From Dictyobacter arantiisoli (GTDB lineage Bacteria; Chloroflexota; Ktedonobacteria; Ktedonobacterales; Ktedonobacteraceae), in contig NZ_BIXY01000077.1 in the NCBI RefSeq assembly GCF_008326305.1, forward strand, positions 1 to 35,388: a stretch of DNA of 35,388 bases, in the 5' to 3' direction. Shown piece by piece: positions 1 to 35,388 of the stretch (its first letter is position 1; every line of letters starts with the position of its first letter). A program made the position numbers and the translations under genes. The notes beneath the pieces are model-generated. The model worked only from the letters and a program-made list of their open reading frames with translations. It did no database searches and was not told where the DNA came from.

Positions 1-2
1 TC

Positions 3-113
3 CAGAAGCATGAGGTGGTAATGCGCGAGATGCGCAGCTCGCTGGCCTCCCGAATTTGCAAAAACGGTGTGAAACAATCTGCCTCTGGAGCGGTTTCTCC
101 AGATCCTCAATAG
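3..113 (+). other. Possible 3' tail of a gene entering from the left edge
   Basis: A frame open from the window edge codes for about 36 residues and stops at TAG near position 113. No family is recognisable and codon evidence is too short to judge. A small hairpin (TCTGGAG / CTCCAGA) lies at about 83-102 inside it. It may be chance. From here to 425 I see no gene. Confidence 0.15.
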
Positions 114-425
114 TCGATTTCTCGGTTTCGCATCAAAAATCGTCAAACCTTCGCGCTAGTTATCAGCCCGTCCCTTCGAGTATACCCGCCTGCACAGCAA
201 ATAGCAAGATTTTCTCATAAAACAATTCGTTTTTCTCAGGTACCTTTTCTTCGTTTGGCTTTATGGGCTTCATTCGCCCTCAAAAACACAGGTGGGATTG
301 GTGAAAACGTTGTGAGGAAAATGATAGGTGAGAAAATCTGCCTGTTCTGTACGCTGTGCAGTTGTTACAGGGAATTTATTTGTGAGAGAAGCGAATATTT
401 TTCTGAGCATCGTCAAAAGTCGTGC

Positions 426-525
426 ATACAGCGCGTTGGGGCGAGGGAATCATACGATGAACGGGAAAGCGGACCTCCGTTGCGACGTCGGGCCGCACCT
501 ACGTTTCGGATATTCGGTGCGGCTC
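426..525 (+). repeat. Dispersed R1 repeat, diverged copy
   Basis: This copy has the R1 layout: GCGTTGGGGCGAG, a TACGATGAACGGGAAAGC block, then a core resembling ACCTCGGTTGCGACCTCGG and CGCACCTAC. It differs at several bases from the 14-28 kb copies (for example ACCTCCGTTGCGACGTCGG). It lies just downstream of the lipoprotein gene on the opposite strand. The region 1-555 holds no convincing gene. Confidence 0.6.
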
Positions 526-555
526 GTATGTGAACGTATATTTTTTGTTTGCTTG

Positions 556-1416
556 CTACATGTTGTTGCAGCCGCCAGGAGGGGTGGCAGCAGGCGAGAT
601 GATCTGGTTGGGAGCCGACATCATGACGATACCGATACCAGGGGCGGTATGACTCTGGGGGAGCTGGCCACTCCAATAGAAGGTGTAGGTCGCGGTAGTC
701 TGCCCGGCAGCAACTGGCAAGGAGACATTGGAACTGCTCGAACGCCCATTGTTCGTCGTGTATTGGAATACGATGCTGCCTCCTGGACCTCCGACGGCGA
801 TGTGGAAGGTGGCGGTATAGTTCTCGGTGAATGATGATCCACAGCGGTGTCCGGTTACTTCTGGACCAGCCACCAGATCAATACTGGTTACACTGAAGGG
901 CGCGGCGGCAGGAGGAGGACCAGGATTACATGGGCCTAAGGGCGCAACCAGATCTGAAGTGTAGGCATTCGGACTTGTGACCATTACGCCACCACGGCCC
1001 GGCAGGGTGTTACTGGCATCCAGTTGACCGGACCAACTAAAGGTATACGTTGCGCTGGTTTGTCCACGGTGCACGCTCAGGCTGGCTGGCTGGCTGCCAC
1101 GACCATTGTTGGTGGTGTAGGTGAAATTGACCTGTCCACCAGCATTATTGGCGGGAAAGTGGAACGTCGCTGTGTAGGTCTCTGTCATGTTTGCGCCACA
1201 CGCGATGTTCCTGATTGTGGGATGATCGAGCGCGATATCCACACTCATTACCGTTAAGGGCACTGTGGATGAGGCAGTGGTTTGTGTCTTAGTACTACTG
1301 CTATTCGTAGGTACGTCCGCACTACCTGATGTCGTAGTGCCAGCGGCATTTCCGCAGGCTGCCAGCACCAGGGCAAGTAGCGCACTAAAAAGTGATACTT
1401 GAATACGTTTATTCAT
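556..1416 (-). CDS. Lipoprotein with two tandem ~110-residue repeats
   Basis: This is a 286-residue exported lipoprotein of unknown function. The start is the ATG at 1416, preceded by AGGAGG at good spacing; an upstream in-frame ATG lacks this site. The N-terminus is a type II signal peptide ending in a lipobox (LVLAAC-G), followed by a Ser/Thr-rich linker that probably spans the envelope. Two homologous domains follow, at about residues 60-165 and 175-280. Each contains S-(V/I)-D-(I/L), a Cys, E-(T/N)-YTATFH, a YTTNNGR segment, (G)QT-(S/T)-ATYTF-x-WSGQL, and a Cys near its end, so each may hold one disulfide. The beta-rich pattern suggests Ig-like or adhesion folds, but I do not recognise a named family. 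It stands alone, about 360 bp from narK. Confidence 0.85.
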   Translation of the reverse strand: MNKRIQVSLFSALLALVLAACGNAAGTTTSGSADVPTNSSSTKTQTTASSTVPLTVMSVDIALDHPTIRNIACGANMTETYTATFHFPANNAGGQVNFTYTTNNGRGSQPASLSVHRGQTSATYTFSWSGQLDASNTLPGRGGVMVTSPNAYTSDLVAPLGPCNPGPPPAAAPFSVTSIDLVAGPEVTGHRCGSSFTENYTATFHIAVGGPGGSIVFQYTTNNGRSSSSNVSLPVAAGQTTATYTFYWSGQLPQSHTAPGIGIVMMSAPNQIISPAATPPGGCNNM

Positions 1417-1720
1417 CAGTTCCTCCTGCATAGATACATCTATTATTCTCTATATACGTATTCTGTTTCGACAGATACGCTCTTTGAACCAGAACCACGC
1501 TCCCTGGGAACCAGTTCCTCAGTATCATACTGCAGATGCACACAAGATTCTGTTAGCTACTTCACAAGTTTCTTTGGTGTAATCCATCCCCGGCAGAGGG
1601 ATCGTCGTCCCTTTGCGCTTGCCTGTGTCACCATTAGCGAGAGGATATCGTGAAAGTGAGGATGTCTCTTGAACAGGTGAACGTGACATTGCTCAATGTC
1701 TTCGTCCATTAGATCCCATG

Positions 1721-1766
1721 CAAGAAGCGGGAGCATAAGCCAGTTGGCTTATGCTCCCGCTTCTTG
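1721..1766. terminator. Perfect 22-bp inverted repeat downstream of narK
   Basis: The arms 1721-1742 and 1745-1766 are perfectly complementary and separated by two bases. The hairpin lies 14 bp beyond the narK stop, where a terminator of the nas operon would be expected. There is no U-tract on the minus-strand side, so factor-independent termination is uncertain; RNA 3'-end protection is another option. The 1417-1720 stretch upstream of the lipoprotein holds no recognised gene. Confidence 0.6.
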
Positions 1767-1779
1767 TAGATAGCCCCGG

Positions 1780-3015
1780 TTAGACTTGATATTCGGGGGC
1801 TGGAGCTACGGTTGTAGCTCTGGTTGTACGCCAGCTGTGCTGGGTGACGACGAGAAGGCGAAGCATAATGAGGGCCAGCAGAGCCAGTCCGGCGAGGACG
1901 AGCCAGCCAGTGGCATACGATCCACTCGTCTGCTTGAAACTGCCCAGGATCAGGGGCAGGACAAAGCCACCAACGCCTCCAAAGGCTCCCACAATACCTG
2001 TGACGATGCCAATTTCGAGCCGGAAGCGCTGCGGGACCAGTTGGAAAACACAGCCATTGCCCATGCCCAGGAACAGGACGCCCAGGACGAGGAGCGGGGC
2101 CATGTATGCCAGGGGGAGCAGGAAGGCAGCGATGGCATAGGTGATGACGACAAGCAGTAAGACGCAGGTCAGGGCACGCACACCGCCAAATTTGTCTGAG
2201 AGATAACCACCCAGGGGTCGGAAGGTGCTCCCCATAAAGGTTGCCAGGGCGGTGATATAGCCAGCGTTGATGGCGGTCAGTTTGTATTGATTATGGAAGA
2301 ATTGTGGCAGGAATGTTCCCAGTCCTACGAAGCCACCAAAGGTGATACAGTAGAGCAGGCAGAGCCACCAGAGGTCGCCTTTCGCCAGCACGGTCGCATA
2401 TCTGGTCTGCTCAGGGGCACGAATGAAGTCAGGATTATTCTTTGCCAGCAAGGTAAAGGCGAGCAGGATCACGGCCAGAGGGATCATGGTAATGCCAAAG
2501 ACGAGGTGCCAGCCATAGGCTTTGGCGAGCGTGGGTGCCAGCAGGTTGGCGAAGACGACGCCGATATTCCCGGCCGCCGATATTCCCATCACGATACCTT
2601 GCTTCGAAGGTGGATACCAGCGACTGGCAAGAGGGAGCGCTACGGAGAAGGACGATCCACCAACACCCAACATCAGGCCGACACACAGGAGCGTCGGGAA
2701 ATTTATGTTGACCAGCCATCCTAATGTCAGAGGGATAAATAAGAACACGAGCATCAGAATGCCGACACGCCGCCCACCAAAGCGATCCCCTAGAAATCCC
2801 ATCGGGATACGCATTAAGGAGCCACTCAAGGTCGGGGTCGCCACCATCAACGTCTGCAAAAAGGGATTTAAGCCCATGCTCTGCGTGATGGGAATACTCA
2901 ACGAGCCCAGAAGGACCCAGATTGTAAAGCACATGTCGAAATGTAAGAAAGAGGCCAGGACGGTTGATTTTGCGCCAGCAGGTGTTTCCTCTTTGCGCAT
3001 GGTCATCAAAGGCAT
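1780..3015 (-). CDS. narK: NarK-type nitrate/nitrite MFS transporter
   Basis: This 411-residue inner-membrane protein has about 12 hydrophobic segments and belongs to the nitrate/nitrite porter branch of the major facilitator superfamily. Family-type features are the N-terminal FLHFDMCFTIWVLLG helix, the loop-2 motif G-x-L-x-D-R-x-G seen as MGFLGDRFGGRR, the glycine-rich nitrate-signature region LGVGGSSFSVALPLASRWYP, and a second such region, GNGCVFQLVPQRF. The start ATG at 3015 has AAGGAG upstream. It is the last gene of the nitrate reductase/nirBD cluster, so it most likely imports nitrate for assimilation, though nitrite export cannot be excluded. The 227-bp gap to nirD contains two terminator-like repeats, so its expression may be uncoupled from the upstream genes. 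Confidence 0.93.
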   Translation of the reverse strand: MPLMTMRKEETPAGAKSTVLASFLHFDMCFTIWVLLGSLSIPITQSMGLNPFLQTLMVATPTLSGSLMRIPMGFLGDRFGGRRVGILMLVFLFIPLTLGWLVNINFPTLLCVGLMLGVGGSSFSVALPLASRWYPPSKQGIVMGISAAGNIGVVFANLLAPTLAKAYGWHLVFGITMIPLAVILLAFTLLAKNNPDFIRAPEQTRYATVLAKGDLWWLCLLYCITFGGFVGLGTFLPQFFHNQYKLTAINAGYITALATFMGSTFRPLGGYLSDKFGGVRALTCVLLLVVITYAIAAFLLPLAYMAPLLVLGVLFLGMGNGCVFQLVPQRFRLEIGIVTGIVGAFGGVGGFVLPLILGSFKQTSGSYATGWLVLAGLALLALIMLRLLVVTQHSWRTTRATTVAPAPEYQV

Positions 3016-3059
3016 ACGGAACTCCTTTTCTTATCTATCACGAGTATGATAACTTTTTG

Positions 3060-3240
3060 CCGCCTTCGGCGGTGGGGAGAAAAAAAGATTATGTGGGGAC
3101 ACCCCACACCCCGGCAGTGGGACTACCGTCCCCCTGCACCCCCTGCTTCTCTCTTCGGTGCCGAGCAGAAAAAAAAGATTATGTGGGGTGTGTCCCCATA
3201 TCCCGGCAGGGGGACTACCGTCCCCCTGCACCCTCTGCTT
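3060..3240 (-). repeat. Two tandem ~92-bp units, each with hairpins and a U-tract
   Basis: Two similar units fill the nirD-narK spacer. Read on the minus strand, each has a hairpin based on GGGGGAC-GGTA-GTCCC(C), perfect over 9 bp at 3207-3228. A GC-rich hairpin follows (TGGGG-ACACA-CCCCA at 3184-3198; GTGGGG-TGT-CCCCAC in the other unit), then ATAATC and a run of seven or more T. The second hairpin plus T-run resembles an intrinsic terminator. The block ends at 3060-3072 with CCGCC-TTC-GGCGG. A diverged relative may lie at 18555-18650. Confidence 0.8.
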
Positions 3241-3242
3241 CT

Positions 3243-3581
3243 TCAGGCATCCAGGCTGAGCAGGATGTCGCCGTCGGGGCTTAATGTGATGGGATAGGTT
3301 TCAAGGGCGGCACAGGTATTCCCGATGGATGCGCCGGTGGCGAGCTGGAATTTATAACTATGGAGCGGACAGACGACTTTTCCGTCTCCAACGAGACCAT
3401 CGGCCAGGGGGCCGCCTTTGTGGGGACAGGCGGCCTGGGTCGCATAGAGCTCATCGTTGCGCGTGCGAAAAACCGCTATCGAGTGCGTGCCAATCTGAAA
3501 TGTGCGTCCTTCACCATGAGGCAGTCGGGCGAGGGGGCCCAGGTTATAGGTAACCTGGCCCGTCTTCAGTATCATGCTCAT
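3243..3581 (-). CDS. nirD: Nitrite reductase small subunit, Rieske type
   Basis: This 112-residue cytoplasmic protein is the Rieske-fold small subunit of NAD(P)H-dependent assimilatory nitrite reductase. Unlike many proteobacterial NirD proteins, it keeps both iron-sulfur ligand pairs: CPHKGG (C-x-H) and CPLHSYKF (C-x-x-H), so it can bind a [2Fe-2S] cluster. The C-terminal run ALETYPITLSPDG is typical of the family. The start at 3581 has AGGA about 10 bp upstream; an ATG two codons later is an alternative. It follows nirB by 34 bp, indicating co-transcription. It should help NirB pass electrons from NAD(P)H to the siroheme centre. Confidence 0.92.
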   Translation of the reverse strand: MSMILKTGQVTYNLGPLARLPHGEGRTFQIGTHSIAVFRTRNDELYATQAACPHKGGPLADGLVGDGKVVCPLHSYKFQLATGASIGNTCAALETYPITLSPDGDILLSLDA

Positions 3582-3615
3582 AAGCTCATCATCCTCATTC
3601 TACGTATGGTGTTCG

Positions 3616-6069
3616 TTAAAGAGCAGCAACCTGCTCGACCGGCTGTAAAACGTTTGCGAATTGGGCTGGCGTGGCCGGTGCATGGGCTTCCTGCCAGGGG
3701 TCGACATAGGAGTCTACGGCGGACTGGATGTCATGGTCAAGGCGCTGGCAAATGCCCTCGCTATCCTCTAGCAGGATCTGGCGGAGCTTTTCGATGCCCA
3801 TACGCTCGACAAAACCATGCGTCCGTTCCAGATATCTGGCCTGTTCGCGATAATATTGCATGAAGCGTCCCATGTAGAGCAGGACATCTTCCTGTGAGTC
3901 GACGACGCACAGGACATCACCCTTACGGACACTCGCTCCGGCCGCACCGCCGATATAGACCTCCCATTTGCCGCCCTCAATGGCGATGACACCGATATCC
4001 TTGGTCGTGGATTCAGCACAGTTGCGAGGACAACCAGAGACGGCCAGTTTTAGCTTATGGGGGGTTTCAATACCCTGATAGCGCTTCTCCACATTGATGC
4101 CCAGCGCGGTGCTATCCCCGACGCCATAGCGGCAATATTCTGAGCCAAGGCAGGTTTTACAGGTACGGAAAGACTTGGTATAGGCGTGTCCCGAAGGCAT
4201 GCCCAGATCGTTCCAGACGGCGGGCAGTTGGTCTTTAGCCACACCCACCAGATCGATGCGTTGTCCGCCGGTGACCTTCACCATCGGCACCTGATATTTT
4301 TCAGCCACATCCGCGATACGCCGCAATTCTTTGGCCGAGGTGACACCACCATACATGCGTGGAATGACGCTAAAGGTACCGTTATTCTGGATATTAGCAT
4401 GCACGCGATCATTGATGAAGCGAGCATCGCGCTGATCCTCATAGTCTTTGCCCCAGATGGTTTTCAGCAGTGAGGCCAGACCAGCCTTGCTGCCGGGATC
4501 TTCTTTGCCACCGGCCAGGGCTGCGAAGACGGAGGAGACGCTACGCAACTGCTGCTCTTTGATTGCTTCGATCAGGGCTGGTTTGGTCAAGGGCACACCC
4601 GGCACATAATAATGGATCGAGGGGTCCTCGACCAGGGCATCACCGGCGGCATATTCGAGGAGGGATTTCACCTGCGACATACAGGAACCACAGCCCGTTC
4701 CGGCGCGCGTCGCATCGCACAGTGTCTTCAGGCTGCGCTTGCCCGACTTGACACAGGAGACGATCTTGCCCTTGGAGACACCGTTACAATTACAAATCTG
4801 TGTATCATCTGGCATATCCGCGACGTTGACTTCTTTGCTCTCCCCGGAGAGTTGGAAGAGCAACTCATCGCGATTTTCAGGCAACGGCGAGCGACGATCA
4901 AAGAGTTGCAAGAGACGAGGCGTCACCGAGCCATCCCCGATCACAATCGCTCCGGCGATCTTGTTCTCGCGTACAATCAGCTTTTTATAGACGCCGCGTG
5001 ACGGCTCCGAATAGACCACCACCTCATCATCCTCATCCACCTCCTCTTTATCGCCCATCACCGCCAGATCGACACCCAGCACTTTCAGCTTGGTCGAGGT
5101 GCGCGATCCCAGATAGAGTTTCTCAGAATCGGGATGGGTGAGGCGTTCCGCCAGGCATTGGGCCTGCTCCCAGAGTGGCGCGACCAGACCATAAGTACAG
5201 CCACGATGCTGGGTACACTCACCGATGGCATACACATCGGGCACGCTACAGGAAAGATCGTCCTGCACCAGGATGCCACGCTCAACCGCAATCCCGGCCT
5301 GTTGGGCCAACTCGATGTTTGGACGAATGCCGGTCGAGATCACTACCATATCGCAATCTATCGTCGAGCCATCCTCAAAGCCCAGGCCCTCGACCTGTCC
5401 ATCGCCCAGGATCGCATTGGTCCGTTTCTGGAGATGGAGCGACACACCCATTTTTTCCAATGAGGAGCGCAATATCTTACCACCCATCGTATCCAGCTGG
5501 ACATTCATGACATGTTTGGCAACATGGGCCACATGCACCTCAAGTCCGCGATTGAGCAGGCCACGTGCCGCCTCCAGGCCCAGCAGTCCACCACCGATCA
5601 CCACCGCCTTGCGAGCCTGCGTGGCATAGTCCAGCATGCCAGTGCAGTCATCAATCGTGCGGAAGGCAAACACGCCCTTCTGCAACTTCCTTTCAGGCGT
5701 ATAGAGATTTGCCAATGCAGGTATAGCGGGTGAACTGCCTGTCGCGATCACCAGTTTGTCATAGGCCATCACCGTGCCATCGGAGGCATAGACACACTTT
5801 AGTGTGCAATCGATAGCATCGACACGGCTGCCCGCATGTAAGGTTACTCCATGTTCCTTATACCAGGCCAGGGGATTAATGAAAATGTCGGCGGAATCCT
5901 GGCTACCGGCGAGTACGTTTGAGAGCAGGATGCGGTTATAGTTCCCGTAGGGTTCTTCACCAAAGACCACAATATCGTACTGGTCTCCACCTTGATGGGC
6001 CAGGATTTCCTCTACCAGGCGGGCACCGGCCATGCCATTTCCAATAATCACAAGTCGTTGCTTTTGCAT
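3616..6069 (-). CDS. nirB: NAD(P)H nitrite reductase large subunit
   Basis: This 817-residue cytoplasmic enzyme reduces nitrite to ammonium with six electrons from NAD(P)H. In order it shows an FAD Rossmann motif (IIGNGMAG, near residue 8), an NAD(P) motif (VIGGGLLGLEAARG, near 157), and a BFD-like [2Fe-2S] domain (CNCNGVSKGKI then CDATRAGTGCGSC, about 425-470). The C-terminal siroheme/[4Fe-4S] half has ligands CLGSEYC and SGCPRNC. Length and domain order match full-length NirB. The ATG at 6069 lies 4 bp after the nitrate reductase stop, and its GGAGG ribosome site sits inside the end of that gene, so translation is probably coupled. nirD follows directly. Confidence 0.96.
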   Translation of the reverse strand: MQKQRLVIIGNGMAGARLVEEILAHQGGDQYDIVVFGEEPYGNYNRILLSNVLAGSQDSADIFINPLAWYKEHGVTLHAGSRVDAIDCTLKCVYASDGTVMAYDKLVIATGSSPAIPALANLYTPERKLQKGVFAFRTIDDCTGMLDYATQARKAVVIGGGLLGLEAARGLLNRGLEVHVAHVAKHVMNVQLDTMGGKILRSSLEKMGVSLHLQKRTNAILGDGQVEGLGFEDGSTIDCDMVVISTGIRPNIELAQQAGIAVERGILVQDDLSCSVPDVYAIGECTQHRGCTYGLVAPLWEQAQCLAERLTHPDSEKLYLGSRTSTKLKVLGVDLAVMGDKEEVDEDDEVVVYSEPSRGVYKKLIVRENKIAGAIVIGDGSVTPRLLQLFDRRSPLPENRDELLFQLSGESKEVNVADMPDDTQICNCNGVSKGKIVSCVKSGKRSLKTLCDATRAGTGCGSCMSQVKSLLEYAAGDALVEDPSIHYYVPGVPLTKPALIEAIKEQQLRSVSSVFAALAGGKEDPGSKAGLASLLKTIWGKDYEDQRDARFINDRVHANIQNNGTFSVIPRMYGGVTSAKELRRIADVAEKYQVPMVKVTGGQRIDLVGVAKDQLPAVWNDLGMPSGHAYTKSFRTCKTCLGSEYCRYGVGDSTALGINVEKRYQGIETPHKLKLAVSGCPRNCAESTTKDIGVIAIEGGKWEVYIGGAAGASVRKGDVLCVVDSQEDVLLYMGRFMQYYREQARYLERTHGFVERMGIEKLRQILLEDSEGICQRLDHDIQSAVDSYVDPWQEAHAPATPAQFANVLQPVEQVAAL

Positions 6070-6073
6070 ATGG

Positions 6074-8209
6074 TTAAACCTCCATGGCTAAAGATGCGAC
6101 GGCACGCTCGATCCGTACCGCGCAGACCTTAAATTCAGGCATGCGACTGGTTGGATCAAGTGCGGGATTGGTTAGACGATTGATTGCTTGCGCTCCTCCC
6201 CAGTGAAAGGGGACGAAGATGGTGTCTTCGCGGATAGTGCTGGTGACTCTGGCGCAAAAGGATGCCTCTCCACGCCGTGTTCTGGCGGTCACCATGTCTC
6301 CGTCGTTGATGCCGTACAGGCGAGCGGTTGAGGGATGGACTTCCAGAAAAGGCTGCGGTGCCATCTCGTTGAGACGATCCACTCGTCGTGTCTGTGTGCC
6401 TGATTGATATTGTGCCAGGACACGACCGGTTGTCAGATAAAGAGGATATTGGTCATCCGGTTCTTCGGCCGGGGCCTGATGACGTACAGGCGAGAATTTG
6501 GCTCGACCGGAGGCGGTAAAAAAGCGCTCCTGAAAAAGCCGTGGCGTACCTGGATGCTCAGGGGTGGGACAGGGCCAGAAAACACCTTGCTGCTGTGCGA
6601 TTTTTTCATAGGTGATACCCGCATAATCGGCCACTCCGCCCGCGCTAGCCTTGCGCAGTTCGGCGAAAATCGTGGCGGGTTCGGTGAAGGAAAAGAAGGC
6701 TCCTTTGCCCAGCGCCTGTGCCAGGGAGCAGATAATCTCACTATCCGTACGCACGCCCACTGGTGGGGAAAAGGCGCGTTGACGGTAAAGAACGCGGCCC
6801 TCAAGATTGGTCATCGTGCCCTCTTCCTCAGCCCACTGCGCGGATGGCAGGACAATATCCGCCATCTGTGCCGTCTCGGACAGAAAGAAATCTGCCACGA
6901 CCAGGAAATCCAGAGCACGTAAGCGTTCCTGTACATGCAGGGCACGAGGTGCCGAGACCGCCATATTCGATCCCATCACGAGCAGGCCGCGAATAGCTCC
7001 CTCCTCGCCCAGCGTATCCAGCATCTCATAAGCAGAGCGACCGGGGCCGGGTAGATCTTCTTCAGCAATCCCCCAGATATCCGCAATAAAGCGGCGCGCC
7101 GCAGGATCATTAAGCTTGCGATAGCCGGGAAGTTGATCGGCCTTCTGTCCGTGTTCACGACCTCCCTGTCCGTTGCCCTGTCCCGTCAAGCAGCCATAGC
7201 CGCTGGCGGCACGCCCGACCAGCCCCAATGCCAGCGCGATATTGATATAAGAAAGCACATTGTTGACGCCCTGACTCTGCTGTTCAGCGCCGCGTGCCGT
7301 CAAAATCATCGCCGAACGCGCATGGCCCAGCATGCGCGCCACCTGGATCAATTGAGCTTCAGGAATACCCGTGATGCGCTCAACGCGTGAGGGCCAGTAG
7401 GTTGCCACCAGCGCCTTCACGCGCTCAAAACCTTCGGTGCGCGCCTCAATATAATCCTGATCCAACAAGCCATCGCGGATCAGGATATGAAGCAGGCCGT
7501 TTGCCAGGGCTGCATCGGTGCCGGGCGTAATGCGTAAATGCAGATGCGCCGAGCGGGCGGTTAGCGAGCCACGCGGATCAACCACGATAAGTTGACCACC
7601 ACTCTGGCGCTGCTCCTCAAAATATTGCATCAGAGGGGGCATCGTCTCAGCGATATTACTGCCGACCAGCAGCACCACCTCGGCCTGTGCGATATCAGAG
7701 ACGGGAAAAGGGAGGCCGCGATCAATGCCAAAGGCGGTGATAGAGGCCGAGGCCGCCGAGGACATACAAAAGCGCCCATTATAGTCAATTTGTGAAGTGC
7801 CCAGCGCGACCCGGGCAAACTTCCCTAAGAGATAGGCTTTTTCATTGGTCAGGGAACCTCCACCAAAGATGCCCAGTGCATCGCGTCCATAGCGTGCCTG
7901 AATATCCTGGAAGGAGTGAGTAATCAGGGCCAGCGCATCATCCCATGAGATCGGCTCGAAACGACCAGATGCGGTGCGGCGCAATGGAGAAAGCAGGCGT
8001 TCAGGATGTTGGAGCGTTGCGGCGGCGTTCCATCCCTTGGCACACATCCGTCCCTGATTGACCGGAAATGCCTGATTGCCTGAAATTTCGGCCTGCTCAA
8101 GTGTACCTGAAATATGCATGCCGCATTGGAACGCGCAATAAGGACAATGCGTAGTAGCCTTCAGGGCCGTCTGGGTACGCTGTATCACGGGAACAACACT
8201 CTTTTGCAA
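6074..8209 (-). CDS. nasA: Assimilatory nitrate reductase, molybdopterin catalytic subunit
   Basis: This is a 711-residue member of the Mo-bis-MGD oxidoreductase family and reduces nitrate to nitrite in the cytoplasm. The N-terminal [4Fe-4S] ligands are C22-x2-C25-x3-C29 and C56 (CPYCAFQC, MCAKGW). A Cys in RFCMSSAAS fits the Mo ligand of assimilatory Nas/NarB enzymes. The C-terminal molydopterin dinucleotide-binding domain covers about the last 120 residues. There is no export signal and no added BFD or FAD domain, so an outside electron donor is needed. I chose the TTG at 8209 because AGGAG lies 7 bp upstream; in-frame ATGs further up (8275, 8233) have no such site and would add a tail unlike the family. 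It is the first gene of the operon with nirB, nirD and narK. Confidence 0.94.
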   Translation of the reverse strand: MQKSVVPVIQRTQTALKATTHCPYCAFQCGMHISGTLEQAEISGNQAFPVNQGRMCAKGWNAAATLQHPERLLSPLRRTASGRFEPISWDDALALITHSFQDIQARYGRDALGIFGGGSLTNEKAYLLGKFARVALGTSQIDYNGRFCMSSAASASITAFGIDRGLPFPVSDIAQAEVVLLVGSNIAETMPPLMQYFEEQRQSGGQLIVVDPRGSLTARSAHLHLRITPGTDAALANGLLHILIRDGLLDQDYIEARTEGFERVKALVATYWPSRVERITGIPEAQLIQVARMLGHARSAMILTARGAEQQSQGVNNVLSYINIALALGLVGRAASGYGCLTGQGNGQGGREHGQKADQLPGYRKLNDPAARRFIADIWGIAEEDLPGPGRSAYEMLDTLGEEGAIRGLLVMGSNMAVSAPRALHVQERLRALDFLVVADFFLSETAQMADIVLPSAQWAEEEGTMTNLEGRVLYRQRAFSPPVGVRTDSEIICSLAQALGKGAFFSFTEPATIFAELRKASAGGVADYAGITYEKIAQQQGVFWPCPTPEHPGTPRLFQERFFTASGRAKFSPVRHQAPAEEPDDQYPLYLTTGRVLAQYQSGTQTRRVDRLNEMAPQPFLEVHPSTARLYGINDGDMVTARTRRGEASFCARVTSTIREDTIFVPFHWGGAQAINRLTNPALDPTSRMPEFKVCAVRIERAVASLAMEV

Positions 8210-8701
8210 GTTCCTTCTCCTCAGCCAGATCATAAGAGACGCATACCGGCATTCACGCATCCAATGCACTGTCATCGCGACCTGGATGCAAAGTTATGTA
8301 CACATCAACAGACCATACTGCCGAGGAACATGTTCCTTAAAACACAGCATCATTGCTTAACAGATTTTTCACCAGAGGTATTTGTGCGATATGCACAAAC
8401 TCAATCTCTGTTGCTAGCATACCATCTAAAGTCATAAAAAAGTACAGAGAAAAATACCAGAATCATTCACTGCATGTTGTACAATTTGCACAGTAGCGAG
8501 CTCAAATAGCTCAACAAGGCAACCTGAATATTGCACAAACACCTGACTCGCTTCTAATTCTGCTTTATCAAGCACTTGCAAAATACACTGGCACCGCAAA
8601 AATAGGCACTTTCAATTCTATTAAAGATTAGTTAAAATAGAAATGTACAACCATCGCTATATTCAATTTATCTATTTACGACTTCAGGAGAGATACATCG
8701 T
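8210..8701. promoter_or_regulatory. Divergent control region between nasA and the MOSC gene
   Basis: This AT-rich 490-bp gap has no gene. It holds a perfect 14-bp palindrome AGGAACATGTTCCT (8324-8337), and an inverted repeat TTTGTGC-GATAT-GCACAAA (8381-8399). Further GCACA half-sites lie at 8488-8493 and 8533-8539. On the minus strand TACATA at 8300-8295 could be a -10 element, which would put the 14-bp palindrome near -42, an activator-type position. That reading is inference. For the MOSC gene, TAAAAT at 8631-8636 is a possible -10. Confidence 0.45.
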
Positions 8702-9271
8702 ATGGCAATTGACACGCAAGAACAGAGAGCAGTAGGAGAAGTTTTGGCTGTGAGCATGAGCCCGACGCATACATTTAGCAAGCCGAATCAGGAGTATATT
8801 CGGCTGCTGACGGGACTGGGAGTTGAGGGGGATGCGCATCTCGGGCGAACGGTCAAGCATCGCTCACGGGTCGCGGTTGATCCAACGCAACCCAATCTCC
8901 GCCAGGTTCATCTCATCCACGGTGAACTCCATACAGAATTACAGGCCGCAGGCTTTACGGTCTCAGCCGGACAAATGGGCGAAAATATCACAACGCGAGG
9001 AATAGATCTCCTGGCCTTACCTACCGGCACTCGCCTGCATCTGGGAGAGACGGCCATCGTCGAAGTCACCGGCCTGCGCAATCCCTGTGTCCAACTGGAT
9101 CGCTTCCAGCCCGGCCTGATGGCAGCCGTCCTGGATCACGACGAAAATGGCGACCTGATCCGCAAAGCAGGCATAATGGGCATCGTCCTCACAGACGGCG
9201 AAGTGCGGCCTGGCGACCCCATCCGCGTCGAACTCCCACCCGCACCACACCGCCCCCTTGTCAAAGTATGA
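8702..9271 (+). CDS. MOSC domain protein (YiiM-like)
   Basis: This 189-residue protein belongs to the MOSC family, related to the C-terminal domain of molybdenum cofactor sulfurase and to YiiM/YuaD proteins. Visible family features are LAVSMSP, GLGVEGDAH, RQVHLIHGEL, GQMGENITTRGIDL and, most tellingly, VTGLRNPCVQLD with the invariant Cys, followed by GIMGIVLTDGEVRPGD. YiiM-type proteins act in Moco-dependent reduction of N-hydroxylated compounds or in Moco sulfur chemistry. Divergence from the molybdenum nitrate reductase over a shared control region suggests a cofactor link, but that is inference. The ATG at 8702 has AGGAG about 11 bp upstream. Confidence 0.88.
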   Translation: MAIDTQEQRAVGEVLAVSMSPTHTFSKPNQEYIRLLTGLGVEGDAHLGRTVKHRSRVAVDPTQPNLRQVHLIHGELHTELQAAGFTVSAGQMGENITTRGIDLLALPTGTRLHLGETAIVEVTGLRNPCVQLDRFQPGLMAAVLDHDENGDLIRKAGIMGIVLTDGEVRPGDPIRVELPPAPHRPLVKV

Positions 9272-9368
9272 GACACAAAACGTGCTCCCATGCCCGCCCT
9301 CCTCTGCTCGAATTTGTATAACATGATCAAAAACGTAGGTGCGGCATTTGTAGGGTGATGACTAATAA

Positions 9369-9394
9369 CCATCTCCCCTCAAAGTGGGAGGTGG
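9369..9394. terminator. Hairpin between the MOSC gene and trhO
   Basis: CCATCTCCC pairs with GGGAGGTGG across an 8-bp loop, with one G-T wobble. It could end the MOSC transcript, though no T-run follows. Just upstream, at about 9335-9350, GTAGGTGCGGC resembles a fragment of the R1 repeat. Confidence 0.4.
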
Positions 9395-9424
9395 CAGATG
9401 AGTGGGGAAGATCGGCCCTCGCGA

Positions 9425-9461
9425 TCGACATCAGTAGGGATATTTTTGATATACTAGAGGG
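9425..9461 (+). promoter_or_regulatory. Candidate promoter giving a leaderless trhO mRNA
   Basis: TATACT at 9450-9455 lies 6 bp before the trhO ATG, so transcription would begin at or next to the start codon. TCGACA at 9425-9430 is a possible -35 with a long 19-bp spacer. AGAGGG sits too close to the ATG to act as a normal ribosome site. The same 6-bp -10 to ATG spacing occurs at tnpA (30521-30533). Confidence 0.45.
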
Positions 9462-10337
9462 ATGAGCTACCAGATTTTGTTGTACTACAAATACGTTGAG
9501 GTTCCTGATCCTCAGGCGGTAATGCTGTGGCAGAAGTCTCTCTGCCAGGTGCTGGGCCTGAAGGGACGTGTGATTGTCGCTAAAGAGGGCATCAATGGGA
9601 CCGTTGAGGGGACGTTTAAAGCGGTAAAGCAATACGTCCGTGAGATGAATAGCTATCCAGCATTTGCCGATATCAACTATAAAAGAAGTGAAGGCACTGG
9701 GAATGCCTTCCCCGGCTTATCGGTCAAGTTGCGCCAGGATATTATCAGTGATAGCGTGGCGGATTGGCATGTCAATCCGACGGAGCTAACCGGGAAGTAT
9801 CTTTCGGCGGATGAGTTGCAGGAATGGTATGAGAGCGGGAAGAAGTTTTATCTCGTGGATATGCGCAATGATTATGAGCATATGAGTGGACATTTCGAGA
9901 ATGCTATCTTGCCACCGCTGGAGAATTTCCGCGATCTCCCCAAAGTGCTCCCTGAACTGCAAAAGCTGACGGACGCGCCAGTGGTGACGGTGTGTACCGG
10001 CGGGGTACGCTGCGAAAAAGCGACAGGTTTCTTGCTGAAAAATGGGATGCAGGATGTCTATCAACTCAAAGATGGCATTGTCACCTATATGGAGAAGTAT
10101 CCCAATCAGCATTTCAAGGGCAAACTCTATGTGTTTGATCGCCGCGTCCTGATGGGGATTGAGGCCGATGATCCACAGCACGAGATTGTTGGCGAGTGCG
10201 TCAATTGTCACAAACCGTCAGAGAATTATGTCAATTGCAGCAATAACGAGTGCAACCGTCACCTGATTTGCTGCGAGGAATGCGTTGACAGTCATCCGAC
10301 CTTCACCTGTCCTCAAGGATGCCGCGTGGCAGTCTAA
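9462..10337 (+). CDS. trhO: tRNA uridine(34) hydroxylase, rhodanese family
   Basis: This 291-residue cytoplasmic protein matches TrhO (YceA), which with O2 makes 5-hydroxyuridine at wobble position 34 of tRNAs. It has the N-terminal ferredoxin-like domain with KGRVIVAKEGINGTVEG, then a rhodanese domain with YLVDMRNDYEHMSGHFENA and the catalytic loop CTGGVRCEKATG. The C-terminal tail has several Cys pairs (CVNCHK, NCSNNEC, CCEEC, CPQGC) that probably bind zinc. Length and motifs are standard for the family. It is transcribed alone and ends with two adjacent stop codons before a palindrome element. Confidence 0.95.
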   Translation: MSYQILLYYKYVEVPDPQAVMLWQKSLCQVLGLKGRVIVAKEGINGTVEGTFKAVKQYVREMNSYPAFADINYKRSEGTGNAFPGLSVKLRQDIISDSVADWHVNPTELTGKYLSADELQEWYESGKKFYLVDMRNDYEHMSGHFENAILPPLENFRDLPKVLPELQKLTDAPVVTVCTGGVRCEKATGFLLKNGMQDVYQLKDGIVTYMEKYPNQHFKGKLYVFDRRVLMGIEADDPQHEIVGECVNCHKPSENYVNCSNNECNRHLICCEECVDSHPTFTCPQGCRVAV

Positions 10338-10350
10338 TAAAGCCACCAGA

Positions 10351-10436
10351 CGCAGGAATTTTCGCACCCGGGGTGCTCAAAAAAAATTCGTATATGTTGC
10401 ATAAAGTGTTCTGCGAACACTTTATGCAACATATAC
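10351..10436 (-). repeat. Palindrome element H3 (diverged, inverted)
   Basis: A perfect inverted repeat with 22-bp arms (10390-10411 and 10415-10436) and a 3-base loop lies next to a second hairpin GCACC-CGG-GGTGC (10364-10376) flanked by TTTTC and TCAAA. Read on the minus strand this is the layout of elements H1 and H2: long palindrome, T-rich link, GAGCACC-N3-GGTGCGAAAA. The palindrome arms themselves are unrelated in sequence to those of H1 and H2. It sits 14 bp after trhO and could end its transcript. Confidence 0.7.
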
Positions 10437-10456
10437 CGTGGATCGTATGGATGAGC

Positions 10457-10639
10457 CTACGCGTGCGGACCCGGACCTGGGCCAGGAGTGCCCCAGGAGG
10501 CTTGTGCTACGATCTGCAACGGCAAAATCCCATCAGGATAGTAGCCTCTGGCCTGTTGATCAGCGGGGCGAGCGTTGCGTCCAACTCCACCTATGAAGGG
10601 CAATACCGCTACGATTGAAACACCTATCCACCTGCTCAC
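10457..10639 (-). CDS. Possible 60-residue small peptide with a hydrophobic N-terminus
   Basis: A GTG-initiated frame encodes 60 residues: MSRW, a hydrophobic stretch IGVSIVAVLPFIGGVG, a polar middle and a Pro/Gly tail, GTPGPGPGPH. The N-terminus could be a short membrane segment or a leader. No clear ribosome site is seen, and no family is recognised. The two neighbouring genes are on the opposite strand, so it would stand alone. It may be chance. Confidence 0.3.
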   Translation of the reverse strand: MSRWIGVSIVAVLPFIGGVGRNARPADQQARGYYPDGILPLQIVAQASWGTPGPGPGPHA

Positions 10640-10698
10640 GTACCTAATGCAGGTTCAGAAGACCTTATGTGTAATGTGCCAATCCATAGGATCAGGAT

Positions 10699-10728
10699 TT
10701 GACAGGTATTAGACTGATCCATTATAAT
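10699..10728 (+). promoter_or_regulatory. Sigma-70-type promoter of the Nudix gene
   Basis: TTGACA (10699-10704), an 18-bp spacer and TATAAT (10723-10728) both match the consensus fully. The predicted leader is about 105 bases and contains a GC-rich stretch (CCCGCTTCGGGG near 10769-10780). Confidence 0.75.
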
Positions 10729-10838
10729 CGGCTCGTATCTTTTTAGACGCTGACTGGGAAACCATCCCGCTTCGGGGGGTGAACTACTGTGTTTCTCAAT
10801 TGAAATCGTTCCCAACATGCCCCACAGGGAGTGACATC

Positions 10839-11354
10839 ATGCAAAAGGATGAACGGATTCTCCAGATTAAGCAGAACATCTCATGGCTCCCTCAGCCAAA
10901 CGAGAGCCGCACTGTCATCTCATCTCGACTTCCGCCGGGTGAGATGATCGCAACGGCGCTCGTGCTTGCTTTCGACAAAGATCGTTTGCTCCAAACAAAT
11001 TTGGCTGCACGAGGTTGGGATATTGTTGGGGGACATATTGAGCCTGGTGAGTCGCCTGAAGAGGCTGCGCGCCGGGAGGCATACGAAGAAGCTGGTGCAA
11101 GACTGAGGGAGTTGCATGTGTTGGGCTACCAATGTCTGCGCTTGCTTGGTCCTCGACCAGCTTCATATCGCTATCCGTACCCCGATAGTTATCAGGTTTT
11201 CTACTGGGCGCAGATTGAAGCTCTGGACGAGTTCATACCGACGGAAGAAGCACGAGAACGAGCGCTTTTCGCGCCTGATGATGCTCGCGAGTTGCCTTTC
11301 GTCCGAACTCTGAGAGAACTCTACCTTGTCGCCTTGCACGCCGCTATGAGTTAG
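10839..11354 (+). CDS. Nudix hydrolase
   Basis: This 171-residue enzyme has a complete Nudix box: GGHIEPGESPEEAARREAYEEAGA, in which the G-x5-E-x7-RE-x2-EE pattern supplies the metal-binding glutamates. The family cleaves nucleoside diphosphates linked to another group; the substrate cannot be read from the sequence. I chose the ATG at 10839, with GGGAG about 7 bp upstream, over an in-frame start at 10779 that lacks a site. It is monocistronic behind a consensus promoter. A 7-bp hairpin (CACAGAA / TTCTGTG, 11355-11378) follows the stop and may act in termination. Confidence 0.9.
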   Translation: MQKDERILQIKQNISWLPQPNESRTVISSRLPPGEMIATALVLAFDKDRLLQTNLAARGWDIVGGHIEPGESPEEAARREAYEEAGARLRELHVLGYQCLRLLGPRPASYRYPYPDSYQVFYWAQIEALDEFIPTEEARERALFAPDDARELPFVRTLRELYLVALHAAMS

Positions 11355-11361
11355 CACAGAA

Positions 11362-11670
11362 TCACGAGAGCTTCTGTGTAAGAAGTAAATCGGTCGTCAC
11401 CTGACTGACCGGGCGCCCCGATACGAAGCGGAGATACATACGCCCACTGGTGGCAGAGAGCATCCCGTAGCAGGCAAGTGCTTTGGGATCAGGATTGTTC
11501 TTGTCTGCCGCCAGTTCTTGCAGACGGAGCGGCTCATCCTGTTCGCTCCAACTGTGCAGGTTGGGTTGACTCACCCGGCTCCACCACACCTCATCCTGGT
11601 AACCAATCTCCCATCCGTTCCGCTGGGCCAGCGCAACAAGGGCGTCACGCCGTTTTTTTTCCTGACATAC
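11362..11670 (-). pseudogene. IS630-family transposase remnant
   Basis: About 100 residues of a DDE transposase are readable, with no start and no C-terminus. The frame is open from a TAA at 11671-11673. The retained part matches the catalytic core of IS630-like transposases from memory: ALVALAQRNGWEIGYQDEVWWSR, QPNLHSW, PDPKALACYG, then a LRFVSGRPVS-type segment. The D in YQDEVWW fits the first catalytic Asp. The later segments with the remaining catalytic residues are missing, so it is inactive. A run of eight A lies at its 5' end. It is probably the scar of an old insertion between the Nudix and MBL genes. Confidence 0.7.
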
Positions 11671-11750
11671 TTATGAGTTGTTGTATACATGTGGTTTACT
11701 GACAATAGTATTTGAAGTTGAAGTTGAGCACTAAAAGGATGAGTATATTT

Positions 11751-12593
11751 ATGGTCAATGCAGCATCTTCCCAGAAACTGACGCTGGGCGATATCCACAT
11801 CACCTTTATTCCCGATGGTTCTGTACTCTTTGAGCCGACGGGCCTCTTGCCAACGACGACTACGCAGGATTGGCAGGGCTATCAGTCGTTGTTGAATGAG
11901 CAGGGTAAGCTCGTGGGAAGTATGGGGGCCTATATTGTGCAAACTGCCAACCATACGCTGCTGGTGGATACCGCTTATGGAGATAAGCATGCTGAGGATG
12001 ATATCCTGACGCTGCATGGGGGCGCACTCCTCACCAATCTACGGCAGGCGGGATTTGAGCCGGATGACATTGATGTTGTCTTCTTTACGCATTTTCATAC
12101 GGATCATGTCGGCTGGACCAGTCAGCGCAAGGATGGACAACTGAGCCTGACCTTTCCACGCGCACGCTTCCTGACCCGCCACGCTGAATGGCAGCGCTTT
12201 GATGATCCCGCCACCTACCGTGAAGGCGTTGCCGATACTCTGGCAGTCCTGACCGGGCGCATCGAGTTGCTCGAGGATGGCGATGAACTCATTCCGGGCG
12301 TAAAGGTACGCGCGACGCCGGGACATACCAGCGGACACAGCGCGCTGGTCATCAGTTCCGGCAGCGCCCGCGCCATTATTCTAGGCGACATCTTCCATAG
12401 TACCATCCAGCTTGAGCATCCTGACTGGACCAATATCTACGACTGGGATGCCGAACTGGCGAAGCAGACGCGTCGGCAAATGCTCCAGGAACTGGCCCAA
12501 CCCGCCACCATTGGCATTGGTGCCCACTTCTCTACCTCCGTCTTCGGCCGCCTCCTCACCCAGGATAACATCTATCAATGGCAACTATTGTGA
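11751..12593 (+). CDS. MBL-fold metallo-hydrolase
   Basis: This 280-residue cytoplasmic protein has the metallo-beta-lactamase fold. Metal ligands are seen in FFTHFHTDHVGW (HxHxDH), in TPGHTSGHS (third His), in ILGDIFH (bridging Asp) and in GAHFSTS near the C-terminus. The order resembles the quorum-quenching lactonase / N-acyl-hydrolase-like subgroup, but the substrate is unknown. I chose the ATG at 11751 with the GGATGAG region about 7 bp upstream; starts at 11712 (TTG) and 11739 (ATG) are also in frame. It stands alone between an IS remnant and a strong hairpin. Confidence 0.88.
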   Translation: MVNAASSQKLTLGDIHITFIPDGSVLFEPTGLLPTTTTQDWQGYQSLLNEQGKLVGSMGAYIVQTANHTLLVDTAYGDKHAEDDILTLHGGALLTNLRQAGFEPDDIDVVFFTHFHTDHVGWTSQRKDGQLSLTFPRARFLTRHAEWQRFDDPATYREGVADTLAVLTGRIELLEDGDELIPGVKVRATPGHTSGHSALVISSGSARAIILGDIFHSTIQLEHPDWTNIYDWDAELAKQTRRQMLQELAQPATIGIGAHFSTSVFGRLLTQDNIYQWQLL

Positions 12594-12605
12594 TAGTACC
12601 TGTAG

Positions 12606-12651
12606 GGTGAAAACGGGGTGCAGGGGCGGCACTCTGAACCCCGCTTTCACC
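12606..12651 (+). terminator. Hairpin after the MBL gene
   Basis: A 14-bp stem with one mismatch (12606-12619 with 12638-12651) starts 12 bp after the MBL stop. It is GC-rich and well placed for termination, but no T-run follows. Confidence 0.6.
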
Positions 12652-12684
12652 ACTACCCCGCAGGACGGAGAGCCGATGCGAAGC

Positions 12685-12714
12685 TTGACAGAGTATATTG
12701 AGCGATGCTATTAT
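12685..12714 (+). promoter_or_regulatory. Sigma-70-type promoter for the GCS2-like gene
   Basis: TTGACA (12685-12690), an 18-bp spacer and TATTAT (12709-12714). The predicted leader is about 125 bases. Confidence 0.65.
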
Positions 12715-12845
12715 TCTGTTGTGCAAATAGCATGAAATATGATTTAATACATTTAAACTTACAGCACACTCATCCTATCTACTCCCACCCTCTTAGATGT
12801 GTCTTTTGACGATAAGAATGCCCGGGAACTACAAAAGGAGCTGTT

Positions 12846-13973
12846 ATGTTTGCCTTTGGCCTTGAGCATGAGGTGGCCTTGCTGGATCATGATGGTCTGT
12901 ATGTTGATTTCGCACGTACTTCGTTTGATGAGCTGGCCGCGATAATCGCGACTCTACCTCTCTATCAGCAGGATTATCCACAATTGCGCCTTGGCGATGC
13001 GGGTATTAAACAGAAGCGCTGGTATATCGAGGGATTTGAGCGCTATGATAGCAACGGCAGGATGACGACCTGCTTGCCGAAAGGGATCGAGATTCGGACG
13101 ACGATCCATGAGACGATCCAGGGGGCGGTTGATGAGCTGACAGAAAGCTTTGGGCGCTTACGTCAGGCAGCCAGTGAGTTTGGCTTTACGCCCGTCTTGA
13201 TCAGCTTCCATCCTTATGCGACGGCCTTTACGCCCACACCACCGCTGAACACCTATGAGTTGCAGCGGCGACAACAATCCCCTGAGAAGCAGACCGCCCA
13301 GATTCCTATGCTCACCCATGGTCCCGATCTCAATCTCTCGCTCAGCGATCTCTCTACGGCGGAGATCATCGAGATGGGACGCAAGCTCACTTACTATAGT
13401 CCCTTTATTGTCCCCTTCAGCTTCAGTTCTCCTTTTTACCAGGGAACGCTCTGGGAGGGTTTATCGGTACGCACGTTTATTCGCACGGGCGCACGTCCGG
13501 CGGTGATGGTCTTTCTGGCAGAGGAGGCGGATCTGCTGCAAAGCACGCCTTCACTGACCAAGATCGCACGCCTGCCCGCCGAGGTGGGACGCATCGAATT
13601 CAAGGCTTGCGATAGCTGCGCTGACTTCACGCTTTATGCCTCCTTGCTGGCACTCCTCAAAGGTCTGATCCTGGATACAAACTTGATGAGACGCGCTACG
13701 GTTCCCGATCCAGAACTGCATCAGCATGCCGCTTGCCATGGCTTCGCCGCCGCCCAGATCCGTGCTGGCAGTCTGGAAGTGCTCCAGGCCGCGCACTATG
13801 CCCTGGGTAGTGATCCCGACGCCGCCTTGCTCACGCCCCTCTTCGCCATGCTGCGCCAGCACCACACGCCAGCCCATCAGCTCATCGCCAGCTACCAGCA
13901 AACCCATTCCATTGAAGCTACCCTGCGCGCAACCTATACTCTGCAAGAGCAGCAATTTCTCAATCCGCAATGA
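12846..13973 (+). CDS. Glutamate-cysteine ligase-like (GCS2-type) carboxylate-amine ligase
   Basis: This 375-residue protein starts with FGLEHEVALLD, matching the N-terminal acidic metal/ATP motif (G-x-E-x-E type) of carboxylate-amine ligases of the glutamine synthetase-like fold. LPKGIEIRTTIHETIQ and VGRIEFKACDSCADF are further family-like segments, the latter carrying the conserved E-x-R/K region. Such enzymes join an amino acid to glutamate or a related acid; low-molecular-weight thiol synthesis is a reasonable guess, not proven. The start has AGGAG 6 bp upstream. It is monocistronic and converges on the P450 operon, with an R1 repeat and a hairpin in the gap. Confidence 0.72.
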   Translation: MFAFGLEHEVALLDHDGLYVDFARTSFDELAAIIATLPLYQQDYPQLRLGDAGIKQKRWYIEGFERYDSNGRMTTCLPKGIEIRTTIHETIQGAVDELTESFGRLRQAASEFGFTPVLISFHPYATAFTPTPPLNTYELQRRQQSPEKQTAQIPMLTHGPDLNLSLSDLSTAEIIEMGRKLTYYSPFIVPFSFSSPFYQGTLWEGLSVRTFIRTGARPAVMVFLAEEADLLQSTPSLTKIARLPAEVGRIEFKACDSCADFTLYASLLALLKGLILDTNLMRRATVPDPELHQHAACHGFAAAQIRAGSLEVLQAAHYALGSDPDAALLTPLFAMLRQHHTPAHQLIASYQQTHSIEATLRATYTLQEQQFLNPQ

Positions 13974-14002
13974 CATGCCTCAACACATTTTTTGCTGGAC
14001 AG

Positions 14003-14110
14003 ATGGCCTACGGGGACGCTTGCTCGTACGATGCACGGGAAAGCGCACCTCGGTTGCGACCTCGGCACGCACCTACATTTCTCCATCGTGATTCTCGTTA
14101 TTTTAGCAGT
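14003..14110 (+). repeat. Dispersed R1 repeat, well-preserved copy
   Basis: The copy runs from GGCCTACGGGGACGC through CGTACGATGCACGGGAAAGC, the core GCGCACCTCGGTTGCGACCT and CGGCACGCACCTAC, to the end motif ATTCTCGTTATTTTAG. It lies between convergent genes. Near-identical cores occur at 20040, 22780, 23690, 25265 and 27555. Confidence 0.8.
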
Positions 14111-14148
14111 ATTTACCTTTATACATGGAGACATGGTATATTCTTATC

Positions 14149-14191
14149 CCATATTATATAAAACGTTGATTGAACGTTTTATATAATATGG
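14149..14191. terminator. Perfect 19-bp inverted repeat at the end of the P450 operon
   Basis: The arms 14149-14167 and 14173-14191 pair perfectly around a 5-base loop. It is AT-rich and sits 13 bp beyond the P450 stop on one side and downstream of the GCS2-like gene on the other, fitting a bidirectional terminator. Confidence 0.65.
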
Positions 14192-14204
14192 CTTATTTAC
14201 TTGC

Positions 14205-15419
14205 TTAATCGCGCATGTGGTCATAGTGCACGAAGAGGTGGCGGGGCGCACGGATCGATGCGCCCAGACGATATGGCGGCGCGGCATCGATCAGTTGAGG
14301 ATTCTCCAGGCGACGCGCCAGTTCGACCAGCGTGACCTGCGTCTCCAGACGGGCCAGCGGCGCGCCGACACAATAATGGATACCACCACCAAAGCCAAGA
14401 TGATCAATGTCTTTGCGCTCAGGATTAAAGCGGTCGGGTTCGCTGAAGTGCTCTGGATCCCGATTGGCGGCGGCGATGATCAGGTGGATCGGGGCTCCCT
14501 TTGGAATGGTGACACCGGCAATGGTGACGTCAGCCAGGGACGTGCGGCGTAACATCTGGACCGGTGGCTCATAGCGCAAGACCTCCTCGACCACCTGGGC
14601 CGCCAGTTCTGGCTCCTTACGCAGGCGCTCCAGCCACTCTGGGAAGCGTAACAGGGTGAACATACTATTGGAGATCAGGTTGACCGTGGTTTCATGACCC
14701 GCAACCAGCAGCAGGACGGAGGTCGTGACCAGTTCATCATTGCTCATCAGCTTCTCATTTGTCGTATCATGCAACATCGCAGAGAGCAATCCTTCGCGTG
14801 GCTGCCTCTTAATCGCATTGATCAGGTCTGCCATATAGGTACGGATGCTCTTAATCGCCTTCAGGGTCTGCATGCGTATCTCTGGATTCCTGGCCTGACT
14901 GGTATCATTGCCCAGAATCAATTGATCAGACCATTCGTGAAAGAGATACTCATCGGAGCGCGGCACCCCCAGGATCTCACAGATAATCGTCACCGGCACG
15001 GGATAGGCCACATCATCCACAATATCTAACTGCTGAACATTACGCCTGGTATCCAGCGCCTCCTTGACTACCTCCAGCAGGCGCGGCTTCTGACTATAGA
15101 TCAGGTCAGGCGTAAACTTACTCATAACCTGATGACGTAACCAATCGTGCTTGGGTGGATCGAGAAAGACAAAACCAGGTATCTGTCCTTCCTCTTCCAC
15201 CACGCGCTGATCCTCCTTACTATAGCACTTGCTCATATCACTACTAAAACGTGGATCGTGTAAAATGTCGTTAATTTCCTTATAGGTGCTCACTACATAG
15301 CGCCCATCCCCCTGTGCCAGCACGGGATGTTCCCGCAATTGCGCGAAGAGAGGATAAGGATTGGGACGGTTGGCATAGGCCAATACCTGATCCAATAGAT
15401 TGTTCTGCGACACAGCCAT
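14205..15419 (-). CDS. Cytochrome P450
   Basis: This 404-residue soluble bacterial P450 has the I-helix oxygen-activation motif AGHETT (240-245), the K-helix E279-x-x-R282, and the heme loop FGGGIHYCVG with thiolate ligand Cys350. Length and lack of a membrane anchor fit class I enzymes of the CYP107/CYP109-like type; the substrate is unknown. I chose the ATG at 15419, about 6 bp after a GAGG site, with 15422 also possible. The open frame extends upstream to 15662, but only through the tandem repeat, so that extension is not taken as coding. It is the last gene after ferredoxin and reductase, which supply its electrons. Confidence 0.93.
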   Translation of the reverse strand: MAVSQNNLLDQVLAYANRPNPYPLFAQLREHPVLAQGDGRYVVSTYKEINDILHDPRFSSDMSKCYSKEDQRVVEEEGQIPGFVFLDPPKHDWLRHQVMSKFTPDLIYSQKPRLLEVVKEALDTRRNVQQLDIVDDVAYPVPVTIICEILGVPRSDEYLFHEWSDQLILGNDTSQARNPEIRMQTLKAIKSIRTYMADLINAIKRQPREGLLSAMLHDTTNEKLMSNDELVTTSVLLLVAGHETTVNLISNSMFTLLRFPEWLERLRKEPELAAQVVEEVLRYEPPVQMLRRTSLADVTIAGVTIPKGAPIHLIIAAANRDPEHFSEPDRFNPERKDIDHLGFGGGIHYCVGAPLARLETQVTLVELARRLENPQLIDAAPPYRLGASIRAPRHLFVHYDHMRD

Positions 15420-15489
15420 CATGAACCTCATTTCAGGAAACTTGCCCGCTACGCGGGCAGGTAGTGGAGAGAGGCCAGGGCACAGCCCT

Positions 15490-15781
15490 GGAACCCGGGT
15501 TAAGGGTTGCACCCTTAACAATCCCGCATTTCTCACGTAGTTCAATATATTCAGGTGCGAGCCTGGAACCCAGGTTAAGGGTTGCACCCTTAACAATCCC
15601 GCATTTCTCACGTAGTTCAATATACTCAGGTGCGAGCCTGGAACCCGGGTTAAGGGGTGCAACCCTTAACAATCCCGCATTTCTCACGTAGTTCAATATA
15701 TTCAGGTGCGAGCCTGGAACCCGGGTTAAGGGTTGCACCCTTAACAATCTCGCATTTCTCACGTAGTTCAATATACTTACG
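15490..15781 (-). repeat. Four tandem ~75-bp units between reductase and P450 genes
   Basis: Copies start at about 15490, 15565, 15640 and 15716 and differ at only a few bases. Each contains a palindrome GTTAAGGGT-TGC-ACCCTTAAC (9-bp stem, 8 bp in the third copy), then ATCCCGCATTTCTCACGTAG and TTCAATATA. The last copy reaches the stop codon of the reductase gene. The 75-bp unit keeps long frames open by arithmetic, which creates false coding extensions. Confidence 0.92.
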
Positions 15782-17132
15782 GTGTGACCATGTTTGGTTC
15801 AGCGCCTGTGTCGTATTTGGGATGTCCGGCGTGTGGGAAGCCGGCTGACTGCGGCGCGAAGGTCTGTGGCTGATCGGAGGCGTGCAGATCGGGCGGGAAA
15901 GGAGCAGATTGCTCAACCAGCGTCTGATAGGATGGTAACATCTGTCCCGCGTTGAAGGAGACTGCGGCCACGACCTTGCCCTGTCGCCCATAGACGGCGG
16001 TAAAACGGCGCATCCCAAACGATGCCTGCGTGATGACGACCTGATCCGCGACCGTCGGCAGGCCCACTGACTTGATACTGGCCCCAAACATGCTTGACCA
16101 GAAATTGGGCATATGAGTATGTGGACGATAATCAAAGGAAGGATTGAGCATATTATGGGCCGCCGTCTCAGCCTGGTCTATCGCATTGCCCCAATGCTCG
16201 ACCGCCAGCAATTCCTCCTCATAGTGAAACAGAGGATGCGGCCAGCGCGCAATATCGCCTGCCACAAAGATATTCTCGACCACATCCCCTTTATTGTCCA
16301 GTGCGCGACAATAGGTATCACATACCACACCACGCTCATCAGCCGAGAGATTCGCCTTGAACAGCCATTCGACATTGCGCAAAGCGCCCAGCGCGATCAC
16401 CGCGACATCCGCCTCAACCGTTGAGCCATCCGACAACTGCGCTCCCCGCAAGCGCCCCTGTCCATTCCCTTCCAGCGCCGTCACCACCGTATTCACACGC
16501 AAATCCACTCCGTATTTGCGCTGCTCCCGCGCCACAATACTTCCAATCGTTGTGCCCAGCGCGCCGCCCAGCGGAGCAGGTCCTCGCTCGGCCAGCGTGA
16601 CCTCTAATCCCAGATCCCGACAGACCGAGGCTACCTCGCTGCCGATAAAGCCACCGCCCACCACCAATACGCGCTGGGGCTTCTGGGACAATAGCTTGTA
16701 GAGCTTGCTGGCATCATCGCGATTGCGCACCGAGCAAACTCCCTCTAATGCCGCCTCATCCGCATCGGGCCAGGGGCGAGCGCGTGTTCCCGTCGCGATC
16801 AGCAGATAATCAAAATCAGCCGTCTGACCATCCGCCAGCACCACCTGCCGCTTCAGCATATCCAGGCGTTTGGCTGGAACACCCAGCAGCCAGCGCGCAT
16901 CCAACTTCACCTGAACGGGCAGCGTAATATGATCCACCGGCAACCAGCCTGACAGCACCTGTTTGGAGAGGGGAGGCCGATCATAGGGAGGATAGGGCTC
17001 ATCCCCGATCAGGGTCAACTGGCCGCTAAAGCCCTCCAGGCGCAACGTCTCGGCGGCCCGTAAACCAGCCAGAGACGCCCCCACAATCACAATGCGTCTG
17101 GGAGCCGTCACCTCATCAATACGATTAGCCAT
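15777..17132 (-). CDS. FAD-dependent ferredoxin reductase of the P450 system
   Basis: This 451-residue flavoprotein resembles rhodocoxin/putidaredoxin reductases. It has the FAD motif IVIVGASLAGLRAAETL at the N-terminus with the family run PYPPYDRPPLSK, the NAD(P) motif VLVVGGGFIGSEVASV near 153, and IFVAGDIARWPHP as the second FAD contact. It should pass electrons from NAD(P)H to the adjacent ferredoxin. The ATG overlaps the ferredoxin stop by 8 bp (ATGGCTAA), with AAGGTG upstream, so translation is coupled. The C-terminus carries about 30 extra polar residues after the reductase domain. Its stop lies within the last tandem repeat unit. Confidence 0.92.
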   Translation of the reverse strand: MANRIDEVTAPRRIVIVGASLAGLRAAETLRLEGFSGQLTLIGDEPYPPYDRPPLSKQVLSGWLPVDHITLPVQVKLDARWLLGVPAKRLDMLKRQVVLADGQTADFDYLLIATGTRARPWPDADEAALEGVCSVRNRDDASKLYKLLSQKPQRVLVVGGGFIGSEVASVCRDLGLEVTLAERGPAPLGGALGTTIGSIVAREQRKYGVDLRVNTVVTALEGNGQGRLRGAQLSDGSTVEADVAVIALGALRNVEWLFKANLSADERGVVCDTYCRALDNKGDVVENIFVAGDIARWPHPLFHYEEELLAVEHWGNAIDQAETAAHNMLNPSFDYRPHTHMPNFWSSMFGASIKSVGLPTVADQVVITQASFGMRRFTAVYGRQGKVVAAVSFNAGQMLPSYQTLVEQSAPFPPDLHASDQPQTFAPQSAGFPHAGHPKYDTGAEPNMVTP

Positions 17133-17361
17133 GCTGCTGCACCTTCTGTTCTAACGCCTCATACGCTTCATCCTCTATCCCTATACTGATCGCCTGTACC
17201 GGACACGCCTTCGCGGCGCGCAACACCTGTTCGTCCAGATCATCCTCAGGAGCATAATTGTATTCCAGGGACTCGCCATTATGGAAGCGAAACACCGTGG
17301 GGGCGGCATAACAGCACTGCCCATAACTCTGGCAACGATTCAAATCAACAACAACTCTCAT
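17125..17361 (-). CDS. Ferredoxin with C-x2-Y-x2-C cluster motif
   Basis: This 78-residue ferredoxin has cluster ligands C10, C16 and C53 (the last followed by Pro). The place of the second Cys of a standard C-x2-C-x2-C motif is taken by Tyr13, and C17 directly follows C16. Such ferredoxins usually carry a [3Fe-4S] cluster and are often encoded beside P450 genes in actinobacteria and relatives. The start at 17361 has AGGAGG about 10 bp upstream. It is the first gene of the P450 operon and overlaps the reductase gene by 8 bp. It should carry electrons from the reductase to the P450. Confidence 0.92.
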   Translation of the reverse strand: MRVVVDLNRCQSYGQCCYAAPTVFRFHNGESLEYNYAPEDDLDEQVLRAAKACPVQAISIGIEDEAYEALEQKVQQHG

Positions 17362-17432
17362 TAACCAACATCCTCCTCAAGTGCGCGATTGACTGACAGC
17401 CGCCACGCCGCTCAAGCATAGAGAAACACGAT

Positions 17433-17458
17433 AGCTCATGCTTACGACTACATGAGCT
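17433..17458. promoter_or_regulatory. Inverted repeat upstream of the ferredoxin/P450 operon
   Basis: AGCTCATG (17433-17440) and CATGAGCT (17451-17458) are perfect inverted arms with centres about 18 bp apart, 72-97 bp before the ferredoxin start. The spacing suits a dimeric repressor or activator. The rest of 17362-17714 shows no convincing gene. Confidence 0.4.
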
Positions 17459-17714
17459 TCCATCGACATCTATGAATGTACAGCAAGCATACTACGATCA
17501 ATCCACAAAACGAGGGAAAATGTCAAATAGCAAGCATGGCCGCACAACCCAGGGTCCGTTTTTAAAGGGAACCGAACCCATTTGCCGCGCGACCATGCTC
17601 GCACATAACCAGAAACGCATCTCCAGCATATGGAGGTGAGGAGCAAGCAAGAGGTCAGTGCAGATGCTCGGGATCTCACCCCTCACTTGCCCGCAGAGAG
17701 GATCTACTCACACG

Positions 17715-18221
17715 CTAGTCGTCGTGATGACAGTGTCTGTGCTGATGAAAGAAACTGTGATCGAACTCGAATTGTTTCTGGAATTGGTCCTGGTCCTGGT
17801 ATTGTTTCTGGTAATTGTACTGGTACGGGTTCGACGATGACGTGACATAGATGTCGTTTTTGTTGTAGTTTACAGGGTCGCCTCTATGTTCTTCGTCATC
17901 AACCTTCTTAAAGCATTTGGCTTCAAGTGAACCATATTCGTATTCAATTTTACATTTAGCGAAAAATTCCCAGTCTGGCCCATAGGGATTCCACTCGCTG
18001 TCTCCACTCGTTGTGGGTCCAGTCGAGATGGGCGCACCTGTTGTGGGTCCAGTCGAGATGGGCGCACCTGTTGTGGGTGCACCCGGTCCGATGGGAAAGA
18101 TGTCCTTATGGATTGAAGTTGCCGCACTCGCGGGGTTAGCCAGTGCTGCCAGGGCTCCCATGCTAAGCATAGTCGTCCCAATGACTGTTACGATTGCCTT
18201 CTTCATCGAAACCTTTTTCAT
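17715..18221 (-). CDS. Secreted Q/Y/H-rich protein of unknown function
   Basis: This 168-residue protein has a clear signal peptide: KK-rich N-terminus, hydrophobic core, and a cleavage site after NPASA. The mature part begins with a Pro/Thr/Gly linker containing two identical PTTGAPISTG repeats, followed by a middle with two Cys (AKCKIEYEYG, EAKCFKK) that may form a disulfide. The tail is low-complexity, rich in Gln, Tyr, Phe and Asp, and ends in HQHRHCHHDD, which could bind metal ions. The start at 18221 has AGGGA upstream; an ATG five codons later is also possible. No family is recognised. A surface or spore-coat role is possible but unproven. Confidence 0.8.
   Translation of the reverse strand: MKKVSMKKAIVTVIGTTMLSMGALAALANPASAATSIHKDIFPIGPGAPTTGAPISTGPTTGAPISTGPTTSGDSEWNPYGPDWEFFAKCKIEYEYGSLEAKCFKKVDDEEHRGDPVNYNKNDIYVTSSSNPYQYNYQKQYQDQDQFQKQFEFDHSFFHQHRHCHHDD
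18011..18075. repeat. 30-bp direct repeat inside the secreted-protein gene
   Basis: Two exact 30-bp units at 18011-18040 and 18041-18070, plus the start of a third, encode the PTTGAPISTG repeats. Exact identity suggests a recent slippage-type expansion and possible length variation between strains. Confidence 0.85.
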
Positions 18222-18554
18222 GTTCGTTCCCTTTCTCTTTTGGCTTAAGCATCAGATGACTCAATGCAAGCGCTCATATCTTTCTGACCCTTGCAAAACA
18301 CCAGTGCAATTCTGTATGCGCCAGGAATGCGACCATAGCGCGATCTCATTCTACATATGAGTTCTTGCATCTGAGCTGATAATGAGAGTCCTTTGTATTT
18401 CTTTTAACTCTCCTTAACAGTATAAGAAGAACCTGAAATAACTTTAGTAAAATTATGGATGTACAAATATATAATTAAAAAAGGAAACAACAATTTTAAT
18501 AGAATAATCTGTCTGGACGCCTGTATCCTGTGGCAGAACATTCCAATGCTCTTC

Positions 18555-18650
18555 TTGTCGCACCTTCGGCGCGAGGAGAGGAAGATGTGCGAGGACACTT
18601 CGCGCTCCGGCAATGGGCTTGCCGCCCCTTGCATCCCCACGTGCTGTCAG
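18555..18650. repeat. Possible diverged relative of the 3060-3240 repeat
   Basis: The order CACCTTCGGCGCGAGGAGAG, GAAGATGTG, GGACAC, CTCCGGCAATGGGCT and CCCCTTGCATCCCC follows the nirD-narK units. The hairpin GGCAA-TGGGC-TTGCC replaces the GGGGGAC stem. The rest of 18222-18683 is AT-rich and shows no gene. Confidence 0.35.
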
Positions 18651-18683
18651 AACTGGAAAACCCTGATCCCGTACTATGCTGTG

Positions 18684-18713
18684 TTGGCGGGATGATCATT
18701 TTTCGGGTAGAAT
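18684..18713 (+). promoter_or_regulatory. Promoter of the thiolase gene
   Basis: TTGGCG (18684-18689), an 18-bp spacer and TAGAAT (18708-18713). The predicted start near 18720 leaves a short leader containing the AGGAG site used by the thiolase. Confidence 0.55.
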
Positions 18714-18754
18714 AGGGAAAGAGATGAGTTCATATGCAAAGGAGCAGGAAAAAC

Positions 18755-19972
18755 ATGGAAGAGGCTGTGATTGTTTCGGCACTGCGTACGCCGATTGGTC
18801 GCTATGGCGGAGCCCTCAAGGATGTGCGGCCCGATGATCTGGCGGCATTGGTGATTGCCGCGGCGGTGGAGCGCGCCGGTATCGATGCGGATTGTATTGA
18901 GGATGTCATTCTGGGTGCCGCGAACCAGGCGGGCGAGGATAATCGCAATGTGGCTCGGATGGCTCTCCTGCTGGCGGGATTGCCATTACATGTGGCGGGC
19001 CAGACGGTGAATCGTCTCTGTGGATCAGGCTTGCAGGCAATCAATAGCGCGGCCCAGGCGCTCCAGGCGGGCGCGGGTATCGCGTATGTGGCAGGAGGCG
19101 TGGAGAGTATGACGCGGGCACCGTTTGTGCTGAGCAAAGCCGCCAGCGCCTTCAGCCGCAACACGGAACTCTATGATACAACCATGGGCTGGCGCTTCGT
19201 GAATCCCCGCCTCGCCGAGCAGCATTATCCTTATAGCATGGGCGAGACGGCGGAAAATATCGCGGAAACCTACCAGATCAGTCGTGAAGAGCAGGATGCC
19301 TTTGCGCTCCATAGCCATCAACGAGCCTGCGCGGCCCGCGATGCCGGTCGCTTTCAAGCTGAAATTCTGCCGGTTCCCCTGCCTGGATCAGACAACGAGC
19401 CGCATAGCATGACGATGGATGAGCAGCCACGCGCCGCTACCTCGCTCGCTAAACTTGCCACCTTGAAACCCGCCTTTCGTCCACGTGGAAGCGTCACCGC
19501 TGGCAATGCCTCCAGCCTCAACGACGGGGCCGCCGCCCTGGTTCTGATGTCCCACAGCGGCGCGCAAGATGCGGGCATCCGTCCACGGGCGCGCATTATC
19601 GCCTCAGCTGTCAGCGGGGTTGATCCTGCCTATATGGGACTGGGGCCCATCACGGCGACCCGCAAAGCCCTCCAACGAGCGGGATTGCGGCTGGAGGATA
19701 TCGATCTGATCGAGCTCAATGAAGCCTTTGCCGTCCAGGCCATCCAATGTATCCGCGAACTCGATCTCAATCCCGAACGTGTCAACGTCAATGGAGGAGC
19801 CATCGCCCTGGGCCATCCCCTTGGCTGTAGTGGTGCCCGACTGGTTGTGACGCTGCTCCACGAACTCGAACGCCGCCAGGCCCGCTATGGACTCGCCACG
19901 ATGTGTATCGGCGTCGGGCAGGGCATCGCCACCATCATTGAGCGGATCGACACCAGGATCAGCAACCGCTAA
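18755..19972 (+). CDS. Acetyl-CoA acyltransferase (thiolase)
   Basis: This 405-residue thiolase has the acyl-accepting Cys89 in [10 protein letters not shown], the LNEAFAVQ segment, the His of [16 protein letters not shown] and the second active Cys in TMCIGVGQG. It joins or splits acyl-CoA units: either fatty-acid or aromatic-acid breakdown, or acetoacetyl-CoA synthesis. The sequence alone does not decide; it resembles the degradative beta-ketoadipyl/acetyl-CoA acetyltransferase group. I chose the ATG at 18755, with AGGAG 10 bp upstream, over 18734. It stands alone; no other beta-oxidation gene is nearby. Confidence 0.94.
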
Positions 19973-19987
19973 CAAATCAAGTAACAA

Positions 19988-20232
19988 CACCCTTCACAGG
20001 TAATACCGCTTAAACAACGAGAATGACGATGGAGAAGTGTAGGTGCGTGCCGAGGTCGCAACCGAGGTGCGCTTTCCCGTTCCTCGTACGAACATCCCGC
20101 CCGTAGGCCATTCCCACTATCAGGGAACAGTGCAGAGCGTTGGGGCGAGAGAGTCCGTACGAGCAAGGGAGCATTGACCTGCGCTTACGCTCCGTGCAAT
20201 GCCTCCGTTTTTCCTCATGATTCTCGTTATTT
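19988..20232. repeat. Composite R1 element: inverted pair with matching ends
   Basis: An R1 copy on the minus strand (19988-20116) faces a variant copy, R1b, on the plus strand (20133-20232). The outer ends are inverted repeats: TAAACAACGAGAATGACG at the left and ATGATTCTCGTTATTTGG at the right. The middle holds CCCGTAGGCCATTCCC and GAGCGTTGGGGCGAG. The composite of about 245 bp fills the gap between two convergent genes and looks like a MITE. No other gene is seen in 19973-20251. Confidence 0.75.
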
Positions 20233-20251
20233 GGTGTTTTAAATGAACAGG

Positions 20252-21235
20252 CTAGAGTTGGCCGATGAGGCGCATGAGGTGTTGCAATTCGCTGTCGGCC
20301 TGCTGTACGGCGATGGGCAGGATGAGGAGTTCGTTCAGGCCAGATGCGAGCAGTTCTTTGAAGCGGTCAGCGATGGCGCTATCAGTGCCGGAGATGACCA
20401 GGCTGCTGATCAGGTCATCGGACATGACGCCACCCTCACCAACGGGGAAACCAGATTCGGCGAACATGTGGGCATAGAAGGGAAGATGCCCGTAGTAGCT
20501 AATCTGTTTACGGGTGGCTTCGATGACTGCAGGACGGTCTTCATTGACGGCAACCAGGACATGTGCGACGAGTGGTGGAACCGGGCGTCCATGTGCACGG
20601 GCCGAGGCTTGCAGGATTGGCAGGCTGGTCTTTAACAGGTAGGGGGTGGGGCAGAGCCAGGGGAGCGCGCCATCGGATATTTCACCGGCTAGCCTGAAGG
20701 CGTTCTCACCCAGAGCTGAAGTCAAAATGGGAATTTTCGCGGTACGTTCCAGCTTTGCTTTCACGGTAAAGTAGGTTCCCTGATGATCGACCTGTCCTTC
20801 CCAGAGGGCTGCACGCACAATATTGATGTATTCGCGCAGATGATCCAGTGGCTTGACCATCGGTATCCCATAGACGCCTTCAATGATGGGGCGATGGCTG
20901 GAGCCAATACCCAGGCGGAGACGTCCCGGAGCCAGATCATCCAGTGCCAGAGCCTGTCCGGCCATCGTCAAAGGATGCCGGGGATAGGTGGGGATAATTG
21001 AGCTTCCCAGGCGAATCGATTTCGTTTGGATGGCGACGGCGGCGAAGGCGGTGAGTGTATCCCCTGTCAAAGGAGACTGGGTACTCCAGATCTGACGCAC
21101 GCCAGCTTCTTCAGCCGCAACGGCTTTCTTCGTAAGCGTTGCAGCATTGGAATCATTCAACACCAGACCCACACGCTCACGCACTGGAAGCTGATCTGCT
21201 ACCTCAGCGGTATAAATGGATGTATTTGTCTGCAT
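20252..21235 (-). CDS. LLM-class flavin/F420-dependent oxidoreductase
   Basis: This 327-residue protein has the luciferase-like monooxygenase TIM-barrel fold. Visible family segments are VGLVLNDSNAATL, AAEEAGVRQIWSTQ, the run TYPRHPLTMAGQALALDDLAPGRLRLGIGSSH, and PILTSALGENAFRLAGEISDGALPW. Enzymes with this pattern (F420-dependent reductases such as the TIGR03564-like group) use F420 or FMN; the substrate is unknown. The ATG at 21235 has AGGAT 7 bp upstream. It is transcribed away from coaA across a gap holding palindrome element H1. A PPOX protein of F420 type occurs at 29.7 kb. Confidence 0.88.
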   Translation of the reverse strand: MQTNTSIYTAEVADQLPVRERVGLVLNDSNAATLTKKAVAAEEAGVRQIWSTQSPLTGDTLTAFAAVAIQTKSIRLGSSIIPTYPRHPLTMAGQALALDDLAPGRLRLGIGSSHRPIIEGVYGIPMVKPLDHLREYINIVRAALWEGQVDHQGTYFTVKAKLERTAKIPILTSALGENAFRLAGEISDGALPWLCPTPYLLKTSLPILQASARAHGRPVPPLVAHVLVAVNEDRPAVIEATRKQISYYGHLPFYAHMFAESGFPVGEGGVMSDDLISSLVISGTDSAIADRFKELLASGLNELLILPIAVQQADSELQHLMRLIGQL

Positions 21236-21265
21236 GATCTATCCTATCTACCTTTCTAATACTTA

Positions 21266-21475
21266 CAATGTGTCTGATTCCCATCCCCAGCGAGATCTTG
21301 CTGCTCACCTGCTGGCAGGTGTGTGCGCCTGCGTCCTTTTTAGTATGTGCTGTAGAAAAGGTTCGAAGAACCTTTTCTACAGCACATACTAAAAATCTGT
21401 TTGAGCACCATTGGTGCGAAAACTCATGCGCCAGGATGGCGAAGACTATGGGAAACAAACACTTTGTTAGAAACT
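21266..21475 (+). repeat. Palindrome element H1
   Basis: The element shows AATGTGTC at its left end, GATCTTGCTGCTC, a small hairpin CACCTGC-TG-GCAGGTG, a perfect palindrome with 28-bp arms (21337-21364 and 21368-21395, loop GAA), then TCTGTTTGAGCACC-ATT-GGTGCGAAAAC and ACACTTTGTTAGAAAC. It aligns with H2 (27636-27847) over about 200 bp. Because it lies between divergent genes it is not a simple terminator. Besides it, 21236-21783 shows no gene. Confidence 0.85.
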
Positions 21476-21783
21476 TAACATGAAAATTGTGTATTCTCTC
21501 TATCCACATAACCAATCAAATAGCATAATTATTCCATAGAAAAGCAGTCACAAGAAAAGCAGTCACAGGGCCATCTCAGAAAGCATCGCCATTCACAATC
21601 GATCTCAACCGCCCTTGCGGAAAACACGAGAGCGTGTAGAATACAAGCAGATGCGATCCATGCTTATCTTGAAAAGAATGACTACGTTGAAAGAAGGAGT
21701 TCTTGCCGCACACCAGATCCAGATCCACTGGCTGCTATCCCGATGCAGATATCACTGGGTGCCACAGAACAGAATATATCAGT

Positions 21784-22725
21784 ATGTCGAATGATCTTAC
21801 ACGCTATCTTTCATTTACACGCGAGGAGTGGGCCGGGCTGCGCGCCAATACGCCGCTGACACTCTCAGAGCGCCGTCTGAAATCCCTGAGCAGTCTCAAT
21901 GACCGTATATCCTTACACGAGGTCGAGATGATCTATCTGCCGCTCTCGCGCCTGCTCAACCTCTATGTCTCGGCCACCAGACAACTGCACGGCTCGACGG
22001 CGACCTTTCTCGGCCATCGTGCGCCCCAGGTTCCCTATGTCATTGGGATCGCTGGCAGCGTGGCCGTTGGCAAGAGCACGACCGCGCGCCTCTTACAAGA
22101 ACTGATTGCCGCGTGGCCTGAGCATCCCAGAGTAGACCTGATCACAACCGACGGTTTTTTGCGTCCCAACCGTATCCTCAAGGAGCGCGGCATTATGACG
22201 CGCAAAGGCTTCCCCGAAAGCTATGATGTACGCCGCCTGCTGCGTTTCATGGACGACGTGAAATCCGGTCGTCCGGCGGTCAGCGCCCCCATCTACTCGC
22301 ACCTTGTCTATGATATCGTGCCCGATTGCAACCAGATCATCGACCAGCCCGACATCCTGATCGTCGAGGGACTCAATGTCCTGCAAACCGGCGATGGACA
22401 GCCCAACAAGCAGCACAATCTCTTTGTCTCAGACTTCTTCGACTTCTCGATTTATGTCGATGCGCAGGAAGAGATCATCGAACGCTGGTATAGCGAGCGC
22501 TTCCTGACACTGCGCGAAACGGCCTTCCGCGATCCCTCATCCTACTTCACGCGCTACGCCACCCTCTCCACAGACGAGGCCATCGCCACCGCACGCGGCA
22601 TCTGGCAGCAAACCAATAGTCCCAACCTGCGCGAAAACATCCTCCCAACCCGGGAACGCGCCCACCTGATCCTGCATAAAGGACCCGACCACGCCATCGA
22701 GACCGTCAGGCTACGCAAACTCTAA
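21784..22725 (+). CDS. coaA: Pantothenate kinase, type I
   Basis: This 313-residue enzyme phosphorylates pantothenate, the first step of coenzyme A synthesis. It aligns closely from end to end with E. coli CoaA (about 316 residues): [25 protein letters not shown], the P-loop [70 protein letters not shown] and [16 protein letters not shown] chose the ATG at 21784 because the protein then starts just where the family does; an in-frame TTG at 21703 would add 27 unrelated residues. No good ribosome site precedes the ATG, so a leaderless or weakly initiated message is possible. It is monocistronic. Confidence 0.97.
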
Positions 22726-22727
22726 AC

Positions 22728-22890
22728 AACCACCCTTCACGGGCAATACGCTCAAATACCAGAAATGACGATGGAGAAGTGTAGGTGCGTGCCGAGGTCG
22801 CAACCGAGGTGCGCTTTCCCATCCATCGTACGATCATCACCCCTCAACGCCCATAAGCACCGTGTCAGAGCCATGGGCGAGATTTCAGTA
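22728..22890 (-). repeat. Dispersed R1 repeat copy with partial second half
   Basis: It starts with CACCCTTCACGGGCAATACG, continues through ATGACGATGGAGAAGTGTAG, GTGCGTGCCGAGGTCGCAAC and CGAGGTGCGCTTTCCCATCC to CGTACGATCATC. A worn second half follows (ATGGGCGAGATTTCAGTACG, 22874-22893). It begins directly after the coaA stop and may act in ending that transcript. Confidence 0.75.
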
Positions 22891-22934
22891 CGAGAATGGA
22901 TCCTAATAGGGTCGATTTTGTCCTGTTGAGGCGC

Positions 22935-22940
22935 TATAAT
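22935..22940 (+). promoter_or_regulatory. Probable -10 box of the DinB gene
   Basis: A perfect TATAAT lies at 22935-22940, with a weak -35 (TCGATT) 17 bp upstream. It overlaps the first in-frame ATG at 22939, which is why that ATG is probably not the start. Confidence 0.45.
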
Positions 22941-22983
22941 GGAACAATACAAACGTTATTTTACAAGGCAGAAGGAATATAAA

Positions 22984-23472
22984 TTGACAACAACAACCAA
23001 TTCACTATGGCCTTTTTACCAGGGATGGGATAACTATCAGCAGCATCTATTGCAGGCAATTCGGCCGCTGACGGATGAGCAGTTGAACTTGCGGGTCGCG
23101 CCCCAGCAACGCACAGTACATGAGATCACGGCCCATATCGTGGGAGCGCGGGCAGGCTGGTTCCATTTACACCTGGGCGAAGGCGACGCCACCATGGAAG
23201 ATCTGAGCCATTGGGATGATGAGGATGCGCCGATCCGCAGCACCAAAGAACTACTGCATGGCCTTGAAGCAACCTGGGCGATGATCGAAGATTGCCTGAA
23301 GCGCTGGAATCCAGCCAGCCTGAACGATAACTATATCCGCACACGAGACGGTGAGCACCGACCCATCACCCGCCAATGGATCATCTGGCACGTCCTCGAA
23401 CACGATCTCAACCATGGAGGCGAACTCTTTCTCACGCTCGGCACCCACGGCCACTGGGTTCCCGACCTCTAA
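22984..23472 (+). CDS. DinB-family protein
   Basis: This 162-residue protein has the four-helix DinB/YfiT-like fold. The three metal-binding histidines are visible: one in EITAHIVGARAGW and two in WHVLEHDLNHGGE. Family members include thiol-S-transferases and isomerases acting with bacillithiol or mycothiol; the role of this one is unknown. I chose the TTG at 22984 because GAAGGA lies 7 bp upstream; the ATG at 22939 overlaps a TATAAT box and gives a tail unlike the family. It stands alone between R1 repeats. Confidence 0.85.
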   Translation: MTTTTNSLWPFYQGWDNYQQHLLQAIRPLTDEQLNLRVAPQQRTVHEITAHIVGARAGWFHLHLGEGDATMEDLSHWDDEDAPIRSTKELLHGLEATWAMIEDCLKRWNPASLNDNYIRTRDGEHRPITRQWIIWHVLEHDLNHGGELFLTLGTHGHWVPDL

Positions 23473-23516
23473 ACACCATCAAAACCAACATACACGATTT
23501 TATCTGATGGAAAAAG

Positions 23517-23735
23517 TAGGTAGCGTACGAAGCGCAGCGCAGGCCAATGCGCCGTTCACGTACAACCATCTTGCCCCACCGCTCTGTATGTTCCCCGCAT
23601 GACTGTTGAGGTTGGAAGAGACCTGGGCTACGGGCGAGATGGGATCAGCCTACGGGTGAGTGTATCGTACGAGACGAGGAAAGCGCACCTCGGTTGCGAC
23701 CTCGGCACGCACCTACATCGCTCCCCTACTGCTTT
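23517..23735. repeat. Composite R1 element: R1b copy and R1 copy, inverted
   Basis: A worn R1b copy on the minus strand (23517-23601, with CGCAGCGCAGGCCAATGCGC and CTTGCCCCACCGCTCTG) faces a well-kept R1 copy on the plus strand (about 23650-23730, with GCGCACCTCGGTTGCGACCT). The pairing matches that at 19988-20232 in mirror image. Confidence 0.65.
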
Positions 23736-23831
23736 TGTGCACCATTCCTTATTCCACATATTTGAGCGCTTTGAGCGCAATTGCTCTTTACGGGTGGCGT
23801 CAAACCGAATATTCCGAACCATGCGATAATC

Positions 23832-23860
23832 TTGACATCTCATTTGCAAAAATATATATT
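23832..23860 (+). promoter_or_regulatory. Sigma-70-type promoter of the MFS gene
   Basis: TTGACA (23832-23837), a 17-bp spacer and TATATT (23855-23860). The predicted start near 23867 agrees with the GTG start at 23903. Confidence 0.7.
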
Positions 23861-23902
23861 TACATTCTTTGTGCATATGAACAGAGAGTCAGGAATAATT
23901 TC

Positions 23903-25318
23903 GTGATAGATAATCACAATCAGGATATCCGTAAAGATGAGATAACAAAGGCCAGCATGCCACTTCCACTATGGCGTAACCGGGACTATCTGTTGCTCTG
24001 GGGCGGTCAGGTGGTCTCGGTAACTGGCGCGCAAGTGTCGCAACTGGCCTTTCCTCTGTTGATCCTCGCGCTCACACATTCACCCGCACAGGCAGGGATC
24101 GCTGCTGCGCTCCGTACTGTTCCTTATCTGGTCCTCAGCCTGCTCGCTGGCGCGCTCGTGGATCGATGGAACCGCAAGTTGGTGATGATCATCTGCGATC
24201 TTGGACGTTTTCTGAGCATGGCAAGCATCCCGCTGGCTCTGTACCTCGGTGATCTGACCATCATCCAACTGTATCTGGTCTCTCTGCTTGAAGGGACCTT
24301 CTTTGTCTTCTTCGATCTTGCTGAGGTCTCCAGCCTGCCCCAGGTTGTCTCGAAGGAGCAATTACCTGCCGCAAGCGCGCAGAATATCGCGACCTATAAT
24401 ATCGCGACGATGCTTGGCTCGCCGCTGAGCGGTCTCCTCTATAGTGTGAATAGACTCTTTCCTTTTCTTGCCGATACCGTCTCGTATCTCGGCTCTGTCC
24501 TCTCGCTCCTCCTCATTAAAACCCCATTTCAACAGGAGCATACGAGATCCACACGTGCTTTGAGGACCGAGGTCAAAGAGGGCCTGAAGTGGTTGTGGGA
24601 TCAACGGCTCGTTCGCTCGCTGGCACTGCTGCTTTGTGGCCTCAATCTGGTGACCGGGGGAATCACGTTGATCAGCATTGTACTGGGACAACACCTGCAT
24701 GCCTCGGCAGTAGATCTTGGTCTCCTATTCTTCGTCGCAGGCATCGCCGGGGTCCTGGGTTCTCTGGCTGCTCCGCTGCTCCATCACCGTCTAAGCTTCT
24801 TTGTGATCGCCATCAGCACCCTGTGGGCACAGGCCCTTCTCGCGCCTTTGCTGATCCTGGCGCCCAATCTGTTCACGCTTGGAGCCATTCTCGCCCTCCT
24901 CTTTTTCCTTTTCCCCATCTTTGATGTCCTGCAGCGGAGCCAGCGTATGGCCCTGATCCCTGATGCCTTACAGGGTCGCATCAATAGCGTCTACCGGCTG
25001 ATTGTCTTTAGTAGTAATCCTGTGAGCCTGGCGCTGACCGGGCTTCTACTCCAGAACGTTGGTACAACATTCACCATTCTCCTCATTACAGGTGGCCTCA
25101 CACTTATTGCCTTCTCAGCCACACTGAATCAGCACCTACGTCGGATAAAAGCGCCCCAGAGCAGGCGGGAAGGAGAGCCAGTGCGAGAGGGTCGTGGCCC
25201 TCCACCCGTGAAGGGTGGTTCCTACGGATGTGATCTTCCCCCAGTTTGTTGGAGTAGGTGGCCGAGGTGGCAACCGAGGTGCGCTTTCCCGTCCATCGTA
25301 CAATCATTGCTCCCGTAG
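23903..25318 (+). CDS. MFS exporter (MFS_3 / EntS-like)
   Basis: This 471-residue membrane protein has about 12 hydrophobic segments and the start typical of EntS-like exporters: LPLWRNRDYLLLWGGQVVSVTGAQVSQLAFPLL, with LLAGALVDRWNRKLVMI as loop-2 motif. It probably pumps out small molecules; the substrate is unknown. I chose the GTG at 23903, with AGGA 8 bp upstream, behind a consensus promoter; the ATG at 23957 is the other option, and starts before 23867 lie outside the transcript. The membrane domain ends near residue 415. The last 35 or so residues (GGSYGCDLPP, RWPRWQPRCAF) are read from an R1 repeat, so the original C-terminus was apparently replaced. Confidence 0.88.
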   Translation: MIDNHNQDIRKDEITKASMPLPLWRNRDYLLLWGGQVVSVTGAQVSQLAFPLLILALTHSPAQAGIAAALRTVPYLVLSLLAGALVDRWNRKLVMIICDLGRFLSMASIPLALYLGDLTIIQLYLVSLLEGTFFVFFDLAEVSSLPQVVSKEQLPAASAQNIATYNIATMLGSPLSGLLYSVNRLFPFLADTVSYLGSVLSLLLIKTPFQQEHTRSTRALRTEVKEGLKWLWDQRLVRSLALLLCGLNLVTGGITLISIVLGQHLHASAVDLGLLFFVAGIAGVLGSLAAPLLHHRLSFFVIAISTLWAQALLAPLLILAPNLFTLGAILALLFFLFPIFDVLQRSQRMALIPDALQGRINSVYRLIVFSSNPVSLALTGLLLQNVGTTFTILLITGGLTLIAFSATLNQHLRRIKAPQSRREGEPVREGRGPPPVKGGSYGCDLPPVCWSRWPRWQPRCAFPSIVQSLLP

Positions 25319-25445
25319 GCCATCTATCCGGCAGATGATGTTTTGAGACACATTACAACGCGTTGGGGGAAAATTTCGGTGCAAGCAAGAGGTAAGCGCA
25401 CCTCCGTTGCGGCGTCGTGCCACACCTTCGTTTTCCGATATTTTC
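25206..25445. repeat. Composite R1 element overlapping the MFS 3' end
   Basis: A minus-strand R1 copy (25206-25330: GTGAAGGGTGG, CTACGGATG, GCAACCGAGGTGCGCTTTCC, CCCGTAGGCCATC) faces a plus-strand copy (25358-25445: AACGCGTTGGGGG, TAAGCGCACCTCCGTTGCGG). The left copy contains the MFS stop codon at 25316-25318. Confidence 0.75.
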
Positions 25446-25453
25446 CACAATAC

Positions 25454-25489
25454 AGCGAGCAGATAACCGCTAACAGTTATCTGCTCGCT
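25454..25489. terminator. Bidirectional hairpin between convergent genes
   Basis: The arms 25454-25467 and 25476-25489 (AGCGAGCAGATAAC / GTTATCTGCTCGCT) pair perfectly around an 8-base loop. It lies 13 bp past the stop of the GxGYxYP gene and downstream of the MFS gene. Confidence 0.7.
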
Positions 25490-25502
25490 TGTTCTACGAT
25501 GA

Positions 25503-27155
25503 TCAGGCGGCGGGGAGATGATAGGCGCGTCGAATGAGTTGGAAGTATTGATCTCCACGCACGACGACAAAGTTGGGGCCGAGATGCTCTACGACATAGG
25601 CAATATCGGCCGGGGTAAGTTTCCAGGCGACGGCGAGGGCGGCAATGAAGAGGGGTGCCTTTCCATTCCAGCCCGCGGCGTTGTTACGAATGGCACGCAG
25701 GAGTCCAACCCGACTCTCGCCAGTGATCTGGGTTGAGACGGGTACCTGGCCCGCGCCGATGCGGGTGGTGGTGCGCGCGTAAAACCAGTTTAAGAGGATG
25801 CCCTGCGTGCGGGCGCTGCGCAATTGTGTGACTGCTCGGGGCAGGTTCTGGTTGTCGTTGAGGTAGAATATGACATGCAGCCCTGTGCGTGCCAGATAGG
25901 TGTTCGACTGGCGCAAGAAGCTATTCAAGTTGCCAATCGGCCACTCGGATGGATAATAATAGCCAGCGCCCGATGGGCCAGAGATGAGCAGATCGTTGCG
26001 TGTGGCCGTTTGCTCATAGTAGCTCAGTATAGCGGGCGCGACATCGGCGAGCAACGGACTGACAGTCCAGTTGAGTGGTACACTACCACGGCCAGGACTG
26101 TTCCATAAGACACGCATGGCATGCTGATCATACTGAAGATTATCTCCTTCGCTGACGGTGATAGTGACATAAATCTTCTTTTTCAGGGCTGGCGCGGATA
26201 GCGTCTGGACACCCGGCAGGGCGGTCCGTACCCCTGAGAAGACGGTCATATTCGAGAAAAAGTCGGCGGCCAGGGTGTAAACACCATAGGCCGAGGCCAT
26301 ACGAACACCGCGCGACTCACTATCAAACCAGCCGAGATACGGCGTGCCAGGCCGCACGGAGGCGAGGAGTTGCCGAAAGAGCAGGGCAGTGGCAGGCTGC
26401 ATGATCGGGAGCCAGCAGACCAGCGCACGATTCGCCACGGCATAATCGCGCAGATAGCCAGACGGCCCATAGCCTTCAGATGCCCTGTTATCCAGAGACA
26501 TCGGGGACAGACCAATCAACAGACGATGTGTGGTACGCGGCCAGAGATTGTGAATCTGCCAGATATTCGCCGCCAGATTGTTGGCAAACTTGCCGCGTAA
26601 ATCGTTCAAGAGCGGAAGATGATATTGATCCTTCAAACGCTGTATCAGCCGTGGACTCGCCACCACCCCACCCTCTAATCCAGCCAGCGTCGTCGCCACA
26701 TTGATACTATCTGCCACGCGTGGATCATAGACGATCATGCCACGCACCTCATGCGTATATTTGGACACGATATCCCAGGGATCAGTATGAAAGGTAGCCG
26801 GAACAGCGAGAGTTTGCAGCCAGGTAGTTGCGCCTTCCCGAGGCTGATTCTCCACCAGATAGATCCGAGGCTGACTACGGTTGACAACGCCCTCCAGAGT
26901 GGAGAACAACAAATCGATATCCCCCGGCACATTATTAAGCTGTGCCACATCCAACGCCTGCGGTTGGGCAAAGGTCGGCAATGCCTGACTGGCCGGCCAA
27001 AAAATCCCACTACTCGCCCGTATCTGAGGGCTGGCAGGCACATGAACATTCGCGATGACCGTCGTACGCCAACCCAGCAATGCCATCCCAATGATCCCCA
27101 GACAAAGGATCAGAGAGGCGCGAGTCAGCCACGGCCTTGCTACGGTTTTCGACAT
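25503..27155 (-). CDS. GxGYxYP-family exported or membrane-anchored protein
   Basis: This 550-residue protein has an N-terminal hydrophobic segment (ASLILCLGIIGMALLGW) that acts as signal or anchor. The family motif appears as SGPSGAGYYYPSEWP near residue 395, and the N-terminal part (VPGDIDLLFSTLEGVVNRSQPRIYLV) matches the GxGYxYP N-terminal domain. Other conserved-looking parts are YLGWFDSESRGVRMASAYGV and ITVSEGDNLQYDQH. The family is thought to include glycoside-hydrolase-like proteins, but activity is not established. The ATG at 27155 has AGGAG 8 bp upstream. TATACT at 27326-27331 (minus strand) could belong to its promoter. It has no operon partners. Confidence 0.88.
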   Translation of the reverse strand: MSKTVARPWLTRASLILCLGIIGMALLGWRTTVIANVHVPASPQIRASSGIFWPASQALPTFAQPQALDVAQLNNVPGDIDLLFSTLEGVVNRSQPRIYLVENQPREGATTWLQTLAVPATFHTDPWDIVSKYTHEVRGMIVYDPRVADSINVATTLAGLEGGVVASPRLIQRLKDQYHLPLLNDLRGKFANNLAANIWQIHNLWPRTTHRLLIGLSPMSLDNRASEGYGPSGYLRDYAVANRALVCWLPIMQPATALLFRQLLASVRPGTPYLGWFDSESRGVRMASAYGVYTLAADFFSNMTVFSGVRTALPGVQTLSAPALKKKIYVTITVSEGDNLQYDQHAMRVLWNSPGRGSVPLNWTVSPLLADVAPAILSYYEQTATRNDLLISGPSGAGYYYPSEWPIGNLNSFLRQSNTYLARTGLHVIFYLNDNQNLPRAVTQLRSARTQGILLNWFYARTTTRIGAGQVPVSTQITGESRVGLLRAIRNNAAGWNGKAPLFIAALAVAWKLTPADIAYVVEHLGPNFVVVRGDQYFQLIRRAYHLPAA

Positions 27156-27524
27156 CAAGCTTTCTCCTCATCACAACAAACACATACCGTAACCCTCGAC
27201 GCAATAACCGCTCAGAGACACAGACAGATCATGCTCAGCCAGCACATCGAGCACGTTCAAAACGGCGAGCATTCCCCCTCAGCCCGCCTCAGATCATCCT
27301 TTGGACCTGAAAGGTTATCTCTCAGAGTATATATTATTTTAAGCTAATCAATGTATTCTAACACATCTAAACATAAAGCGCCATTAACGACGACATCGCA
27401 TTCTCAGCCAGCAAAAAATCCATTTTACCCGTGTTTTAACCACAACCACACCACAGCCCAAACATGCTCACTATCCGCCATCTCTCACAAAATGCTCACC
27501 AATAGCAACGATTGCAGGAAACTC

Positions 27525-27612
27525 TCGTAGGGATGCGTACGAGGAACGGGCAAGCGCACCTCGGTTGCGACCTCGGCACGCACCTACACTCCCTTCGTGC
27601 TTCTCATTATTC
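27525..27612 (+). repeat. Dispersed R1 repeat copy
   Basis: It carries CGTACGAGGAACGGGCAAGC, GCACCTCGGTTGCGACCTCG and GCACGCACCTACACTCCCTT, and ends in TTCTCATTATTCT. The stretch 27156-27524 before it is AT-rich and shows no gene. Confidence 0.75.
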
Positions 27613-27635
27613 TCCTGGAGCGGCATTGTCTGTCA

Positions 27636-27847
27636 GAATGTGTCAGCCCTCCAATACCTGCGGGATCTTGCTGCTCCCTGACTGGCAGGTGCTTGCGCGC
27701 CTGCGCCCTTTTTATTATGTGATGTAGAAAAGGTTCTTCGAACCTTTTCTACATCACATAATAAAAATCTGTTTGAGCACCGCAGGTGCGAAAACTCATG
27801 CACAGAGATGGTGGAGAGCATGGGAATTAAACACTTTGTCAGGGGTG
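27636..27847 (+). repeat. Palindrome element H2
   Basis: This is the second full copy of the H1 element, with AATGTGTC, GGATCTTGCTGCTC, CTGGCAGGTG, a perfect palindrome with 28-bp arms (27709-27736 and 27740-27767, loop TTC), TCTGTTTGAGCACC-GCA-GGTGCGAAAAC and ACACTTTGTCAG. Two arm positions differ from H1, and both have matching changes in the other arm. The loop is the reverse complement of H1's. Confidence 0.85.
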
Positions 27848-27857
27848 GAAGAGGATC

Positions 27858-27901
27858 AAAAGATCCAGGCATGAAAGAGAACATTCATGCCTGGATCTTT
27901 T
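27858..27901 (-). terminator. Terminator hairpin after the dioxygenase gene
   Basis: The arms 27858-27875 and 27884-27901 pair perfectly over 18 bp around an 8-base loop, and the outer pairs are AAAA/TTTT. It lies 31 bp past the dioxygenase stop and can work in both directions. Confidence 0.75.
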
Positions 27902-27932
27902 AAGATAGAATTCAGCTAACGCTTGCGGATGC

Positions 27933-28910
27933 TTAGTTTTTGGCGTCGAAGTGCACAGGCCGGATTGGCTTGAGACCTGCTTCGATTTCGGCGCGATGTG
28001 GCTCCAGGAAAGGAGGCAGGGCTAACAGTTCACCCAGATGCTCGATATCTTCATCACCACCAAAGCCCGGTCCGTCGGTCGAGATCTCGAACAGGACACC
28101 GTTGGGCTCGCGGAAGTAGATGGCTTTAAAGTAGAAGCGCTCGATGATGGGTGTGACACCACGGACGACACGCGCCAGCTTCTCACGCCACTGCGCATGC
28201 TCCTTTTCATCCGGCGTGCGGAACGAGACGTGATGGACACCACCGATGGCGGGACTGCCAAAGTTCAGGTCAGGACGGATATCGACATGGACCTCGGTGC
28301 CAGGACCGCCCGCACCCACTTCAAAGACCGCAATCGTGCTCTGCTGCTCTGAGATGATCGTATCAGCGCGACGGAAGCCCATTGTGCCGGTCAGTAGACG
28401 CTCGGTCAGAGCCACATCTCGTACCAGGATACGCACGCCATACAGGCCGCGCACGCGCATCTCAGCAGGCACGGGACTGCCCTTCCACGGCTGACCACCC
28501 AGTTTGCCCAGATCATCGACCAGCTCAACATGCTGTCCCTCGGGATCGGTAAAGGCCAGATACGCCGACTCATTCTTGCCGCGCACCTTGATACCCTCAT
28601 GCTGCACCTGGAAGCTATCCAGTCGCGTCACCCACCACTCCAGAGCCGAGCGACCCGTCACACCCAGCATAATCGCCGAAATCGTCCCTACACCAGGACG
28701 ATTGGGACCGGCCTGCGCCCAATCAAAGAACGTCAATGCCGTACCCGCGTGACCAATATCATCCCCATAGTACAGATGATAGGCGGCCACATCATCCTGG
28801 TTGACCGTCTTCTTGACCAGATGCAGGCCCAACACCTGCGTATAAAACGCTACATTCAAAGACGCATTACCAGTAATCGCACTGATATGATGTAATCCAG
28901 TCAGCTGCAT
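27933..28910 (-). CDS. Ring-cleaving dioxygenase, glyoxalase fold (MhqO/MhqA type)
   Basis: This 325-residue protein has two glyoxalase/bleomycin-resistance-type halves. Likely metal ligands are His in LTGLHHISAITG, His in IGGVHHVSFRT, and Glu in GVLFEISTDGPGF. ALTFFDWAQAGPNRPGVGTI and LGKLGGQPWKGSPVP are characteristic of the family. Relatives in Bacillus (MhqO, MhqA) belong to a regulon, MhqR, that removes hydroquinones and related aromatics. The ATG at 28910 has AGGAG 9 bp upstream. The upstream MarR gene is on the same strand, 82 bp away, and both carry the same operator, which supports a role in aromatic or quinone stress. Confidence 0.92.
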   Translation of the reverse strand: MQLTGLHHISAITGNASLNVAFYTQVLGLHLVKKTVNQDDVAAYHLYYGDDIGHAGTALTFFDWAQAGPNRPGVGTISAIMLGVTGRSALEWWVTRLDSFQVQHEGIKVRGKNESAYLAFTDPEGQHVELVDDLGKLGGQPWKGSPVPAEMRVRGLYGVRILVRDVALTERLLTGTMGFRRADTIISEQQSTIAVFEVGAGGPGTEVHVDIRPDLNFGSPAIGGVHHVSFRTPDEKEHAQWREKLARVVRGVTPIIERFYFKAIYFREPNGVLFEISTDGPGFGGDEDIEHLGELLALPPFLEPHRAEIEAGLKPIRPVHFDAKN

Positions 28911-28958
28911 AATTCCCAACTCCTTGTCAGTAATTTCATGACTATCTATCGTTACTTA

Positions 28959-28972
28959 GTTTAGAACTAAAC
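28959..28972. promoter_or_regulatory. MarR operator before the dioxygenase gene
   Basis: The perfect palindrome GTTTAG-AA-CTAAAC lies 49 bp before the dioxygenase start. Only the two central bases differ from the site before marR. A TAAACT within it could also be a -10 box. Confidence 0.75.
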
Positions 28973-28991
28973 CCTCAACGCAAAAAAAACG

Positions 28992-29408
28992 TTATCGAAG
29001 TGAATGATCGAGCTTATCCAGCAAGCGCAACAGAGTCCGCACCTCATCGGTAGACAGCCCCTCAAACGACTGCATGATCATATCCTCTTGAAAAGGAACC
29101 GCGCGCCGATAGAGATCCTGTCCGGCCTCCGTAAGCGCCAGCGTATTGCTCCGGCGATCCTGACAGCGTTTAAGCAAGCCCTGGCCCTCCATTCGACTGA
29201 GCAATTGAGAGATATTGCCCTTCGTCACCAGAAGGCGATCCGCCAGCTCCTGCTGCGTCATCCCACTCGTCGTACCCACACGGGCCAGAATATCGAACTG
29301 AGCCGTACTCAATCCCAACGTCCGTAAATGGACCACTGAACGGCGATCGATCTTCTGAAAGACACGAAACAAACGCAACCAGGCCAACACCGACAATCGC
29401 AACGCCAT
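28992..29408 (-). CDS. MarR-family repressor
   Basis: This 138-residue winged-helix regulator shows the MarR core: LGLSTAQFDILARVG, MTQQELADRLLVTKGNISQLLSRMEGQGLL (recognition region) and the wing RCQDRRSNTLALTEAGQDLY. I chose the ATG at 29408, with AGGGA 7 bp upstream, over in-frame starts at 29429 and 29468; the 29468 start would lie in the promoter. The operator GTTTAG-CA-CTAAAC overlaps its -10 box, so it should repress itself and the dioxygenase gene, with release by an aromatic or electrophile as in MhqR-type regulators (inference). Confidence 0.93.
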   Translation of the reverse strand: MALRLSVLAWLRLFRVFQKIDRRSVVHLRTLGLSTAQFDILARVGTTSGMTQQELADRLLVTKGNISQLLSRMEGQGLLKRCQDRRSNTLALTEAGQDLYRRAVPFQEDMIMQSFEGLSTDEVRTLLRLLDKLDHSLR

Positions 29409-29439
29409 CAAATTATCCCTTTCACTCATCAACAAAGAC

Positions 29440-29468
29440 AGTTTAGCACTAAACCGTCTTCCCGTCAA
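29440..29468 (-). promoter_or_regulatory. marR promoter with overlapping operator
   Basis: On the minus strand, TTGACG (29468-29463), a 17-bp spacer and TAAACT (29445-29440) form a promoter. The palindrome GTTTAG-CA-CTAAAC at 29441-29454 covers most of the -10 box, so a bound repressor would block RNA polymerase. Confidence 0.75.
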
Positions 29469-29519
29469 GGGCTAGAGACGGCAACGCCGCATCCGTACCC
29501 CAACGCGAGAGCATGGCGA

Positions 29520-29612
29520 AACATACAGAGCGTTGGGGCAAGATGCCCATACGAGCAACGGAGCATCGACCTGCGCTTGCGCTCCGTGCGATGCCTACGT
29601 TTCTCATCATTA
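29520..29612 (+). repeat. Dispersed R1b repeat copy
   Basis: It has AGAGCGTTGGGGCAAGATGC, CATACGAGCAACGGAGCATC, GACCTGCGCTTGCGCTCCGT and GCGATGCCTACGTTTCTCAT, matching 20133-20232. ACGGAGC and GCTCCGT form a hairpin. No gene is seen in 29469-29669. Confidence 0.7.
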
Positions 29613-29669
29613 ACATATAACGCGTATGTTTATGCGTATGGTATCTTTGGCGAGCAAACCTGAACCGGG

Positions 29670-30092
29670 TTAGCTGGCGCGTACCGGGGTGATACGGATC
29701 GGCTGGCTATATTCCGCGGCCATCTTCTCGGGCGTGAAACCAATAGCCTTGATGCGTTCGGCATATTTCTCCAGATAAAGCGGGATGGTCACCTGGATGG
29801 TGTCAGGGGCCAGTAACTCGGCTGTGCCCTCGATGGTGATGGGATCAGAGCCGTTATGCGTATTGTCAATGGCAAGCAGGACATGGGGATTTTGCTTGAT
29901 ATTGCGCACCTTCTGATTTACAGGACGGCTGAATATCAAAATAGTCTCGCCATCCCATAAAAACCAGACGGCGACCGCGTGGGGACGTCCATCGGGGCGC
30001 ACGGTATTTAACCAACCAATCTTATCTTCACGCAAGCGCTGATCAATATGCGCATCTCGCTCCTGAGTCAGATCGAGTAACTTTGCCATCAT
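29670..30092 (-). CDS. PPOX-class F420-dependent oxidoreductase-like protein
   Basis: This 140-residue protein has the split-barrel flavin/F420-binding fold of the pyridoxamine-phosphate-oxidase superfamily. IGWLNTVRPDGRPHAVAVWFLWDGETILIFSRPVNQKVRNIKQNPHVLLAID is typical of the small F420-type group (TIGR03667-like, as in mycobacterial Rv3369). The substrate is unknown. Two adjacent ATGs (30092, 30089) follow AAGGA; either may be used. It stands alone. With the LLM oxidoreductase at 20.3 kb it suggests that the host makes F420, though no F420 synthesis gene is in the window. Confidence 0.85.
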   Translation of the reverse strand: MMAKLLDLTQERDAHIDQRLREDKIGWLNTVRPDGRPHAVAVWFLWDGETILIFSRPVNQKVRNIKQNPHVLLAIDNTHNGSDPITIEGTAELLAPDTIQVTIPLYLEKYAERIKAIGFTPEKMAAEYSQPIRITPVRAS

Positions 30093-30169
30093 AAAATTCC
30101 TTTCATCGTATCAAAAAAACATACTACATACTTTGTAACAGAGAGCAGTTATTCTTTATTTCATCATCC

Positions 30170-30331
30170 CGATTCGTCATCTTCCTGATTGTTGGCTACT
30201 TTCATTTTCATATCGACGGCGAACCCACCCTTGAAGGCGTTCCCTTAGTCAGTACCCTGCTCGCATCCATCATGCTCGTCATCGTCTGGAGCAGCCTCAC
30301 CACATCCTACGCGATCCGCCATCGGGTCTGA
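30170..30331 (+). pseudogene. 3' remnant of a membrane-protein gene
   Basis: A frame without any plausible start ends at TGA 30329-30331 and reads RFVIFLIVGYFHFHIDGEP, then VPLVSTLLASIMLVIVWSSL and TTSYAIRHRV. Two hydrophobic helices and a basic tail look like the true end of a membrane protein. The frame stays open upstream but loses protein-like character before 30165. The family is not recognised. The 5' part seems to have been deleted, perhaps with the nearby IS607 insertion. Confidence 0.5.
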
Positions 30332-30404
30332 GCAACAAAATCATAAAAACGAAGGCTGACGGAGTTTGCGTCCTGATCCTGGCGTGCATGAAAGCGTTCC
30401 AGGG

Positions 30405-30470
30405 GTCGCACGACCTCTTCGGGTGGCTGCTACGGATGGATCGCTCCCCCATTCCACTGTGTGAGGGCGA
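30405..30470. repeat. R1 left-end fragment upstream of the IS607 genes
   Basis: CGGGTGGCTGCTACGGATGG and ATCGCTCCCCCATTCCA resemble 25212-25245 and the reverse complement of 35205-35260. It may mark the genomic side of the element's left end. Confidence 0.4.
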
Positions 30471-30497
30471 GGGAGGCAAAAAGAGGTTGGAACTGTA

Positions 30498-30526
30498 TTG
30501 AAAAATGCGGTAAAATACGGTATAAT
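30498..30526 (+). promoter_or_regulatory. Strong promoter giving a leaderless tnpA mRNA
   Basis: TTGAAA (30498-30503), a 17-bp spacer and TATAAT (30521-30526). The tnpA ATG lies 6 bp after the -10 box, exactly where transcription should start, and no ribosome site is present. Confidence 0.75.
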
Positions 30527-30532
30527 CTATTC

Positions 30533-31159
30533 ATGGAGCATGTATATTCGCCAAAGCAGTTCGGGAAGTTCATCGGCAAGTCGGTCAATACCTTGCAAAA
30601 ATGGGATCGTAAAGGGATCCTTCCTGCGTTCCGCAGCCCGACGAATCGTCGCTATTATACGCATGAACAATACTTGCAGTACCGTGGGCTCATTGCTCCA
30701 CAGAGTGGGGTGGTGATTGCGTATGCCCGCGTCTCCTCCCCTGCCCAAAAGAAAGATCTTGCCATTCAGCTGCAAGCGTTGCGAGCCTATTGCCAGGATC
30801 AGACGATTCAAGTGGATCAGTGGATCCAAGACGTCGGTTCCGCCCTCAACTACAAACGCAAGGGGTTCAATTCCATCATTGAACAGATCGAACTGGGGCA
30901 GGTACGTCAACTGATCATTGCCTATCAGGATCGCTTTGTGCGCTTCGGCTACGACTGGTTTGAGGCGTTCTGTCAGCGCCACGGCACGGACATTCTCGTC
31001 ATCAATGATGAAACGTTCTCACCCGAAGAAGAACTGGTGCGGGATGTCATCGCCATCGTCACGGTGTTTTCTGCTCGTTTGCATGGATTGCGTTCCCACA
31101 AGAACGCCTTGCGTGCAGCAGCATGGGGCAAGGAAAAGCGCGATGATCAAAGCCCATAA
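30533..31159 (+). CDS. tnpA: IS607 serine recombinase
   Basis: This 208-residue transposase has a MerR-like DNA-binding domain first (residues 1-55: YSPKQFGKFIGKSVNTLQKWDRKGILPAFR, RRYYTHEQY), then the serine recombinase catalytic domain with the active Ser in VIAYARVSSPAQ and the run LIIAYQDRFVRFGYDWFEAFCQRHGTDI. This N-terminal DNA-binding order is typical of IS607 and opposite to resolvases. It moves the element through a circular form, with low target specificity. The ATG at 30533 directly follows the promoter, so the message is probably leaderless. Its 3' end overlaps tnpB by 17 bp. Confidence 0.95.
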   Translation: MEHVYSPKQFGKFIGKSVNTLQKWDRKGILPAFRSPTNRRYYTHEQYLQYRGLIAPQSGVVIAYARVSSPAQKKDLAIQLQALRAYCQDQTIQVDQWIQDVGSALNYKRKGFNSIIEQIELGQVRQLIIAYQDRFVRFGYDWFEAFCQRHGTDILVINDETFSPEEELVRDVIAIVTVFSARLHGLRSHKNALRAAAWGKEKRDDQSP

Positions 31160-32306
31160 AATCCGTCTGCATCCCACTCCCGAACAACTTGCCTATTTCT
31201 CCCAGGCCGCTGGCATCTCACGGTTCACCTGGAACTGGGCTCTGGCCGAGTGGAACCGGCACTACGAAGCCGGAGAAAAACCCACTGCATTCAAGCTCAA
31301 AAAGCAGTTTACTGCCATTCGGCGAGAACAGTTCCCCTGGACCTGGGACGTGACGAAAAACGCGTCGGATCAACCGTTTTTCGATCTGGCGAAAGCGTTC
31401 ACCGCCTTTTTTGAGAAACGAGCCCAACGACCTCGCTTCAAGAGCAAAAAGAAAAGCAAACCCAGTTTTTATCTGGCTAATGATCAGTTTGAGTTGAAAG
31501 ACCACCATGTCTGGATACCCAAGCTTGGCTGGGTCAATCTTGCGGAAAACCTGCGCTTCAAAGGCAAAATCATGGGAGCGCGTGTGACCAAAAAGGCGGA
31601 TTGGTGGTTCATTTCCATCACGGTGGACATCCCTGATGAAGTCCCGCAGAAGCGACCCGCAGCCGTTGGGGTGGACGTCGGCTTGAACCGATTAGCGACC
31701 TTGAGTACGGGCGAGGAATGCGAAAACCAAGCATTCCTCAAAACGAACCTCAAAAAGCTCCGTCAGGCCAACAAACGGCAGCACCGCCGCACACCGGGAT
31801 CAAAGAATCGCGAGAAAGCACGGCAACAGGTGGCTCGCTTGCATTATCGTATCACCTGCAAACGTGACGATGTGTTGCAAAAGCTCACCACTCGGCTGGC
31901 AGATTGTTATGGCATCATTGGCATTGAGGATCTCCATCTCAAAGGATTGCTGAAAAACCGCAGCCTGGCTCGCTCATTTTCTGATGCAGCCCTGGGCAAA
32001 CTGTTGGACCTGTTGACCAGCAAAGTCGAGCAACGAGGTGGGCAGGTCGTGAAGGTAGGAAGGTTCTTCCCCTCAACCAAGCTCTGCCATGGATGCCAGT
32101 GGAAATGGGACGAGATCACGCTGGCGGACCGCGTGTTCGTGTGCCAAAATCCTGACTGCGCCTACCATCTTTTTTCGCAAGATCGCGATCACAATGCAGG
32201 TCAGAATATCCTGCGGGAAGCCCTTCACTTGATCGGGCTCATTGATCAAGTCGTCAACGGCAGTAGCTCCGACGAGGACGCAAACTTGCCTGTGGACCTG
32301 GGGTAA
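31143..32306 (+). CDS. tnpB: TnpB RNA-guided nuclease (Cas12-like ancestor family)
   Basis: This 387-residue TnpB looks complete. It starts with MIKAHKIRLHPTPEQL, typical of the family, and has a split RuvC nuclease: Asp178 in VGVDVGLNRLA, Glu262 in IGIEDLHLKG and Asp347/Asp349 in QDRDHNAGQN. A zinc ribbon sits between the last two parts (CHGC then CQNPDC). TnpB proteins cut DNA guided by an omega RNA made from the element's 3' end, which helps keep the element in place. The ATG at 31143 has AAGGA 8 bp upstream inside tnpA. The common GIDxG is GVDVG here, which is normal variation. Confidence 0.95.
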   Translation: MIKAHKIRLHPTPEQLAYFSQAAGISRFTWNWALAEWNRHYEAGEKPTAFKLKKQFTAIRREQFPWTWDVTKNASDQPFFDLAKAFTAFFEKRAQRPRFKSKKKSKPSFYLANDQFELKDHHVWIPKLGWVNLAENLRFKGKIMGARVTKKADWWFISITVDIPDEVPQKRPAAVGVDVGLNRLATLSTGEECENQAFLKTNLKKLRQANKRQHRRTPGSKNREKARQQVARLHYRITCKRDDVLQKLTTRLADCYGIIGIEDLHLKGLLKNRSLARSFSDAALGKLLDLLTSKVEQRGGQVVKVGRFFPSTKLCHGCQWKWDEITLADRVFVCQNPDCAYHLFSQDRDHNAGQNILREALHLIGLIDQVVNGSSSDEDANLPVDLG

Positions 32307-32400
32307 GACCAAAGCGTTTCGGCGCAGCGGCCCCTGGGGAGGAAGCAGGAACAATGAACGATGCTGGAAGCGTGTGCGTGCATATGTTTTCCTACAGTAA
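32200..32400 (+). ncRNA. Probable omega RNA region of the TnpB element
   Basis: In TnpB elements the guide RNA covers the tnpB 3' end and the short stretch up to the right end, with the guide in the flanking DNA. Here 32285-32350 is GC-rich and can fold (CCTGGGG near 32296 with CCCC near 32330; CCCC-TGGGG next to it), followed by GGAAGCAGGAAC. Exact ends are not determinable from one copy. Position is inferred from family knowledge. Confidence 0.35.
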
Positions 32401-32528
32401 TCAGAGCAGATAAATAGCGGGATATCCCAATGGCTCGCGAGTACTTGTCAGGTTTGCTATGATAAGGATTGCCGGGCTTGCTTTGCAGGTCCGAGAATCT
32501 GGCAATCGAGCATAAAGGATACGTTGTG

Positions 32529-33350
32529 ATGTTTGAAGGTAAGAGATGTGGTCTCCTGTTTCTGGTGGTGCCCGCTACGGCGGCGCTTGAGGCACTCCTG
32601 CCCCGGCTATTAGAGGATTGTCCCGCGCTCAGTGCGGCGCGTTTAGAGGCGACGGCGCTCGAAGAGCAGATGCTGGCAGGACGCGATACGCTGGCGCTCT
32701 GCTCCCTGCGCGAGGGCGCACGCTGGCGCAAGCGCTATCCCGATACGGTGCGCTTACTGGCGCTGGAGACACCCAATGGCGCGGTGACCGACTATGTGGA
32801 TTATCTCCTCACTCCTGAGAATCTGCTGCAACAGGTACAAGGAATCATCCTGGCGGAGCGCAGTCGGCGGCAGGTCGTCAATCAGCGCAGCATGGATCGA
32901 CCACGCCACAGCTTTGACTATACCGCAACCGCCTATGTACTCTCCAAAGACTATACGAAGGTCCTGCTGATCGAGAAGGCTGATGGACGCTGGTTCCCAC
33001 CCGGCGGACATATCGAAGAGGGTGAGTATCCCCATGAAGCGGTGGCACGCGAGGTGCGCGAGGAGACCGGCTATGAGATCCAGTTTCTCCAACAGGAAGA
33101 GAATACATTGGAGATAACAATGGGTGAGGCCACGCTACTTCCAGTCCCTTTTCAGGTTCTGCTTGAGAATATTGCAACCCATTATCATCATGATTTTATT
33201 TATCTCTGCCACGTGGCAGGCGAGCAGCAAGCCGGGGCCGAATTTGAAGGCCATTGGATAGAATTGGCTCGCGTGCCCGCGCTGCCCGCGCCAGATGATA
33301 TCCATGCTAGCGCCCGGCAGCTACTCAAACTCTTTGGTGAGCAGGCATAA
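32529..33350 (+). CDS. Two-part protein with C-terminal Nudix domain
   Basis: This 273-residue protein has a complete Nudix box in its C-terminal half: PGGHIEEGEYPHEAVAREVREETGY, with the strand before it (FDYTATAYVLSKDYTKVLLIEKADGRWFPP) typical of mutT-like hydrolases. The first 120 residues form a separate part (LLFLVVPATAALEALLPRLLEDCP, RDTLALCSLREGARWRKRYPDTVRLLALE, YVDYLLTPENLLQQVQGIILAERSRRQ). Its alternating pattern looks like a Rossmann-type or receiver-like alpha/beta domain without an obvious phosphorylation site; I do not recognise it. The start at 32529 has AGGA 9 bp upstream. It is unrelated in its N-terminus to the Nudix protein at 10.8 kb. Confidence 0.82.
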   Translation: MFEGKRCGLLFLVVPATAALEALLPRLLEDCPALSAARLEATALEEQMLAGRDTLALCSLREGARWRKRYPDTVRLLALETPNGAVTDYVDYLLTPENLLQQVQGIILAERSRRQVVNQRSMDRPRHSFDYTATAYVLSKDYTKVLLIEKADGRWFPPGGHIEEGEYPHEAVAREVREETGYEIQFLQQEENTLEITMGEATLLPVPFQVLLENIATHYHHDFIYLCHVAGEQQAGAEFEGHWIELARVPALPAPDDIHASARQLLKLFGEQA

Positions 33351-33378
33351 TCCTGCCTCTCCATTCCATTCTGCTTGC

Positions 33379-34008
33379 TTATCTTTGCGGCGGAAGGAGT
33401 AGAAAGTAGATGCCCAGGATGGTCAAAATACAAATGATGGCGGTGACACCGATAAATTGTGCCCGCTTGAATTTGTGGATCGCCTGCATCGAGAGAATGA
33501 GCAGGTAGACGCTGTACAGGTGCGGCAGATAGGGGAGCCAGGATGTAGTGCCGGGAATCAGCTGTAAGACAGAACTGAGCAGCACCATAGGGACACCAAA
33601 GAGGGCCAGCGTATAGAGCTGCTGTACATATCTCCCCTGCCCTCCCAGGACGCGGCCCATGGCACAGAGAATAGCCCCCGCGATCAAGAAGGAAATGGGC
33701 GTGGCGGCAATGATCAGGATAGCCGTCACGCCATAGAGCATCAGTTGCTCGGTCTGCGCGCTCATACCCGCCACCGGCGTCAGGCTGGATGGCGAGATCA
33801 GTAAGGCGAGAATGGTCAGGATGGCGCTCAAAACGCTTAAACCGATCAGTTGAATCCAGATACTACTCCAACGCGCATACTGCTTCTCCTCCGCAAATGT
33901 CTGTATCGATGGATGCAACATCACTCGCAGATATTGCTTGCATAAGTCACCAGCTCCCCGACGAGCCATTGACGGCTCGCGGGCAGGATAAGAGATTTTA
34001 TCTGACAA
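33379..34008 (-). CDS. Yip1-domain-like membrane protein
   Basis: This 209-residue protein has a cytoplasmic N-terminus of about 45 residues and five hydrophobic segments, starting with WIQLIGLSVLSAILTILALLI and ending with FIGVTAIICILTILGIYFLLL. The layout and the GQGRYVQQLYTLALFGVPMVLLSSVLQLIP region match small bacterial Yip1-family proteins of unknown role. The start is TTG at 34008, with AAGGAGG 7 bp upstream; the ATG between them is in another frame. It converges on the Nudix gene with only 28 bp between the stops. Confidence 0.8.
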   Translation of the reverse strand: MSDKISYPAREPSMARRGAGDLCKQYLRVMLHPSIQTFAEEKQYARWSSIWIQLIGLSVLSAILTILALLISPSSLTPVAGMSAQTEQLMLYGVTAILIIAATPISFLIAGAILCAMGRVLGGQGRYVQQLYTLALFGVPMVLLSSVLQLIPGTTSWLPYLPHLYSVYLLILSMQAIHKFKRAQFIGVTAIICILTILGIYFLLLPPQR

Positions 34009-34029
34009 AACATGCCTCCTTGCTACACT

Positions 34030-34091
34030 GATAATGATGTACCAATAGCTGTTTTTTAATCATTATCGCTTTTTTTGGGTCTGGGCGTCAA
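34030..34091 (-). promoter_or_regulatory. Promoter of the Yip1-like gene with an overlapping inverted repeat
   Basis: On the minus strand TTGACG (34091-34086), an 18-bp spacer and GATAAT (34067-34062) form a promoter. An inverted repeat GATAATGAT (34030-34038) / ATCATTATC (34059-34067) has its upstream arm on the -10 box, as expected for a repressor site. Confidence 0.55.
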
Positions 34092-34147
34092 GTAAAAAAC
34101 ACTGTTGCAGCAACAACACCTGCACAGCGAAAAAAACACAGCATAAA

Positions 34148-34174
34148 GAAAAGGCTGTGCTTCTACCATAGCCC
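34148..34174 (-). terminator. Intrinsic terminator of the 34216-34638 gene
   Basis: On the minus strand GGGCTATGG-TAGAAG-CACAGCC forms a short stem with one A-C mismatch, followed by TTTTCTTT. It lies about 40 bp past the stop of the upstream gene. Confidence 0.5.
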
Positions 34175-34215
34175 TTTTTTGAAGCGTATGGACAAATAAG
34201 GACAGAGTTGTGCGC

Positions 34216-34638
34216 TTACTCGGGACGGCAGTCTATAAATTTCAACTCGCCGATGCAATCAAGGGGCTGCGCTCGACTGAGAAAGCTCGCTTTGCGTGGC
34301 GGACGATACTGTTGGGTAAAGCAGAAGCGGGCACCGGTTGTCAGCTCATATGCCTCCGCCAGAAGTGCACGCGTGGATTGTCCATCCTCCAGCGTGGCAT
34401 ACCCGTTATAGATCAGCACTCCCTGCTCAACTCCACTGGAGGTCAGGACGGCTGGTACCGCCTTGCGCGCCTCTTCCAACGTCTCCGTTTGCAACACGAT
34501 CATCGTTGTCCTGATATTGAGGACCGGAATCAGATCCTCATCTCCCATGATCGAGTCTAAACCCATGGCGACGGATTCATGAACAAGCGCCAGAAGTTCA
34601 GCACTGAGATCTTCTAGCCGGTGAGTTTGTTCTCCCAT
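34216..34638 (-). CDS. Conserved-looking protein of unknown function
   Basis: This 140-residue soluble protein has a mixed alpha/beta pattern: an N-terminal helix (HRLEDLSAELLALVHESVAMGLDSIM), strand-like segments (LIPVLNIRTTMIVLQ, GVLIYNGYATLED), a helix (STRALLAEAYEL) and a basic C-terminus with three Cys. I recognise no family or catalytic motif and no signal peptide. The ATG at 34638 has AGGG 8 bp upstream; the ATG two codons earlier is too close to that site. A terminator separates it from the Yip1-like gene, so it is probably transcribed alone. Confidence 0.7.
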   Translation of the reverse strand: MGEQTHRLEDLSAELLALVHESVAMGLDSIMGDEDLIPVLNIRTTMIVLQTETLEEARKAVPAVLTSSGVEQGVLIYNGYATLEDGQSTRALLAEAYELTTGARFCFTQQYRPPRKASFLSRAQPLDCIGELKFIDCRPE

Positions 34639-34802
34639 ATACATCGCCCTTTATTCTTACTAGAGATATGCTGTACGACAACTGAAATCATTTTTTCATT
34701 CCCCATAATACACCGAATGCTTGCCGTTGTCCAAATCTCAGGGATAAGTACCAAAAACAGCAGCATGTTCAACGTTTTCCAGCAGCTTTAGCCCACACAA
34801 AA

Positions 34803-34867
34803 ATCAGTGCTTGACGCACAAAGACACAAAGATCAGTGCTTGACATTCTAGCATTCTATGCTATATT
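34803..34867 (+). promoter_or_regulatory. Promoter-like site with 13-bp direct repeats and no gene behind it
   Basis: TTGACA (34840-34845), a 16-bp spacer and TATATT (34862-34867) resemble a sigma-70 promoter. ATCAGTGCTTGAC occurs twice (34803-34815 and 34832-34844), 29 bp apart; the second copy includes most of the -35 box. No convincing reading frame follows in 34868-35388. Confidence 0.4.
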
Positions 34868-35154
34868 TAATGCAGGCAGGGTTCTTCTCGAACCACCCCC
34901 TATATACCAGCGTATTACTATACGTACCGTGTTCGGTGGAGATGCAAAAGCTTCTGATGGATCTTTTCCATGTTCCAACACGTCTTACCTTAAGAGATTG
35001 CTCTGCCAGCTTTCCCCAACGGGGCACGGCAAAGTCACCGACGATTCAATTATCCCTCTTCCCACACAAGCTCATCAATATATAATACGAAACAATACAG
35101 TTCAGGATAACATATGCCTACCCATCTAGTCCTACCGCTTTCCACTCTCAATAC

Positions 35155-35305
35155 AGCGAGCCGAGACGGCAAACCCACGCTGCGACTACCCCTCACGAGC
35201 AATACATACCGCTTCATGAAGAGGAATGAAGGCGAGAGGAGCCATCCGTAGCAGCCACCCTTCACGGGCAATACCGCTTAAATAGCGAGAAGCGGAGGAG
35301 ATGAA
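35155..35305 (-). repeat. R1-type left ends, two in tandem
   Basis: CCCCTCACGAGCAATACATA with CCGCTTCATGAAG, and CACCCTTCACGGGCAATACC with GCTTAAATAGCGAGAAG, are two successive copies of the R1 left end seen at 19988 and 22728. CCATCCGTAGCAGCCACC joins them. The stretch 34639-35388 contains no supported gene. Confidence 0.6.
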
Positions 35306-35388
35306 TTCTGTAGAGACCGACGAGGAATGGGTTGCAGGAAGTCGGCAAAGGTGGTGTTCTTCAAGGTGATGTTTTGATGCTTTGGTTT

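Follow-up and report, generated by a model that had tools for sequence, protein, structure and literature searches.

What keeps a long palindrome perfectly paired while its sequence changes? The question is raised by three elements, H1, H2 and H3, in the stretch of DNA analysed here (the window, 35,388 nucleotides), each of which combines a long perfect palindrome with a short dyad of the form GAGCACC-N3-GGTGCGAAAA. Such a combination is commonly read as strong evidence for a selected RNA structure. We consider it likely, with good confidence, that the H copies constitute a non-autonomous IS5-type MITE present at about 250 sites of the host genome, in which the interior palindrome is kept perfect by template switching.

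The H unit in the window and in the host genome

A preliminary description had reported H1, H2 and H3 as elements sharing two hairpins. All three were found in place, with perfect palindromes of 28-bp (H1 and H2) or 22-bp (H3) arms around 3-nt loops, and with the GAGCACC-N3 short hairpin enclosing ATT in H1, GCA in H2 and CCG in H3. The two-hairpin layout had to be extended: the palindrome and the dyad are real, but the H1 and H2 units are longer, at 201 and 203 bp, and include terminal inverted repeats (TIRs) and a 3-bp target duplication. The features are as follows.

21266-21466, plus strand: H1, full copy of the MITE, 201 bp; TTA at 21263-21265 and 21467-21469 is the target duplication
21266-21283, plus strand: H1 left TIR, CAATGTGTCTGATTCCCA
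21315-21332, plus strand: H1 GC-rich hairpin, GCAGGTG-TGTG-CGCCTGC
21337-21395, plus strand: H1 long perfect palindrome, 28-bp arms, loop GAA
21403-21422, plus strand: H1 short dyad, GAGCACC-ATT-GGTGCGAAAA
21449-21466, minus strand: H1 right TIR, minus-strand sequence CAAAGTGTTTGTTTCCCA
27636-27838, plus strand: H2, full copy of the MITE, 203 bp; TCA at 27633-27635 and 27839-27841 is the target duplication
27636-27653, plus strand: H2 left TIR, GAATGTGTCAGCCCTCCA
27685-27704, plus strand: H2 GC-rich hairpin, GCAGGTGC-TTGC-GCGCCTGC
27709-27767, plus strand: H2 long perfect palindrome, 28-bp arms, loop TTC (the reverse complement of the H1 loop)
27775-27794, plus strand: H2 short dyad, GAGCACC-GCA-GGTGCGAAAA
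27821-27838, minus strand: H2 right TIR, minus-strand sequence CAAAGTGTTTAATTCCCA
10359-10436, minus strand: H3, core-only relative
10390-10436, minus strand: H3 palindrome, 22-bp arms, loop GCA on the minus strand
10359-10378, minus strand: H3 dyad, GAGCACC-CCG-GGTGCGAAAA

TIRs were not seen in H3, which starts 22 bp past the stop codon of a rhodanese/UPF0176 gene. Its arms had been called unrelated to those of H1 and H2, which does not hold: anchored on the loop, GTATATGTTGCATAAAGTGTTC of H3 and GTATGTGCTGTAGAAAAGGTTC of H1 agree at 16 of 22 positions. Genuinely unrelated perfect palindromes adjoining the same dyad were found, but in other species.

Since arms from different species give poor alignments, the dyad pattern was preferred to a covariance model for searching the 7.2-Mb genome of the host, a bacterium of the genus Dictyobacter. 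With up to two mismatches, GAGCACC-N3-GGTGCGAAAA was retrieved in about 251 copies compared with one for a reversed-pattern control, and the exact pattern occurs three times inside the window against 0.13 expected, confirming that the family has many further members in the host. The unit was delimited from about 30 and later about 100 H copies, its boundaries and duplication were derived from 43, and the alignment statistics cover about 1 Mb of the host's 7.2 Mb plus targeted copies. The full unit of about 203 bp is composed of TIRs, a GC-rich hairpin, the long palindrome and the short dyad, with the 3-bp target duplication flanking it. Its ends are the TIRs GAGAGTGTCAGACTCCC / CAAAGTGTTTGATTCCC; TIR variants are CAAAGTGTTTGATTCCCAT or GAGAGTGTCAGACTCCC, plus mixtures of both, with a length of 17-18 bp in the 43 copies and about 80% complementarity. 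The 3-bp duplication was exact at the predicted edge in 27 of these copies and not exact in 16; eight other offsets gave only 0-1 of 43. The duplicated triplets were chiefly TAA, TTA, ATA, TCA and TAT, mostly of the form TNA or otherwise A/T-rich.

Copies differ in length by 1, 2 or about 10 nt, which makes a common reading frame unlikely. They are intergenic, 2 of 61 lying within an ORF of more than 150 aa although the crude ORF set covers 82% of the sequence. Tandem, convergent and divergent gaps hold 29, 10 and 10 copies, respectively, roughly proportional to the intergenic DNA available (55, 17 and 28%). Head-to-tail arrays also occur, with one target triplet between neighbours, one copy lying at the other's edge triplet. 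When joined flanks were compared with all available DNA, no clean empty site was obtained; the junction-spanning matches were neighbouring H copies or an adjacent second MITE. The suggestion that H is a mobile unit is supported by the approximately 250 dispersed copies, the TIRs, the 3-bp duplication and the IS5-family ISs of a sister species, described below, whose TIR tips match those of H.

The long palindrome and rival readings of its pairing

In an alignment of 41 full copies, arm sequences diverge by 18.9% from copy to copy, near the value for the rest of the interior (22%), yet the 1148 arm-pair cells comprise 1139 Watson-Crick pairs, 2 G-U pairs and 7 mismatches. Both sides have changed in 17 of the 28 arm pairs, and the whole structure contains 224 double-changed cells versus 87 in shuffles. 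In these elements, by comparison, Watson-Crick pairing between the TIRs reaches only 79%. Loops were compared in the 118 pairs of copies whose inner arms are identical, pairs that are not independent of each other: 70 had the same loop, 43 the reverse complement, as in H1 (GAA) and H2 (TTC), and 5 another loop, and the flip recurs across several arm classes. In the sister species Dictyobacter aurantiacus, 37 copies with GC-rich arms gave 902 Watson-Crick, 2 G-U and 15 mismatched pairs, and their 4-nt loops include five reverse-complement couples.

The preliminary description had taken the preservation of structure through sequence change as a sign of selected structure. For the long palindrome, the near absence of G-U pairs and the inverted loops fit template switching instead. 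Template switching between the arms of an inverted repeat yields both arm homogenisation and spacer inversion (PMC8604942; PMC8794818), and it has been argued to be able to create and maintain RNA stems (PMC8794818). Because G-U intermediates are scarce and loop inversion is frequent, the arm and loop pattern favours DNA template switching over RNA selection, for which there is no need; selection for an RNA helix is disfavoured since G-U intermediates would be expected and loop inversion would have no reason. Replication would switch template at the long hairpin and copy one arm onto the other, homogenising the arms and sometimes inverting the centre of the palindrome (loop GAA to TTC), which would make the palindrome appear structurally conserved without requiring selection on RNA. 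Some selection may act on the long palindrome besides template switching, as some arm positions are invariant among copies.

Template-switched inverted repeats described in yeast coding sequence (PMC8604942) and in RNA genes (PMC8794818) likewise have homogenised arms, an inverted spacer and near-perfect stems with no G-U steps; H differs from them in consisting of dozens of dispersed bacterial mobile-element copies, in two species independently. The dozens of host copies and the 37 sister-species copies match what template switching alone predicts, namely near-neutral arm divergence, practically no G-U pairs and inverted loops. The H family is a natural experiment on the rate of palindrome re-perfection and a warning to covariation-based RNA discovery.

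Alternatively, the interior might specify a structured RNA, either non-coding or acting as a 3'-end or terminator-type element, with a long hairpin selected for pairing, the MITE serving only to distribute it, a reading that appears distinctly unlikely. Both strands fold much more stably than shuffled sequences (z -8.3 and -9.2), but any palindrome folds well whatever its origin, so the z-scores do not discriminate. The many paired changes given above would suit an RNA, whereas the 2 G-U cells among 1148 and the inverted loops are unexpected under RNA selection. Some cores in a second genus lie exactly between convergent stop codons; the host copies, however, are not concentrated at gene 3' ends and neither hairpin has a T-run after it. 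The window yielded no Rfam match at gathering score, and at permissive thresholds the matches of H2 were chiefly to microRNA models, which any long hairpin will fit. An intrinsic terminator was rejected as a candidate, the long hairpin being followed by AAAAA on both strands and the short one by GAAAA or TCAAA, with no T-run. This lack of a T-run and the spread over tandem, convergent and divergent gaps about as intergenic DNA allows agree with the earlier remark that plain termination does not explain the family.

The copy number and position of H also recall the REP/BIME elements associated with Y1 (RAYT) transposases (PMC3733652, PMC2817692), which are likewise short, extragenic, palindromic and of high copy number (more than 100 in H), and the host does carry one Y1_Tnp gene. 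That H is an extragenic palindrome moved in this way is nevertheless highly improbable: TIRs and a 3-bp target duplication are transposon-like and not REP-like, and the tetranucleotide tag (GTAG/CGTC) is absent at the dyad, where the conserved core is TTTGAGCACC-N3-GGTGCGAAAA. Nor is there a link to a Y1 transposase, as one species (G020) has the core and no Y1_Tnp match, and the dyad is absent from the four Y1 loci inspected, including that of the host. We give just as little credence to H as a multi-copy retron-like msr-msd RNA, in which the long palindrome would be reverse-transcribed and the TIRs would form the a1/a2 stem. A conserved short hairpin beside a variable long one, with inverted ends flanking both, has the appearance of such an RNA, and reverse transcriptases exist in these genomes. 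Against it, the end repeats are only 79% paired and have a transposon-like 3-bp target duplication outside them, most of the best reverse transcriptase matches fall within open frames of some 560-690 aa, a length typical of group II intron proteins, and no reverse transcriptase adjoins the H copies that were read.

The short dyad and the candidate mobiliser

Copies recruited by the dyad are biased toward a perfect dyad, and its conservation was re-measured in copies recruited through the left portion of the element and without the dyad, leaving out matches to the palindrome's opposite strand. The dyad is exact in 85 of these 98 copies, with a deviation of 0.97% per site. Its loop is never inverted and its stem is invariant in the aligned set, and a stem that never varies gives no covariation evidence for RNA pairing. 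What had been said of the short hairpin stands in that the stem is kept while the loops vary, but the conservation is one of sequence, for which a recognition site is at least as good an account as a selected structure. The dyad, TTTGAGCACC-N3-GGTGCGAAAA, is conserved as sequence, and we infer that it is probably a recognition site for a protein or else is needed for mobility.

Within the class, the dyad was detected in this genus and one other (g8) only, the exact pattern being present in 6 of 47 genomes; with one mismatch it is present in 8 of the 29 genomes of the family. The g8 dyads are few, have no TIRs, and most lie beside a differing perfect palindrome with arms of up to about 31 bp. 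Two g8 species have an identical dyad, and a palindrome with matched differences in both arms, in the gap where a metallo-beta-lactamase-fold gene and an ABC1-kinase gene converge. The same gap contains other palindromes in several family members, none in some, and an H-like element in the host (loci L256 (G000:C10), L252-L254, L258 and L262), and it is a good locus to study palindrome turnover. The dyad-palindrome pair is probably older than the MITE, to judge from the sequences of the second genus, which has the dyad beside palindromes without TIRs. A nearly invariant dyad, common to two genera and placed beside unrelated palindromes, is a testable lead for a putative DNA-binding protein. 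It is possible, though we regard it as rather doubtful, that a locus-specific perfect palindrome, a short link and the invariant GAGCACC-N3-GGTGCGARAA together form an independent cis element of one Ktedonobacteria family. The dyad would then recruit a protein that uses the palindrome or helps to generate it (for example at a bidirectional end-of-gene or chromosome-organisation site), and the element would have been captured and scattered by the IS5-type MITE in Dictyobacter.

Potential mobilisers were sought around the transposase genes of the genus by a family-free search for any TIR with a 3-bp duplication. D. aurantiacus (genome G003) was found to have two IS5-family ISs (loci L138 and L143) with TIRs beginning GAGAGTGTCAGA / GAGTGTGTC and with TNA-type 3-bp duplications as in H. 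One, of 1095 bp, has the TIR GAGAGTGTCAGAGTTGCGTC and the target duplication TGA; the other, of 966 bp, has the TIR GAGTGTGTCTTAAACTG and the duplications TTA, TTA, TGA and TAA. The overlapping ORF pairs of both match NF033580 (IS5 family), PF13340 and PF01609. Unlike H, these ISs carry a transposase and a different interior, and the identity between the TIRs is confined to the first 9-12 bases or so. One IS copy is abutted by a hybrid composed of the first part of the H element and ending in the TIR of that IS. Because the TIR starts and the TNA-type duplications match, H is likely an IS5-type MITE and an IS5-type transposase its likely mobiliser, as far as sequence comparison can tell; an IS5-family (DUF4096 + DDE_Tnp_1) enzyme would have bound the TIRs and moved the unit. 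In the host assembly (256 contigs), no intact partner IS sharing the H ends was found. A position-weight TIR scan of the PF13340 and PF01609 loci gave no autonomous partner, no PF13359 loci (DDE_Tnp_4 genes) were found in the host, and its few DUF4096 matches are without matching ends. The mobiliser of the host copies may have been lost.

Known repeat families and neighbouring repeats

Dispersed repeats with a conserved fold are also represented by bcr1 of Bacillus cereus and BOX of pneumococcus, to which H is likened by description only. H shares with bacterial MITEs (review PMC10969869; e.g. MITEAba12, PMC6382973) a size of about 200 bp, TIRs, a short target duplication, the lack of its own transposase, intergenic location, many copies and the occurrence of truncated copies. 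It differs from them in that its interior is no simple IS remnant, containing a GC-rich hairpin, a self-homogenising palindrome and a dyad that is also found outside the MITE. No description of the H family was found in the open literature searched, the search not being exhaustive. The kind of element (IS5-type MITE) is already known; the combination of a self-homogenising palindrome with a nearly invariant dyad is unusual, and the H family appears to be new.

A second palindromic MITE of about 95 bp, with ends CTCGACTTTGTACA...TGTACAAAGTCGAG and 3-bp flank duplications TAA, TTA, CAA and TAT, often abuts H copies, with the edge triplet in common. Copies are located at L032:3859-3952, L054:10960-11054, L056:7789-7883, L057:7867-7960 and L064:7502-7596.

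Other repeats were recorded in the window. A dispersed repeat around GAAAGCGCACCTCGGTTGCGACCTCGGCACGCACCTACA is strongly clustered, with 8 core copies in the 35-kb window and only 9 across some 0.75 Mb of host sequence; it lies at positions 469, 14043, 23683, 25396 and 27554 on the plus strand and at 20057, 22799 and 25269 on the minus strand. At 15484-15777 a 143-nt-register repeat is present as three tandem copies with 75-76-bp spacing, each with the palindrome GTTAAGGGTTGCACCCTTAAC. Two 71-nt copies at 3080-3242 contain hairpins such as GTGGGGACACCCCACAC and GGGGGACTACCGTCCCCC, and a similar GTGGGGACACCCCACACCCCGGCAG stretch is also present in D. aurantiacus (L260). Perfect palindromes without the dyad, with arms of 18-22 bp, are located at 14149-14191, 1721-1766 and 27858-27901. 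In the host genome, long perfect palindromes with little or no T-run seem to be common, and several lie directly past stop codons.
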